From Rhodoplanes sp. Z2-YC6860 (GTDB lineage: Bacteria; Pseudomonadota; Alphaproteobacteria; Rhizobiales; Xanthobacteraceae), in NCBI RefSeq assembly GCF_001579845.1, contig NZ_CP007440.1, positions 310,001 to 374,000 of the forward strand: 64,000 nt of DNA, written 5' to 3'. The notes beneath the pieces were generated by a model that made no database searches, was not told the origin of the DNA, and was given only the letters and a program-made list of their open reading frames with translations. This document shows positions 1 through 64,000 of this stretch, one piece after another; the stretch's first letter is position 1, and each line of letters starts with the position of its first letter. The position numbers were made by a program, and so were the translations under genes.

Positions 1-668
1 CCCGAGCCCGGTGGTCCGATCATCAACAGGTTGTGGCCGCCAGCCGCTGCGATCTCGAGCGCGCGCTTGGCGCTTTCCTGACCCTTGATGTCGGCAAGAT
101 CGAGCAGCGCGCCGTGCGTCTCGGCCTTGATGCCGGCTTTCGGCCGGCCGAGCACCTGCGTGCCCTTGAAATGGTTGGCAAGCTGTATGAGCGAGGACGG
201 AGCGACGATCTGCATCTCCGGGCTGGCCCAGGCCGCCTCGGGACCGCAGGCGTGCGGACAGATCAAGCCTTCGCTGCGGGAGTTGGCGCCGATCGCAGCC
301 GGCAACGCGCCGGCCACCGCCGCGATCGAGCCGTCGAGGCCGAGCTCGCCCAGCACCGTGAAGCCCGCGAGCGCATCGTGAGGAATCGCGCCAATCGCCG
401 CCATCAGGCCGAGCGCGATCGGCAGGTCGTAGTGGCTGCCTTCCTTCGGCAGGTCGGCTGGCGCGAGATTGATGGTGATGCGGCGCGCCGGCAGCGCGAG
501 CCCCGAAGCGACGAGAGCAGCGCGGACGCGCTCCTTGGCCTCGGACACCGCCTTGTCCGGCAAGCCCACGATGTTGAATGCAGGCAAGCCGGGTGCGACC
601 TGCACCTGGACGTCGACAGCCAATGCGTCGATGCCTTGGAACGCGACCGTGCTGACGCGCTGGACCAT
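1..668 (-). CDS. comM: ComM/YifB family Mg-chelatase-like AAA+ ATPase, 5' part (C-terminus outside window)
   Basis: The visible 222 residues are the N-terminal domain of the YifB/ComM family, a hexameric helicase-like ATPase that promotes branch migration during natural transformation in species where it has been studied. The protein opens [12 protein letters not shown] and contains the family signatures [10 protein letters not shown] and [14 protein letters not shown]. The window edge cuts it in the Walker A loop (GPPGSG). ATG at 666-668 is the natural start because the family begins a few residues before the TVAFQG motif. It is transcribed away from the IS1595 element, whose left end lies about 70 bp upstream, so the insertion has replaced or displaced its native upstream region. 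In related genomes I remember this gene close to gshB. Here about 4.7 kb separates the two genes, mostly accessory DNA. Confidence 0.93.
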
Positions 669-755
669 TCCTGTCTCTCGACCCCCGGTCGTTCAACCCA
701 CAAGTGCAGGCCCAGAGAACGTAGCGGAACGGAGTTGCAGTGGGCGATTATATAC

Positions 756-783
756 TTGACACACCCCGAATCGGAGGTAGAAT
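756..783 (+). promoter_or_regulatory. Sigma70-type promoter of the IS1595 transposase
   Basis: TTGACA at 756-761 is a perfect -35 box. After 16 bp comes TAGAAT at 778-783, one base from the -10 consensus. It lies just inside the left end of the element and would start transcription near 790, only about 12 nt before the ATG at 802. That would give a very short leader without a Shine-Dalgarno motif. Confidence 0.6.
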
Positions 784-801
784 CGAAATAACCTCGATTC
801 C

Positions 802-1749
802 ATGGGCCTTCCGATGTCTCTCTTGAACCGCAAATACTTCCAGGACGAACAGGCGGCTTTTGACCACCTGGAAGCGATCCTTTGGGATGAAGGCACGATC
901 TGCCCGCACTGCGGCGTTCTGGGTAAGTCGGGCAAGCTGGAAGGCGTGAAGGACAAGAAGGGCCGGGTCCGGCTTGGCCTCTGGAAGTGCTATTCCAAGC
1001 CCTGCCGGAAGCAGTTCACGGTTAGGGTGGGCACGGTTTTTGAGTCCGCCCATATCCCGCTGCACAAGATGTTACAGGCGGTTTACCTGATGTCGGCCAG
1101 CAAGAAGGGCGTCAGCGCCCATCAGCTGCACCGCACGCTGGAAATCACCTACAAGTCGGCTTGGTTCTTGGCGCACCGTATTCGCGAAGCGATGCGGGAT
1201 GGCACCTTGGCCCCGATGGGTGGCGAAGGCAGCACCATTGAGGCTGACGAGACGTTTATCGGCCGTCTGAAGGGCGTACCAAAGCAGCGGTCAGGCTACG
1301 CGCATAAGAACGCGGTTTTGACGCTTGTGGAGCGTGGCGGTTCGGCTCGCAGCTTCCATGTCGACAACGCCAGCGTTGCCACGATCATGCCGATTGTTCG
1401 GACGAATGTGCGCCGCGAAAGCAAGCTGATGACTGACGAGGCTCAGCATTACATGACGCTGGGTCATGAGTTTGCCGAGCATGGTTCGGTGAAGCACAAG
1501 GCCGACGAATACGTGCGCGGCGACGTGCATACGAACACGGTCGAAGGCTTCTATTCGATCTTCAAGCGCGGCATGAAGGGCGTCTATCAGCACTGCTCAG
1601 AGAAGCATCTGCACCGGTATCTCGCGGAATTCGATTTCCGCTACAACAACCGCGTGCGGCTCGGCGTGAACGACGAGCAGCGTTCAAACAAAGCAATGCA
1701 GGGTATTTTCGGCAAGCGGCTGACCTACCGGCAACCTGGTTCGATCTGA
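802..1749 (+). CDS. IS1595-family transposase
   Basis: This 315-residue protein is a DDE-type transposase of the IS1595/ISXO2 family. The N-terminal zinc-ribbon region is visible as CPHC (about residues 34-37) with a second Cys pair near residue 70. The catalytic core shows the expected acidic residues: IEADETFIGR near 150, MTDEAQHY near 215, and the family's N-T-V-E motif in HTNTVEGFYSIFKR near 240. The frame is open and full length, so the enzyme may still be active. ATG 802 and ATG 814 are both possible starts. Neither has a good ribosome site: GGAGG at 773-777 is too far upstream and lies inside the promoter spacer. Confidence 0.9.
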   Translation: MGLPMSLLNRKYFQDEQAAFDHLEAILWDEGTICPHCGVLGKSGKLEGVKDKKGRVRLGLWKCYSKPCRKQFTVRVGTVFESAHIPLHKMLQAVYLMSASKKGVSAHQLHRTLEITYKSAWFLAHRIREAMRDGTLAPMGGEGSTIEADETFIGRLKGVPKQRSGYAHKNAVLTLVERGGSARSFHVDNASVATIMPIVRTNVRRESKLMTDEAQHYMTLGHEFAEHGSVKHKADEYVRGDVHTNTVEGFYSIFKRGMKGVYQHCSEKHLHRYLAEFDFRYNNRVRLGVNDEQRSNKAMQGIFGKRLTYRQPGSI

Positions 1750-1761
1750 AAGGCCCAAAAG

Positions 1762-1849
1762 GAGTCTAAAATCAAAGGGTTAGAGTTTTCCTAACTCATT
1801 GTTAATTCAAGACTTTTTGCTTGAATTAGACTCTAGAATCAACTATATA
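1762..1849 (+). repeat. Nested inverted and direct repeats at the right end of the IS1595 element
   Basis: A perfect 9-bp stem TAATTCAAG (1803-1811) / CTTGAATTA (1820-1828) encloses an 8-nt loop. GAGTCTAA (1762-1769) is inverted as TTAGACTC (1826-1833). The 14-mer at 1762-1775 recurs directly at 1829-1842 with 12 of 14 matches. The AT-rich, layered repeats sit between the transposase stop and the terminal inverted repeat. They could be transposase-binding sites or a terminator without a T-tract. Confidence 0.6.
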
Positions 1850-1907
1850 GCTAAGGCTTGCAGCGCCTAGTCGCTTCGTGCGGCGTGGAGTGCGCAGGAC
1901 TCAGAGA

Positions 1908-1937
1908 ACCGCCCTCGGAAAGTCCGGGGGCGGTTTT
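1908..1937 (+). terminator. Rho-independent terminator, possibly bidirectional
   Basis: ACCGCCC (1908-1914) pairs with GGGCGGT (1928-1934) and is followed by TTTT on the plus strand. It lies just outside the IS1595 element and touches the stop codon of the DUF3800 gene on the other strand. It may have served a gene that the insertion displaced, and it can also end the DUF3800 transcript. No intact plus-strand gene now feeds into it apart from the transposase. Confidence 0.6.
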
Positions 1938-2742
1938 ACGTGGGGACGATCGCATCCTTCCGCTTCATAGTCGCAGCAATATTCAGCTGCGGTTTGGGGA
2001 TGGCATCGTAAAGCAGATGATGGCCCCATCCTTCGCGTTTTGCGGTCAAAGTCTTTCGTTCATGCTCTAGCTTGAGCCGGGCCGCGTATGAAACAAGGTC
2101 CGCCACCTGCATGAACAAGGACAGGTCAGAGTGTTTGATGTTCGCATCTTTTGGGAACATCGTAAGAGGCATGTTCCTCGTCGGTTTGCCATTTTCCCAT
2201 GCTCCGAATTTTGAGCCGGTCGGCAGATAGACTTGAGCCATTCGGTAAAGCCGAACGTACGATTTGTGCCCTTCGTCGAAGAATACGAGACCGTTTGTAT
2301 GAGCGCCGCATTGATTTCGCATGCGCTGGAATAAGCTGAAAAGGCCTGCAAAAATGCCTTTGTGTCCCATCAACTCTGATCTGTCGGTGGCAAAAGTCGA
2401 CATGATTGATTTGTGCGGCAACCAAGTCAGTTTCGCTAAGGCGTCGTTGTAAAGATCGACCGCTTCATCGGGCATAAGATTCCGATGAGTTTTATGATAG
2501 AGGCCCTTTCTTCCGAGGATTTCGTAGCCGTGTAACTCCTCACGGAATCGGATAGAATGGTCTTTTGAGAGTTGTCGTCGCCATTTGTCTGCGAGGCGCG
2601 CGTAGTCGTTCCAAACGTATTCCCAGCCGCCAGCTCGCTTGCGCCTCAGAAAAGGGATGCGAACGCAGCTCGCTACGGAAAGCGGGGTGCGTTCGGATTC
2701 GTCGATATAAAAGTAGTCGATCCCGTTTGGCGCTAGGTCCAT
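1936..2742 (-). CDS. DUF3800 domain protein
   Basis: The 268-residue protein has the two hallmarks of DUF3800: an N-terminal YFYIDESE near residue 10 and a C-terminal LFMQVADLVSYAARL near 220. In this family the Asp residues are thought to form an RNase H-like active site. The biological role is unknown, and members are often found near mobile elements or defence islands, as here. The ATG at 2740-2742 is preferred. The longer reading would begin with TTG at 2748. The start codon overlaps the divergent start at 2741 within the palindrome CCATGG, and no Shine-Dalgarno motif is visible on either side, so initiation may be leaderless. Confidence 0.8.
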   Translation of the reverse strand: MDLAPNGIDYFYIDESERTPLSVASCVRIPFLRRKRAGGWEYVWNDYARLADKWRRQLSKDHSIRFREELHGYEILGRKGLYHKTHRNLMPDEAVDLYNDALAKLTWLPHKSIMSTFATDRSELMGHKGIFAGLFSLFQRMRNQCGAHTNGLVFFDEGHKSYVRLYRMAQVYLPTGSKFGAWENGKPTRNMPLTMFPKDANIKHSDLSLFMQVADLVSYAARLKLEHERKTLTAKREGWGHHLLYDAIPKPQLNIAATMKRKDAIVPT

Positions 2743-2938
2743 GGCCAAGAAAACTCAGATCCAAAAGTTCCGCGAATTGGCACGTACTCTCGAATCCGAA
2801 GAAACGGAAGGTCGTTTCAACGACACGCTGCGCCGTGTTGCGCAGCATAAGCCACCCACGCCACAGCAAACGTCTAAACACCGTACGACCAAAAAAACGA
2901 AAACTCCCAAGCCGCGTACAACGACAAAGCAGAGTTGA
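2741..2938 (+). CDS. Small basic hypothetical protein, divergent from DUF3800 gene
   Basis: This 65-residue protein starts with a helical part (KFRELARTLESEETEGRF) followed by LRRVAQHKP and a Lys/Arg/Thr/Pro-rich tail. I recognise the first half as resembling short rhizobial proteins with a KF-EAAR-LE-DE pattern that are often next to DUF3800 genes, but I cannot name a function. The basic tail suggests nucleic-acid contact. It starts in the same CCATGG as the DUF3800 gene, in the opposite direction. No convincing ribosome site precedes it. Confidence 0.6.
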   Translation: MAKKTQIQKFRELARTLESEETEGRFNDTLRRVAQHKPPTPQQTSKHRTTKKTKTPKPRTTTKQS

Positions 2939-2994
2939 ACGCGCAGGCGTTGCAGCAGCAGCGAAGAGTGTTTACACTTTCTTTTACAAATAAG

Positions 2995-3016
2995 ACCCGC
3001 GAATCATAACGCGGGT
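2995..3016 (-). terminator. Perfect 7-bp hairpin, possible weak terminator
   Basis: ACCCGCG (2995-3001) and CGCGGGT (3010-3016) form a perfect stem with an 8-nt loop. On the minus strand it is followed by a T-rich stretch (CTTATTTGT), on the plus strand by GTCGGG. It lies just after the small basic gene. The rest of 2939-3198 shows short inverted repeats but no gene that I can support. Confidence 0.35.
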
Positions 3017-3198
3017 GTCGGGCACACGGGAGGACGCGTCTGTGGTGGGTGTTAAGCCCCCCTTAACCACGACTCAGCGAGGCTTATGCCTGCCTCTCGC
3101 TAAGCTCATGACTTGGCTATATAATTTAGCCATCCGAACTTTGCGCAGTGCTGCGCATTGTCGTCGCGCGTGCGCGGCTCGAGTTTCCCGGTGACGGG

Positions 3199-3230
3199 AA
3201 AAAAAGGAGGGGTTCCCTTTCGAGAACCCC
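3199..3230 (-). terminator. Strong rho-independent terminator of the zinc-ribbon microgene
   Basis: On the minus strand GGGGTTC (from 3230) pairs with GAACCCC (to 3209) across an 8-nt loop. It is followed by TCC and seven T residues (the A-run 3199-3205 on the plus strand). It lies 37 bp after the stop codon of the 40-residue gene at 3268-3390, which supports that gene as a real transcription unit. Confidence 0.85.
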
Positions 3231-3267
3231 CCAAGTTGCCTAGAAAGAACCGGTGTCAGTGACCGCC

Positions 3268-3390
3268 TTAACGGCGGCGCTGACCCCGGCAATGCTCACA
3301 AACCGACTCCCATTTGCCGAACCGAAAACGTCGGTAATCGACCACGTGAACCGGCTTGTGGAGCGGACATGAAAGTGGGGTTTTACCCAT
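3268..3390 (-). CDS. 40-residue zinc-ribbon-like microprotein
   Basis: The protein reads MGKTPLSCPLHKPVHVVDY, then an aromatic/basic centre, and ends with CEHCRGQRRR. Cys8, His11, Cys33 and Cys36 form a C-x2-H ... C-x2-C set suited to one zinc ion. The ATG at 3390 has a Shine-Dalgarno GGGAG six bases upstream, and a strong terminator follows the stop, so the short frame is much better supported than the 84-codon extension upstream. I know no function. Size, charge and ligands suggest a nucleic-acid-binding or regulatory microprotein. It sits alone in the accessory block. Confidence 0.75.
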   Translation of the reverse strand: MGKTPLSCPLHKPVHVVDYRRFRFGKWESVCEHCRGQRRR

Positions 3391-3798
3391 TTTCAACTCC
3401 CTTGCTCGATCTGACGGATTAGGCCGTCGCCCCTTGGGCGCGCCCTCCACGCCCAAACTTGTGTGAAGGGGTGGGGCCTTTGTCGAATCGAGCGTCCGCT
3501 CTACGTCAGAAGATAGCACCACTCGGTTTGCGATACTACTAACGCTCCAGCATTTAAGCGCTGATGCGTTGAAAAGTTCACGGTGTTAACTGGGATTGAT
3601 AGGGCCTTGAAAAGGCGCCGGTGGCTTCCTAATGGCCAGCCAGCGGCATCCAAACATGAACGAAAATAAAGGAAATCGTGCCTTTCTGTGACAGGCTAAT
3701 TATCGTTTCCTTTACGTTCACATAACGCAACTTAGTTGCCAATCCGTCCCGCCGGAAACAACCTGACGGTTGTGCTGGCTCTCTGCATTGGAGGAAGC
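3391..3798. other. Intergenic region without a supported gene
   Basis: This stretch has no reading frame with a plausible start. It holds an inverted repeat TAAAGGAAA (3667-3675) / TTTCCTTTA (3706-3714) separated by 30 bp, a possible operator or promoter region for the small plus-strand gene at 3799. Base composition is more AT-rich than the flanking core genes. Confidence 0.5.
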
Positions 3799-3945
3799 AT
3801 GTCAGAAACCGAACTTCGGCTTGAGTGCCTGAAGCTGGCGACGGCGGTCGCGCCAGAACGAGCTGTAGACGAGGCCGCCGCCTATTGGCTGTTTATTTCA
3901 GGTGACTACCCGAAAGAGCGTGAATCGCGTCGGCGACGGCGTTGA
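3799..3945 (+). CDS. 48-residue hypothetical protein
   Basis: The protein begins MSETELRLECLKLATAV and ends in a run of arginines. The opening resembles short rhizobial proteins with an ELRLECLRLA motif. Their function is unknown to me. GGAGG at 3790-3794 lies four bases before the ATG, so I prefer this start to the ATG at 3736. Its last 53 bp overlap the 3' end of the convergent gene at 3893-4072. Confidence 0.7.
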   Translation: MSETELRLECLKLATAVAPERAVDEAAAYWLFISGDYPKERESRRRRR

Positions 3946-4072
3946 AATAGGTCTTTCTGTCGGTCAGCCAACCTCCTTGCGGGTGCTCTTTCTGCAAGAT
4001 GTTGTGCGCCATCCGATGGGCCACCTCATATTTCGATTGCCCGCCAATCTCGACCTCGACTTTGTCTGCCAT
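3893..4072 (-). CDS. 59-residue hypothetical protein
   Basis: The protein starts MADKVEVEIGGQSKYEVAH and contains RKTYFNAVADAIHAL near its end. Both segments look like amphipathic helices. The ATG at 4072 has GGAG six bases upstream, while the longer frame (to 4204) has no such site. I recognise no function. The 3' end runs 53 bp into the convergent gene 3799-3945, so both coding strands are used there. Confidence 0.7.
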   Translation of the reverse strand: MADKVEVEIGGQSKYEVAHRMAHNILQKEHPQGGWLTDRKTYFNAVADAIHALSGSHLK

Positions 4073-4227
4073 TCGAATCTCCTGGTTGTGACGACTCACT
4101 AATTCAATCGTACCAGGGATCGGGTTTGGCAAGTATACAAACGCCTTGCAGTGACAAGAACATTTGCAGAACAAAACGACTCGGGCTACGGTGCTCCAAT
4201 CCATTGTACCGATGTTTGGAGCCTTCG

Positions 4228-4413
4228 ATGATCGACCTGAAAGCCCTGGAGAACGAATTGCAGCAGTGCCGGCTAGCCCGGTTGGATGCCGAAGCCGCCG
4301 AGCGCGATGTCGAGGAGATGATCTGGCAGGTCCAGCACTTCGAGCCCGGCAAACAGCGGATGCTGTTCATCTTCGAGTGCGGTGACAGCGAAATCACCGG
4401 CGCCGCGAACTGA
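4228..4413 (+). CDS. 61-residue hypothetical protein, coiled-coil-like
   Basis: The protein opens MIDLKALENELQQCRLARL and has a helix-rich acidic centre (AEAAERDVEEMIWQVQ). It ends with a beta-like MLFIFECGD segment. GGAG at 4218-4221 is six bases before the ATG. The frame could be extended to 4126, but that part lacks a ribosome site. No function is known to me. It is the last small gene before the core genes resume. Confidence 0.65.
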   Translation: MIDLKALENELQQCRLARLDAEAAERDVEEMIWQVQHFEPGKQRMLFIFECGDSEITGAAN

Positions 4414-4514
4414 TTTTTCTTCCTCGGGGCGCATCATAGCCCGACCTATTGGACGCCGGGTCGCCGTCCTGTCGATGTCGGCTGTGCGGCAGAAAAAAAC
4501 GGCCGGAGGCAGAG

Positions 4515-5378
4515 ATGGTCCAACTCGTCGACAGCGATATCAGGACGCGCGAGGTGCTCGGCTGGAAGGGCGTGCATGTGCTGCACTTTTCCGGCTCGTC
4601 GTGTTCGCAGAAGCTTCGCATCTTTCTCAATCTCAAAGGCATCGCGTGGACGTCGCATCCCGTCGATCTGCATTCCAACGACAATTTCAAGCCGTGGTTT
4701 CTGGGGATCAATCCGCGCGGTCTGGTGCCGGTGTTGGTGCATGACGGCGCGGTGCACATCGAGAGCAACGACATCGTCGAGTATCTCGAAAAGGCATTTC
4801 CTTCGCCGAAGCTGATCCCCGCCGGCCACGAAAACGAGGTCGCGGCCCTGCTGCGGCACGAGGATGATCTGCATCTCGATCTGCGGACGTTGAGCTTCCG
4901 CTTCGTGTTCAATCCGCCGGGTCCGCCGAAGCCTCCCGCGGCGCTCGAAAGCTACGCCGCCAATGGCGCCGGCACGGTGCAAGGCGCCGCGGACCACGGG
5001 AAAAACGTCCAGATCGAATTCTGGCAACGCGCCGCCAAGGAAGGTTTTACCGACGAGCGGGCGCGAGCGTCGGCGCGAAAATTCCGCGCCGAATTCGATG
5101 CATTTGAGCAACGTCTGGCCAGCGCGCCCTATCTGATGGGCGAGGAGTTGAGCGTGCTCGACATCGCCTGGTTCATCTATGCTCACCGGCTGTCGCTCGG
5201 TGGCTACCCGCTGGCGCGGCTGCACCCACGCGTCCAGGCGTGGAAACAAAGGTTGGGCGCGATGCCGGAATTCGCCAGGGAAATCGTCATGCCCGACGAT
5301 GCCAGAGCGCGGCTCGAGGCGACATATCGCGCGCAAGCGGCCGCGGGCAAGACATTGGAAATGGTCGCTGGTTTCTGA
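4515..5378 (+). CDS. Glutathione S-transferase family protein
   Basis: The 287-residue protein has the N-terminal thioredoxin-like GST domain: LHFSGSSCSQKLRIFLNLKG near residue 25, NPRGLVPVLVHDG with the cis-proline near 67-80, and ESNDIVEYLEKAFP, where the Glu-Ser binds glutathione. The C-terminal helical domain ends with LSVLDIAWFIYAHR. ATG 4515 is chosen because GGAGG lies seven bases upstream (4504-4508). The frame itself is open back to 4449. It converges on the glutathione synthetase gene, so the enzyme and the synthesis of its substrate lie side by side. Confidence 0.88.
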   Translation: MVQLVDSDIRTREVLGWKGVHVLHFSGSSCSQKLRIFLNLKGIAWTSHPVDLHSNDNFKPWFLGINPRGLVPVLVHDGAVHIESNDIVEYLEKAFPSPKLIPAGHENEVAALLRHEDDLHLDLRTLSFRFVFNPPGPPKPPAALESYAANGAGTVQGAADHGKNVQIEFWQRAAKEGFTDERARASARKFRAEFDAFEQRLASAPYLMGEELSVLDIAWFIYAHRLSLGGYPLARLHPRVQAWKQRLGAMPEFAREIVMPDDARARLEATYRAQAAAGKTLEMVAGF

Positions 5379-5390
5379 AGCGTGCTTCGC

Positions 5391-5417
5391 AGCGACAGCC
5401 TTTTGTTGGCTGTCGCT
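5391..5417. terminator. 10-bp perfect hairpin between convergent genes
   Basis: AGCGACAGCC (5391-5400) and GGCTGTCGCT (5408-5417) enclose a T-rich 7-nt loop. It stands between the stops of the GST gene and gshB and could end transcription from both sides, although neither side has a T-tract after the stem. Confidence 0.5.
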
Positions 5418-5436
5418 GTCGCCGGGGCGCTAAACC

Positions 5437-6381
5437 TCAACGCCTGCGCTTGCTCTCGATCTTGTCCCAGATGGACGCTGCGATATCGGGGCCGCCGAGA
5501 TTCTTGATCGCGCGAATCCCGGTCGGCGATGTGACGTTGATTTCAGTAAGCTGACCGCCGATCACGTCGATGCCGACAAACAAGAGGCCGCGTTCGCGCA
5601 ACGGCACCGCAAGCCTGTGGCAGATCTCCCGTTCCCGCGGCGACAGTTCGGTCTCTTTCGGCGAGCCGCCGCGCACCATGTTGGAGCGCAGATCGTCCGC
5701 CGCAGGCACCCGGTTGACGGCGCCGGCATATTCGCCGTCGACCAGGATGATGCGCTTGTCGCCGTCCTTCACCTCGGGAAGGAATTTCTGGATCACCCAG
5801 GGTTCGCGAAACGTCACGGCGAACATGTCGTAAAGCGAGCCGAAATTCAGGTCGTCCTTGGTGAGCCGGAACACCGCTCCGCCGCCATGGCCGTAGAGCG
5901 GCTTCATCACAATGTCGCCGTGCTCGGCGCGGAACGCTTTGATCGCCGCGAGATCGCGACTGATCAGGGTGGGCGGCATCAGGTCCGTGAACATGTTGAC
6001 GAACATCTTCTCGGGCGCGTTGCGCACCTGCGCCGGATCGTTCACGACCAGTGTGTCCGGATGCACGCGCTCCAGGAGATGCGTGGTGGTGATGTAGGCG
6101 AGGTCGAACGGCGGGTCTTGCCGGAGCAGGATCACGTCGAAATCGACGAGCTCAGTGCGCTTGCCTTCGCCAAGCGTGAAATGGTCCCCGACCTGATCGC
6201 GCACCGTCAGTGGCTGCACGGTCGCGGACACCCGGTTGCCGAGCAGCGCCAGCCGGTCCGGCGTGTAGTAGCTGAGCCGGTGGCCCCGCGCCTGTGCTTC
6301 GAGCAACAGCGCAAAAGTCGAATCGCCGCGGACGTTGATCCGCTCGATCGGGTCCATCTGCACAGCGACATTGAGAGCCAT
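5437..6381 (-). CDS. gshB: Glutathione synthetase
   Basis: The 314-residue enzyme joins gamma-glutamylcysteine and glycine using ATP, the last step of glutathione synthesis in the cytoplasm. ATP-grasp features are plain: [17 protein letters not shown] at the N-terminus, [17 protein letters not shown] near 85-100, [16 protein letters not shown] (ATP-binding loop) near 160, and [14 protein letters not shown] near the C-terminus. Length is standard. ATG 6381 has GGAG seven bases upstream. It is divergent from the chemoreceptor gene and convergent with the GST gene. Confidence 0.96.
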
Positions 6382-6466
6382 GAAATTCTCCGCACCGGGG
6401 CCATGAACGTAAACGCCGGGTTAACACCTTCGAGTCAATTTTCGGATGTAGTGACGGTGGGTGAAA

Positions 6467-8143
6467 ATGCCACGGCGGCTGAACGTTTCCATTCTCCTCA
6501 AGCTTTACGCGATCATCGCCTTGTTCGCCACCGCCACGGTGATGCTTGTCATTGTGGCAGTCGACAGTGCGAAACGGCACAACGAATTGACCGCGGAATT
6601 CGAGGCCGCGCTGCAGGGCGCGCAGACCGTCGAGCGCATGAACAGCCTGATCTACGCCGTGGTGGCGGAAGCCCGCGGCATGTTCTTGTCGGACGACGCG
6701 GACGAAGCCGCGGCTTTCATCGCCAGGATGAAGCAGGCCAATGAGGAGCTGTTTGAACTCAGCTCCGACCACGCCCGGCAGACCCGGCAGACCGCAGCCT
6801 TTCGGCCGGTTGCCGAGAAGATCAAGAAATTCCACGACATCCGGAAAGAGCTGATCCGGCTTGGCAGCGAGATCAGTCCGGCGGCGGCCCGCGAACGTGG
6901 CTTTACGACCACCATGCGCGAGAACCGGCAGGAGCTGAACCGCGAGTTGGAGAACCTGGGCGCGGTCTATCTGCGTCAAGCCCGCGAGGTCTATGCGGCG
7001 GCCAATGCCAATGCCGACACGTCGGCAAAAGAGATGATCGCGCTCAGTATCGCCGCGGTGCTGCTGGCGGCGTTAAGCGCGTTTCTGCTGTGGCGTTCGG
7101 TGGCCCGGCCGCTGACAACGATCACGCGCGTCACCAGCGCGATCGCCAACGGCGAGCGGGCGGTGATCCCCTACTCCACACGGCGCGATGAGATCGGTGC
7201 GCTGTCGCGCTCGATCAGCGTTTTCCAGAACGCGATGCTGTCGAACCTCGAGCTCAACCGCGCGGCCGCCGACAGCGCCCAGACGCGGGAGCAGGAGCAG
7301 CAGAAGATGTCGGCCGACACCAAGGCGTTCGCGGCCTCGATCGAGGAGAGCATCGTCAATCTCAGCACCATCAGCGACCAGGTCACGGAAGCCGCAGGGC
7401 AGCTCGCCGCAGCCGCCGACCGGGCTGCCAACCGCACCGAAGGTGCCATCAACGCGTCGTCGGAAGCCTCGGCCAATGTGCGCGACATCGCCTCGGCCGC
7501 TGACGAGCTTGCGGCGTCGGTGATGGAGATCGACCGGCAGGTGACGCAGTCGAATTCCATCACCGAGCAGGCGGTCGGCGAAGCCGAGCGCACCAACGCC
7601 GCGATGCAGGAGCTGGGCGAGGCCGGACGGCGCATCGGCGACGTGGTTCGTCTCATCACCGATATTGCCGAGCAGACCAATCTGCTGGCGCTCAACGCCA
7701 CCATCGAGGCGGCGCGGGCTGGCGAAGCCGGTCGCGGCTTCGCCGTGGTGGCGGGCGAAGTGAAAGCATTGGCCGGCCAGACGGCGCGCGCCACCGACGA
7801 CATCGCCAAGCAGATCGCCGACATGCAGCAGGCCACACTGCGCTCGATCGAAGCGATCAGCACCATCGCGCGCACGATCCGCGACATCGGCGCGATCAGC
7901 GGCGCAATCTCGGCCGCGGTGACCGAGCAGGGCGCCGCCACGCAGGAAATTGCGCGCAGCGTCGACATCGCGGCCAGGCGCACGGCGGACACGGCCGAAG
8001 AGGTGAGCCGGGTCGACGACGCCACCGAGAACACCCGGACGAACGTGATGGCGGTGCGCGCCGTCGCCGAAGAGCTTGGCGGCATCGCCCATCGCATTCG
8101 CGATCAGGTCGAGGAATTCACGCTGAAGCTTCGCGCCGGCTAG
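6467..8143 (+). CDS. Methyl-accepting chemotaxis protein
   Basis: The 558-residue protein is a membrane chemoreceptor. It has a first membrane segment at about residues 9-30, a periplasmic four-helix-type sensor domain, and a second segment near 190-208. A HAMP domain follows ([18 protein letters not shown] to ISVFQNAM). The cytoplasmic signalling hairpin carries the conserved tip [19 protein letters not shown] and [18 protein letters not shown] 6461 is a two-codon longer alternative start. The ligand cannot be told. No other che genes are in the window, so it must signal to a chemotaxis array encoded elsewhere. Confidence 0.93.
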
Positions 8144-8173
8144 GGTCTCATTCAACTTCGTTGAATCAGACCC
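8143..8173 (+). terminator. Hairpin directly after the chemoreceptor gene
   Basis: GGGTCT-C-ATTCAAC (8143-8156) pairs with GTTGAAT-C-AGACCC (8160-8173), perfect except for one C/C mismatch, with a 3-nt loop. It begins in the stop codon. There is no T-tract, so it may act as an mRNA 3' stabiliser or be part of the neighbouring repeat. Confidence 0.5.
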
Positions 8174-8193
8174 GTCGCCCCTTCCTCTTGTTT

Positions 8194-8242
8194 GGGCATG
8201 ATCTTTTCCGAAAACCGCTTCACACTTTTCGGGATCATGCCC
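8194..8242. repeat. Intergenic palindromic repeat (GGGCATGATC type)
   Basis: GGGCATGATC (8194-8203) is inverted as GATCATGCCC (8233-8242). An inner pair CCGAAAA / TTTTCGG lies at 8208-8214 and 8226-8232. Repeats of this form are scattered between genes in Bradyrhizobium-like genomes. It sits between convergent genes. Degenerate relatives appear at 10931-11002 and 15381-15412. Confidence 0.75.
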
Positions 8243-8266
8243 TGAGCCGCATTTGCGGCCAGCGCG

Positions 8267-8656
8267 TTATTCCGCTTCGAACGCCGCCGGGATGTGGCGC
8301 GGAATTTTTCCGGGCGCGACCAGCACCGCGTCGAAGCGGATGTCCTTGTCGATATCGTGCGGATTGAGCGAGAGCCAGGCCGCGGCGGCGGCTGCGATCC
8401 GGCGTTGCTGCCGCGTTTGCAGTGACTCGGCCGCTGCATCGAGCGTGGCCCGCGCTTTCACCTCGACGAAGACGAGCACGCGGCCGCGACGCGCCACGAT
8501 GTCGACCTCGCCGACCGGGCTGCGAAATCGTCGCGCGGCGATCCGATAGCCCTTGGCCACGAGATAAGCGGCGGCCCGGCTTTCGGCCGAGAGGCCAAGC
8601 CCGAACGCCGCGACGCGTTCGGGGTTCGGCGGATCGGCGCTATTCCGCCGCGCCAT
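8267..8656 (-). CDS. yraN: YraN family (UPF0102) nuclease-like protein
   Basis: The 129-residue protein has the PD-(D/E)xK-like core of the YraN family: [13 protein letters not shown] followed by VFVEVKAR, supplying the E-D-E-K residues. It may be a Holliday-junction-type endonuclease, but its role is not established. The ATG at 8656 lies inside the end of rsmI (17-bp overlap), pointing to translational coupling. The longer frame to 8740 runs entirely in the rsmI C-terminus. rsmI-LpoA-YraN neighbours are also found in enterobacteria. Confidence 0.88.
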
Positions 8657-9557
8657 CGCCGTGTCCGCCGAGTTCAAGCGCGCGCTGATAGAGCTCGCGA
8701 CGCGGCCGGCCGGTCGCCGCCGCCACATCGCTGACCGCATCCTTCACCGAGCCCTGCCGCAGGGCCCGCCGCAACAGGTCGTCGACCGCATCGGCGTCGA
8801 GCACCTCGTCGTCGGCCGGCGGCTCGACCACGATGGTGAACTCGCCGCGGCTTTCGGCGCCTTCGGCGTACTGCTGCGCCAGCGTCGCGAGGTCGCCGCG
8901 CCGCACCTCCTCGTGCATCTTGGTCAGCTCCCGGCACACCGCAGCCTGCCGGGGGCCAAAACCATCGGCCATCGCCTGAAGCGACTGCGCCACACGTGGG
9001 CCGCCTTCGTAGAAGATCAGCGTGGCCGCGACCGCCGAAAGCTCGGCGATGCGAGCTTTGCGCTGGCCGGTCTTGGCCGGCAGAAAGCCTTCGAAGAAAA
9101 ACCGGTCGGTCGGCAGGCCCGAACTGATCAGCGCCGTCAGCGCCGCGGAGGGGCCTGGCGCGGCCAGCACCGGATGGCCGGCTTCGCGGGCCTCCCGGAC
9201 AAGCTTGAAGCCCGGGTCCGAGACCAGCGGGGTTCCGGCATCTGAGACCAGGGCGATGGCTTCGCCGTCGCCGAGCCGGGCCATGAGCTTGGGCCGGGCG
9301 GCTGCGGCATTGTGCTCGTGATAGGGGGTCAGTGGGGTGGAGATACCGTAATGATCCAGGAGCCTGCGGGTCACACGGGTGTCCTCGCAGGCGATGAGAT
9401 CGGCGGCTGCGAGTGTTTCCAGGGCGCGGATCGTGATGTCGCGCAGGTTCCCAATGGGTGTCGCGACAAGATGCAGCCCCGGGGCGAGCCGCGGGGGCTC
9501 GACCGCCTGGCCTGCCAGGATGTAGGTCTTGGACGAGTTGTCCCGCATGGCCGCCAT
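8640..9557 (-). CDS. rsmI: 16S rRNA (cytidine1402-2'-O)-methyltransferase
   Basis: RsmI methylates the ribose of C1402 in the decoding centre of 16S rRNA, using S-adenosylmethionine. The tetrapyrrole-methylase fold is seen in [42 protein letters not shown] and [19 protein letters not shown]. The C-terminal third is the short RsmI-specific domain. ATG 9557 is used. GTG 9584 and ATG 9548 are also possible, and none has a clear ribosome site. It overlaps yraN and is divergent from the LpoA-like gene. Confidence 0.94.
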
Positions 9558-9695
9558 TGTAGCGGCCAGGCGCCGGTACGCCACCGCGATCGGAAGGAAT
9601 TCGTTATCCTTTCCATTCGGTTAACTTATCGTCGTCAAGATGCCGGGTTGGTGGGGTGGGCTGGCGCAGCCAGCATTGTGTCGAGGTAACCGGTC

Positions 9696-10931
9696 ATGGT
9701 CCCGGGCTGTCGGGTCCAGTTTCGATCCCTGTTGTCGCGCCGCGCCTGCGTCCATGGCCTGACGGCCGGCGCATTGGCGTTGCTGTCGGCGTGCTCGGGC
9801 GTGTCCGAGTTGTTCAACGCCACCACGCCGTCGTCGCAGCAGCCGCCACCGCCCTCGGGCGGCACTGCGCCGCAAGCGGGCAGCGAGGTCGGCGCTGGCG
9901 GCGTCCGCGTCGCGCTGATCCTGCCGTTGTCGGCCGGCGGCAATGCCGGCACCGTGGCGCTGTCGATGAAGAACGCCGCGGAGATGGCGCTCACCGAATT
10001 CAACAGCCCGAACGTCCGGCTTCTGGTGAAGGACGACGCCGGCAATTCCTCCGGCGCGCAGCAGGCCGCACAGCAAGCCTTGAGCGAGGGCGCCGAGATC
10101 ATTCTCGGTCCGCTGTTCGCGCATTCGGTCGGCACGGTCGGCGCGGTCGCGCGGCAACGTGGCGTGCCGGTGATCGCGTTTTCGACCGACGCGACGGTTG
10201 CGGCGCGCGGCGTCTATCTCCTGAGTTTCCTGCCGGAGTCCGACGTCGACCGCATCGTCGAGTATTCGATCGCAACCGGCAAACGCTCGTTCGCCGCCAT
10301 GCTGTCGGACGGCGCCTACGGCAACGTGGTCGAGGCCGAGTTCAAGCAGGTGGTGTCGCGCAAGGGCGGCCGTATCGTTGCCTCCGAGCGCTACCAGTTT
10401 GACGCCAGCAGGATGCAAGTGCCGGCCAAGATCGTCGCCCAGGCGGCGCGCGGCGCCGATTCCGTGTTCATTCCCGAGGGGCCGGAGGTCGTGCCCTCGG
10501 TCGTGCAGGCGCTGACCGCCGCCGGTCTCGACACCAGGCGCGTGCAGCTTCTTGGGACGGGATTGTGGGACGATCCGCGCATCTTCAACGATTCGTCGCT
10601 GCAGGGCGGCCTCTATGCGGCACCGGACGGCACCGGCTTCCGCAACTTCGTGGCGCGCTACCGCACGCGTTACGGCCAGGACCCGGTGCGCACCGCGACG
10701 CTTGCCTATGATGCCGTGGCGCTCGTGGCTGCGCTGGTCAAGACGCAGGGGCCGCAGCGCTTCTCCGATCAGTCGCTCACCAACCCGTCAGGCTTCGCCG
10801 GCATCGACGGCCTGTTTCGTTTCCGCCGCGACGGCACCAACGAGCGCGGGCTCGCGGTGTTGAAGGTGACGCCGAGCGGCGGTCAGGTCGTCGCCCCGCC
10901 GCCGCGCGCCTTCGGCAATTCCGGAATCTAG
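9696..10931 (+). CDS. LpoA-like penicillin-binding protein activator lipoprotein
   Basis: The 411-residue precursor has a hydrophobic signal ending in a lipobox-like LLSAC at about residues 29-33, then a Pro/Ser-rich linker. The type 1 periplasmic-binding domain starts near VRVALILPLSAGGNAGTVAL. Its position beside rsmI and yraN is that of lpoA in enterobacteria, where the lipoprotein activates PBP1A for peptidoglycan synthesis. Sequence shows only the binding-protein fold, so a solute-binding role cannot be excluded. Confidence 0.8.
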   Translation: MVPGCRVQFRSLLSRRACVHGLTAGALALLSACSGVSELFNATTPSSQQPPPPSGGTAPQAGSEVGAGGVRVALILPLSAGGNAGTVALSMKNAAEMALTEFNSPNVRLLVKDDAGNSSGAQQAAQQALSEGAEIILGPLFAHSVGTVGAVARQRGVPVIAFSTDATVAARGVYLLSFLPESDVDRIVEYSIATGKRSFAAMLSDGAYGNVVEAEFKQVVSRKGGRIVASERYQFDASRMQVPAKIVAQAARGADSVFIPEGPEVVPSVVQALTAAGLDTRRVQLLGTGLWDDPRIFNDSSLQGGLYAAPDGTGFRNFVARYRTRYGQDPVRTATLAYDAVALVAALVKTQGPQRFSDQSLTNPSGFAGIDGLFRFRRDGTNERGLAVLKVTPSGGQVVAPPPRAFGNSGI

Positions 10932-11002
10932 CGTATGTCCTGGAAAAAGCCTGCCCGGACTTGATCCGGGGTGGATACCGGTTTTCCGAAAAGGACATGC
11001 GC
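10931..11002. repeat. Intergenic palindromic repeat
   Basis: GCGTATGTCCT (from 10931) is inverted as AGGACATGCGC (10992-11002) with one mismatch. Inside are GGAAAA / TTTTCC and a CCCGGACTTGATCCGGG-type core. It lies between convergent genes and belongs to the same broad class as the repeat at 8194-8242. Confidence 0.65.
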
Positions 11003-11016
11003 AAACGAAGTGACCG

Positions 11017-12585
11017 TCACTCGGCCGCGACGAGTTCTTCGCTCGGTTTGAAGTTGTAGTGCGAGGCGTCGCGGCGTCCCGACGAGGCTTCGCGGGCAAA
11101 CAGGATCAGGTGGTGGGCGACAAGGCCCACCATGACCAGGTCCTGCAAATTCCCGGTGCGCAGCCGCGCCCAGGCGAAGCGCCAGAACACCCGGCGATAT
11201 GACCCGCGGATGCCAACGAACCAGAAGATCCGCCCGACAATGGTGAGGCCCTTGCGGATGTTGGCCCAGGTCGGCGCGCGCAGCACGCTGTCCTTCGGGT
11301 GCAGCCGGTTGGGATAGGTCGCCTTGATCTGATGTTCGTAGCGTTCGTAGAGCGCTTCGGGCTGGTAGGCGATCCGCATGCATTCGCGCCACTCGGCCAG
11401 CACCTGTTCATACGGCCGCCGGAACACGACATTGGACTCGCGGTCGTCGTCATCCTCGATCAGGCGCTGCTCGCGCTTGAGCCGGTCCCACAGCGGTGTG
11501 CGCGGCAACGCTTGCAGCAGGTTCATGGTGAGCAGAGGAATCTGCGAGTGTTTGACGAAGTCCAAAAGCCGCTTGTCGCTATCCGCTGTGTCGGTGTCGA
11601 GCCCCATGATGATGCCTGACACCACCTCCATCCCGTAGCCGTTCAGCGTCTCGATGGCTTCGAGGATCGGCACCATGTTGTTGTGCTCTTTGGCCATCGC
11701 CTTGAGCGCATCGGCGTCCGTAGTTTCGATGCCACAGAAGATCGTCTCGAACATCGCCTCGCGCATCAGCGAAAGGATCTCGGGCCGTTTGGCGATGTTG
11801 AGCGTCGCCTCGCAGGCAAACGACAGCGGATAGCGATTGCGCTTCTGCCATTCGACGAGATGCGGCAGAAGCTCGCGGACGCCGCGCCGGTGCGCGATGA
11901 AATTGTCGTCGACGAAATAGACAGCGTTGGAGAGACCGCACTCCACCATCTTGTCGAGTTCGGCGGTGAGCTGTTCCGGTGTCTTGAAGCGCGGATTGCG
12001 GCCGTACAGCGCCGGGATGTCGCAGAACTCGCACTGATAGGGGCAGCCGCTGGAGAACTGGACGCTGCCGATGAAGTATTTGCGGAGCTGCGCGAGCTCA
12101 TAGGCCGGCACCGGGAAGTCGGTCAGCTCGCGCCGCACCACCGTCTTCAGAACGATTTGGCGCTCCGGCCGCGTGGCGTCCTGTTCAAGGCGGGCGAACA
12201 GCTCGTCGGTGGCGTCGCCCATTTCGCCGACATGGAGATAGTCAAAGTCTGGATAGTGTTCGGGACAAGCCGACACGGACGAGCCGCCCAGCACCGTGGT
12301 GCGATCCTTGGCATGGGCGCGGCGCAGGATGTCCTGCATCTGCGGCCGCTGCACATGCATGCCGCTGACGAACACGACTTCGGCCCATTCGAAATCGTCT
12401 GGGGTTGCGGGATCGAGGTTCTCGTCGACGAAGCGGACCTGCCAATCCTTCGGGGCCGACGCGGCGATCACCAGCAGGCCCTGCGGCGGCATGAAGGCGC
12501 GGATGCCGTCCGTCAGCGGATAGGAGAATTCGAACGATCCGAACGAGGGTGTGTAGCGCGGAAATACGCAGAGCAGCCGCCGCAC
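11017..12585 (-). CDS. B12-binding radical SAM protein (HpnP-like, possible hopanoid C-2 methylase)
   Basis: The 522-residue protein has an N-terminal cobalamin-binding-like domain (about 1-150), a radical SAM domain with the cluster motif C-x3-C-x2-C in SSGCPYQCEFCDIPALYGR near 190-205, and a C-terminal DUF4070-like helical domain with HHLILFAREASSG near the end. From memory this architecture and the opening RLLCVFPRYTPSFG resemble HpnP, which methylates hopanoids at C-2 in Rhodopseudomonas. Other class B methylases share the layout, so I leave the symbol empty. No other hopanoid gene is in the window. Confidence 0.8.
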   Translation of the reverse strand: MRRLLCVFPRYTPSFGSFEFSYPLTDGIRAFMPPQGLLVIAASAPKDWQVRFVDENLDPATPDDFEWAEVVFVSGMHVQRPQMQDILRRAHAKDRTTVLGGSSVSACPEHYPDFDYLHVGEMGDATDELFARLEQDATRPERQIVLKTVVRRELTDFPVPAYELAQLRKYFIGSVQFSSGCPYQCEFCDIPALYGRNPRFKTPEQLTAELDKMVECGLSNAVYFVDDNFIAHRRGVRELLPHLVEWQKRNRYPLSFACEATLNIAKRPEILSLMREAMFETIFCGIETTDADALKAMAKEHNNMVPILEAIETLNGYGMEVVSGIIMGLDTDTADSDKRLLDFVKHSQIPLLTMNLLQALPRTPLWDRLKREQRLIEDDDDRESNVVFRRPYEQVLAEWRECMRIAYQPEALYERYEHQIKATYPNRLHPKDSVLRAPTWANIRKGLTIVGRIFWFVGIRGSYRRVFWRFAWARLRTGNLQDLVMVGLVAHHLILFAREASSGRRDASHYNFKPSEELVAAE

Positions 12586-12708
12586 GGCGAAATCCTTTGT
12601 GAAATCCCCTACCTCGATTCGAAATGAAGCACAGCGAAGTGGCGAAAACGAGATGTTGTCAGGAAATTCCGGACATGCGGCAAAAGCGCCCGGCGTCTTG
12701 ACGTATTT

Positions 12709-13881
12709 CTACGCCGCCAGGTCCGCCACCACGGCATCGAGCACCGGGAAGCCCGCCGGCGTGACCCGCAGGATGCCATGGCGGTCCCGTGCCACGAAGC
12801 CATGGGCCGCTAGTGTCTCGATGCGGGCGGGATCGAGCGTGCGCCCCGATAGGGCTGTGTAGCGCGCCGGGTCGATGCCCTCCGCAAGGCGGAGCCCCAT
12901 CAGCAGGAATTCGTCGGCGCGCTCCTCCGGCAACAGCACCTCGTCAGTGACGACGCCGTGGCCGGTGGCTTCGACCTGGGTCAGCCAGGTTTCGGGTCGC
13001 CTTTCGGTCGCGATGGCATGACGCCGGCCGTCGATGTCGAGCCGGCCGTGGGCGCCGGGTCCGATGCCGGCATATTCCTGACCGCGCCAGTACACGAGGT
13101 TGTGCCGGCACTCGGCTCCGGGGCGAGCGTGGTTGGACACTTCGTAAGCGGGAAGCCCCGCCGCGCCGCAAATCTCCTGGGTCAGATCGAACAGTTCCCG
13201 GGCGGAGTCATCGTCGGGCGTGATGAGCTTGCCGCTCTTGTGCAGCGTCGCAAACGGCGTGTCGGGCTCGATGGTAAGCTGATAGAGCGACAGATGCTCG
13301 GCGGCCTCGCCGATGGCGCGTTTGAGCTCGGCCTGCCACTGCTGCGGTGTCTGCCGCGGTCGCGCATAGATCAGATCGAACGAGTAGCGCTCGAAATTCT
13401 GCCGCGCGATCGCAACCGCGTCGAGCGCTTCGCGTGCGGTGTGGAGCCGGCCGAGCTCCTTCAGCAAAGCATCGTCGAGCGCCTGCACGCCGAGCGACAC
13501 GCGGTTGACGCCGGCCGCGCGATAGCCGCGAAAGCGAGTCGCTTCGACACTGGTCGGATTGGCTTCGAGCGTCACTTCGACGTCGCGCGCGACTGGCCAA
13601 TGCTTGCCGATGGCGTTGAGAATGGCGCCGACCGTCCCGGGCTGCATCAATGACGGCGTGCCGCCACCGAGGAAGATGCTGGTGACGGTGCGCCCCGGCA
13701 CGCGCCCGGCGGTCGTGGCAATTTCAGTCTCGAAGGCTCGGAGGAACCGCGCCTCGTCGATCGCGGCATGGCGTACATGGCTGTTGAAGTCGCAGTACGG
13801 ACACTTCGACAGGCAGAAAGGCCAATGCACATAGACGCCGAAGGCGGCGGCTGAGTTGGGCGCTGCTGCGGAGTCTGACAT
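12709..13881 (-). CDS. hemW: HemW-like radical SAM protein (heme chaperone)
   Basis: The protein carries the HemW signature VHWPFCLSKCPYCDFNS with the C-x3-C-x2-C cluster ligands near the N-terminus, FLGGGTPSL near residue 80, and the C-terminal HemN-type domain (IGPGAHGRL and following). HemW is related to oxygen-independent coproporphyrinogen oxidase, but the extra Phe after the third Cys marks the heme-trafficking branch. ATG 13881 is used. TTG 13917 is a possible longer start. It follows rdgB and rph on the same strand, with 78 bp between. Confidence 0.92.
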   Translation of the reverse strand: MSDSAAAPNSAAAFGVYVHWPFCLSKCPYCDFNSHVRHAAIDEARFLRAFETEIATTAGRVPGRTVTSIFLGGGTPSLMQPGTVGAILNAIGKHWPVARDVEVTLEANPTSVEATRFRGYRAAGVNRVSLGVQALDDALLKELGRLHTAREALDAVAIARQNFERYSFDLIYARPRQTPQQWQAELKRAIGEAAEHLSLYQLTIEPDTPFATLHKSGKLITPDDDSARELFDLTQEICGAAGLPAYEVSNHARPGAECRHNLVYWRGQEYAGIGPGAHGRLDIDGRRHAIATERRPETWLTQVEATGHGVVTDEVLLPEERADEFLLMGLRLAEGIDPARYTALSGRTLDPARIETLAAHGFVARDRHGILRVTPAGFPVLDAVVADLAA

Positions 13882-13959
13882 GGCCGGAGGCTTATGCTCG
13901 AAGCCGGGATTCGACAAGCGAATAAGATCGTCGGTTCGCGAAACAGTGTTACCGGAGGA

Positions 13960-14616
13960 TCACCCGGACTTCGTCAGGCAGGCGTCTGCAAGCGCGAGGA
14001 ATGCCCGGGCGCGGTGCGACAGCCCCCGGGCGCGCGGCGGCAGACCGTGCTTCTCCTCGGATGGCATTTCGCCGAAGGTGCGGTCGTGGCCGTCCGGCTT
14101 GAACAGCGGATCGTAGCCGAAGCCGAGTTTGCCGCGCGGCGGCCAGACGATGGTTCCGTCGACCGTTGCCTCGAATTCCTCGACATGACCGTCCGGCCAG
14201 GCGACGCACAGTGCCGAGACAAAACGGCCGCGCCGTTGCTCGGGCGTTTTGGCGCCGCGTTCCACCAGGAGGCTCTGAATCTTGTTCATGGCGGCGCGGA
14301 AATCTTTTTCCGGCCCGGCCCAGCGCGCCGAATAGATGCCCGGATCGCCATCGAGCGCGTCGACCACGAGGCCCGAGTCATCGGCGAAGGCAGGCTGGCC
14401 GGTCGCCTTCGCGGCTGCCGCTGCTTTGATCAGCGCATTGGCGCGGAAGCTGGTTCCGGTTTCTTCCGGCTCTGGCAGGCCGAGTTCGCCCGCCGAGGTG
14501 GCTTGGACGCCGTAGAGCGACAGAAGATCACGCATTTCGGCAAGCTTGCCGGGATTATGCGTCGCGATCACGAGCCGGCCGGTGATGCGGCGATGGGCCC
14601 GATCCTGCGCCGCCAC
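13960..14616 (-). CDS. rdgB: Non-canonical purine NTP pyrophosphatase (RdgB/HAM1)
   Basis: The 218-residue enzyme hydrolyses dITP, XTP and related nucleotides to keep them out of nucleic acids. Motifs: IATHNPGKLAEM at the N-terminus, ETGTSFRANALIKA, FADDSGLVVDAL, IYSARWAG, and GKLGFGYDPLF. The GTG at 14616 is one base from the rph stop codon, so the two genes are tightly coupled. ATG is absent in this part of the frame. Confidence 0.95.
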   Translation of the reverse strand: MAAQDRAHRRITGRLVIATHNPGKLAEMRDLLSLYGVQATSAGELGLPEPEETGTSFRANALIKAAAAAKATGQPAFADDSGLVVDALDGDPGIYSARWAGPEKDFRAAMNKIQSLLVERGAKTPEQRRGRFVSALCVAWPDGHVEEFEATVDGTIVWPPRGKLGFGYDPLFKPDGHDRTFGEMPSEEKHGLPPRARGLSHRARAFLALADACLTKSG

Positions 14617-14617
14617 G

Positions 14618-15337
14618 CTACATCACCGCCATCTTTTGCAGATCGACAAGTTTGCCGATGCCTTTGCGGGCGAGCGCGAGAAGCGACAGCAGCTCAGCCT
14701 CGCTGAACGGCGTCTTCTCGGCGGTGGCCTGGATTTCGACGATGTTGCCCGAGCCCGTCATGATGAAATTGGCGTCAGTCTCGGCTTCGGAGTCTTCGGC
14801 GTAATCGAGATCGAGCACCGCGACGTTCTTGTAAACGCCGCACGAAATCGCCGCGACCTGATCGCGCAGCGGATTGGTCTTGATCATCTCACGCGTGCGC
14901 ATCCAGGTGAGGCAATCGTTGAGAGCGACCCAGGCGCCGGTGATCGAGGCGGTGCGCGTGCCGCCGTCGGCCTGCACCACGTCGCAGTCGATGGTGATCT
15001 GCTTCTCGCCGAGCGCCGGCAGGTCGATCACCGAGCGCAGGCTCCGTCCGATCAACCGCTGGATCTCCACGGTGCGGCCGCTCTGCTTGCCGGAGGACGC
15101 CTCGCGGCGCGTGCGCTCATGTGTGGCGCGCGGCAGCATGCCGTATTCGGCAGTGACCCAGCCGCGGCCCTGACCCTTGAGCCACGGCGGCAGCCGCTCC
15201 TCCAGCGTCGCGGTGACGAGCACATGGGTGTCGCCGAATTTCACGAAGCACGAGCCTTCGGCGTATTTCACCACGCCACGCTCGAGCGACACGGCGCGAA
15301 GCTCGTCGGGCTGTCGGCGGCTGGGCCGCATAAGCAT
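14618..15337 (-). CDS. rph: Ribonuclease PH
   Basis: RNase PH trims the 3' end of tRNA precursors phosphorolytically. The 239-residue length is typical. Motifs include [12 protein letters not shown] at the start, [37 protein letters not shown], the phosphate-binding [11 protein letters not shown], and [19 protein letters not shown]. It is the first gene of the rph-rdgB-hemW set on the minus strand. The usual neighbour hrcA lies about 1.2 kb away on the other strand, with a Bug gene between. Confidence 0.97.
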
Positions 15338-15380
15338 TCTCCATCGACACGAAATTTCGGGCCGGTTTTAGAGCATGGTC

Positions 15381-15412
15381 GCGAAAAAGCCAGTGCCTTT
15401 GCGGTTTTTCGC
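15381..15412. repeat. Hairpin between rph and the Bug gene
   Basis: GCGAAAAA (15381-15388) pairs with TTTTTCGC (15405-15412). The flanking GAGCATGGTC suggests a decayed copy of the GCATGATC-type repeat. It could also stop transcription after the Bug gene. Confidence 0.5.
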
Positions 15413-15430
15413 GCCGTCCCCCTTACGGGA

Positions 15431-16393
15431 TCACTCGGGCTGGATGCCGGCGTCCTTGATCATCCTGGTCCACTTCACGAGCTGCACTTTGACGAAGCTG
15501 TCGAGCTCTTCGGTCGAGCTGGAGAAAGCTTCGAAGCCGGTCGCCGCGATCTGCGCCTTGATTTCGGGATCGTCGATGATCTTGCGCAATTCGGTGTTCA
15601 GCCGCGTGACGATATCGGGCGGTGTGTTGGCCGCCAGAAAGAACGCCGCCCAGGAATCCATATCGAAGCCCTTCACGCCGGCTTCATCGAGCGTCGGCAG
15701 ATCCGGCACCAGCGAGCTTCGTTGCAGTCGTGTGGTCGCAAGCCCGCGCAGCGCACCGCTTTTGTGATGCGGCAGGCCTGTCGCCATGTCGGTGAACAGC
15801 ATCGACACGCGGCCGCCGATCACGTCTTGCACCGCAGGCGGCGAGCTTCGATAGGGCACGTGGAGCAGATCGAGGCCCGCGGCCCGCTTGAGCGTCTCGC
15901 CCGCCACGATCGACGAGGCATTGGCGCTGGCGAACGACAGCTTGCCGGGATTGGCCTTGGCGTAGGCGATCAGCTCCGCGATCGACTTTGCCGGAATGCC
16001 CGGATTGACCAGCAGCAGTTGTGTGAAGCTGCCGATCCGGCAAAGCGGCTGGAAGTCCTTGATCGGATCGTAGGCGATGGACTTGTTCAGGCTCGGCGCC
16101 GCCGACATTGGCGTGTTGCTGGCGAGAAAGATCGTGTAACCGTCCGGCGCCGAACGCGCGACCTGCACGGCCGCGATCGCGCCGTTCGCGCCGGGTTTGT
16201 TCTCGATGATGACGCCCTGGCCCAGCACGGTGGACAGCCGCTGGCCGATGATGCGCGCAATCAGGTCGCTGCCGCTGCCCGGCCCGAACGGCACCACGAA
16301 CGTGATGGGCTTGCTGGGGTAGCCTTGCGCATGCGCCGCCGTGCCGGTCAGGACCAGCCACAGCACAGCCAATGCGCGGAACAAGAAACTCAT
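15431..16393 (-). CDS. Bug/TctC family periplasmic substrate-binding protein
   Basis: The 320-residue precursor has a signal peptide ending in AHAQG (about residue 22) and the TctC/Bug domain: [46 protein letters not shown], and [19 protein letters not shown]. Such proteins capture carboxylates for tripartite tricarboxylate transporters or act as sensors. No TctA/TctB genes are nearby, so it is an orphan as most Bug proteins are. The ATG at 16393 has GGGAGG seven bases upstream. It is inserted between rph and hrcA, which are usually adjacent in relatives. Confidence 0.9.
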
Positions 16394-16511
16394 GCCGCGT
16401 CCTCCCGGTCAGCCGGTCTACCGCCAGCTTGAACGGCAGAGCATATCAGAGTTGGGCGACTTGAAGTGCTGGGTCCAAATGGACAATTCTGATGTGCAGG
16501 AGGGGTTTGAC

Positions 16512-17588
16512 GTGTCCCAGGACGTGCCGATTGGCCGCAATCAGGTGAGCCTCGCGCAGCTCAACGAGCGCTCGCGCGAGATTTTCCGGCAGATCGTCGA
16601 AAGCTATCTGGCGACCGGCGAGCCGTTGGGCTCGCGCAACTTGTCACGGCTGATCCAGACTCCGTTGTCGCCGGCTTCGGTCCGCAACGTCATGGCGGAC
16701 CTCGAGCAGCTCGGGCTGATCTTCGCCCCCCACACCTCGGCCGGACGGTTGCCCACCGAGCTTGGCCTGCGTTTCTTCGTCGACGCGCTGATGCAGGTCG
16801 GCGACCTCAACGAGAACGAGCGCCGCCAGATCGAGGCGCAAGTCGCCGGCGCCGGCAAGTCGATGGAGAACGTGCTGAGCGAGGCTTCGGGTCTGCTGTC
16901 GGGTCTCACCCGCGCGGCCGGCGTGGTGCTGACCGCGAAGGCGAATGCGCGGCTGAAGAACATCGAGTTCATGCGGCTCGATCCCGAGCGCGCGCTGGTC
17001 GTGATGGTCGGCGAGGACGGCCAGGTCGAAAACCGTATTCTGCCGCTGCCGGTCGGCCTGCCGGCCTCCGCGCTGACCGAGGCGTCGAACTTCCTGAACG
17101 CGCGCATCCGCGGCAAGACGCTCGCCGAAGTGCGCGGCGAGCTCGAGCAGGCGCGCGCCGCGGCGCAAGCCGAGCTCGATCAACTGACCCAGAAGGTGGT
17201 CGCTGACGGGCTTGCGAGCTGGTCCGGCGGCGACGGCGACGAGCGCAAGCTGATCGTGCGCGGTCAGGCGCATCTGCTCGAAGACTTGAAGGTTCTCGAA
17301 GACCTCGAACGCGTGCGGCTCCTGTTCGACGATCTCGAATCCCGCCGCGACGTCATCGATCTTCTCGGCCGCGCCGAGCGCGCCGAGGGCGTGCGCATCT
17401 TCATCGGTTCCGAAAACAAGCTGTTCTCGCTGTCGGGCTCCTCGACCATCATCGCGCCCTATCACGACCGCGCCGGCCGCATCGTCGGCGTGCTGGGCGT
17501 GATCGGCCCGACCCGGCTGAACTACGCCCGGGTGATCCCGATGGTCGACTACACCGCCAAGGTGGTCGGCCGATTGTTGGGCTCCTGA
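16512..17588 (+). CDS. hrcA: Heat-inducible transcription repressor HrcA
   Basis: HrcA represses class I heat-shock genes by binding CIRCE. The 358-residue protein shows the N-terminal winged helix ([55 protein letters not shown]) and the C-terminal domain ending [19 protein letters not shown] 16512 is preferred because AGGAGGGG lies six bases upstream. ATG 16479 and the longer frame to 16341 lack such a site. No CIRCE element is seen in the window, so its targets (usually groESL) lie elsewhere. Confidence 0.95.
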
Positions 17589-17668
17589 CGGATTTGGCTG
17601 ATCCGCTGCTCCCGAATCCCTCGAACCCGCTTGATTTTTTCGCTCTTTGCCCTGATATCCCGGGCACC

Positions 17669-18262
17669 ATGAACAACCGCGACACGCCTCCACAGCCCGA
17701 GACCGCAGCCGACACGCCGGTGCAGCCCGATGCCGCGGCGGCACCGAAGGCCTCGACCTCGCTCGACCGCGAACTGGCCGAGATGAAGGACCGGCTGCTG
17801 CGCACGCTCGCCGACATGGAAAACATGCGCAAGCGGACCGACCGCGAGGTCGCGGACGCGCGGGTTTATGGCATCTCCAACTTTGCGCGCGACATTCTGG
17901 GCGTGGCCGACAACATGCATCGCGCCATGCAGGCGCTCGACGACGAGCTGCGCGCCAATGCCGACGACGCGGTGAAGTCGCTGCTCGACGGAGTCGAACT
18001 GACCGAGCGCGAGTTGATGAACGTGCTCGAAAAGAATGGCGTCAAGAAACTCGATCCGATGGGCCAGAAGTTCGATCCCAACCGCCATCAGGCGATGTTT
18101 GAGATGGAAGATGCCAGCGTGCCGTCCGGCACGGTCGTCCAGGTGATGCAAGCCGGCTATACGATCGGCGAGCGCGTGCTGCGTCCCGCGCTGGTCGCGG
18201 TCTCCAAGGGCGGCGCGAAGGCCGCGCCCGCGGCGTCCGCCAACGACAACCCCACGCAGTAA
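17669..18262 (+). CDS. grpE: GrpE nucleotide exchange factor
   Basis: GrpE releases ADP from DnaK. The 197-residue protein has a disordered acidic/Pro-rich N-terminus, the long coiled coil (LAEMKDRLLRTLADMENMRK), and the C-terminal beta domain with MGQKFDPNRHQAMF and GTVVQVMQAGYTIGERVLRPA. ATG 17669 begins a normal-length protein, while the open frame back to 17594 does not look like GrpE. It follows hrcA by 80 bp on the same strand. Confidence 0.95.
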   Translation: MNNRDTPPQPETAADTPVQPDAAAAPKASTSLDRELAEMKDRLLRTLADMENMRKRTDREVADARVYGISNFARDILGVADNMHRAMQALDDELRANADDAVKSLLDGVELTERELMNVLEKNGVKKLDPMGQKFDPNRHQAMFEMEDASVPSGTVVQVMQAGYTIGERVLRPALVAVSKGGAKAAPAASANDNPTQ

Positions 18263-18274
18263 GTTCGTTCCTCG

Positions 18275-19249
18275 TCAGCGCGGCTCGAGGCCGTCGCGCA
18301 CCGCGCGAAAGCGCGTGAACGACTCCGTCCAATGGTCCTTCGGCGCCAGCCCCAGAATCCGCAAATAGGCGCCGGTGCCGAAGCGCAGCCACTGCACGAT
18401 CTCGATCTCGGCGCCGGTCTGCGGGTCCTTGCCGAGCGCCCGCACCTCGTGGCCAGGCTGGCCGCCGATCCGCATGCTTTCCGAGCTTGAGATCCGCACC
18501 TCCTTCATCGGCGGCAGACCGTTCATTGCGTTGCGCGCGAACTGATCGCGGTCGGTCGTCTGCTCCGGCCCGCCGGATGCCGCCGCGATCACGAGCTGCG
18601 GCTGGTCGAGCGCTTCGAGCCCATCCTTCGGGCCGTCGGTGAACTGCGCCGCGACGCCGGGCACCACGCGCACCAGCCGGAGCCCCGCGGTGTCACCGAT
18701 CCGGAACGGCACCATCATGAGCTGCTCATTGTCCGGCACGGTGGCTCGCGCCGTCACCGTTGCGAAGGCCTTGCGCACCGCGTCGTCCGAATAGAGCGGC
18801 GGCGACTTTGCCTGCATCTCGAACGACACCATGGCGGTGAGGTTTTCGAGCGGCGCGATCAGCAGCCATTTGCGGATTCGGCCGGCCGGCGTCTCCTGCC
18901 GGGATAGCACCATGATGGCGTTGCCGGCCGGAAGCTTCAGCGTCTCGCGCTTTTCCACGACCATGCCCTGCTTCTTCAGGGCGTCATTGGTCATGGTCTT
19001 GTCGATCTCGGTGAAGGCCTGCTGCGGCAGCGCGATCAGGCGGATGAAGGCCGTCTTGCCGTTGTCCTCAAAGCCCGGAAATGTGGGAGATACCTGCAGC
19101 CCGGCCGGCGGCACAAGTCCAAGCCGCGACGCGGTGGGGAACACCGCATCCGCAGCCGCCGCAGTTGTCGCCTGGAGGATCCCGGAAGCTGTCAGCGCGA
19201 ACCAGAGAGCGCAGGCGGCAAGCACGGCGATCAGCGGGCGGTTTTTCAT
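18275..19249 (-). CDS. Secreted hypothetical protein
   Basis: The protein of about 324 residues has a clear signal peptide (KNRPLIAVLAACALWFALTA, cleavage near residue 30-35). The mature part contains GLVPPAGLQVSPTFPGFED, SRQETPAGRIRKWLLIAPL and WLRFGTGAYLRILGLAPKD. I recognise no named family. Conserved-looking beta-rich segments suggest an envelope protein. ATG 19249 is used and GTG 19255 is equally possible. It lies on the opposite strand inside the heat-shock cluster, between grpE and dnaK, with only 12 bp between its stop and that of grpE. Confidence 0.75.
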   Translation of the reverse strand: MKNRPLIAVLAACALWFALTASGILQATTAAAADAVFPTASRLGLVPPAGLQVSPTFPGFEDNGKTAFIRLIALPQQAFTEIDKTMTNDALKKQGMVVEKRETLKLPAGNAIMVLSRQETPAGRIRKWLLIAPLENLTAMVSFEMQAKSPPLYSDDAVRKAFATVTARATVPDNEQLMMVPFRIGDTAGLRLVRVVPGVAAQFTDGPKDGLEALDQPQLVIAAASGGPEQTTDRDQFARNAMNGLPPMKEVRISSSESMRIGGQPGHEVRALGKDPQTGAEIEIVQWLRFGTGAYLRILGLAPKDHWTESFTRFRAVRDGLEPR

Positions 19250-19432
19250 GCTCACCGATATGCGGCCCCGTTAAGCGAAACTCAACCCTGCTAAGGCATC
19301 TCTGGGTGGTCCCCGAAATGGCCCGTTTGATGCCCAACAGTCTGCTGCGCCAGTCGAATCTCGGCGCCATCGTGGTGCCGGTCTGGCTGCTGGTCGCGCT
19401 GCCGCTGCCGTTTCGGGCTCAGGCGGGAGACG

Positions 19433-19648
19433 TTGCTCGGCACCGACGACGCCAGCCAATTATCGAACGGCACACCGGGCTCGCCGGCCCGAGCGGCGCA
19501 CCGGCCATGACGCGCTTTGGTCGCCGTGCTGGCGCCAACCTTGAGCCGCGTGGCCGGCGCGGGCGGCAAGCCGGTCTATATCGCGGTTTGCGGCCTCTGG
19601 CTGCCGGATGGCGCCGAACCGCTCCAAATCCATCGGGCGAAGCTCTGA
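19433..19648 (+). pseudogene. Possible relic of a small secreted-protein gene
   Basis: In one frame the segment reads ETLLGTDDASQ..., then an in-frame TGA (near 19522), then LVAVLAPTLSRVAGAGGKP, VYIAVCGLWLPDG and a stop at 19646-19648. The second half resembles the tail of short exported Cys-containing proteins, but the frame is broken and the first half is weak. The remainder of 19256-19813 holds no other gene. This may equally be non-coding. Confidence 0.22.
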
Positions 19649-19685
19649 ATTGCGGTCCTAGGGGGCCTGCAAACCCCATCAAGTC

Positions 19686-19714
19686 CTTGCGGGGTAAGGG
19701 GTCCCTCCTATATG
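19686..19714 (+). promoter_or_regulatory. RpoH (sigma32)-type heat-shock promoter of dnaK
   Basis: CTTG at 19686-19689 is followed after 17 bp by CCTATATG at 19707-19714. This fits the alphaproteobacterial RpoH pattern (CTTG, N17-18, CYTATNT). It would give a dnaK leader of about 90 nt. No CIRCE repeat lies nearby, so dnaK is probably under RpoH and not HrcA control. Confidence 0.7.
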
Positions 19715-19813
19715 AGCCACAACGCCGCAGTTGCGGCGGAAATCGTTAATTGGGGATCGGGCATGGGTGCCGTAAAGGGCTCAACCGATCTGCTGTGAAA
19801 GAGAGGGTACACC

Positions 19814-21733
<1,920 letters not shown>

Positions 21734-21779
21734 GCACCGGGAGACCGGAGCCATGGTGAATCACGGTCACTGATCAGCG

Positions 21780-21818
21780 ATGGCCCGGTGCCTCGGCGCC
21801 GGGCCATTTGTTTGTTTC
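21780..21818 (+). terminator. Terminator or attenuator between dnaK and dnaJ
   Basis: ATGGCCCGG (21780-21788) pairs with CCGGGCCAT (21799-21807), followed by TTTGTTTGTTT. It stands 47 bp after dnaK and 80 bp before dnaJ. A partial terminator here would keep DnaJ levels below DnaK levels, a common arrangement. Confidence 0.8.
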
Positions 21819-21897
21819 GAGCTTCTGAGGCATACGCGGGCAGCGCCGGGATCGGGGGAAGCGGTCAGGCGACGACAGAGGGCGACGCGAGCCGGCA

Positions 21898-23034
21898 ATG
21901 GCAAAACGCGACTACTACGAAGTACTGGGTGTGGCGAAAGGCTCGAGCGAGGCCGAGATGAAGGCCGCGTATCGCAAGCTTGCGATGCAGCACCATCCCG
22001 ACCGCAATCCCGGCGACAAGGATTGCGAGCACCGCTTCAAGGAAATCAACGAGGCCTATGACGTGCTCAAGGACGGCGACAAGCGCGCCGCCTATGACCG
22101 CTTCGGCCATGCGGCGTTCGAACAGGGCATGGGCGGCGGCGCGCAGGGCTTCGGCGCTGATTTCGGCTCGGCGTTCTCCGACATCTTCGAAGGCATCTTC
22201 GGCATGGGAGGCGCGCGCCAGCGCACCTCGGGCCGTGAGCGCGGCGCAGACCTCCGCTTCAACATGGAGATCACGCTCGAGGACGCCTTCAACGGCAAGA
22301 CCGCGCAGGTGCGGCTGCCGACATCCGTGACCTGCGAAACCTGCTCGGGCTCGGGCGCCAAGCCCGGCACCAAGCCCAAGACCTGCCAGCATTGCGGCGG
22401 CCATGGCCGCATCCGTCACACCCAGGGCGGCTTCTTCACGCTGGAGCGCACGTGTCCGATCTGCCAGGGCCGCGGCCAGGTGATCGAGGATCCATGTCCA
22501 GCCTGCTCAGGCGCCGGCCGTGTGACGCGCGAGCGCACGCTGTCGGTGAACATTCCGCCCGGTGTCGAGGAGGGCACGCGCATTCGCCTGGCCGGCGAAG
22601 GCGAAGCGGGCCTGCGCGGCGGGCCGCCTGGCGATCTCTATATCTTTCTGTCGCTCGCGGGCCATGAGCTGTTTCAGCGCGATGGCGCCGATCTGCACTG
22701 CCGCGCGCCGATCTCGATGGTGACGGCGGCGCTCGGCGGCGAGTTTGAGGTTCCTTCGATCGACGGCAGCAAGGCGCGGGTCAAGGTGCCATCCGGCACC
22801 CAGTCAGGCCGGAGGTTTCGCCTCAGTGGTAAGGGAATGCCCGTGCTGCGTGCAAAGCAGCATGGCGACATGTATGTGCAGGTGGTGGTTGAGACCCCGC
22901 AGAATCTCACCAAGAAACAGCGGGAATTGCTCGCCGAGTTCGATAAACTGTCGTCTCAGGAAACCCATCCCGAGGCGGCGGGTTTCTTTGCTCGGGTCAA
23001 GGACTTCTTCGGCAGCGGCGCCGGTTCGGGCTGA
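21898..23034 (+). CDS. dnaJ: Chaperone DnaJ (Hsp40)
   Basis: The 378-residue protein is a type I DnaJ. The J domain has the HPD triad in [11 protein letters not shown], followed by a Gly/Phe-rich segment ([15 protein letters not shown]). Four CxxCxGxG zinc repeats start at [12 protein letters not shown], and the C-terminal substrate domains include [19 protein letters not shown]. It stimulates the ATPase of DnaK. ATG 21898 gives the canonical [12 protein letters not shown] start. Confidence 0.99.
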
Positions 23035-23126
23035 ACGGCGCATCCACCCCTCCCATCCGGCTTGACCCTTGGCCTTTCGCCTATTACCGATTGATAGTCG
23101 TGTCGCAGTGTTGTCATAATTAATCC

Positions 23127-23768
23127 ATGCCCCTCCTCGCGTTCCAGATGCTCGAAAAAAAGATCGAGAGACGGATTCGGCTTCTGGAGCAGAGAAGCGG
23201 ATTGAGCTTCCTCGATGAGATGGCTTTCATCCGCTCGTGGATCGAAAAGCCGCTCTCGATGGGCGCGGTCACGCCCTCCGGCAAGATGCTCGCACGCGCG
23301 ATGGCGCGTGCCGTCGATCCCGATGCGCCTGGCCCCGTCATTGAGCTGGGCTCCGGCACTGGTGCACTCACCAAGGCGCTGGTCGAGCGAGGTGTCGAGC
23401 CGTCGCGCTTGTTTCTCGTCGAGTTCAATCCGTCGTTCTGCCGGCTCCTGCGCACGCGCTATCCGGAGGCGACGGTCATTCAGGGCGACGCCTATCGTAT
23501 CCAGCATCTGCTGGGCGGACTGCTGAAAGAGCCTGCAGCCGCTGTCGTGTCAGGCCTGCCGTTGCAGACCAAGCCATTCCGCCAGCGCACCCGGCTGATC
23601 GACGAAGCCTTCGAGCTGATGGCGCCGGACGCGCCCTTCGTGCAGTTCACCTACGCGATGGTGACGCCGATCCCGAAGCGGGCCAGCCACGACATCACGG
23701 CGCATGCCTCCGCGCTGGTCTGGCAGAACCTGCCGCCCGCGCGCGTGTGGGTCTATCGCAAGGGCTGA
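23127..23768 (+). CDS. pmtA: Phospholipid N-methyltransferase (PmtA type)
   Basis: The 213-residue enzyme has the SAM-binding motif VIELGSGTGALTKALVERG near residue 70 and the family segments IRSWIEKPLSMGAVTPSGKM and SGLPLQTKPFRQRT. The rhizobial PmtA converts phosphatidylethanolamine to phosphatidylcholine stepwise at the membrane surface. The position right after dnaJ is one I remember from Bradyrhizobium relatives. ATG 23127 or ATG 23148 may be the start, and neither has a clear ribosome site. Confidence 0.85.
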   Translation: MPLLAFQMLEKKIERRIRLLEQRSGLSFLDEMAFIRSWIEKPLSMGAVTPSGKMLARAMARAVDPDAPGPVIELGSGTGALTKALVERGVEPSRLFLVEFNPSFCRLLRTRYPEATVIQGDAYRIQHLLGGLLKEPAAAVVSGLPLQTKPFRQRTRLIDEAFELMAPDAPFVQFTYAMVTPIPKRASHDITAHASALVWQNLPPARVWVYRKG

Positions 23769-23881
23769 TGCCCTCTCACGATTGGTTTCCGTTATCTCTC
23801 CGCCTCACCCTGATGGGCGCCTCGCGGCCATGACGGCGGCGGATGCCTGTGTTAGGGCATCCGGAACCCGCAGGTTCTCCG

Positions 23882-24463
23882 ATGTCGGTTCCGAAAATCC
23901 TGGTGTTTGCCGGCTCGATCCGCACCGGCTCGTTCAACGCGCGGCTCGCGGCGCTGGCCGCCAAGGAGCTGGCGCTGGCAGGCGCCGAGGTCACCCGCGT
24001 TTCGCTCGAGGATTATCCTCTGCCGCTCTACGACGGCGCCGACGAGCAGAAAAACGGCGCGCCGGCCCATGCCCAAAACCTCAAATCCATGATGGCGGCG
24101 CATCACGGCGTGTTCATCGCCAGCCCGGAATACAACGCGTCCGTGACGCCGCTTCTGAAGAATGCCATCGACTGGATCTCGCGTGTGCGCGAGCGCGACG
24201 AGCCGCCGCTGGCGGCATTCAAGCACCGCGTTTTTGCCATCGGTGGCGCCTCGAATTCGCCCTACGGCGCGTTGCGTTCGCTGATGGCCTTGCGGCAAAT
24301 TCTCGAACTCGGCTGCGGCGCGCTGGTGCTGCCCGAGCAGATCACGGTGTTTCATGCGAGTGAGGCCTTTGACGAAATGGACAATCTGAAAGACGAGCGC
24401 GCCGCGGCGACGCTGAAGCGCGTCGCGCAACGCCTCACCGAAGCCGCGCAGGAGATCGCGTGA
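23882..24463 (+). CDS. NADPH-dependent FMN reductase family protein
   Basis: The 193-residue flavodoxin-fold protein has [20 protein letters not shown] (FMN phosphate loop) at the N-terminus and the isoalloxazine-contact motif [20 protein letters not shown] near residue 80. It resembles ArsH/ChrR/YieF quinone or azo reductases; the substrate is unknown. Its stop codon overlaps the pyrF start by one base, so the two genes form one unit. Confidence 0.9.
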
Positions 24464-25158
24464 TGGACCCCAAAGACCGGCTGATCGTTGCGCTCGATGT
24501 GCCGTCCGTCGCGGCCGCAGCCGCAATGGTCGAGAAGCTCGACGCCTCGGTGACGTTCTACAAGATCGGCTATCAGCTCGCCTTCGCGGGCGGGCTCTCC
24601 TTCGCCGAGACGCTCATCCGCGCCAACAAGAAGGTGTTTCTCGATTTGAAGCTGCACGATATCGGCAACACCGTCGGCAAGGGCGTCGAGAGCGTCGCCA
24701 AGCTCGGCGCGACGTTCCTCACGGTGCACGCCTATCCGCAGACCATGCATGCCGCTGTCGATGCGCGCAAAGGTTCGAACTTGCGCATCCTCGGCGTCAC
24801 GGTGCTGACGTCCTATGACGACGCCGATCTCGCTGCCGCAGGCTATGACTTCACCGTGCCCGAGCTCGTCGCCGAGCGTGCCGCGCAGGCCCGCGACATT
24901 GGCGTCGACGGTCTGGTCTGCTCGGCCGAGGAGGCCGCCAATCTCAAGCCGATCATCAGCAACGGCATGGTGCTGGTGACGCCGGGCATCCGCCCCGCGG
25001 ACTCCGAAAAGGGCGACCAGAAGCGTGTGATGACGCCCGCGGCCGCGATCGCGGCCGGCGCCGACCATCTCGTGGTTGGCCGGCCGATCGTCGCGGCGCC
25101 CGACCCCAAAGCCGCAGCGGATGCTATCCTCGCCGAGATCGCGGCCGCGGGCCGCTGA
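24463..25158 (+). CDS. pyrF: Orotidine 5'-phosphate decarboxylase
   Basis: PyrF makes UMP from OMP in pyrimidine synthesis. The 231-residue protein shows [10 protein letters not shown] at the start, the catalytic [15 protein letters not shown] with the D-x-K-x2-D array near residue 60, VTPGIRP, and the phosphate-binding HLVVGRPI near the C-terminus. ATG 24463 overlaps the TGA of the FMN reductase gene, and AGGAG lies about nine bases upstream. Confidence 0.97.
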
Positions 25159-25171
25159 TGGAGTTTGTGTC

Positions 25172-25798
25172 GTGGCGAAGGGCTATTGGATTCCGCATCT
25201 CGACGTCAGCAATCCGAGCGGCTTTCAGGCCTATCGCGACACTGCGGACGCCGCGCACAAGCGCTTCGGCTCGCGGCTGCTCGCGCGCGGCGGCCGTCGC
25301 GAGGTGGTCGAAGGCACCATGCGGGCGCGCAACGTGCTGCGCGAATTCAACTCGTACGACGAGGCGCACGAGTTCTACCACGGCCCGGACTATTCCAAGG
25401 CGCATCCGCTGCGCGAGCCGCATTCGGTCTGCGATTTCCTGATCGTCGAAGGCTACAGCGGGCCGCAGCCGCAAATTCTGCCGACAGCGCCCCAGCCGGC
25501 CGCGCTTCGCGGGTATTGGATCGCCCACATCGACGTGCTCGATCCCGAGGGCTACGGGCTTTACCAGGACGCTGTCGGGGCCGTCTTCAGCGAATACGGC
25601 GGGCGGTTTCTGGTCCGCGGCGGCCGCTCCGAGTTGATGGAAGGACGCGCCAGGAGCCGCAGCGTTGCGGTTGAATTTCCGAGCTATGACGTCGCGCGTG
25701 CATGCTATCGTTCGCCCGGATATCAGGCGGCGATCGACCTGCGCCGCGGCAACGCCGATTTCGATCTGGTGATCATCGAGGGTGTCGGCGAGGCGTAA
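25172..25798 (+). CDS. Tandem DUF1330 protein
   Basis: The 208-residue protein has two DUF1330 domains, about residues 1-95 and 105-205. Each begins with a KGYWI/RGYWI strand, contains RGGR and an F-S-YD-A segment, and ends with the DFLIVEG/DLVIIEG strand. DUF1330 is a dimeric ferredoxin-like fold related to EthD; the function is unknown. GTG 25172 is chosen: GGAG lies eight bases upstream and the domain starts at once. It follows pyrF by 13 bp and precedes a third DUF1330 gene. Confidence 0.85.
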   Translation: MAKGYWIPHLDVSNPSGFQAYRDTADAAHKRFGSRLLARGGRREVVEGTMRARNVLREFNSYDEAHEFYHGPDYSKAHPLREPHSVCDFLIVEGYSGPQPQILPTAPQPAALRGYWIAHIDVLDPEGYGLYQDAVGAVFSEYGGRFLVRGGRSELMEGRARSRSVAVEFPSYDVARACYRSPGYQAAIDLRRGNADFDLVIIEGVGEA

Positions 25799-25814
25799 GC
25801 CAACAGGAGCGCAC

Positions 25815-26117
25815 ATGGCCAAGGCGTATTGGATCGGGCGTGTCGAGGTGAACAACGAAGAGGGCTACAAGGCCTATGCGCTGGCCAACCCTGCGATCTT
25901 CAAGAAGTTCAACGCCAGGTTCGTCATCCGCGGCGGCAAGCACGAATGCCCCGAAGGCCAGAGCCGCTCGCGCAACGTGGTGATCGAGTTTCCCGATTAC
26001 GCGACCGCGGTGGCCTGCTATCGCTCCCCCGAGTACCAGGCCAACCTCAAGATCCGCCAGGCCAACGCGATCACCGATCTGATCATCGTCGAAGGCTACG
26101 ACGGGCCGCAGCCGTAA
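25815..26117 (+). CDS. DUF1330 protein
   Basis: This 100-residue single-domain protein has the same landmarks as its upstream neighbour: [52 protein letters not shown] and the closing [17 protein letters not shown] lies six bases before the ATG. It probably arose by duplication of one half of the tandem gene or the reverse. It sits 16 bp before dapB in the same run. Confidence 0.9.
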
Positions 26118-26133
26118 AAACTGGAGTCACACC

Positions 26134-26949
26134 ATGTCCGAGATGCGGCTGATCGTGGCCGGCGCCGGTGGGCGTATGGGTCGCACGCTGATCAAAGCAA
26201 TTGCCGACAGTAAAGAGCTGACGCTTGCGGGCGCGTTGGAAGGGCCGGGCTCGGCGGTGATCGGTCGCGATTCCGGCGAATTGGCAGGCCTGGGCAAGAA
26301 CGGGATCGCTGTCACCTCGGATGCAGCCGGGCTGTTGTCCAAGGCCGATGGCGTGATCGATTTCACCATTCCGGCCGCGACTGTGGCGCTCGTCGAGCTC
26401 ACGGCGCGCGCCGGCTGCGTGCATGTGATCGGCACAACGGGACTTTCGGGCGTGAACGAGAAGATCGTCGCTGAGGCCGCGAAGAAGGCTCCGATCGTGA
26501 AGTCCGGCAACTTCAGCCTGGGCGTCAATCTGATCGCTGCGCTGACCAAGCGCGTGGCGAAGACCCTCGATGCCTCGTTCGACATCGAGATCTTCGAGAT
26601 GCATCACAACAAGAAGATCGACGCGCCGTCCGGCACCGCGCTGATGTTCGGCCGCGCGGCGGCCGAGGGCCGTGGCATCGACCTCGCCAAGCACTCCGAA
26701 CGCGGCCGTGACGGCGAGACCGGCGCGCGCAAGATGGGCGACATCGGCTTTGCCTCGCTGCGCGGCGGCTCGGTGGTGGGCGAGCACAGCGTGATCTTTG
26801 CCGGCCCGGCCGAGCGCGTCGAGCTGGTGCATCGCGCCGAGGATCGCATGATCTTCGCGCGCGGCGCGTTGCACGCCGCGCTCTGGGCGCGCGGCAAGGC
26901 GCCCGGGCTTTATTCGATGGCCGACGTGCTGGGGCTGAAGGACTTTTGA
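26134..26949 (+). CDS. dapB: 4-hydroxy-tetrahydrodipicolinate reductase
   Basis: DapB reduces the dipicolinate precursor in lysine and diaminopimelate synthesis. The 271-residue enzyme has the nucleotide loop [32 protein letters not shown], the GTTGLS motif, [17 protein letters not shown] with the catalytic His-His and Lys, and [20 protein letters not shown] near the end. GGAG precedes the ATG. It closes the plus-strand run that began at the FMN reductase gene. Confidence 0.97.
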
Positions 26950-26988
26950 CGCTCGTCTACTGATGCTGGGACGAGCACGCTCTCTCCC

Positions 26989-27123
26989 CGTCATCCTGAG
27001 GTGCGAGTGAGCGAAGCGAACGAGCCTCGAAGGAGACGGCCCGGGAGTTTGGGGCCGCATCTTTCGAGGCTCGCCATAGCGAGTCGAAGACGCGCGTAAA
27101 CGCGCTTAAGGCTCGCGCCTCAG
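26989..27123. repeat. Dispersed palindromic repeat, interrupted by IS110
   Basis: The repeat begins CGTCATCCTGAGGTGCGAG (26989-27007) and continues through palindromic arms (GCCTCGAAGG ... TTTCGAGGC). It should end CCTCAGGATGACG, but the IS110 element separates CCTCAG (to 27123) from GATGACGG (28251-28258). Repeats with these ends are frequent in Bradyrhizobium and Rhodopseudomonas. The outer end at 26991-27002 keeps an intact copy of the element's 12-nt target. Confidence 0.85.
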
Positions 27124-27138
27124 CGACTGTGTCTCCCG

Positions 27139-29818
<2,680 letters not shown>

Positions 29819-29916
29819 GTACGGAACCTCGCTGCGACTTTGCGGTGTTCTTCCGCATCAGCCCGCGATCGTCAATCGCTGGCCGTGCAGGCGGTTCCGA
29901 GCAGCAGGGCCGCTGC

Positions 29917-30798
29917 TTACGCCGCGACCTTGCCGGCCTCCCAGCCGAGCATCGCGCACTTGCGGGTCAGGCCCCAGTGATAGCCGGTGAGGTCGCCGGA
30001 TTTGCCCATCACGCGGTGGCAAGGCACCACGAAGCTGATCGGGTTCTTGCCAACCGCGGTGCCGACCGCGCGCGAGGCCTTGGGATTGCCGAGCCTGTTG
30101 GCGATCGTCGAATAGGTGGTGGCGCGGCCCATCGGGATGCGCATCAGGGTCTCCCAGACGCGAACCTCGAAGTCGGTGCCGATCAGCACCACGCGCAACG
30201 GCTGGTCCGGCCGCCACTTGTCGTTGTCGAAGATGCGCGCCGCGATCGGCGCAGTGCGGGCGCTGTCCTCGACGTATTTCGCCTTGAGCCAGCGGCTTCG
30301 CATGTCAACGAGGGCAGCCTTCTCCTCGCCGATATCGGCGAAGGCGAGGCCGCAGAGGCCGCGCTCGGTTGCCATCACCAGCGCTGTGCCGAACGGCGAG
30401 GGGTGGAAGCCATACGAGATGGTGACGCCTTCGGCACCGGTCTTCCATTCGCCGGGGGACATCGCTTCGTGGGTGACGAACAGGTCGTGCAGCCGGCCGG
30501 GGCCGGACAGGCCCACTTCGTAGGAGGCATCGAGGATGCTGGCCGACGAGCGAAGGAGCTCGCGGGCGCTGTCGAGCGTCAGCGCCTGGACGAACGCTTT
30601 CGGCGTGAGCCCCGCCCAGCGGCGAAACAGGTGATGCAGCTCGGTCGGCGTCACGCCGGCAGCTTCGGCGATCTGTTCGATTTCCGGCTGGGTGCGCCAG
30701 TTGCCGCGGATATGGGCGATGGCGCGGCGGACGATGTCGTAGTCGGTCGAGGCCGCGGTGGACGATTTCAAGTCGTTGATCAGGTCCGGCGAGAGCAT
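29917..30798 (-). CDS. AraC-type HTH / methylated-DNA-cysteine methyltransferase fusion (Ada-like)
   Basis: The protein of about 293 residues joins an AraC-like helix-turn-helix (about 15-105; IEQIAEAAGVTPTELHHLFR) to an O6-alkylguanine methyltransferase domain with the active-site motif FVVPCHRVMG near 260. It lacks the N-terminal zinc/phosphotriester domain of E. coli Ada, so it is of the truncated type common in alphaproteobacteria: repair of alkylated guanine plus possible gene control. ATG 30798 has GGAGG five bases upstream. ATG 30813 also has GGAG, so the start is uncertain by five codons. Confidence 0.9.
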   Translation of the reverse strand: MLSPDLINDLKSSTAASTDYDIVRRAIAHIRGNWRTQPEIEQIAEAAGVTPTELHHLFRRWAGLTPKAFVQALTLDSARELLRSSASILDASYEVGLSGPGRLHDLFVTHEAMSPGEWKTGAEGVTISYGFHPSPFGTALVMATERGLCGLAFADIGEEKAALVDMRSRWLKAKYVEDSARTAPIAARIFDNDKWRPDQPLRVVLIGTDFEVRVWETLMRIPMGRATTYSTIANRLGNPKASRAVGTAVGKNPISFVVPCHRVMGKSGDLTGYHWGLTRKCAMLGWEAGKVAA

Positions 30799-30861
30799 GG
30801 TGTCCTCCATCATTGCTCTCCATCTAGGCCGCGCAGCACAGCAGACCCACCCGGTTCCTGA

Positions 30862-31386
30862 CTAGATCGCGGCGGCTCGGGTCGGGCCGCGCTTGGCTTC
30901 GCCCAATGCGGTGGAAAGCGCCGCAGCAAAGCTTTCCCGTTCCGGCGGCGACAGGAAACCCGCGACCGCGAGCTTTCGCCCGCGCGAGACGAGATAGAGG
31001 TGCAGCAAACCGAACTCCTCGTGGGCGTCGCGAACGATCTGCGTCCAGCACGGATTGAGCGTCCATTCCGAGACCTGCCCGCGGTGGCTGACGCGCCGCA
31101 CGCGGAGCTCCGACGGTGTCACGACGACCTGCTCGAAGGCCGCGGCCGAGCGGAAGTTCGCCCGGAACGCCCAGTAGACCAGGAGCACATCGAGCCCGAG
31201 AAAGCCGACCACCGGCCAGGCGCCGAGCAGGAAGAACACCATACCGGCGAAGAAGCTGAAGCCGGACACCAACACCATGACGACGAAGAACCCCGTGCTG
31301 TTCAGCGACCGGTGCGGGGTGATGATCGCCGAAAAAAGCGTGGGCTCGGAGCCAGACTCGTTGTCGAGCGGATTTTGTACGGTCAT
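30862..31386 (-). CDS. DUF2244 membrane protein
   Basis: The 174-residue protein has two adjacent membrane segments (GFFVVMVLVSGFSFFAGMVF and LGAWPVVGFLGLDVLLVYW) followed by a soluble beta-rich part with VVVTPSELRVRR and LYLVSRGRKLAVAGFLSP. This is the DUF2244 layout, an integral membrane family of unknown function in alphaproteobacteria. ATG 31386 is chosen over the open frame to 31407. It is divergent from nth with 23 bp between start codons. Confidence 0.85.
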   Translation of the reverse strand: MTVQNPLDNESGSEPTLFSAIITPHRSLNSTGFFVVMVLVSGFSFFAGMVFFLLGAWPVVGFLGLDVLLVYWAFRANFRSAAAFEQVVVTPSELRVRRVSHRGQVSEWTLNPCWTQIVRDAHEEFGLLHLYLVSRGRKLAVAGFLSPPERESFAAALSTALGEAKRGPTRAAAI

Positions 31387-31409
31387 GCTGCACCAAATAT
31401 AGGGCAAAG

Positions 31410-32237
31410 ATGGCCAAGAAAACGACCAGTCGAACGACGAAAAAGCAGCCCCCGGCGCGGGGCAAAACCGCCAAAAAAACCAAGGCGGCGGTGAAAAAGG
31501 CCCGCAAGGGCCAACGAACCAATAACGCCGCCAAGGTGAAGCCGAAAAAGGCTCAGGTCAGCGCCAATATCAAGGCGATGCACGGCACCACCAAGCCCTG
31601 GACCAAAGCTGAAATCGAGGAAGCGTTCCGAAGATTTCAGGAAGCGATGCCCGAGCCCAAGGGCGAACTGCATCACATCAATCCGTTCACGCTCCTGGTC
31701 GCCGTGGTGCTCTCGGCGCAAGCGACCGACGCCGGCGTCAACAAGGCGACGCCAGCGCTATTCGCGTTGGCCGACACACCGGAAAAGATGGTCGGGCTCG
31801 GCGAAGATCGCGTGCGCGAACTGATCAAGACCATCGGGCTGTTTCGCACCAAGGCCAAGAACGTCATCGCGCTGTCGGAGCAGCTCATCGCGAAGCACAG
31901 TGGCACGGTGCCCGGCACCCGCGAGGAGCTTCAGGAGCTGCCGGGCGTGGGCCGCAAAACGGCCAACGTGGTCCTCAACATCGCGTTCGGCCAGCCGACC
32001 ATGGCGGTCGACACGCACATCTTTCGCATCGGGAACCGCACCGGCTTGGCGCCAGGCAAAGACCCGCTGGCCGTGGAGATGAAGCTCCTCGAGGTGATCC
32101 CGGCGCACTACATGCTGCACGCCCACCACTGGCTCATTTTGCACGGCCGTTACACGTGCCTGGCGCGCAAACCCTTGTGCGAGAAATGCGTCATCGCCGA
32201 TCTTTGCAAATGGCCGGGCAAGATTGTCAGCGCGTGA
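31410..32237 (+). CDS. nth: Endonuclease III with Lys-rich N-terminal extension
   Basis: The 275-residue enzyme is a DNA glycosylase/AP lyase for oxidised pyrimidines. The helix-hairpin-helix LPGVGRKTANVVLN with the catalytic Lys lies near 185, the catalytic Asp in VDTHIFR near 205, and the 4Fe-4S ligands in CLARKPLCEKCVIADLC near the C-terminus. The first about 50 residues are an extra Lys/Thr/Ala-rich tail resembling histone H1 tails, likely to add DNA affinity. A shorter start at a later Met would remove it, but the frame is open and the composition is typical. Confidence 0.94.
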   Translation: MAKKTTSRTTKKQPPARGKTAKKTKAAVKKARKGQRTNNAAKVKPKKAQVSANIKAMHGTTKPWTKAEIEEAFRRFQEAMPEPKGELHHINPFTLLVAVVLSAQATDAGVNKATPALFALADTPEKMVGLGEDRVRELIKTIGLFRTKAKNVIALSEQLIAKHSGTVPGTREELQELPGVGRKTANVVLNIAFGQPTMAVDTHIFRIGNRTGLAPGKDPLAVEMKLLEVIPAHYMLHAHHWLILHGRYTCLARKPLCEKCVIADLCKWPGKIVSA

Positions 32238-32970
32238 TGCTCTGGCCGCGCCGCGGTGGGATCAATTCGACGCGTTGGCCCGACAGCCGTTTGTGCACAT
32301 GCACCATCATGGCCATGGCGAACAGCGGCGTGGCGAGGTTGATCACCGGGATCGAGACGAACAGTGCGATCGGCAGTCCGGCGATCAGGATGCTGGTGCT
32401 GTTGGCGCGGCGCATCGCCTTGGCTTCGTCGGGTGAACGGAAGCGCATCGCGGCGAGCAGAAAATACTCCCGGCTGAGAAGCCACGCGGTGGCGAGAAAC
32501 ATGATCACGAGGCCGAGGCCTGCGAACAGCAGAAACGGCAATGCGCAGAGATAGACCAAGACTGCGAGCAGCGCGGTCTTGGTGCCCTGGACCATCGCGG
32601 TCATCAGCGGCAGTTCGCGGCCCGGCGGCTCGGCCGGATAGTAGGTGCGCTCGACGATCTCGCCGACCTCATCGACGAAGAACGAGCCGACAAAGGCCGT
32701 GACCGCGGGCATCAAAAAGATTGCGCCGGTGATGACGCCGAGCGCAGCCGCAATTTTGATGATCCACGAAATGACGTTCCACACGGTGTGGCCGCCCACG
32801 CCGGCTTCGGCCCAGGCGGCGCCGGCGTTCGTGAGCCAGTCGAACAGCCAGTTCAGCCCGATGCCGATCAGGATGATCATCAGCAGCGCAAGCCCGATCG
32901 ACTTGAGCAGCACGCGCCGGAACTCCGGCGAGAACATCTGGGAAAGCGATTTGATGGCGGCGTCGAACAT
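32227..32970 (-). CDS. EI24 domain (CysZ-like) membrane protein
   Basis: The 247-residue protein has several membrane segments (LLKSIGLALLMIILIGIGLNW, WIIKIAAALGVITGAIFLM, LAVLVYLCALPFLLFAGLG, ILIAGLPIALFV). The conserved LMPAVTAFVGSFFVDEVGE and MRRANSTS segments are typical of EI24/CysZ proteins. CysZ members import sulfate; the substrate here is unknown. Its last 11 bp overlap the end of nth on the other strand. Confidence 0.85.
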   Translation of the reverse strand: MFDAAIKSLSQMFSPEFRRVLLKSIGLALLMIILIGIGLNWLFDWLTNAGAAWAEAGVGGHTVWNVISWIIKIAAALGVITGAIFLMPAVTAFVGSFFVDEVGEIVERTYYPAEPPGRELPLMTAMVQGTKTALLAVLVYLCALPFLLFAGLGLVIMFLATAWLLSREYFLLAAMRFRSPDEAKAMRRANSTSILIAGLPIALFVSIPVINLATPLFAMAMMVHVHKRLSGQRVELIPPRRGQSITR

Positions 32971-33044
32971 AGCCCCTGTGGCCCCTCTGCGGCTTCGCAG
33001 AGGTAGGCGCGATCAGGCTGTCGGGCAAGCCTGGAGCCGCGATC

Positions 33045-33863
33045 CTAATGCGGCGCTGCGGCCGCACCCTGCGGAATGTCATCCAGCTCTGGCACGGCCG
33101 GGACCGGCTCGTGGGTCTGCGGCAGGTGCTTCCAGGCGAGACGGCGGTAATCGAAGCCATTCTCGATGGTGGGTTTCACCAGCTGGAAGTAGGGCGAGAT
33201 GTCGAAATCGCGCGGTGCGTAGAGCGACGAGTGCCGGATTTCCAGCATCTCGCGGCGTGCGGTCCGGCTCTTCAGTCGCGTGATCTTCGGCAGGATCGGA
33301 TAGCGCACGTGCTCGAACGCCTGAGCGATCAGCGCCGAGCAGATGATCCGTGTCGGATGGCCGGAGCCGAGCGACATCAAGCGCCGGCGCCAGCGCTGCG
33401 GCACCGGCAGCGGAAACAGATAGCGCAGCAGGTCGAAGATGTTCTTGACGTCGTAGTCGAAGCCGATGCGCTCGGCCGCGTAGGTGCAGACGCGGGCGCA
33501 GTCATCCTTGGTGAGCCCGATCGGGCGGCAGATGCGGGTGTGGAAATTGTCGTATTTCGACAGCGGCGAGCCGATCACGCCCTGGCCCAGCACGGCCTCG
33601 ACCAGCACCAGCGGCTCGTCATCGGCGGTGGTGCGCTCGCCGATCGGGCCGACGTAAAGCGCGGCATGAGACCAGGTCGACTGGGTTAGATATTTGATGA
33701 CGCCGGAGACGTGGTTGTTGCCCTCGACCAGCAGCACGTCGCCAGGGCGGAGCGTGGCGCGCAATGCAATCGGGTCGCTCGGTGTGAACGGCTCATAGCC
33801 AAGCTCCGCGCGATCGAGATACGCCGCGATCTTCTGACCCAACCCACTGAGCATCCAGTTCAT
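33045..33863 (-). CDS. YiiX/YebB-like permuted papain-fold hydrolase
   Basis: The 272-residue protein has the N1pC/P60-like permuted arrangement: the catalytic His lies early (RPGDVLLVEGNN, then STWSHAALYVG) and the Cys late (ICSALIAQAFEHV). Relatives are predicted peptidases or amidases acting on cell-wall peptides or lipids. There is no clear signal peptide from ATG 33863, which I prefer because the longer frame to 33998 has low-complexity sequence and no ribosome site. Confidence 0.78.
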   Translation of the reverse strand: MNWMLSGLGQKIAAYLDRAELGYEPFTPSDPIALRATLRPGDVLLVEGNNHVSGVIKYLTQSTWSHAALYVGPIGERTTADDEPLVLVEAVLGQGVIGSPLSKYDNFHTRICRPIGLTKDDCARVCTYAAERIGFDYDVKNIFDLLRYLFPLPVPQRWRRRLMSLGSGHPTRIICSALIAQAFEHVRYPILPKITRLKSRTARREMLEIRHSSLYAPRDFDISPYFQLVKPTIENGFDYRRLAWKHLPQTHEPVPAVPELDDIPQGAAAAPH

Positions 33864-34076
33864 GACGCCCTGCTGATCGCGGCTTGCGGGCTTCTCCCGC
33901 GCACGCGTTACGGTGCGACAATTTAGCTGGGACTCGTTGCAATTCGGTTCATAGCCGCGATATCGCGATAACCGGTCGTGAACCGTGGAAGCGGCCAAGT
34001 GCCCATTTCACGCGGGGATTGCGTTCGCTGCGCCGCGGCGTAAAAACCATTTACCAACCATGAGCCGTGAACCGTC

Positions 34077-35597
34077 GTGAGCCAACCCAGCCGACGCACA
34101 TTCCTCGCAGGCGCCGCAGCCGCGTTAGCGGCGAGACCTGCGTTCGGCCAGGGTGCGGCGGCCGATATCGACGTCATTATCGTGGGCGCAGGCGCCGCCG
34201 GCATCGCGGCGGCGCGCAGGCTTTCGGCCGCGGGCCGAAGCTTCACCATGGTCGAGGCCGCGGGCCGCATCGGCGGCCGGTGCTTCACCGACACGCGCAG
34301 CTTCAGCGTGCCGTTCGATCGCGGCGCGCATTGGATCCTGTCGCCCGACATCAACCCGTTGACCAAGCTCGCGCCGCGAACCGGGCTCGATATCTACCAG
34401 GCGCCGTCGGGCCAGCGGGTGCGGATCGGCGAGCGCAACGCCCGTGAAGGCGAACTCGAGGACTATCTGTCGGCGATCGTGCGATCCAACCGCAGCATCG
34501 CCGAGGCGGCGCGCGGCAGGGCCGACATGGACTGTCTGCGTGCTCTGCCGAAGGACCTGGGCGATTGGCAGCCCACTGTTGAGTTCACGCTGGGTCCCTA
34601 TGCGACCGGGCGCGACCTGCGCGAGATATCGGCGCAGGATTTCAGCAGGTCGGTTGAGCGCGACATCGCGGCTTTCTGCCGTCAGGGCTACGGCGCGCTG
34701 CTCGCAAAGCTCGCCGAGGGAATCCCGGTCGAGATGGACTCGCCGATCACGGCGGTGGACACCAGCAAGGGTGCTCGGGTCGAGGCAACCACGTCGCGCG
34801 GCATCGTCTCGGGCCGCTACATGATCTGCACCGCTTCGATCGGCGTGCTGGCCTCCGAGCGGATCAAGTTCGATAGAGGCCTGCCGAAACGCCAGCTGGA
34901 TGCATTGGCGGCGTTGAAGCTCGGGAGCCTCGACCACATCGCGCTTGACCTGCCGGGCAATCCGCTCGGCCTGCAGCGCGACGACCTGGTGTTCGAGAAG
35001 GCGTCCGGCCCTCGCACGGCTGCGCTTCTGGCCAACGTGTCCGGTACGTCGCTCTCGGTGATCGAGGTCGGCGGCAAGTTCGGGCGCGATCTGATGGCGC
35101 AGGGTGACATGGCCGCGGTCGATTTCGCGGTTCAGTGGCTCTCGGGCCTGTTCGGCAACAACGTCAAGGGCGCGGTGCAGCGCACGCTGGCGACGCGCTG
35201 GAACAACGAACCCTGGGTGCAGGGCGCGACGTCGACCGCATCGCCCGGCGGCCAGTGGGCGCGTGCCGCGTTGCGCGAGCCGATCCGCGAACGGGTTTAT
35301 TTCGCCGGTGAAGCCACCCACGACACGCTGTGGGGCACCGTGGGCGGCGCCTGGGAATCCGGCGAGCGCGCGGCCGATCAGGTGCTGCGCCGCCTGTCGG
35401 GCTTGCCGGAGCCGCCGCCCCCGAGAGCCGAGCCTGAGCCCGCCCCGCCGCGTGCCGCCACGGCGCAAGTGAAGCCACAGCCGCAGGCCAAGCCGGAGCC
35501 CGCGCCGAAATCAAAAGCCAAGCCGAGCGCCAAGGGCGGCGGCAAATCCAGTGGCAAATCCAGTGGAAGGACCAGGCGCAGGCGCGAGCTCGATTGA
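34077..35597 (+). CDS. Tat-exported flavin amine oxidase family protein
   Basis: The 506-residue precursor starts with a twin-arginine signal (SRRTFLAGAAAALA), so it should be exported folded with FAD. The dinucleotide fold follows (DVIIVGAGAAGIAAARRL, EAAGRIGGRC, FDRGAHWI), and the C-terminal FAD motif is VYFAGEATHDTLWGTVGGAWESGERAA. After about residue 445 comes a Pro/Glu then Lys/Ser/Gly-rich tail with GKSSGKSSG and Arg repeats. The substrate is unknown, with a primary or polyamine most likely. GTG 34077 is the start. Confidence 0.88.
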   Translation: MSQPSRRTFLAGAAAALAARPAFGQGAAADIDVIIVGAGAAGIAAARRLSAAGRSFTMVEAAGRIGGRCFTDTRSFSVPFDRGAHWILSPDINPLTKLAPRTGLDIYQAPSGQRVRIGERNAREGELEDYLSAIVRSNRSIAEAARGRADMDCLRALPKDLGDWQPTVEFTLGPYATGRDLREISAQDFSRSVERDIAAFCRQGYGALLAKLAEGIPVEMDSPITAVDTSKGARVEATTSRGIVSGRYMICTASIGVLASERIKFDRGLPKRQLDALAALKLGSLDHIALDLPGNPLGLQRDDLVFEKASGPRTAALLANVSGTSLSVIEVGGKFGRDLMAQGDMAAVDFAVQWLSGLFGNNVKGAVQRTLATRWNNEPWVQGATSTASPGGQWARAALREPIRERVYFAGEATHDTLWGTVGGAWESGERAADQVLRRLSGLPEPPPPRAEPEPAPPRAATAQVKPQPQAKPEPAPKSKAKPSAKGGGKSSGKSSGRTRRRRELD

Positions 35598-35607
35598 GCG
35601 CGGCCGC

Positions 35608-36768
35608 TCACCGCGTGAGCTGCTCCTTTAGCCACGCGACGATCATCGTGGCGATCGCGTCGGCGGGCTGGCCCGGCGTGCGGCCCATGTGATGGCCTTC
35701 CGGATAGATCTTTGCCGACTTCGGATTGCCGTGCTCGAGCAGCAGGTAGATGTCGTCGACCGGCGCCTGATCGTCGAGCTTGCCGTTGACGCCGAGCAGC
35801 GGCGCTGACGGCTTGTCGATGAGGCCCATGGTTTTGAGCGACAGCGGCGCTACTGCTTCGAGAAACTCCTCGACGGTCTTCACGCCCATCGCGCGGCCGC
35901 GCGCCTCCAGAAGGCTGTGCGCGCCGAACAGGTAGGTCGCCCCGCCAGTGGTGAAGGCCGGCACCAGCCATTCCTTTTGGAAACCGTAGTGCACGTTGCC
36001 ACCGTGGAACACCGCGCCCTTGATGCGGTCCTTGGCGGTAAACGCCAGCCGCGCCGCCCAGTAGGCGCCGAAGCTGCCGCCCCACACGGCGACGCTGCGG
36101 CCGTCGATGTCGGTTCGCGTCGGCAGATAATCGAGCCAGGTGAAGTAGATCTTCTCGGCGAGCGGGTCGCCGTAGAGCACCGGGTTCTCGCCGCTGCCCG
36201 GCATGTCGATGGTGAAGGAGGCGAGCCCGGCCTTCATGATCTCGTGAGCGATGCGCAGCCGGTCTTCCTTCCAGCCATCGACGCCGCCCCAATGCATCAC
36301 CACGGCAGGATTGGCGACACCCGGTGGCTTTTGCAGATACCCGACGAGCTTTTTGCCCTCGAACGGGATCTCGACGATCTCCAGCGGCGGATCGAAATAC
36401 TTCGATGCCTTGCTGAACATGCGCAGCGAGTGGTGGTAGGCGGCGAGCTTGCCCTGTGACACCGGCGACGGATAGCGGCCGACCCGACAGGCGTCGAAGG
36501 CGTGCATGTAGAGCTCGCGCAGCGTGTTGCGGTCGCCGCTGTTCTTGGCCAGCGCATCGCCCTGCGCCTCATAGGCGTGCCCGATCTTGCTCCACTCGTC
36601 GGCCCAATGGTCCTTGTCGAGATTCTTGAGCGCGGCCATCACCTTCTCGGCGTCCTCGCGCTTGATGTCCTCGAACGGATTGAGCTTGCCAGCGCGCCGC
36701 ATGAACTCGGCCTTGACCTCGTCCAGCGTGCGCTCGCGCGAGCCTTTGGGTTTGTCTTGGACGTTCAT
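35608..36768 (-). CDS. Alpha/beta hydrolase (FrsA/DUF1100-like)
   Basis: The 386-residue protein has an N-terminal helical domain (about 1-130) and an alpha/beta hydrolase domain with the nucleophile elbow VAVWGGSFGAYWAARL, VVMHWGGVDGWKED upstream, and the likely catalytic His in EGHHMGRTPG near the end. This two-domain form resembles the 2,6-dihydropseudooxynicotine and FrsA-type C-C hydrolases. GGAG lies eight bases before the ATG. It lies downstream of the ubiD-like gene on the same strand, suggesting a joint pathway. Confidence 0.85.
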   Translation of the reverse strand: MNVQDKPKGSRERTLDEVKAEFMRRAGKLNPFEDIKREDAEKVMAALKNLDKDHWADEWSKIGHAYEAQGDALAKNSGDRNTLRELYMHAFDACRVGRYPSPVSQGKLAAYHHSLRMFSKASKYFDPPLEIVEIPFEGKKLVGYLQKPPGVANPAVVMHWGGVDGWKEDRLRIAHEIMKAGLASFTIDMPGSGENPVLYGDPLAEKIYFTWLDYLPTRTDIDGRSVAVWGGSFGAYWAARLAFTAKDRIKGAVFHGGNVHYGFQKEWLVPAFTTGGATYLFGAHSLLEARGRAMGVKTVEEFLEAVAPLSLKTMGLIDKPSAPLLGVNGKLDDQAPVDDIYLLLEHGNPKSAKIYPEGHHMGRTPGQPADAIATMIVAWLKEQLTR

Positions 36769-36819
36769 GCAACGCTCCTTTCAAGTTTCAAGAGGTTTCG
36801 GCAGCGTTGCCACACCGGC

Positions 36820-36935
36820 GGTGTCATGCGCGGGCTTGACCCGCGCATCCATGAGACCTCGCAACCAGCTCAAATTTTACGGCCGCCTCCGCTGCACCTC
36901 ATCATGGATTGCCGGGTCAAGCCCGGCAATGACTC
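36820..36935. repeat. Intergenic palindromic repeat pair
   Basis: Two inverted units flank a short spacer: GCGCGGGCTTGACCCGCGC near 36827 and GCCGGGTCAAGCCCGGC near 36911, each beside a CATGA/TCATG motif. The same class occurs at 40479-40605 and 55211-55324. Confidence 0.7.
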
Positions 36936-36976
36936 GTGGAGAGAGTGGTGGCACAAGTTGCAGCGACCAGCGTTCG

Positions 36977-38539
36977 TCAAGTCACGTCCTTGGCGCTCGT
37001 CTTATCCTCGAAAATCTTGATCTCCGGCGGCTTGCCCGACAAGCCAAGCTCCTGCCAGCGCGACACCACCTGGTCATAAGTTTTCTTGTCGAGCTTGGTG
37101 CGCGGCGAGAACGACTTGATGTGCTTGTAGTCCATGCAGGCGTTGATCAGCGCCTTTGAACCCCAAGGCCGCAGCTCCGGCGGATTAAGGCTCGGATCGA
37201 GGAACGTGCTCCAGGTCTCACGCAGGATATCGATCGACTGCGCGGGCCGCGAGCGCGTCGCCATGGCCCACAACACCTGGCCGATGTTGGTCGGGTCGAT
37301 GTCGTCGTCGACCACGATGATGTACTTGCCGAAGTAGGCACCCGCGGTGCATTGCGCGGCGAGCGCCATCACCTGCGAGGCGTGGCCCGCATACATCTGC
37401 TTGATCGAGACCACGGTCATGCCCCAGCCGGCGGCTTCAGGGATGGACCACACGCCTTGCACGCCCGGGATGCCGAGCTTCTGCAGATCGGCCCAGATGC
37501 CGGCGGAGCGCACCGCGGCCCAGAACAGGCCGCACTCGTTCGACGGTCCGTCGGCCATCAGCGCGCAGGTGAGCGTCGGGTTGTTGCGATAGCGCACGCG
37601 CTCCACGCGCATGTAAGGCGTGGCGCCGCTCGGCCGTCCGTAATAGCCGGTGAACTCGCCGAACGGGCCTTCGGCGAAGGTCTCGTCCGGATAGAGATGG
37701 CCCTCGAGGATGATCTCGGCATGCGCCGGCAGCGGCAGACCGGTGAGGTCCGACGTGAACAGCTCGATCGGCGAGCCCTTGATGCCGGAATAGTATTCGT
37801 ACTCGCTCTCGGTCTTCGGCAGGCTCGTGGCGCCGACGAGAAACAGCAGCGGATCGATGCCGTAGGCCGCCGCGATCGGCGCCGGCTTGCCCATCTTCCA
37901 CCACTTGTCGCGATCGTTGCCGCCGTCCTTGCCCGGCGACGTGTAGACGCCGATCTCGCGCGGCCCTTTGATCATCATGCGGTAGGTGCCGACATTGATG
38001 CGGCCGGACTCGGGATCCTTGGTGATCACCGAGTCCGCGGTGCCGAGATACATGCCGCCGTCGAGCGGCCACATCCGCTGCGCCGGGAACATGCGGATGT
38101 CGATCTTGTCGCCTTCGACGATGTTCTGGTTGCAGATCGCGCTCTCGGCCGGCACCTCGGCGGGCTTCATCTTGCGACCGAGTTTCTTCTGCAGAAGCTG
38201 CACGGCCTTGAGCGGATGATCGACCGGCTCCTCGCCGATCATCAGGCAGAACCGCGACAGGTTGCAGCCGATCATGTTGTAGAGGGCTTTTTGTCCGGGA
38301 TGGCCCTTGATGTTCTCGAACAGCAGCGCCGGGCTCTTTTCGAGGCCCACCAGGTAGGTGATGTGCGCGGCCTCGAGATCGGAGCTGACCTCGGCGGTGA
38401 TGCGCTTCAACTCGCCCATCGCCTCGGCCTTCTCCAGCCAGACGTCGAGATCGCTGGAGTTGCGCCGGTCGCGGGTGGGCTGGTTTTTCGGCTGCTCGAC
38501 GGTCTTGCTGTCGCCGCCGACCGGGACGCTCATTTCCAT
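36977..38539 (-). CDS. UbiD family decarboxylase
   Basis: The 520-residue protein belongs to the prenylated-FMN (de)carboxylase family. Landmarks are LFENIKGHPG, PAESAICNQN, RMMIKGPREIGVYTSPGKD, PIAAAYGIDPLLFLVGATSLP, EGPFGEFTGYYG and the C-terminal IIVVDDDIDPTNIGQVLWAMATR. The substrate is unknown. The divergent VOC genes and the downstream hydrolase suggest an aromatic or phenolic acid pathway and not ubiquinone synthesis. UbiX, which makes the cofactor, is not in the window. Confidence 0.92.
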   Translation of the reverse strand: MEMSVPVGGDSKTVEQPKNQPTRDRRNSSDLDVWLEKAEAMGELKRITAEVSSDLEAAHITYLVGLEKSPALLFENIKGHPGQKALYNMIGCNLSRFCLMIGEEPVDHPLKAVQLLQKKLGRKMKPAEVPAESAICNQNIVEGDKIDIRMFPAQRMWPLDGGMYLGTADSVITKDPESGRINVGTYRMMIKGPREIGVYTSPGKDGGNDRDKWWKMGKPAPIAAAYGIDPLLFLVGATSLPKTESEYEYYSGIKGSPIELFTSDLTGLPLPAHAEIILEGHLYPDETFAEGPFGEFTGYYGRPSGATPYMRVERVRYRNNPTLTCALMADGPSNECGLFWAAVRSAGIWADLQKLGIPGVQGVWSIPEAAGWGMTVVSIKQMYAGHASQVMALAAQCTAGAYFGKYIIVVDDDIDPTNIGQVLWAMATRSRPAQSIDILRETWSTFLDPSLNPPELRPWGSKALINACMDYKHIKSFSPRTKLDKKTYDQVVSRWQELGLSGKPPEIKIFEDKTSAKDVT

Positions 38540-38690
38540 GACGTTTCACTCTCGGTTTGTTTTGTTGAGGCGGCCTGGGGCCGCCCTGCTGCTTTTTTCG
38601 TATCGCAGCAACCATAGGCCAAATCTGGAGAAGGCGGCCAATATTCGCTAAGAATTGCTCCATGCCGTTTCGGCATGGAGCATGAAGAAT

Positions 38691-39563
38691 ATGGCCGGGG
38701 TCGTGGCGCTGGAGCAGCTTCGTTACGTGCGCCTTGTGGCGGAGGATCTCGGCCGCGCGGCGGATTTCGCGCAGCGCGTTCTCGGTCTCGAGCCAATCGA
38801 CCGGACGCCCGATGTCGCGACCTTCCGGTCTGATTTTCGCGACTACACGCTCGCGTTCGAGTCCCCTGGCGGTGCGGGCCAATCGGTCGCGTTCGAGGTT
38901 CGTTATTCGAGCGATCTCGAAGCGGCGCTCGAAGGCCTCGCCCGGCTGGGGCTCACCACCGGCCGCGGCACGGCCGAGGACTGCGCGCGCCGCAAGGTCA
39001 AGGACATGGCGTGGTTCACCGACTTCAGCGGCAACCGCATCGAACTCGTGGTGCGCCCGCTGAACTCTGGCTGGCGCTATTTTCCGAGCCGGGACGCCGG
39101 CATCAAAGGCCTGGCCGACGTGATTTTGCGTTCGACCGACGTCGACAAGGATCTCTCGATCTGGACCGATGTTCTCGGCGCCAAGGTCAGCGATTGGGCC
39201 GGCGATGCGGCCTATCTGAGATTTGACGGCGCGCACCATCGGGTGGCGTTGTTTCCGGCGTCGCGGGCAGGCATCCTTGCGATCGAATATGCGGTCGAGG
39301 ACGTCAATCTGCTGATGCGGAACCAGTACGTCCTGCGCGACTTGCAGGTTCCCGTCGTGCACGGACCGGGTCGCAGGCCCGCGTCAGGACAGTTGTTCGT
39401 GACGTTCGCCGGCCCCTCTGACGTGCTGTTCAGTTTCGTCGCGGAGGGCGAGGTCGATACGCAGGATCGCCGGCCGCGGCAGTTTCCCGCAGGCCCGGAA
39501 GGGCTGTGCGATTGGGGAAGCGAGTGCAAGATTGCCGAATTCATCGGGAGGGCCGGGACATGA
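38691..39563 (+). CDS. VOC family protein lacking the metal ligands
   Basis: The 290-residue protein has two VOC modules like type I extradiol dioxygenases and is clearly a paralogue of the next gene (shared RDAGI-G, VSD-GDAA-LR, HH--ALFP, HGPGR-P). The three positions that bind iron in the partner are changed: the first His is Asp (GLADVIL), the second lies in GILAIEYAV without His, and the Glu is Ser (DVLFSFVAEG). It is therefore probably non-catalytic or has another role, for example as a partner subunit. ATG 38691 is the best start. It is divergent from the ubiD-like gene. Confidence 0.88.
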   Translation: MAGVVALEQLRYVRLVAEDLGRAADFAQRVLGLEPIDRTPDVATFRSDFRDYTLAFESPGGAGQSVAFEVRYSSDLEAALEGLARLGLTTGRGTAEDCARRKVKDMAWFTDFSGNRIELVVRPLNSGWRYFPSRDAGIKGLADVILRSTDVDKDLSIWTDVLGAKVSDWAGDAAYLRFDGAHHRVALFPASRAGILAIEYAVEDVNLLMRNQYVLRDLQVPVVHGPGRRPASGQLFVTFAGPSDVLFSFVAEGEVDTQDRRPRQFPAGPEGLCDWGSECKIAEFIGRAGT

Positions 39564-40417
39564 TCAAGTTGCAAGACGTCTCCTACGTGCGCCTTGGCAC
39601 CGCAGACCTCGACGGCGCGACCAAGTTCGCCACTGATTATCTCGGCCTTGAAGTCGCCTATCGCTCGAAGGACAGCGTCTACCTGAAATCCGATCAGCGT
39701 GAGCACACGCTTTGCTACTTCGAAGGCTCGCCAACCGATCAGACGGCGGCCTTCGAAGTGGCCGAACGCGAAGAGCTCGACATGGCGGCGGCCGAGCTCG
39801 AGAAGCTCGGCCATCATGTTCGCCTTGGCACCGCCAAAGAGGCCGAGCTGCGCCGCGTGAAAAGCTTCATCGCCTTCAAGGACCCGACCGGCAACAGCAT
39901 CGAGCTGGTGTGGCGGCCGGCCATGAGCAGCCGGCGTTATCACGGCGAGCGCGACGCGGGCATCACCGGATTCAGCCACATCGGGCTCTGCACCACCGAC
40001 GCGGCGCGCGACGAAGTCTTCTGGACCAAGGTCTGCAATGCGCGCGTCAGCGATCGCATCGGCGATGCCGCGCTGTTGCGGATCGACGAGGTCCATCACA
40101 CCATCGCGCTGTTTCCGACCAACCGGGCCGGCATCCAGCACATCAATCATCAAGTCGAGAGCGGCGACGATGTGATGCGCTCGTTCAATTTCCTGTCGGA
40201 GCGGCAGGTGCCGATGGTGTTCGGGCCCGGCCGGCATCCGACATCGTCGGCGCGCTTCCTGTATTTCGAAGGCCCGGACAACATGGTGTTTGAATATTCG
40301 TCGGGCGTTCGCGAGATCGCCGACGAGCTGATGTATCGCGAGAGACAGCTGCCGTTCGACCCCAAAGGATTCTGCGAATGGGGCGCCAAGCCGCAGATCA
40401 AGGAATTCCGCAATTGA
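39560..40417 (+). CDS. VOC family extradiol-dioxygenase-like protein
   Basis: The 285-residue protein has the full type I extradiol layout. Likely metal ligands are His140 (GFSHIGL), His194 (GIQHINHQV; His197 is an alternative) and Glu245 (NMVFEYSSG). Such enzymes open catechol rings with Fe(II) and oxygen. The ATG overlaps the stop codon of the preceding VOC gene by four bases, and GGAG lies upstream, so the two are translated together. With UbiD and the hydrolase it fits decarboxylation, ring cleavage and C-C hydrolysis of an aromatic acid. Confidence 0.9.
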   Translation: MIKLQDVSYVRLGTADLDGATKFATDYLGLEVAYRSKDSVYLKSDQREHTLCYFEGSPTDQTAAFEVAEREELDMAAAELEKLGHHVRLGTAKEAELRRVKSFIAFKDPTGNSIELVWRPAMSSRRYHGERDAGITGFSHIGLCTTDAARDEVFWTKVCNARVSDRIGDAALLRIDEVHHTIALFPTNRAGIQHINHQVESGDDVMRSFNFLSERQVPMVFGPGRHPTSSARFLYFEGPDNMVFEYSSGVREIADELMYRERQLPFDPKGFCEWGAKPQIKEFRN

Positions 40418-40478
40418 TGTGACGCGCACAAACGCGTTGTCCGCGTCTTGAATGCGCTGTGGACGTCTATGCGGACCA

Positions 40479-40605
40479 CAGCGGTGGTGTCATCGCCGGG
40501 CTTGACCCGGCGATCCATGAGCGGCCGCGACGAAGGCAGCCTTACGTAAGACTTCCGTTGTCGAGATTGGGTCATGGACCCCCGCGTCGAGCGCGGGGGT
40601 GACGG
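40479..40605. repeat. Intergenic palindromic repeat pair
   Basis: CATCGCCGGGCTTGACCCGG with CGATCCATGAGCGGCCGC follows near 40490-40530, then GGACCCCCGCGTCGAGCGCG near 40577. The stretch TCCATGAGCGGCCGC ... GAAGGCAG recurs in inverted orientation at 55211-55324, showing one dispersed family. Confidence 0.75.
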
Positions 40606-40652
40606 TCGGTGGGTATTGCGCTGACGTGCTTCAATTCAGACGGGGAAGTGCG

Positions 40653-43076
40653 CTAACCCCGCAACACGCCGCCGGTGCGTTTTGAAACCTCGGCCACGAG
40701 CTTGGCCGACAGCGCGTCGATCTCCTGCTCGGTCATGGTCTTGTCGCGTGGCTGGATCGTCACGGCGATGGCGATCGACTTCTTGCCGGCCTCGATCCCT
40801 GCGCCCTCGTAAACGTCGAACACCGACACGCCGGTGATGAGCTTGCGATCGACCGCCTGGGCGGTGCGCACGACGTCGCCCGCTTTCACGGCGCGATCCA
40901 CCACGAAGGCGAAGTCGCGGGTCACTGGCTGGAATTGCGACAACTCGAGCACGGGTTTGGCCCGCGTGGCCTTTGCCTTACCCTCCGGGATGCGCTCAAG
41001 GATGACCTCGAAGGCCACCAGCGGGCCCTCGGCGTCGAGCGCTTCGAGCGTGCGCGGATGCAGCTCGCCGAAATAGCCGAGCACGTTCTGCGGCCCGATC
41101 TGGATCGTGCCGGAGCGGCCGGGATGGAACCAGGCGGGACCGCCCGGCACCACTTGCAGCGCCTGCGCGGGGGCGCCTGCCGCGATGAGCACGGCGAGCG
41201 CGTCGGCCTTCACGTCGAAGGCGTCGGCATTCTCAGCCTTGCCGGACCAGTGGCGGCCGGGGCCCGCTGGCTTCGCCAGCGCCCGGCGCACGCCAGTCGT
41301 GGCCATGAACTGATCCTCCGGCGTGTCGCCCTTGAAGATCTGCCCGACCTCGAACAGCGCCGTATCGGGGAAGCCCCGGTCGGCGTTGCGCTGGGCGGCG
41401 GCGGTGAGCCCTGGAATGAGGCTCGGCCGCATATCGGAGAGTTCGGCGGCGATCGGATTGGCCAGCGCCAATTCCTTCTGTCCGCCGCCGAACAGTTCGG
41501 CCTGCGGCTTGGAGATGAACGACCAGGTCACGGCCTCGGTCATGCCGCGTCCGGCGAGCGCGCGCTTCGCTTTGCGGGTCCGCACCTGTGCCATGGTGAG
41601 GACCGGCTTGCGCGGAGCATCGCCGCGGCCGAATGGCGTCAGCGGAATGCGGTCGACGCCGACGATGCGGACGATCTCCTCGACGATGTCGGCCTTGCCC
41701 TCGATATCCGGCCGCCACGACGGCGGCGAGACCTTCACGCGGCCGCCTTGACCGACGACGATGAAGCCGAGCTTTTGCAGCACGCGGCGCATCTCGGGGA
41801 AGTCGAGATCAAGCCCCGCGAGCCGCTTCAGTTCGCTGGTCGGGAAATCGATCACCTTCTCGATCGTCTCGACCTTGCCGGCGATGGTGACCTCGGACGG
41901 CGTACCGCCGCACAGCTCGATCACCAGCTGCGTGGCGAGTTCGAGCCCCGGCACCATGAAGTTCGGATCGACGCCGCGCTCGAAGCGATAGCGCGCATCC
42001 GAATTGATGCCGAGCTTGCGCCCTGTCTGCGCGATGTTGAGCGGGTCCCACAGCGCCGATTCGATCAGCACATCGGTGGTGTTCTCGTCGCAGCCCGAAT
42101 GCTCGCCGCCCATGATGCCGGCGAGCGACTCCGGGCCGTTTTCGTCGGCGATCACGCACATGGCGTTGTCGAGCGTGTAAGTCTTGCCGTCGAGGGCGAG
42201 AAGCTGCTCGCCGTTGTTCGCACGGCGCACGACGAGATTGCCCTTCACCTTCCTGGCGTCGAACACGTGCAGCGGCCGGGCGCGGTCATAGGTCAGGAAG
42301 TTCGTGATATCGACCAGCGTGTTGATCGGGCGCAGGCCGATGGCCTTCAGCCGCTTCTGCAGCCATTCCGGCGACGGGCCGTTCTTGACGCCACGCACCA
42401 GCCGCAGCGCGAAGGCCGGGCACAGCGGATGGGTCTGGCCGAAATCGAGCGTCACCGAAACCGGGCAGGGGAATTCGCCCTTGATGACCTTCGGCGTGCG
42501 CTCCTTGAACGAGCCGAGATCGGCGGCAGCGAGATCGCGGGCGATGCCGCTGACGCCGGTGCAGTCGGGCCGGTTCGGCGTGAGGTTGATGTCGATCACC
42601 GCATCGTCGAGGCCCGCATATTTCGCGTAGCTCTGACCGATCGGCGCGTCGGCCGGAAGCTCGATGATGCCGTCGTGATCGTCGGAGACGCCGATTTCAG
42701 CGCCCGAGATCATCATCCCGCGGCTCTCGACGTCGCGGATCTTGCTGATCGACAGTGTGATGTTCTTGCCGGGCACATAAGCGCCCGGAGGACCAAACAC
42801 AGCCGTCATGCCGGCGCGCGCGTTCGGCGCGCCGCAGACGACCTGGATGGGCTTGCCATCGCCCGAGGGGCCGATGTCGACCATGCAGACCCGCAGCCGG
42901 TCGGCTTTCGGGTGCTGCTGTGCGTCAAGGACGCGCGCAATGACATACGGAGCGAGCACCGCCTTGTCGTCGACGCTCTCGACCTCGAGCCCGATCATCG
43001 TGAGCTTCGTCACGATTTCGTCGAGCGAAGCATCCGTATCGAGATGCTCCTTGAGCCAGTTCAGGGTGAATTTCAT
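40653..43076 (-). CDS. pheT: Phenylalanine-tRNA ligase beta subunit
   Basis: The 807-residue subunit starts [20 protein letters not shown]. It has the tRNA-binding EMAP domain ([20 protein letters not shown]), the B3/B4 editing region, the B5 domain, the catalytic-like core, and the C-terminal anticodon-binding domain ending [23 protein letters not shown]. Its ATG overlaps the pheS stop by four bases (ATGA). The open frame continues upstream to 43463, but that part is the pheS gene in another frame. Confidence 0.98.
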
Positions 43077-44155
43077 GCGCTCAAGCCTCCGGCGAGCGTG
43101 GGGAAGTCGAGCGGCCGGAAGCCGTAGTGCGACAGCCACCGCACGTCGGCCTCGAAGAAGGGGCGCAGGTCGGGCATGCCGTATTTCAGCATGGCGATGC
43201 GGTCGATCCCCATGCCCCAGGCAAAGCCCTGCACCTCGTCGGGATTGAGCCCGCAATTGCGCAGCACGTTCGGATGCACCATGCCGCAGCCGAGAATCTC
43301 GAGCCAGTCGTCGCCTTCGCCGAAACGCACCTCGCCCTTGTCGCGTTTGCACTGGATGTCGACTTCGAGGGACGGCTCGGTGAACGGGAAGAACGACGGC
43401 CGGAAGCGCATCTTCACGTTGTCGACTTCGAAGAACGCTTTGCAGAACTCTTCGAGAATCCATTTGAGATGGCCGAGGTGCGCGGTCTTGTCGATCACAA
43501 GCCCCTCGACCTGATGGAACATCGGCGTGTGCGTTTGATCGGAATCGCTGCGATACGTCCGGCCCGGAATGATGACGCGGATCGGCGGCTTCTGCTTCAG
43601 CATGGTGCGCACCTGCACCGGCGAGGTGTGGGTGCGAAGCAGCAGCCGTGAGCCGTCGGGCTTCGGATTGAAATAGAACGTGTCGTGCATCTCGCGGGCC
43701 GGATGGCCCTCGGGGAAGTTCAGCTTGGTGAAGTTGTAGTCGTCGGTCTCGATGTCCGGCCCCTCGGCGACCGCGAAGCCCATGTCGGCGAAGATCGCGG
43801 TCAGCTCGTCGATCACCTGGCTGATCGGATGGACGCGGCCGAGCTCCGCCGGCGCCTCGCGCACCGGCAGCGTCACGTCGACGGTTTCGGTCGCGAGCTT
43901 GGCGTCGAGGGCTGCGCCCTTGAAGCCTTCCTTCCGGGCGTTGAGCGCCGCGTTGACCCGGTCCTTCAGGCCGTTGATGGCCGGTCCCTGGACCTTGCGC
44001 TCGTCCGGGCTCAGGCCTCCAAGGGTTTTCAAGAGCGCGGTCACCGAGCCGCTCTTGCCCAGCGCCGCGACGCGCACGGCTTCGAGCGCGGCTTCGTCGG
44101 GCGCGCCCGCGATAGCGGTCGAAATCTCAGTTTCCAGGATGGCAATGTCGGTCAT
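43073..44155 (-). CDS. pheS: Phenylalanine-tRNA ligase alpha subunit
   Basis: The 360-residue catalytic subunit has an N-terminal coiled coil, class II motif 1 around [18 protein letters not shown], motif 2 in [32 protein letters not shown], and motif 3 in [17 protein letters not shown] near the C-terminus. With PheT it forms the alpha2-beta2 enzyme. It lies downstream of infC-rpmI-rplT on the same strand, separated from rplT by a small plus-strand gene. Confidence 0.98.
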
Positions 44156-44293
44156 TCAAACCTCGCGAAAGCGGTCGGTTTTGGACATCCGGCACCCGTC
44201 AGGTCAAGCCTCAGTTTGGCGATAACGGTGCGATGACAGCCGCGGCACGCCATGCGAGCATCGGTACCGGTGGGAGCTATCGAGGCTGGTTTG

Positions 44294-44692
44294 ATGCGAC
44301 GGATGGTTTTGGCCGTGTCGGCCACGCTGTTTGCCACCCCGCTCCAGGCTTTGAAGGCCAAGGATTGCCCGGTCGAGGAATTCGCCCTCGACGCCCGTGA
44401 GGACGCCATCCGGAAGGCCCCGGGCTGCATGCAGGCGCTGGAGATCATGCAGGCCTGCGCCTATGGCGCTGGCGGTGACATCAGCCTCGCCGCAGCCGTG
44501 CGGGAGCGCTGTGAGCCTGAATTCCTGCCAAAGCTCAGCAAGGCGCAAAAGAAGGCCTACGACCGGGAGCAGAAGCGCTGCGACGACAAATACGCCAAAA
44601 GGAGCGGCACGATGTACCGCTCCTTTACGGCGTTCTGTCAGGCGCAGGGCACGGTGAACGCTTCGCGCCGGTTCGGCACGAAAGCCAAATAG
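44294..44692 (+). CDS. Small secreted Cys-containing hypothetical protein
   Basis: The 132-residue precursor has a signal peptide (RRMVLAVSATLFATPLQA) and a mature part with five or six Cys (KDCPVEEF, APGCMQALEIMQACAYG, ERCEPEF, KRCDDKYA, AFCQAQG), suggesting disulfides in the periplasm. I recognise no family. ATG 44294 has GAGG eight bases upstream. It stands alone on the plus strand between pheS and rplT. Confidence 0.72.
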   Translation: MRRMVLAVSATLFATPLQALKAKDCPVEEFALDAREDAIRKAPGCMQALEIMQACAYGAGGDISLAAAVRERCEPEFLPKLSKAQKKAYDREQKRCDDKYAKRSGTMYRSFTAFCQAQGTVNASRRFGTKAK

Positions 44693-44701
44693 TTGCAGCT
44701 T

Positions 44702-44802
44702 GTCATTCCGGACGCCGCAAAGCGGCGATCCGGAATCCAGACGTAAGCACCGAATTTGCAACTGGATTCCGGGTTCGCCGCTGCGCGGCGCCCCGGAATG
44801 AT
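44702..44802. repeat. Dispersed repeat GTCATTCCGG ... CCGGAATGA
   Basis: A complete unit: GTCATTCCGG, a GC palindrome, CCGGAATCCAG, a spacer, CTGGATTCCGGG, a second GC palindrome and CCCCGGAATGAT. The same layout recurs at 53333-53438. Confidence 0.8.
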
Positions 44803-44813
44803 TGCTGTGGGCC

Positions 44814-45188
44814 TTAAGCAGCCGCCTTCTGCTGCGGCAGTGCCGCCTTGACCTTCTCGACGATGGCAGCGAATGCCGCCGGCTCCGCGATCGCGATCTC
44901 CGACAGCACCTTGCGGTCCACCGTGACGCCCGCCTTGGCGAGCCCATCGATGAACTTCGAGTAGTTCAGGCCGAACGGCCGCACCGCGGCGTTCAGACGC
45001 TGGATCCAAAGGGCGCGGAACGTGCGCTTCTTATTCTTGCGGTCGCGGTAGGCGTATTGCATCGCCTTTTCCATCGACTGCTTGGCGATGCGGATGGTGT
45101 TGCGGCGCCGGCCGTAGTGGCCCTTGGTCGCCTTGTAGACCTTCTTATGCTTGGCGTGGGCAGTGACGCCGCGTTTGACGCGAGCCAT
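44814..45188 (-). CDS. rplT: Ribosomal protein L20
   Basis: The 124-residue protein starts [17 protein letters not shown] and has the conserved [37 protein letters not shown] and [14 protein letters not shown]20 binds 23S rRNA early in assembly and can repress its own operon. AGGAG lies eight bases before the ATG. It is the third gene of infC-rpmI-rplT. Confidence 0.98.
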
Positions 45189-45291
45189 GACTGATCTCCT
45201 GAAAAGCTAGATTCCGTGACGAATGCGATCCTGGACTGTGGCCGAAAAGCGCGTTTACGCGCGTCTTTGACCTGAGGCAGCCCGTTCCGGT

Positions 45292-45492
45292 TCAGCCGTT
45301 CGGCAGGAAATATTGGATGATGTTGTCGCCGTCGGTCTTGAACATCACGCGGGTGCCGCGGTGTTGACGGATCTGCTTCTTGGTCCGCTTGATCATGCCG
45401 TGCCGCTTGCCGGCCATCGCCGACTTCACCTTGCCGCTCGCGGTAATTCGGAAGCGCTTTTTGGCGCCCGACTTGGTCTTCAGCTTGGGCAT
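45292..45492 (-). CDS. rpmI: Ribosomal protein L35
   Basis: The 66-residue protein reads [20 protein letters not shown] and ends [23 protein letters not shown] in outline. AGGAG lies six bases before the ATG at 45492. The longer open frame (to 45663) is not L35. It follows infC after a terminator-like hairpin and precedes rplT by about 100 bp. Confidence 0.97.
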
Positions 45493-45655
45493 TTTGCTCT
45501 CCTTCGGTTCGGCATCCGACGCAGGCCAAAGGCCCGGTCCAGCCGGAAAATGCTCACATGAGCGTGCTGATGGATCAGCTCCGCCGCCACGGCAGCCCTT
45601 ATCAGCCGGGCGGCGGAAGGCCGGGTTTATGGCAGAGGACTGTTGAAAAGACAAC

Positions 45656-45692
45656 CGAAACAAGAAAACGCCCGCAGCCGGGGCCGCGGGCG
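45656..45692 (-). terminator. Terminator or attenuator between infC and rpmI
   Basis: On the minus strand CGCCCGC (from 45692) pairs with GCGGGCG (to 45669), followed by TTTTCTTGTTT. It stands 33 bp after infC. It may reduce or control readthrough into rpmI-rplT, consistent with the known regulation of this operon by L20 or attenuation in other bacteria. Confidence 0.8.
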
Positions 45693-45725
45693 TAAAATCC
45701 TGAATTCGTTAACAGTATCAGCCCA

Positions 45726-46265
45726 TTAGCGGGGCGTGAGGATCATCACCATCTGGCGGCCTTCCATCCGGGGCTCGGATTCGACCTTGGCCTGCTTGGT
45801 CGTGTCGTCCTTCACCCGGTTCAAAAGCTTGGTGCCAAGCTCCTGGTGGGCCATTTCGCGGCCGCGGAACCGGAGCGTCACCTTGACCTTGTCGCCCTCT
45901 TCGAAGAAACGCTCCATCGAGCGCATCTTCACCTGGTAGTCGTGGTCGTCGATCATCGGCCGGAGCTTGATCTCCTTGACCTCGACGACCTTCTGTTTCT
46001 TGCGGGCTTCAGCCTGCTTCTTCTGTTCCTGATACTTGTACTTGCCGAAGTCGAGAATCTTGACGACTGGCGGCGTGGCGTTGGGTGAAATCTCAACGAG
46101 ATCCAGGCCGGCCTCCTGGGCCTTGGCCAGGGCTTCTGCAGGCGTCATGTTGCCGAGGTTGGCACCGTCTTTGTCGATCAGGTGGACCTCGCGGACACGG
46201 ATCTCCTCATTGATGCGCGGGCCGTCTTTCTGGACGGGGGCCGGCTGTCTCATTGGGCGGCGAAT
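45726..46265 (-). CDS. infC: Translation initiation factor IF-3, ATT start
   Basis: IF-3 binds the 30S subunit and checks start codons. The 179-residue protein has [39 protein letters not shown] and the C-terminal [13 protein letters not shown]. The start is taken as ATT (46265-46263): AAGGAG lies nine bases upstream and the product then begins (M)[10 protein letters not shown], as in rhizobial IF-3. ATG 46253 has no site. The rare ATT start is the known means by which IF-3 limits its own synthesis. Confidence 0.95.
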
Positions 46266-46298
46266 GGGTGCAAACTCCTTGCTGTTGTGGAAGCAGGG

Positions 46299-46327
46299 AG
46301 AATCGGGATTGCCGGTTAATAAGTCAA
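46299..46327 (-). promoter_or_regulatory. Probable promoter of infC
   Basis: On the minus strand TTGACT (46327-46322) is followed after 17 bp by GATTCT (46304-46299). The -10 box is weak, but position and spacing fit a leader of about 30 nt before the ATT start codon. Confidence 0.45.
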
Positions 46328-46429
46328 CGCCGGTTTGGACCAAAAACGCCGGTTTCATGCGGCTTTTTTGATAGACAAAGGTTGGTTGGACCGGCGCCGT
46401 CCGATCGCCTGAGTCGCGGATGGTCCTGT

Positions 46430-47644
46430 TCAATCCAGCGATTCGAGCAACGACGCATAGATTTCCAGTGTCGCGGCCGCGGCGCGATTTGGTGAAAAGG
46501 TGTATTCGGCGAACTGGCGCGACCGTGCCGAATGCGCGCGATAATCGTCGGGCTCGAGCGCCAGTGCGGTCTCGATGGCTTTGGCGAGATCGACCGGATC
46601 GCCGGGCTTCGCCTCCCACCCGGTGCTCAGTTCCTCGGGCATGCGCGGCGGCGTGATCATGTTTTCCGGCAGCGGGCCGATCGACGAGGCAATGACAGGT
46701 TTCGCCATCGCCTGGGCTTCGGCGACCACGCGACCGTAGATTGGCGCCGACGTGTAGGGCACCGCCACGAAGTCGGCGGCCGCGTAGGTTGCCGGCATGT
46801 CCTCGTGAAAGCCGACCACGCGAAACAGGGCATCGACGCCCTCTGCCTGCGCGACCTTCCAGAACTTGCCGACGAAGCGGCGATAGCGCTGATCGTCGCC
46901 GACCAGCACGAAGGTCACGTTGCGCATGCCGCCTTTGGCCAGAATGCGCGCGGCGTGCGCCAGCACCAGATGACCGTTCGGCGGCGCTATTCGCCCCGGC
47001 ACCAGAACGATGCGCGCACCGTGCGGAATGCCCCAGATCTGGCGGAGCTTGGTGACCCGTTCGGGCGGCACATTCGCAGGATTGAAGTGGCGCAGGTCGA
47101 GACTGCGCGGAATGACGCTGATGCGCTCCGGCGGGATGCCATAGCGCTTCATCATCGGCCGCGCATTGAACACCGAATGCGAGATGATGCGGTCACCGCG
47201 GCTGAGTGCGCCAAGATAGAACGTCGCAAGCCACATCCGCCGCCGCGGCAGATCGGGCAGCTCGGTGATCAGGCGGACGCCGTTTCGTTGTGCTGCAACC
47301 GCTGCGCTCCAAGTTGCGCTTGCGCTCTTGGCATGCACGATGGCGACACGCTCGGTGTCGATGAATTTCGTCAGCAACTCGGCATTGGCGCGGCGCTTGG
47401 TTGGATTCATCGTCGCGCTTTCGAACGGCAGCCATTCGCCGCCGAAGCTCTTCAGCTGATCGACCAAGTCGCCATACTCACCGGCGATGATGATGCGCGC
47501 GCCGACCTGGATGAGCGCGTGGGCTGCGCTGATCGTGGTGCGCACCTGCGGCGAATCGTTGAGCGCCGGCACGATCTGCAGCACCGTCGCGCCCGCCAGC
47601 GTTCGGGGCAGCACGCGCTGCTCGGCGGTCTCGGCCATCGCCAT
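46430..47644 (-). CDS. GT4-type glycosyltransferase
   Basis: The protein of about 404 residues has a GT-B fold. The N-terminal part has [18 protein letters not shown] and [11 protein letters not shown]. The C-terminal domain holds [41 protein letters not shown] and the E-x7-E-like [18 protein letters not shown] typical of GT4 retaining enzymes. It probably adds a sugar to a surface glycolipid or polysaccharide; donor and acceptor are unknown. ATG 47644 is one of several close start codons. It lies upstream of infC but ends about 100 bp before that promoter. Confidence 0.88.
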
Positions 47645-47757
47645 CGTTCGGACCCGGTTCTGACGAAGCCGCACAAATCCCTTGCGCCGGACGGCGGCTT
47701 GCGGCGAAACACGAGCCGATAATCATGGCCCGGTCGCGGCCGCGAAGGCGTTATGAC

Positions 47758-48552
47758 ATGAGCGAAGCCAGCCTGGAATCCATCAATGTGGGGAGCGGCC
47801 CCGCAGAACGGCGTATTGCGGTGCGGCTGCGCGCCGGTCAGATGCCCGGCGTGTTCTGGCTCGGCGGCTTCAAATCAGACATGCAGGGCACCAAGGCGGT
47901 GGCGCTGGACGAGTGGGCCGCCAGGACCGGCCGCGCCTGCCTCCGCTTCGACTATTCGGGCCATGGCGAGTCCGGCGGCGCGTTCACCGACGGTACCATT
48001 GGCCGCTGGCTCGAGGATGCGGTCGCGGTGTTCGAGCGCTTCGCCAAGGGGCCGCAGGTGGTGGTCGGCTCGTCGATGGGCGGCTGGATCGCACTGCTTC
48101 TCTCTCGCGCGCTTCGGCAGCGCGCGGCCTTGGGCACGAAATTTCAAGGCTCACTCGCAGGCCTCGTGCTGGTCGCGCCGGCGCCCGACTTCACCGAAGA
48201 ACTGATGTGGAAAAAGTTCTCGCCGGACCAGAAGCGCCAGATCGAAACCAAGGGCTTCTGGGAGCGGCCCTCGGAATACTCCGCCGAGCCCTATGTCATC
48301 ACGCGCGACCTGATCGAAGACGGCCGCAAGCATCTCGTGCTCGGCGGGTTGATCGAGACCGGCTGCCCGGTGCGCATCCTGCAAGGTGTGCAGGATGCCG
48401 ACGTGCCCTGGCAGCATGCGATGGAGCTGTCGTCGCGGCTCGCCCGCGACGATGTCGTGATGACGCTGGTGAAGGACGGCGATCATCGCCTGTCGCGGCC
48501 GGAGGACATCGAACGATTGATCGCGGCGGTGAGCGAACTGTCAGGTCCGTGA
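47758..48552 (+). CDS. Alpha/beta hydrolase
   Basis: The 264-residue protein has PGVFWLGGFKSDMQGTKA (oxyanion region), CLRFDYSGHGESGG, the nucleophile elbow VVGSSMGGWIALL, and the closing acid/His in QGVQDADVPW and VKDGDHRLSRPED. This matches the ABHD10/palmitoyl-thioesterase-like group of serine hydrolases; the substrate is unknown. The last 12 bp overlap the convergent SDR gene. Confidence 0.88.
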   Translation: MSEASLESINVGSGPAERRIAVRLRAGQMPGVFWLGGFKSDMQGTKAVALDEWAARTGRACLRFDYSGHGESGGAFTDGTIGRWLEDAVAVFERFAKGPQVVVGSSMGGWIALLLSRALRQRAALGTKFQGSLAGLVLVAPAPDFTEELMWKKFSPDQKRQIETKGFWERPSEYSAEPYVITRDLIEDGRKHLVLGGLIETGCPVRILQGVQDADVPWQHAMELSSRLARDDVVMTLVKDGDHRLSRPEDIERLIAAVSELSGP

Positions 48553-49422
48553 CGATGGTTTGTCGAAACCATCTTTGAGCAGCGCGTCGAGACCGGCGCG
48601 ATAATCCGGATAGCGCAAGGTGATGCCGAGATCGTTCTTGAGGCGATCATTGCGCACGCGTGCGCAGCCCTCGTAGAAGCTCATCAGGAACGGCGACAAC
48701 GTCCGTTTCGCCTCGTCGAACGGCAGCAGTGGTGGCGGCGCGATGCCGAGAAGCTTCGACGCATATTCGATCTGCTCGTTGGGCGAGGCCGGCTGGCCGT
48801 CGGTGACGTTGACGATGCCGTTGTAGTTCAGCCGGAACGCCGCCTCGATCGTCTGCACGATATCGGCGACATGGATGCGGTTCGAGACGTGATCGGGTTT
48901 GTCGATGCGGTGGGCGCGGCCGGCGAGCAGCCGTACGAACGCATTCTGGCCTGGGCCGTAGATGCCGCCGAGCCGCAGCACCGCGACCGGCACGCCGCAG
49001 CGCCGTCCCAGCGCCTGCCAGTCGAACTCGGCTTTGACGCGCGCGCCGCCGCGCTCATGAGCCGGCACGGTCGGCGTGGTCTCGTCGACGGAAGCGCCGC
49101 GGTGATCGCCATAGACTCCGGTCGACGACAGATAGACGATCGATTGCAGATTCTCGGCTGCGGCGATCTCGTCGCCGAACACCGTCAGCACCGCATCTCC
49201 GGCGTCGTCGGGTGCGGCCGAGATCAACAGATGACTCGCGTCCGCGATCGCTTCGCGCAGCGGCTCCGATGGATGCTCGCTGAACATCAGGAGCTCGACG
49301 GGTTCATCGGCGATCTTGTGCGGATCGCGCGTGGTGCCGATGATGCTCGAAAATCGCGGACCGAACGCAGCTGCAAAGTGCCGCGCGCAGTAGCCCAACC
49401 CCATGCAAACCAGCGTGCTCAT
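48541..49422 (-). CDS. SDR family NAD(P)-binding protein (YeeZ-like)
   Basis: The 293-residue protein begins MSTLVCMGLGYCARHFAAAF, a short Rossmann loop, and has IVYLSSTGVYGDHRG with the SDR Tyr region and VLRLGGIYGPGQNAF. The layout fits atypical extended SDRs such as YeeZ. The reaction is unknown. ATG 49422 follows the stop of the upstream Bug gene after seven bases, so they are cotranscribed. Confidence 0.85.
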   Translation of the reverse strand: MSTLVCMGLGYCARHFAAAFGPRFSSIIGTTRDPHKIADEPVELLMFSEHPSEPLREAIADASHLLISAAPDDAGDAVLTVFGDEIAAAENLQSIVYLSSTGVYGDHRGASVDETTPTVPAHERGGARVKAEFDWQALGRRCGVPVAVLRLGGIYGPGQNAFVRLLAGRAHRIDKPDHVSNRIHVADIVQTIEAAFRLNYNGIVNVTDGQPASPNEQIEYASKLLGIAPPPLLPFDEAKRTLSPFLMSFYEGCARVRNDRLKNDLGITLRYPDYRAGLDALLKDGFDKPSSRT

Positions 49423-49429
49423 CCCGGCA

Positions 49430-50404
49430 TCAGATGCGTTCGATCTTGGCTTCGTCAATGACCTTGTTCCAACGCTCGATATCGGTCGCAATCCGCTTGG
49501 TGAAATCCGCCGGTGTGCCGGCCTTGGGCTCGCTGCCGAGCGCATGAATGCGCTCGATGGTCGTTGGCTCGGCGACCAGTTCGTTGAGCTCTTTGTTCAG
49601 CCGCTCGGCGATCTCCTTCGGCATCTTGGCCGGGCCGACCACACCCATCCATGAGGTGATCGAGAATCCCGGAAAGCCGGCCTCCGCGATCGTGCCGGTC
49701 TCGGGCAGCGGCGCGTAGCGCGTCTCGCCGCTGACGCCGATGGCGTGCAGCGCGCCGGACTTGATCTGGCCGATCAGCGCGACCGGCGGATCGATCAGGA
49801 AATCGATACGCTTGCCGAGAAGCTCGGTGAGCGACTGATTGCCGCCGCGATACGGCACGACCTGGATCTTGATGCCGGCAAGCCTGGAGAAATATTCGAT
49901 CAATAGATGCTGCGGCGTACCGGCGCCCGGCACGCCGCCGAGCACCGGCTCGTGGCGAGTCTTGGCCGCCTGAATCAGATCGGAGACGTTGCGAATCGTG
50001 TGATCCGGATAGGTGACGATCACGAACGGGAATTCGATCACCTGTCCGATGATGGTGAAGTCCTCGATCGAGCGGTAGGGCAGCGATTTGTAGGTCGCGG
50101 CCGTTACCGCGTGGCCGCTTGGAATGAAGCCCAGCGTGTAGCCATCCGCGGGCGAGCGCGCGACCTGGGCTGCGGCGAGCGTGCCGGCCGCGCCGGGCTT
50201 GGGCTCGACCACGACCTGCTGGCCAAGCCGCCGGCTCAATCCCTCGGCGATCAGCCGCGCGCTGACATCGACGCCGCCGCCCGCGGTCAGTCCGTGCAGC
50301 ATGGAAATGTTGCGCTCCGGCCAGGCCGCAAGCGCGCGGTCGGGTAGCAACGCGGCCGTCGCGGCCAGCCCTGCGACCACGCTCCGTCGCGTGATGGCGG
50401 TCAT
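49430..50404 (-). CDS. Bug/TctC family periplasmic substrate-binding protein
   Basis: The 324-residue precursor has a twin-arginine-like signal (TRRSVVAGLAATAALL) and the Bug fold: PERNISMLHGLTAGGGVDV, EPKPGAAGTLAAAQVA, PADGYTLGFIPSG and VVPYRGGNQSLTELLGKRID. It is the second orphan Bug gene in the window and only distantly similar to the one at 15431. A neighbouring SDR gene lies directly downstream. The ligand is unknown, with carboxylates likely. Confidence 0.9.
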   Translation of the reverse strand: MTAITRRSVVAGLAATAALLPDRALAAWPERNISMLHGLTAGGGVDVSARLIAEGLSRRLGQQVVVEPKPGAAGTLAAAQVARSPADGYTLGFIPSGHAVTAATYKSLPYRSIEDFTIIGQVIEFPFVIVTYPDHTIRNVSDLIQAAKTRHEPVLGGVPGAGTPQHLLIEYFSRLAGIKIQVVPYRGGNQSLTELLGKRIDFLIDPPVALIGQIKSGALHAIGVSGETRYAPLPETGTIAEAGFPGFSITSWMGVVGPAKMPKEIAERLNKELNELVAEPTTIERIHALGSEPKAGTPADFTKRIATDIERWNKVIDEAKIERI

Positions 50405-50465
50405 GAGGTCCTCCCGACAATCTTCTTTGTTGGGCGAAGGCTAACACGGCAAATGGGGCGCCGTA

Positions 50466-51590
50466 TCAGGCGTTCGGTGTGAGAGCCCATTCCTCGGCCA
50501 CGGCCGGATCGGGCTCGCCCGCATATTGGGGCGCGACAGCTGCCGCTCGGGCCGGATCGAGCCGCGTCAGCGCCCAGACCGCGGCGCCGCGGGCCAATGG
50601 CGAGGCGTCCGACAGAAGCCTTTCGGCTGCCGGCGCGAGCGCAGCGTCGCCGGAATTGCCGATCGCGATCAGCACATTGCGGATGAAGCGGTCGCGGCCG
50701 GTGCGTTTGACCGCGGTCTTGGCGAACATTTTGCGGAACGCCGCGTCGTCGAGCCGCGCCAGCTCTTCGAGCTTTGGCGCACGCGCCACCTCACGCGCGG
50801 CGAGCTTCGCGTTGCGGCCTTCCTGCGCAAACTTGTTCCAGGGGCACACCGCAAGGCAGTCGTCGCAGCCATAGATGCGGTTGCCGATCATTGCGCGCAT
50901 CTCGCGCGGAATGGGACCTTTGTGCTCGATGGTGAGATACGAGATGCAGCGCCGCGCATCGAGCCGGTACGGCGCCGGAAACGCCGCGGTCGGGCAGATG
51001 TCGAGACAGGCATGGCAAGTGCCGCAGCTGTCGCGCTCGGGTTCGTCGGCCGGCAGTTCGAGCGTCGTGAAGATCGCGCCGAGAAACAGCCAGGAGCCGA
51101 ACTGCCGCGACACCATGTTGGTGTGCTTGCCCTGCCAGCCGAGGCCCGCGGCCGCCGCGAGCGGTTTCTCCATCACGGCCGCGGTGTCGACGAACACCTT
51201 CACGTCGCCGCCCGCCTCAGCGATGAGCCAGCGCGCGATGTCTTTCAGGCGCGGCTTGATGACCTCGTGATAGTCCTCGCCCTTGGCGTAGACCGAGATC
51301 GCGCCGCGCTCGCGCGCCTTGAGGATTTCCAGCGGATCGTGATCGGGTCCGTAGTTGAGCCCGAGCATGATCACCGAGCGCACCTGCGGCCACAGCGCCT
51401 GCGGGCTGGCGCGTCGCTCGGCCGTCGCCTCCATCCAGGCCATGTCGCCATGGGCGCCTTCGGCGAGGAACTGCTGAAGTCTCACACCGGCAAGCGGTGT
51501 TGCGTCCGGCCGCGTGATGCCGACGATATCGAAACCTTGCGCATGCGCGGTTTCGACCAGCCGGGTCTTGAGGCTTGTGAGGTCGGTCAG
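50466..51590 (-). CDS. queG: Epoxyqueuosine reductase, apparent CTG start
   Basis: QueG performs the last step of queuosine synthesis in tRNA with cobalamin and two 4Fe-4S clusters. The 374-residue protein has both cluster motifs, [12 protein letters not shown] and [13 protein letters not shown], plus [21 protein letters not shown]. The N-terminus should begin near [19 protein letters not shown]. In that stretch there is no ATG, GTG or TTG. The only near-cognate codon in place is CTG (51590-51588), whose TGA-overlap (CTGA) is the stop of the GST gene. Coupled initiation at CTG, a sequence error or a recent small deletion are all possible. Confidence 0.9.
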
Positions 51591-52279
51591 AAGTCGAGAT
51601 TGGCGTAGGTCGACGCCGGCGTCAGCCCCGGCCAGGTTTCGGCGAGAATCGGCCGGAACGACGGGCGCGACTTCACCCGTGCGTACCAATTCTTCGCGGC
51701 CTCGTCTTCGCTCCATGGCACATCGCCCAGATAGTCGACCGCCGAGAGATGGGCGGCGGCAGCGAGATCGGCAAAGCTCATCTCCTGGCCCGCAAGCCAG
51801 TCGCGCGTGCGCACCAGCCAGCCGATATAGAGCAGATGATACCGGACGTTGATCCGCGCCGCACGGATCGCATCGGTGTCCGGCGGCCCGCCGCCCTGCT
51901 CGATGCGCATCAGCCGCTTGTAGAAGCGCTCCAGCACCAGCGGCCCGCTGACCTCGGCGAAAAACTTCTCGTTGAACCAAGCCGTGAGCCTGCGCACCTC
52001 GACACGTTTGCCGGGCTCCTCCGGGAGGAGCCGGCCGCTCTGGAGCTCGGGGCCGCTGACCTCGTCGATGAACTCGGAGATCACGGCGGCGCCCGGCACC
52101 GGCGGATAGCCTTCGGCAACCAGCACCGGCGTGGTGGCAGCCGGGTTCATCATCAGGAACTCCTGACGGCGCTCCCAAGTCCTCTCTTCGATCGTACGGT
52201 ATTCCAGTCCGTATTCGGCAAGCGCCAGCCGGATGTACCGGGAGTGCGGGCAAAACGGATGATGAAAGATGGTGAGCAT
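51587..52279 (-). CDS. Glutathione S-transferase family protein
   Basis: The 230-residue protein has the thioredoxin-like domain ([43 protein letters not shown]) and a C-terminal helical domain with the capping-box-like [17 protein letters not shown]. The first helix has Cys and Ser near the usual catalytic position. The substrate is unknown. The stop codon overlaps the proposed CTG start of queG, a pairing I remember from related rhizobia. Confidence 0.9.
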
Positions 52280-52516
52280 AAACCTTTATGGTCGGAGTGC
52301 TGTCGCCTCAAAAGAAGCACGAAGGAATCACTGGGACGCAACCCTAACAGGGTGCGCGCCAAGTCCAAACCCGGAATCCTCGCCAATTTCAAGAGCTTCG
52401 CGTGAGCGCGCATTTTATTGAGCAACGCCGCATGCGGCATTGCTCCCAGGCGGCGGTTGGGCGACAAGCACGGCGGAGGCGTTGCCATCCTCGTCCCGTT
52501 CCCGCTGGAGCATTTC

Positions 52517-53323
52517 ATGACCTTTGACATCATCAAGGCCGTCTTTCTCGGAATTGTCGAAGGCCTGACCGAGTTCATCCCGGTTTCCTCCACCGGGCAT
52601 CTGCTGCTGGTGCAGCGCTTCTTCGGCTTTGCCGACGAGGACTTCGGCAAGACCTTCGCGGTGCTCATTCAGTTCGGCGCGATCCTGGCGCTGCTCTCGA
52701 TCTACTTCGGCCGGCTCTGGCGGCTCGCGATCGGCTTTTTCACCGACTGGTCGTCGCGGCGCTTCGTGCTGGGCATTCTGCTGTCGTTCCTGCCGGCTGC
52801 GATCGTCGGCGCGATCGCGCACGACTTCATCAAGTCGGTGCTGTTCAACGAGTGGCTGATCTGCTTCACGCTGATCGCCGGCGGCGGCGTGCTGCTCTGG
52901 ATCGACGTGCTCAACCTCAAGCCGCGCTACACCGATGTGATGACCTATACGATGCCGATGTATCTCTATATCGGCATCATCCAGTGCGTTGCGATGATCC
53001 CGGGCGTGTCGCGCTCCGGCGCGACCATCGTCGGCGCCATGCTGCTCGGCGCCGATCGACGCTCGGCCGCCGAATTCTCGTTCTGGCTCGCGATGCCGAC
53101 CATGGCCGGTGCCTTCGCCTACGACCTCTACAAGTCGCATGCGCAGATGACGTCGGGGAACCAGGTGCTGATCGCAATCGGCTTTGCGGTGTCGTTCGTC
53201 TGCGCCTGGATCGTCGTGAAGACGTTCCTGGGCTACGTGCAGCGTCATGGCTTCGCGCTGTTCGCCTGGTGGCGCGTTGTGGTTGGCGCCGCCGGCCTGA
53301 TCGCGCTGGCGCTCGGCAAATAG
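52517..53323 (+). CDS. uppP: Undecaprenyl-diphosphatase (BacA/UppP)
   Basis: UppP recycles the lipid carrier for peptidoglycan by removing one phosphate from undecaprenyl diphosphate in the membrane. The 268-residue protein has the catalytic motifs [20 protein letters not shown] and [20 protein letters not shown] with about eight hydrophobic segments. GGAG lies eight bases before the ATG. Extra copies confer bacitracin resistance in other species. Confidence 0.97.
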
Positions 53324-53332
53324 CACCCCTCC

Positions 53333-53438
53333 GTCATTCCGGACGCGCGCGCCAGCGCGCGATCCGGAATCCAGCTCCGCAAAGATTCCCGAGTTCTGGA
53401 TTCCGGGTTCGCTCGCTTCGCGATCGCCCCGGAATGAC
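53333..53438. repeat. Dispersed repeat GTCATTCCGG ... CCGGAATGAC
   Basis: Same layout as 44702-44802: GTCATTCCGG, a GC palindrome (CGCGCGCCAGCGCGCG), CCGGAATCCAG, a spacer, CTGGATTCCGGG, a second palindrome and CCCCGGAATGAC. It fills the gap between the convergent uppP and GGDEF genes. Confidence 0.85.
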
Positions 53439-53444
53439 AGCATG

Positions 53445-54986
53445 CTACGCCGCCGCGACCAGCGCGGGCTTCGCTATCTCCTGCGAGGCCTTGAATGCCG
53501 CTTCGGCGAGCTCGGTGCGGTTGCGGCCACCGTCCTTGGCGCGATAGAGCGCTTCGTCGGCCGCGGTCAGCAGCGCGGCGTGGCCCGTGCTGCGCTCGGG
53601 GATCAGGCAGGCGACGCCGATGCTGATCCTGGCGCCCTCCGCCAGGCCTTTGTCGCGGCAGACCCGGTTGAAGTGCGCGCGGATCTTGCCCGCGACCTCG
53701 GCGGCGTTCTCCAGCGACGCGCCGGGCAGCAGCACCGCGAATTCGTCGCCGCCGTAGCGCGCGCCGAGATCGGCGCCGCGCCGGACGTTGGCGAGCATCG
53801 CCTCGCCGATCACCTTCAGAAGCTCGTCGCCGGCCTGATGGCCGTGCGTGTCGTTGTAGGTCTTGAACGCGTCGGCATCGATCATCAGCAGGGCAACCGG
53901 CGTGCGGTCGCGCCGCGCACGCCGCCATTCCTTGCGGATGGTGTCGTCGAAATGCCAGCGGTTGGAGAGGCCGGTGAGGCCGTCCGTCGAAGCCAGCATC
54001 GCGAGCCGCTGCTCGGCCTCGCTGTGCCAGTTGAGCTCGCGCAACAGGAGCCAGCCCAGCGCGCCCGACATCGCAACCAGCGCGACGATCAGCATCGCGA
54101 CGGTCCAGGCATAGCTGCGCCACGGCGCATAGATCGCGCCGGTCGACTGGCCGACGCTGACGAAGATCGGCAGGTCGCTGATCTGGCTGTAGACAAACAG
54201 CCGGTGCACGCCGTCGGTGACGGCGGTGGTTTCGAAGCGGCCGCTGCGCGCGGATTTCAGCCGCTTGAATATCTCCGCATGGCCGATGTTGCGGCCGATC
54301 AGGGCTTCGTCGAACGGCCAGCGCATCAGCATGGTGCCGTCGGCGCGTCCGAGCATGATCGTGCTGTTCGGACCGAGCGACATGTCGTTGAACAGCTTCT
54401 TGAAGTGGCTGAGCTGGACCGTGCCGGCGACCACACCGGCGAACGAGCCGTCCGGATGGGTGAGCCGCTTGCTGACGCCGATGATGAAGGCGCCGGACGA
54501 TCGCGCCGCTTCGGGCTGGCCGACGCTGAGCACCGGCGCGGCCTGGTCTCTCTGGAGGCGGAAATAGTCGCGGCCGGAGAGGTCGAGCGGCCGGGGCGAA
54601 GGATTGCGCGAGTCGTAGCGCAGCCGCCCGTTCTCATCGATCACCAGGATCGCGCCGAACGAACGCGCCGCGGTGGAGTGGTCGAACAGCATGCGCTGGC
54701 GCAGCTCCGGGCTCAAGCTTGCCAGCTCCCGCTGGCCGAGACCGGCGATGACGCCCTGCAGCGACAGGTTGAGCGCCTCGACATTGCGGACAATGTCGGC
54801 CTCGATCGCCACCGCCATGTTGGCCGCGGCGTCTCCGGCGCGTTCCAGCGCCGAACGGCGCGCTTCGATCAGGACATGGCTGCACAGCGCGCAAAACGCC
54901 AAGGTCACCAGCACCACCGGTGCCAGCACCTTGAGCCGGTTCGAAGGCGCCTTCGACCGGAATCGCGCGATGTCGTGATCGGACAT
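53445..54986 (-). CDS. Membrane diguanylate cyclase with periplasmic Cache sensor
   Basis: The 513-residue protein has a membrane segment (LAPVVLVTLAFCALCSHVL, about 20-40), a periplasmic dCache-type sensor (DYFRLQRDQAAPVLSVGQP, IIGVSKRLTHPDGSFAGVV), and a second segment (WTVAMLIVALVAMSGALGWL). A GGDEF domain follows. The active site reads RYGGDEFAVLLPG, and RGAD five residues before GGDEF is an intact inhibitory I-site, so it should make c-di-GMP with product feedback. The open frame extends to 55439 but the upstream part is repeat DNA. Confidence 0.93.
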   Translation of the reverse strand: MSDHDIARFRSKAPSNRLKVLAPVVLVTLAFCALCSHVLIEARRSALERAGDAAANMAVAIEADIVRNVEALNLSLQGVIAGLGQRELASLSPELRQRMLFDHSTAARSFGAILVIDENGRLRYDSRNPSPRPLDLSGRDYFRLQRDQAAPVLSVGQPEAARSSGAFIIGVSKRLTHPDGSFAGVVAGTVQLSHFKKLFNDMSLGPNSTIMLGRADGTMLMRWPFDEALIGRNIGHAEIFKRLKSARSGRFETTAVTDGVHRLFVYSQISDLPIFVSVGQSTGAIYAPWRSYAWTVAMLIVALVAMSGALGWLLLRELNWHSEAEQRLAMLASTDGLTGLSNRWHFDDTIRKEWRRARRDRTPVALLMIDADAFKTYNDTHGHQAGDELLKVIGEAMLANVRRGADLGARYGGDEFAVLLPGASLENAAEVAGKIRAHFNRVCRDKGLAEGARISIGVACLIPERSTGHAALLTAADEALYRAKDGGRNRTELAEAAFKASQEIAKPALVAAA

Positions 54987-55210
54987 CCTGTCCAGTTCCC
55001 CCTGAAGGGGAACATGCACGGGCGGGGTATTTCGAACCTTAAAGCCGGCGGCAACCTTCGGCCGCGGTTCCGGTTTGGTATGCGCGGTGTTAATGGGCGC
55101 GCTGAGGCGGCTCGAGTTGCGTGCTTGGACTCGCGCTCCGTCAACGAAGGTGGTCGTTACCCTCGGGCATGGGCGGCACACGAGTCCACACCTCCACCAA
55201 CATAAGCGGT

Positions 55211-55324
55211 CGTCACCCCCGGGCTTGACCCGGGGGTCCATACGATGACGCAACGGCGTCGGCTCGTACGACTGCCTTCGCAGCGGCCGCTCATGGATTG
55301 CCGGGTCAAGCCCGGCAATGACAC
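55211..55324. repeat. Intergenic palindromic repeat pair
   Basis: CACCCCCGGGCTTGACCCGG near 55214 and GCCGGGTCAAGCCCGGC near 55300 flank a spacer containing CTGCCTTCGCAGCGGCCGC, the inverse of part of 40479-40605. The surrounding 54987-55210 and 55325-55470 show no gene. Confidence 0.75.
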
Positions 55325-55476
55325 CGCCGTCGGATTGGCGTCGGTGGCATCCTGATTCAATTGTCAAACAGCCCACGCTTTTGCGCGTCATCCAAACATC
55401 CATGCAGGCGTGATTCATCGGCCCCTTCAGATCAGGCACGGGGCCAGCGCCTCTATTCTTCCTGGTCCCTCACATG

Positions 55477-55796
55477 CGTGAGGGCGCGGAGCGCCGAGAC
55501 GGCGCACCTTGGGGGCACCTTTGCGAGAGGTGCCGCGGACCTTTGCGATCAGGTCCGCTCGCCTCCCGGCGCTCCACTGTGGCGATTTGTTGCGAGGCCA
55601 CCGTTCGAGATTCGATCGGACCGGCTGGGTTTTCACCCACCATGCTCCACGGGGCATTTGCGCCCGCTTTCACCGACCGCGCCCTGCCACTGAAGGCGGC
55701 CCCCTCATCGGGGACGGACGATGACCTCACACCCTGGGACGTGGTCACGAGCCACGCCTGCAGGCGCCACACCTCGCTCCGCCAAATAGACGTCCC
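55477..55796. other. Highly structured non-coding segment
   Basis: Three hairpins follow closely. CCCTCAC-ATGC-GTGAGGG lies at 55477-55494. Then come two adjoining ones with the same TTGCGA loop: GGCACCT / AGGTGCC (55514-55534) and GCGGACCT / AGGTCCGC (55535-55558). Further on GGGACGT (55736-55742) pairs with ACGTCCC (55790-55796) around the palindrome GCCTGCAGGC. Open frames across it have odd composition and no ribosome sites. It could be a structured RNA or a large dispersed repeat. Either strand is possible. Confidence 0.5.
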
Positions 55797-55931
55797 TAGT
55801 CGACGCCCTCAGTGAGCGAGGTGAGTCGCCGTCTAAGCGTGATTTGCGAACATAGCAAGAACAAAACGCCCGCGGAAAAATGCTCCGGAGGCGCGCGCCA
55901 AAGCGGGGTGGCCGCCCGGCAAATCCGTGTT

Positions 55932-56909
55932 TCAGGCGAAGCGGCCGGTCTTGAACTGTCCGGTCTTGCGGAAGCGCCAGAGGTAGGACGGCACGATGGT
56001 CGACATCGCGGTCGGCTCGATGCCGAGCCCTTCGAGCGTGCGGCCCTCGGCGATCGCCGCGGCCGATACGATGTTATCGACCTTGAGCTGCTCGACCTGG
56101 TCGGGCGTGATCAGCGGCTTGAACGGCGAAAGCTGCGCGAACATCGCTACGAATTTCGCGAGCCCGAACGGCAGCGGCACCAGGAAGCGATCCCGCTCGG
56201 CGGTGTCGAGCACGAACTGCATCAGCTCCTTGAAGGTTCTCACCTCCGGGCCGCCGGCCTCGTAGATCGTGCCCGCCTTCGCCGTGCCGTCGGCCGCGCG
56301 CGCGATGGCTTCCGCGACGTCGCCGACGAACGCCGGCTGGAATTTGGTTTCCCCGCCGCCAATGAGCGGCAGCGCCGGCAGCATCCGCGCCATGGCGCCG
56401 AACTTGTTGAAGAAGTCGTCCTCGGGACCGAACATGACCGACGGCCGCACGATCACGGCGTCCGGCTTGGCCGCCAGCACGGCCTTCTCGCCCATCGCCT
56501 TGCTGCGTGCGTAGCCCGACGGCGAATTCTCGTCGGCGCCGATCGCCGAAATCTGGATCATCCGCGCGCCGTGGGCGGAGGCCGCGAGCGCCGCCTGCTC
56601 GGCGCCGTAGCCCTGCACGGTGTCGAAGCGCTGCCGGCCGCTCTCGTGGAGGATGCCGACCAGGTTGATCACCACGTCGGCGCCGCGCACCGCCGCCTCG
56701 ACCGACTCGGCGTTGCGGATGTTGGCCTGCACGGCGTGGATCTGGCCGACCCGGCCGAGCGGCTGCAGGTGGCCGGTGAGATCGGGCCGCCGCACCGCGA
56801 TGCGCATGCGATACTGCCGCCGCGCCAGCGCCCGCACCACGTGGCGCCCGACGAAGCCCGAGCCGCCGAAGATCGTGATCAGCGTGTCGTTGTTGGCTTG
56901 GAAGTCCAT
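55932..56909 (-). CDS. Complex I NDUFA9-like SDR family protein
   Basis: The 325-residue atypical SDR has LITIFGGSGFVGRHVVRALA at the start, VINLVGILHESGRQRFD, QISAIGADENSPSGYARSKAMGE with the Tyr-x3-Lys pair, and VIVRPSVMFGPEDDFFNKFG. This is the alphaproteobacterial relative of mitochondrial NDUFA9, thought to help assemble or stabilise complex I, although it is not near nuo genes here. ATG 56909 is the clear start. Confidence 0.9.
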   Translation of the reverse strand: MDFQANNDTLITIFGGSGFVGRHVVRALARRQYRMRIAVRRPDLTGHLQPLGRVGQIHAVQANIRNAESVEAAVRGADVVINLVGILHESGRQRFDTVQGYGAEQAALAASAHGARMIQISAIGADENSPSGYARSKAMGEKAVLAAKPDAVIVRPSVMFGPEDDFFNKFGAMARMLPALPLIGGGETKFQPAFVGDVAEAIARAADGTAKAGTIYEAGGPEVRTFKELMQFVLDTAERDRFLVPLPFGLAKFVAMFAQLSPFKPLITPDQVEQLKVDNIVSAAAIAEGRTLEGLGIEPTAMSTIVPSYLWRFRKTGQFKTGRFA

Positions 56910-57090
56910 GGATGTCTCTCGGGCGTGTTTCTCGGGGCGTGTCTTTTCGGGCTCGGTTCAGGCGGCTTCGGCCAGCGCCTTATAGCGAAATACGCCGGGT
57001 TTCCTCCACTGTACAGGGCATCTGTGGCAGGAGAATTCCGCAAATTTCCGGCCGATCCGGGCCGATGCGCCGCGCCGACCAAGCCTTGGA

Positions 57091-57119
57091 TTGACAAGGC
57101 GAAAGCTCGCCCCTTATGT
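57091..57119 (+). promoter_or_regulatory. Promoter of tRNA-Leu
   Basis: TTGACA (57091-57096), a 17-bp spacer and TTATGT (57114-57119) precede the tRNA by 11 bp. The discriminator region is GC-rich (GTGCCGCC), as usual for stringently controlled stable-RNA promoters. Confidence 0.8.
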
Positions 57120-57130
57120 GTGCCGCCAGT

Positions 57131-57215
57131 GCCCAGATGGCGGAATTGGTAGACGCACCAGTTTCAGGTACTGGCGCCGCGAGGCGTGGAGGTTCGAGTC
57201 CTCTTCTGGGCACCA
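57131..57215 (+). tRNA. tRNA-Leu(CAG)
   Basis: An 85-nt class II tRNA. The acceptor GCCCAGA (57131-57137) pairs with TCTGGGC (57205-57211), then A and an encoded CCA. The anticodon loop TTCAGGT between CCAGT and ACTGG gives CAG, reading CUG leucine codons. A long variable arm (GCCGCGAGGCGT region) and the T-loop GGTTCGAGTCC are present. Confidence 0.97.
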
Positions 57216-57218
57216 TCC

Positions 57219-57239
57219 AATTGGCGACCTGAGCCAATT
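57219..57239 (+). terminator. Hairpin after tRNA-Leu
   Basis: AATTGGC (57219-57225) pairs with GCCAATT (57233-57239) over a 7-nt loop, four bases after the CCA end. The following bases are CAATAAC without a T-tract, so it is a weak terminator or a processing signal. Confidence 0.5.
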
Positions 57240-57282
57240 CAATAACTTGAGTGCCCCTGAGCGTTGCGCTTGCCCAACTGTG

Positions 57283-57654
57283 TTACGAGGGTGAGCAACA
57301 ATGCAGTCTCGGTTGGTTCGTCCGATGAGGCGCACAGGTTCGCGCAATCGGTATTATGTTCGCCGTATTCCCTCCGATGTGTGAGCCGATGCTGTCGGCC
57401 TGAGGTGACGCCGAGGGAGCTGGATGCTTGCCGCCGAGCTTCTTTTGCTGAGGGTAACGGTCCGCAAGCGCATCAGCCGAATAGTCTCCGCGGAGCCGCC
57501 GGCAGCGAAGTTTGCCCCGCATGTCGTTCAAAACGGCTTTCACCGCAGTGTCCGGCCCGTCAGCATCCACTTCTATAATTGACTGGAGGCAGTGGAACGG
57601 GTGGCCGTCCGAGCTGAGGAGATCTTTGAACAGTTTGACCTGATATCGAGCCAT
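57283..57654 (-). CDS. Small hypothetical protein, possibly frameshifted C-terminus
   Basis: The 123-residue protein begins MARYQVKLFKDLLSSDGHPF and LQSIIEVDADGPDTAVKA, which fits a short rhizobial family I remember (about 70-80 residues with a MARYRV-F-K-L-SSDGHPF start). Beyond residue 45 the sequence turns Arg/Pro-rich and no longer resembles that family, so a frameshift near 57520 is likely. AAGGAGG lies six bases before the ATG at 57654. The function is unknown. Confidence 0.6.
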   Translation of the reverse strand: MARYQVKLFKDLLSSDGHPFHCLQSIIEVDADGPDTAVKAVLNDMRGKLRCRRLRGDYSADALADRYPQQKKLGGKHPAPSASPQADSIGSHIGGNTANIIPIARTCAPHRTNQPRLHCCSPS

Positions 57655-57829
57655 CTTTGCCTCCTTCGATCCACGCCTCCGACGCCTTCCAAAAATGTTC
57701 GCCGCCGCACGCCTCACAACGCATTGGGACCTCGATGTCCGGCAAGCTGCGGAATTTCACCATTGCAGTCGTGATGCCAGTTTTCACCGGGCGCCCAGTC
57801 CTTGAACATCGCGTCCAGATGTCCGCCAT
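57560..57829 (-). CDS. Small zinc-ribbon-like hypothetical protein
   Basis: The 89-residue protein has MADIWTRCSRTGRPVKTGI at the start and VPMRCEACGGEHFWKASEAW near residue 45, so one Cys early and a C-x2-C later could bind zinc. Similar rhizobial proteins end soon after the W-x-x-x-x-A-W part. Here the frame runs about 40 residues further, overlapping the downstream gene by 95 bp, so the stop may have been lost. ATG 57829 gives the family-like start. Confidence 0.55.
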   Translation of the reverse strand: MADIWTRCSRTGRPVKTGITTAMVKFRSLPDIEVPMRCEACGGEHFWKASEAWIEGGKDGSISGQTVQRSPQLGRPPVPLPPVNYRSGC

Positions 57830-57945
57830 GGTTTCATAATCCACGACGACCACCGCGCCGCTTTGCGCAAGGTCAACGTTCCGAAACGGCTGGCAGGCCT
57901 CCCCCGACGTGAGCTATCCTTGGCTGGGCGCGGATAGGAGCGGCC

Positions 57946-58284
57946 ATGGATCGGTTCATCGCGCGGGAAAACATCAAGCATTTTCAGGAGGTGCTCCTGT
58001 CGGACATTCGACCGGAGGAGAGAGCGCGTATCCAGGGTCTCCTGATCGAGGAAGAGGACAAGTTCGGTAAGAATCTGGAGCTGTTAGCGCACATCGAAAG
58101 GCATATCGCGGACGGTGCGCGTAGAATCCAGCAGCAAATGGCGATTGTCAGGACGATGCGCATCAACAGCCACAGCGGTTTGGACCGCGCCCAAGCGTTC
58201 TTGGATGGCATGTTGGAGAGCCAGAACCTCCATATGGATTACCGTCACAGGGTGGTGAAGGAAATCGAACAGAGCCGGCTCTAG
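57946..58284 (+). CDS. Small helical hypothetical protein
   Basis: The 112-residue protein is almost wholly helical: MDRFIARENIKHFQEVL, EERARIQGLLIEEEDKFGKN, LLAHIERHIADGARRI. I recognise the N-REN-I-HF and LL-EEE-K pattern as a common rhizobial family of unknown function. AGGAG lies six bases before the ATG. Its stop codon overlaps the end of the broken gene at 58281-58464 on the other strand by three bases. Confidence 0.7.
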   Translation: MDRFIARENIKHFQEVLLSDIRPEERARIQGLLIEEEDKFGKNLELLAHIERHIADGARRIQQQMAIVRTMRINSHSGLDRAQAFLDGMLESQNLHMDYRHRVVKEIEQSRL

Positions 58285-58464
58285 GTCGTATTCCACTGCC
58301 GCCAATGGGTCGGTTGTAAGGTCTAGCCACCTGTTCGTCTTGGCATCGATCCACCCGCCGGGCACGCGCCGAGACGGGAATACGAGTGTGTGCTCGCCGT
58401 CATCATTGATCACCGCAAGTTCAAGATCGCGGTCGAACGGTGCGGACGAGACGGGTTGCCACAT
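58281..58464 (-). pseudogene. Frameshifted small DUF551-like gene
   Basis: The frame starts MWQPVSSAPFDRDLELAVI and runs to GGWIDAKTNRWLDL, as in short rhizobial proteins that end in a PTHWR-W motif. After Leu, near 58316, that ending appears in another frame as QPTHWRQWNTT followed by TAG at 58283-58281. One extra base near 58316-58318 explains it. As read, the frame runs on to 58084 through unrelated sequence. So this is a gene broken by a single indel, or a sequencing error. Confidence 0.65.
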
Positions 58465-58524
58465 CAGGTGGGGCCCTCGACTTTCCGATTCGAATGAGAA
58501 TTGTCGCGAAATGCCGCATGCGCT

Positions 58525-58737
58525 CTATTTCCTCGATCTCTTGGCAAGCGTGGGCCACTGGTGAGATATGCGCAGGTACTCGTCCTTGACGCATGGCTGG
58601 GAAGCCAGTTCAGCCAAAGCCCGGCATTGTTCAGCATGGGCACGACACTTATTCGCGCGATTGACAGCATCCATCTGCAAACGATGAGGCACCTGTCGAT
58701 AAGCGGATTGATTTAAGTCAAAGAGCCCCGGTTGCAT
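58525..58737 (-). pseudogene. Small hypothetical gene, probable frameshift near 3' end
   Basis: The frame includes NRANKCRAHAEQCRALAELA, KDEYLRISHQWPTLAK and then RSRK and a stop. The family that I associate with this pattern (YR-RA-QCR-MAE ... Y-MA-QWE-LAKEIEE) continues after LAK. Here a continuation EIEEIERMRHF is present in the neighbouring frame, so one base near 58540 seems lost. No ribosome site is seen at ATG 58737 or ATG 58674. The function is unknown. Confidence 0.5.
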
Positions 58738-58790
58738 GACTGGAACTATTCGAGCGTGCGGAGGCGGGCATGTAAGACATCGCTCGTCGC

Positions 58791-58889
58791 ATGAGATGCG
58801 AGAACATCAAGCAATTGCGAGAGACAATCCCGTTAGTGGCAGACCCGAATGAAAAAAGCCGCCTCCTTGGTGATGCGGAAGGTGAGTGA
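58791..58889 (+). CDS. Possible 32-residue ORF or gene remnant
   Basis: The frame reads MRCENIKQLRETIPLVADPN and ends at TGA 58887-58889. It looks like a shortened copy of the ENI-HF / DP-E motif of the gene at 57946. It has no ribosome site, so a remnant is more likely than a working gene. The rest of 58738-59013 shows nothing else. Confidence 0.25.
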   Translation: MRCENIKQLRETIPLVADPNEKSRLLGDAEGE

Positions 58890-59013
58890 GCAGTGGGTGC
58901 TCCTCAGGGGACCGATTTTCGCTATCCCGCCGCGGGCCATCTAGTGCATGGGCGGGCGCATGCCCGGCGGCGTTGATTGGATGTGCTGGAGACAATAGGA
59001 AAAGGATACTCGG

Positions 59014-59424
59014 ATGCGAATAATTCGAGGGATGAGCTGGGCCGCGTATCAGATGCTCGCCATAGCTAGTATGATTTTTGTCAGTGGCGCTTGCGTACTT
59101 GCCGAGAATGGCGATCAAGCCAAATTGGATTATCAATCCTTCTGTGCGGCATGCCACGGCATGGAAGCAAAAGGTAATGGGCCCGTCAGCAAAGCTCTGA
59201 AGACGCCTCCTGCCGATCTGACAGTTCTCGCCAAAAACAACAACGGTGTGTTTCCTTTTGAAAGAGTGTACCGGATGGTCGACGGTCGAAATTCTTCGAT
59301 CAGCGCCCATGGCACGCGAGAGATGCCAATCTGGGGCTATCGATTTGGACCCACCCACGCGTACAGACTTAAAAATCGAGTTTTGGCGGTGATCGATTAT
59401 CTTAAACGTGTTCAGGAAAAGTGA
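59014..59424 (+). CDS. Exported c-type cytochrome
   Basis: The 136-residue precursor has a signal peptide (about 1-30, ending near VLAENG). One heme site CAACH lies near residue 45, and a likely axial Met in REMPIWG near 104 gives a small class I cytochrome c of the cytochrome_C/CBB3-like type. It probably carries electrons in the periplasm; no oxidase or dehydrogenase partner is next to it. AAAGGA precedes the ATG. Confidence 0.88.
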   Translation: MRIIRGMSWAAYQMLAIASMIFVSGACVLAENGDQAKLDYQSFCAACHGMEAKGNGPVSKALKTPPADLTVLAKNNNGVFPFERVYRMVDGRNSSISAHGTREMPIWGYRFGPTHAYRLKNRVLAVIDYLKRVQEK

Positions 59425-59528
59425 TCCTCCGACGAAGCCGGTTGCCATCCGTATCGAACACGTCAAAAATAAGCGGCTTGGTTGAGTTTGTTTGAGACCG
59501 TTGACGGAGCTGCATCGGAGATGAACCA

Positions 59529-60461
59529 TTGGGTTCGCGGCCTCATCCGATCATCCTTTTTTACAACAAGTTCTTCGGCGAAGCGCCGGACGTGTCGCGT
59601 CTGGAGCCGGAGGATCGTGCAGCTTTTACCTGGGATCCTTCGTTGTTCCCCGAGGCTGACGCTGTCGTTTTTCACGTTCCAAACCTGGTCTACGACCATC
59701 CCAATCTCGAGGGCTTCGCTAACTTGAATAAGCTGCCAGGGCAGCTATGGGTCGCATGGTCGGCGGAAAGTGCGGACAATGTTCCAGTCTTGAAAAATCC
59801 GGCATTCCTGGAGCTGTTCGATCTCGTCATCAGCTACTCACGCTCTGCAGACGTTTGGGCACCCTATTGTCCAAGCCGACGTAAATGGCTTGAGGCCTTG
59901 AGCCAGCCGCTGCCGGCAAAGTCGGAACAGGCGCCGGTCGTGATGTTTCAGTCGGCGCCTGCGAACAAATCAGGCCGCAACGAATATGCGGCGGCGCTGA
60001 TGACAAAAATCAAGGTGGATTCCTTCGGCCGGTTTTTCAGAAACAGATTCTTGAAGGAAGCAGATCAAGGGCCGCGGACGAAGCTCGCCACGATAGCGCG
60101 CTATAAATTCTGCCTGGCGTTCGAAAATGCGCTCGAAACCGATTACGTGACCGAGAAATTCTTTGACCCGCTGCTGGCCGGCACGGTTCCTGTTTATCGG
60201 GGAGCGCCCAACATCGATCAATTTGCTCCGGGCGAAAACGCTTTCATCAACGTGAATGACTTTGAGGGTCCCGCCGAGCTTGCCCTTTATTTGCAAAAAC
60301 TGGATCAGGATGATGAAGCCTATCGCCAATTTTTCCGGTGGCGCGAGCGGCCGTTTTTTCCATCGTTTGAAACGGACCTCGATGCGCTGCGCACCCATCC
60401 TTTCGCGAAACTTGCCGAGATCGTGAGGCGCCGCCGCGAAGCCGAGCCGCGTCGAACGTGA
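59529..60461 (+). CDS. GT10 family fucosyltransferase-like protein, TTG start
   Basis: The 310-residue protein has the GT10 alpha-1,3-fucosyltransferase signature near residue 200: YKFCLAFENALETDYVTEKF, then DPLLAGTVPVYRGAPNI. LWVAWSAESADN upstream matches the family's first conserved block. It would transfer fucose or a similar sugar from a GDP donor to a surface glycan. TTG 59529 is the only in-frame start after the stop at 59502, and GGAG lies eight bases upstream. It is isolated from other sugar genes, which suggests transfer. Confidence 0.85.
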   Translation: MGSRPHPIILFYNKFFGEAPDVSRLEPEDRAAFTWDPSLFPEADAVVFHVPNLVYDHPNLEGFANLNKLPGQLWVAWSAESADNVPVLKNPAFLELFDLVISYSRSADVWAPYCPSRRKWLEALSQPLPAKSEQAPVVMFQSAPANKSGRNEYAAALMTKIKVDSFGRFFRNRFLKEADQGPRTKLATIARYKFCLAFENALETDYVTEKFFDPLLAGTVPVYRGAPNIDQFAPGENAFINVNDFEGPAELALYLQKLDQDDEAYRQFFRWRERPFFPSFETDLDALRTHPFAKLAEIVRRRREAEPRRT

Positions 60462-60583
60462 ATTCGCGCGCTTTTTGCGGCTTGGATCAGATCGTTCAGC
60501 ATGAGGGCCGCGATCTGCGTCCTACGCGCAAAGACATCGTCGAGTTTGCGAGCGTGTGCGCTGCGCCGCTGAGTGCGGAGGCG

Positions 60584-61711
60584 TCAGACGTTCGGCTGCG
60601 GCTGTGGCGCCGGAATTGTCCTCGGCGCCTGGACGTTCATGCCCATCAGGAAGCGTATCGGAGGCCAGGGCCGGATCAGCCAGTGATAGGCGGCCATTGA
60701 AACCGCCGAGGTTGCCAGCCAGATCACGATGACCTTGAGCCATACCGGGATCGCCAGCGACAGCACCGCCATGCCGATCAGCAGCAGTGGGGCATGGTGG
60801 ATGATGTAGACCGGCATCGTCGCCTCGGAGAGATAGTTGAGCGCCGGAGTAGCTGTAGGCTTGTAACGAGCCGCAAGGCCGAGGCCCGCAGCAATGAAGC
60901 TCCATGCCGTCAGTCCGACGAACAGGCGCCCAATCTGGGATTCACCGCTCAGGATCAAGCCGGTGAATGCCAGCAGCCCCACGACCAGCAGGCGCCGGGC
61001 CTCGGACTGCAGCCGCGTCTCAAAGCCAGGCCAGGCCGCGATCCCCGCGCCAAAGGCAAAAAGCAGCGCGTAGTAGAAAAAATTCCAATCGGCGAGGAGG
61101 TTCGGCAGGAACGGCCAGTAGCCCTTGATGGCGACGAGGAGCGCCATCAAGGGGAGCGCCGGAAGATAGACCACGAACGCGGCCGGCACCGTGGTTCTCG
61201 GGACGCTTCGCGCAAGCCGGATCAGCAGCGGCAGCAACGCCAACGAGATCGGGAGCAGGTAGACCAGAAACCACAAGTGCGACCAGGTCATGAGTTTCGT
61301 TCGCGTCAAGCTGAGCGGCAAGAACTGGGAAAAGCTCATGTGCAGATCGCCGACCATCCGCAAACCATAAAAGCCGACGTCGCGCCCATGGCTGAGCTCG
61401 ATGTATTTGATGATCGACCCGAACAGCAAAACTCCCGCGATCAGCGGGACCAGCAGGCGCGAAACCCGCTCCAGCACGTAGCGGCCGGAGCTGCGCCGGC
61501 GCAGCGACACGACCGAGGACCAGCCGGCAATCGTGAAGAACAGCGGCGTTGTGGTCACGCGGAAGAATTCAAAGGCCACCGAGGCCACCGGCCAGACTTC
61601 GGCGCTCTTGAGATGGTAGCGCGGCTCGGCCGCGAAAATGAGGAACGCATGCGCCAGGATGATGCCGATGCAGATCAGAATTCGCAGTCCGTCGATGTCC
61701 GTGCGCCGCAT
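60584..61711 (-). CDS. Acyltransferase 3 family membrane protein
   Basis: The 375-residue protein has about ten hydrophobic segments. The family's early motif is in RRTDIDGLRILICIGIILAH with the conserved His, FFTIAGWSSVVSL and MTWSHLWFLVYLLPISL follow, and the late part has MPVYIIHHAPLLLIG. It resembles the OpgC/acyltransferase-3 group that acylates glycans at the membrane. The neighbours (esterase and fucosyltransferase) fit a surface-glycan modification role, but the substrate is unknown. Confidence 0.88.
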   Translation of the reverse strand: MRRTDIDGLRILICIGIILAHAFLIFAAEPRYHLKSAEVWPVASVAFEFFRVTTTPLFFTIAGWSSVVSLRRRSSGRYVLERVSRLLVPLIAGVLLFGSIIKYIELSHGRDVGFYGLRMVGDLHMSFSQFLPLSLTRTKLMTWSHLWFLVYLLPISLALLPLLIRLARSVPRTTVPAAFVVYLPALPLMALLVAIKGYWPFLPNLLADWNFFYYALLFAFGAGIAAWPGFETRLQSEARRLLVVGLLAFTGLILSGESQIGRLFVGLTAWSFIAAGLGLAARYKPTATPALNYLSEATMPVYIIHHAPLLLIGMAVLSLAIPVWLKVIVIWLATSAVSMAAYHWLIRPWPPIRFLMGMNVQAPRTIPAPQPQPNV

Positions 61712-61755
61712 GGCCTTGAATACCTGTCACTCCGAGCACTTGCCGCGCCTCAGAC

Positions 61756-62805
61756 CTAGCGCCGTGCGGCGCCGGCGCCATCCTCGAAACCAGACGAATA
61801 CGGCCGCTGGGCCGAAGCAAAAGCCGTGTTGACGAAAGTGCCGATCTTTTCGATAGCCCTGCGGCTTTCGGGAAGGAAGCCGGCGAAGACGTGCCAAGCG
61901 TGCGGCATCAGGGGCCAGACCTCAAGCTCCACGTCAACTCCGGCAGCGCGCATCTTCTGGGCCATCCGCACCGAATCGTCGAGCATGATTTCGTCGCTGC
62001 CGACCTGGATGAGCGATCGCGGCAACCCGGCAGGATCGCCGTAAAGCGGCGATGCATCGGGACTGCGGGGATCGGCGCCGGCCAGATACAATCGAGCGAT
62101 GTATCGGGCCTGCTCCGGCTCCAGGAGTGGATCGGACGCGGCGTTCACCCGGTTGGATTCGCCTGTCACCGCCAGGTCGGTCCACGGCGACATCATCACG
62201 GTCGCGGCCGGCAAGGCGATGCCGGCATCGCGGAGCCGGAGCAACGCCGAAACCGCGAGGCCGCCGCCGGCCGAATCCCCCATGATGATAATGCGCGAAG
62301 GGTCGGCGCCATCCGCCAACAGCCAGCGGTAGGCGGTGACGGCATCGTCCAGAGCCGCCGGAAACGGATGCTCCGGAGCCAGCCGATAGTTGACGAACAG
62401 CACTTGGGCTCGCGTGGCTCTCGCGATGCGCCAGAGCAGATTGCGATAAAGCGACGGCGAACCGAAAACATACGCGCCGCCGTGCAGATAAAGCACGTGA
62501 TATCCGTCGCGCGACTCCGGCCGGACGACGCGAAGCGCGCTCACGCCGCCGGCGTCGAGCGCTGTCGCTTTGGTATTCTTCGGCGCACCGGGGAAGATCC
62601 GGGCGAGCGAATCCATCCGGTGGCGCAGCGCGCCGATGTCCGGGGCCCGACCGTCGCGGCCTTTGACGACGAAGCGCAGCACGAGCCGTAGCAGACGGCT
62701 GGCTACGCTCACGCCCGGTGTTTCGAGCGCGCTGTATACGGCGCCGCCGCCGAGGGTCGCGATGACCGCGCCGCCGACAAGCGCCAGGAATTGCCGTCGC
62801 CTCAT
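61756..62805 (-). CDS. HSL-family esterase with export signal
   Basis: The protein of about 349 residues starts with RRRQFLALVGGAVIATLGGG, a Tat-like or membrane signal. The hormone-sensitive-lipase group motifs are complete: oxyanion LYLHGGAYVFG near 110, nucleophile MGDSAGGGLAVSALL near 180, and the late Asp and His in DEIMLDDSV and MPHAWHVFAG. It hydrolyses short acyl esters. ATG 62805 is used, and TTG 62817 is possible. It is 44 bp upstream of the acyltransferase gene on the same strand. Confidence 0.9.
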   Translation of the reverse strand: MRRRQFLALVGGAVIATLGGGAVYSALETPGVSVASRLLRLVLRFVVKGRDGRAPDIGALRHRMDSLARIFPGAPKNTKATALDAGGVSALRVVRPESRDGYHVLYLHGGAYVFGSPSLYRNLLWRIARATRAQVLFVNYRLAPEHPFPAALDDAVTAYRWLLADGADPSRIIIMGDSAGGGLAVSALLRLRDAGIALPAATVMMSPWTDLAVTGESNRVNAASDPLLEPEQARYIARLYLAGADPRSPDASPLYGDPAGLPRSLIQVGSDEIMLDDSVRMAQKMRAAGVDVELEVWPLMPHAWHVFAGFLPESRRAIEKIGTFVNTAFASAQRPYSSGFEDGAGAARR

Positions 62806-62887
62806 TTCAGTTTCCAAGCTTGGGACGCGGCATCCTAAAACGTCAGATTGATGTGGTGTAAGGGGCTGGAGGGCCGCGCAGTTGGAG

Positions 62888-62960
62888 GGCGGGTTAGCCG
62901 AAGGCGTAACCCGCCATGTCTCTTGAGGCGAATTGGCGGATTACGCTTCGCTAATCCGCC
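62888..62960. repeat. Two REP-like hairpins
   Basis: GGCGGGTTA (62888-62896) / TAACCCGCC (62907-62915) and GGCGGATTA (62935-62943) / TAATCCGCC (62952-62960) are variants of one short palindrome with AGCGAAGCG-type loops, a motif spread widely in proteobacterial genomes. They fill the gap between the esterase gene and katG. Confidence 0.8.
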
Positions 62961-63050
62961 CTACGCCGCATGGAGCGCATAAATCTTATGAAACGAAATC
63001 GCCGGGCGCGGCAGGTGCCGGCCCGGCGATGACGTCGGAGTGTGCAGTCG

Positions 63051-64000
<950 letters not shown>

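Follow-up and report, generated by a model that had tools for sequence, protein, structure and literature searches.

The window analysed here is a stretch of 64,000 nucleotides from the chromosome of Rhodoplanes sp. Z2-YC6860. The locus under study is flanked by two minus-strand genes, an epimerase/NAD-binding family gene (55932-56909) and a GGDEF gene with its start near 54986, and holds one copy of a dispersed, structured RNA family that is read on the minus strand (Table 1). A REP-like palindromic module of the GTCATTGCCGGGCTTGACCCGGCAAT type (55186-55330) lies next to the RNA. The same association is found in 13 of 40 copies in the own genome (window copy included), and similar modules come after many copies in other genomes (hereafter foreign copies). 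A tRNA-Leu (cag) gene (57131-57215) is the sole tRNA found in the window.

Table 1. Positions of the RNA unit and its parts within the window, listed from the promoter-like start to the boxA-like motif
Feature	Position	Strand	Evidence or remark
Promoter-like start	55827..55866	(-)	TAGACG (-10-like) 55830-55835; TTGCTA (-35-like) 55853-55858; spacing 17 nt; sequence reading only
GTTC-N7-GTTC (SOS/LexA-type box)	55848..55862	(-)	Overlaps the promoter-like start
Structured RNA, ~420 nt, one of at least 54 genome copies	55404..55826	(-)	BLAST, covariation, fold z -6.15
5' domain (model R1): long hairpin containing an inner one, followed by the first part of the central domain	55715..55823	(-)	R1 116.7 bits (window copy itself in the R1 training set)
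3' domain (model R2): GGAGCGCC/GGCGCTCC stem enclosing the twin hairpins, plus CCCTCAC/GTGAGGG hairpin	55467..55587	(-)	R2 108.1 bits (window copy itself in the R2 training set)
Twin hairpin, second in plus-strand order	55535..55558	(-)	GCGGACCT..AGGTCCGC; helix 9 of the covariation model
Twin hairpin, first in plus-strand order	55514..55534	(-)	GGCACCT..AGGTGCC; helix 10 of the covariation model
Likely H-type pseudoknot	55420..55452	(-)	AGGCGC/GTGCCT stem; loop GGCCCC pairable with downstream GGGGCC; by eye
boxA-like motif GGCTGTTTGACAATTGAATC	55354..55373	(-)	450 nt away from the start of the 5' domain

The preliminary description of this locus, made without database searches, reported twin adjoining hairpins with a shared loop in the segment 55477-55796. 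This claim held and the quoted strings were found, with ACCTTTGCGA being common to both hairpins (positions 55517 and 55539). The third perfect hairpin that was said to precede the twins is also present (CCCTCAC/GTGAGGG, 55467-55484) and begins ahead of that segment. The 7-bp long-range stem was not identified; a 10-bp helix (55770-55779 with 55814-55823) is present. Taken alone, the hairpins are a weak signal: two perfect stem-loops of ≥ 7 bp were counted versus a shuffled mean of 0.29, and this number was equalled in 75 of 2000 shuffles. The observation becomes strong because other copies vary in sequence yet keep the pairing. The twin-hairpin block occurs as 28 distinct strings over the 40 copies found with BLAST. 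In alignment A1, which comprises 42 sequences (23 own and 19 from other genomes), helices 9 and 10 are paired in 88.1% and 83.5% of the cells, respectively, and all six pairs counted show changes on both sides. As the minus strand folds better (see below), the shared loop reads UCGCAA in the RNA. The hairpins are part of a larger unit on the opposite (minus) strand.

The copies in the own genome were collected in two ways. BLAST of positions 55440-55850 returned 40 places with 78-100% identity across the 8,193,889-base chromosome. The core conserved among these copies extends from approximately 55404 to 55865, and in 13 of the 40 (window copy included) the similarity continues into the REP-like stretch near 55190-55330. 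Pairwise identity among 39 copies over 55486-55823 has a median of 0.875 (range 0.673-0.994). A search with model R1 gave 51 places at E < 1e-5 and two weak ones. The genome holds at least 54 copies in total: the 51 R1 copies, one copy (L031) of which only the 3' part remains and which was excluded from the 51 as its 5' domain is absent, and two divergent copies (L164 and L165, within 4047000-4050000 and 7123000-7126000) that were detected through their boxA together with R2 (58.2 and 30.0 bits). L164 and L165 are short and lack most of the central domain, while the promoter-like start, the 3' domain and the boxA are retained; they may represent a minimal form of the RNA. The strand of the 51 R1 copies is uneven: plus copies predominate at 0.8-3.3 Mb, and minus copies in the stretch that runs from 7.3 Mb across the sequence start to 0.6 Mb. 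This pattern looks as if the copies could be co-oriented with replication, a possibility judged by inspection only, as the origin was not located.

Covariation supports the structure. In the 59-pair core of alignment A1, 30 pairs show changes on both sides and 95.5% of the cells are paired; helix 8 of the 3' domain reaches 98.8%. The covariation score was 0.301 versus 0.180 in shuffled alignments, none of the 500 shuffles scored as high, and structures slid along the alignment scored 0.05-0.09. When structures were derived separately for own and foreign copies, 61 pairs were common to both, 28 of them with a double change. The criterion for a structured noncoding RNA, namely covarying helices beyond shuffled controls, is met. 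The strand is supported as well: the fold of 55440-55840 differs from shuffles by a z of -6.15 on the minus strand and of -1.99 on the plus strand. The folds of the two strands share 72 pairs, at which G-U pairs outnumber A-C mismatches (173 versus 71), and the minus strand is favoured in 36 of 42 sequences. Among the 19 foreign sequences, the mean z is -4.78 for the RNA strand versus -3.47 for the opposite strand, with the RNA strand lower in 15. That the opposite strand also beats the shuffles counts against the strand assignment, although any stems would be expected to give this result. The RNA family, its structure, its strand and its copies are well supported, whereas transcription itself is inferred, without transcript evidence.

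A conserved protein-coding gene is contradicted by broken frames and non-triplet indels. Four open frames were followed across the 40 copies and are unbroken in 2, 1, 12 and 5 of them; 110 of the 120 indels among the copies are not multiples of three.

The preliminary description had further proposed selection on RNA shape, which held and is backed by covariation, and had found no match to a known RNA (tmRNA, RNase P, SRP or 6S), which held with zero Rfam families at gathering score. Both findings that it had named as refuting its view fail: compensatory changes are present among the copies, and a decayed coding sequence is contradicted as the tested frames are broken in most copies. It did not contain the minus strand of the RNA, its length of approximately 420-480 nt, the at least 54 dispersed copies, the promoter-like start or the frequent boxA.

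At gathering thresholds, a search of the window against Rfam 15 returned only a tRNA elsewhere in the window. With the limit relaxed to E values up to 5, positions 55000-56000 gave two matches (17.1 and 14.2 bits versus thresholds of 50), and four relatives gave one (21.5 bits versus a threshold of 153). These relaxed matches are at chance level.

The region ahead of the 5' domain carries promoter-like motifs at a fixed distance. For this comparison, 61 foreign loci were used after exclusion of L073, L074, L077 and L114 as repeats; several genomes still contribute more than one locus. At -45 to -22 from the 5' domain, 32 of the 61 loci have TTGAC, compared with 1/60 at every one of the three control places. 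A TATCCCC-type second motif occurs in 19/61 loci versus 0/60 controls. Either motif is found at the fixed distance in 51 loci, neither in 10. Several TTGAC starts contain a palindrome, e.g. TTCCTATAGGAA, ahead of the -10 place. In the own genome, the starts are of the TTTGC..GCAAA type (30/51) or the GTTC-N7-GTTC type (17/51), and four have neither. GTTC-N7-GTTC is not enriched genome-wide (187 sites versus 214 in the reversed control), occurs once upstream of recA in the other orientation, and was not seen in the foreign-copy upstream regions inspected. SOS-type control of a subset of copies is possible but remains a lead only, as the genome-wide site count is no higher than in the control. 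The promoters of this one RNA contain diverse palindromes (e.g. in L013, L019, L079, L093 and L114), among them TTTGC-N6-GCAAA, GTTC-N7-GTTC, TTCCTATAGGAA and GGGGATACGAATCCCC. The family displays exchangeable promoter types ahead of one conserved RNA.

At the other end of the unit, many copies carry a boxA of the rRNA type. The rRNA leader of the own genome contains GGCTGTTTGACAGGTGAATC 220 nt ahead of the single 16S gene, and the boxA core GGCTGTTTGACA is identical in the RNA copies and in this leader. The search of the 8.19 Mb genome yielded no 16S gene besides this one (1423287-1424771). A search of the own genome for GGCTGTTTGANANNTGAATC returned 27 matches; the reversed control returned none. 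One match is the rRNA leader and the other 26 are at the ends of RNA copies (24 R1 copies, L164 and L165). In the 24 R1 copies, the match shares the strand of the R1 start and follows it by 440-482 nt. A relaxed form of boxA is present in 27 of the 51 own copies. Outside the own genome, 24 of 55 foreign loci have CTGTTTGA in the equivalent stretch; it is absent from the upstream control stretches, which a few short loci lack. In the sequences inspected from other families, no boxA was seen. The criterion of a boxA with the same sequence as the organism's rRNA boxA is met in about half of the copies, while binding of Nus factors is inferred. As boxA is absent from many copies and unseen in the inspected sequences from other families, it cannot be what the function centres on. 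The gamma-proteobacterial boxA is bound by NusB/NusE and has the consensus GYTCTTTAANA (PMC5725501). A 2017 survey of gamma-proteobacterial boxA targets left out noncoding RNAs (PMC5725501).

Between the 3' domain and boxA, the likely pseudoknot has weaker support. The arrangement recurs with other letters in approximately 21 of 58 foreign loci, which is suggestive only. The scan scored the best hit per locus, and in many loci this best hit is another helix. The mean score was 10.5 versus 7.2 (sd 5.1) in shuffles, and 8 of the 58 loci had no candidate.

To describe the distribution, models R1 (5' domain) and R2 (3' domain) were built from 31 and 30 of the 42 A1 sequences. Within the same family, 296 genomes were sampled and 162 of them (own genome included) had an R1 match, representing 32 of 47 genera. 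Among 397 genomes sampled across the order, 15 had a match, 12 of which belong to five other families; in the class sample, the own genome was the only match among 385. Twelve other genomes that were scored deeply have 4-18 copies each. In the family and order searches, at most 12 or 9 candidates were scored per genome under stricter filters, so that copy counts are minimum values and weak matches could have escaped. The two models are independent, and of the 29 loci L076-L104, 25 have R2 adjacent to R1, while a contig end truncates one further locus; among the 29, L077 is the same place as L047, which was used in both models. In other families, R2 adjoins R1 at 14 of 20 loci, including one with an E of 0.045. 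Occurrence is patchy: one genus of the same family (g40) had no R1 match in its 14 listed genomes (approximately 5.5-8.8 Mb), whereas sister genera have many. Named carriers include the MAGs Rhodopseudomonas sp. Cfx3-05 and Hyphomicrobiales bacterium ND5_Bin_55_1. Copies are often located at contig ends in G176, G591 and other drafts, and draft assemblies therefore probably undercount them. No match was found in plasmids and phages by blastn of the window copy or in viral contigs with one exact 21-base pattern; remote relatives could escape both searches.

We consider it likely that the segment is a copy of a new, large structured noncoding RNA gene on the minus strand that acts in trans and probably engages NusB-S10; transcription, Nus-factor binding and action in trans are inferred. 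In this model, the units are dispersed and each would start at its own promoter-like start. The predicted RNA starts with a hairpin domain at its 5' end, continues with a variable central part and leads into a 3' stem bearing the twin hairpins, followed by the putative pseudoknot and, in about half of the copies, by an rRNA-type boxA. It would most likely work in trans, as RNA or RNP. The boxA would load NusB-NusE (S10), and the RNA would consequently either be transcribed and folded like rRNA or compete with rRNA for these factors. As a caveat, the high copy number and patchy occurrence could also fit a selfish element.

The main rival, which we regard as unlikely, follows from this caveat. 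It holds that the unit is a mobile but non-autonomous element. Its RNA would serve a trans-supplied protein as scaffold or guide, similar to HEARO or omega RNA, and copies would thereby be spread along with the RNA unit. It is favoured by the at least 54 copies here, the 4-18 in twelve other genomes, the patchy occurrence and the copies in genome G148. Among the ten pairs formed by the five G148 copies, similarity begins at -33 to -37 in nine and the flanks differ. Similarity ends at 443-458, shortly past boxA, in five pairs, at 381-388 in the four pairs involving a boxA-less copy, and at approximately 700 in one. Against this reading, boundaries are less sharp in the other groups compared, no coding gene was seen inside any copy inspected, Rfam gave no HEARO match, and no target duplication or terminal inverted repeat was seen by eye. 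Moreover, a few loci keep the same neighbour on the same side across genomes, as old resident genes would. A common flanking protein (E<1e-15) was shared by 67 locus pairs from different genomes, many of those listed being paralogues of approximately 30% identity. Where the flanking protein has ≥ 48% identity, side and orientation are kept in L045/L062, L066/L105 and L123/L116 but not in L079/L057 and L057/L083. Copy position is only partly conserved, which hints that some copies could be old residents. A mobile, omega-style element might still have a cellular role, as the one would not exclude the other.

Two further alternatives are very unlikely. In the first, the segment is a DNA repeat of the REP/BIME/RIME kind, in which the hairpins act in DNA (e.g. 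as binding or transposition sites) without any RNA function. The repeat is indeed intergenic and is joined to another REP-like module in the 13 of 40 copies mentioned above. This reading is opposed by the multi-branched structure with long-range helices preserved via double changes, by the excess of G-U over A-C on one strand, and by promoter motifs and boxA on that same strand. In the second, the segment is a cis-acting element, i.e. a 3' end, a terminator or insulator between genes, or the leader of the next gene. With genes called by a simple script, 38 of the 40 copies are essentially intergenic, overlapping no called gene by more than approximately 60 nt. Copies lie between convergent genes (16/40), divergent genes (5/40) or one-strand neighbours (18), and one has no called downstream gene; a boxA close to the end would influence transcription beyond the RNA. 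However, the downstream gene is antiparallel to the RNA in 27 of the 39 copies that have one called, so that a leader role is not general, and a terminator would not need its own promoter-like starts. A decayed coding sequence, to which open frames of 76-113 aa at the window locus might point, is all but excluded by the covariation, the few copies with intact frames and the 110/120 non-triplet indels.

Returning to the trans-acting RNA, a bolder version of it is that boxA-tailed decoy RNAs produced genome-wide bind NusB-S10 and tune the antitermination of the single rRNA operon, with tens of differently regulated decoy copies, some under SOS-type control. We consider this version unlikely; if true, it would tie ribosome synthesis to stress. 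More than 50 genes for a large structured RNA without a match in Rfam would represent a new class of bacterial noncoding RNA, perhaps an abundant one, and the frequent rRNA-type boxA offers a directly testable link to Nus factors. What is new is the family itself and the way its units are laid out. Loosely defined, large noncoding RNAs are already known, and the function of this family is not established. In the open-licence literature searched, no paper was recognised as describing it (subscription papers were mostly outside the scope).

Of the known systems, OLE, GOLLD and ROOL resemble the present RNA in a size of several hundred nt, a complex conserved structure and a function that is poorly understood or unknown (PMC12286853). 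OLE, GOLLD and ROOL mostly occur in few copies per genome and, to our knowledge, have no boxA, whereas the RNA described here has many dispersed chromosomal copies and a boxA. Membership in these families is not met, as there is no Rfam match at gathering score. HEARO, a protein-bound RNA of 343 nt, and the omega RNA of IscB-IsrB are likewise structured RNAs of 300-400 nt (PMC12286853). Such RNAs reach high copy numbers in some genomes. The present family differs from them in that it has no Rfam match, no ORF or partner gene seen beside the copies, and a promoter-like start inside the dispersed unit. Br-REP1 and Br-REP2 of Bradyrhizobium are multicopy intergenic palindromes from related bacteria, but they are short and have a different consensus (PMC5082802). 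Br-REP2 is said to be part of a larger, unpublished element; the comparison made here concerns the short palindromes. Membership in the REP/BIME/RIME group, i.e. short or mosaic palindromes without a strand-specific RNA signal, is not met given the G-U excess and the promoter and boxA on one strand. The boxA of the RNA copies differs from the gamma-proteobacterial consensus but is the same as that of the rRNA in this genome. The structured RNA has the boxA core in common with the rRNA leader but is not itself rRNA. In rRNA units, boxA is located in the leader before the RNA, whereas here it lies behind the structured RNA, 440-482 nt downstream of its start.
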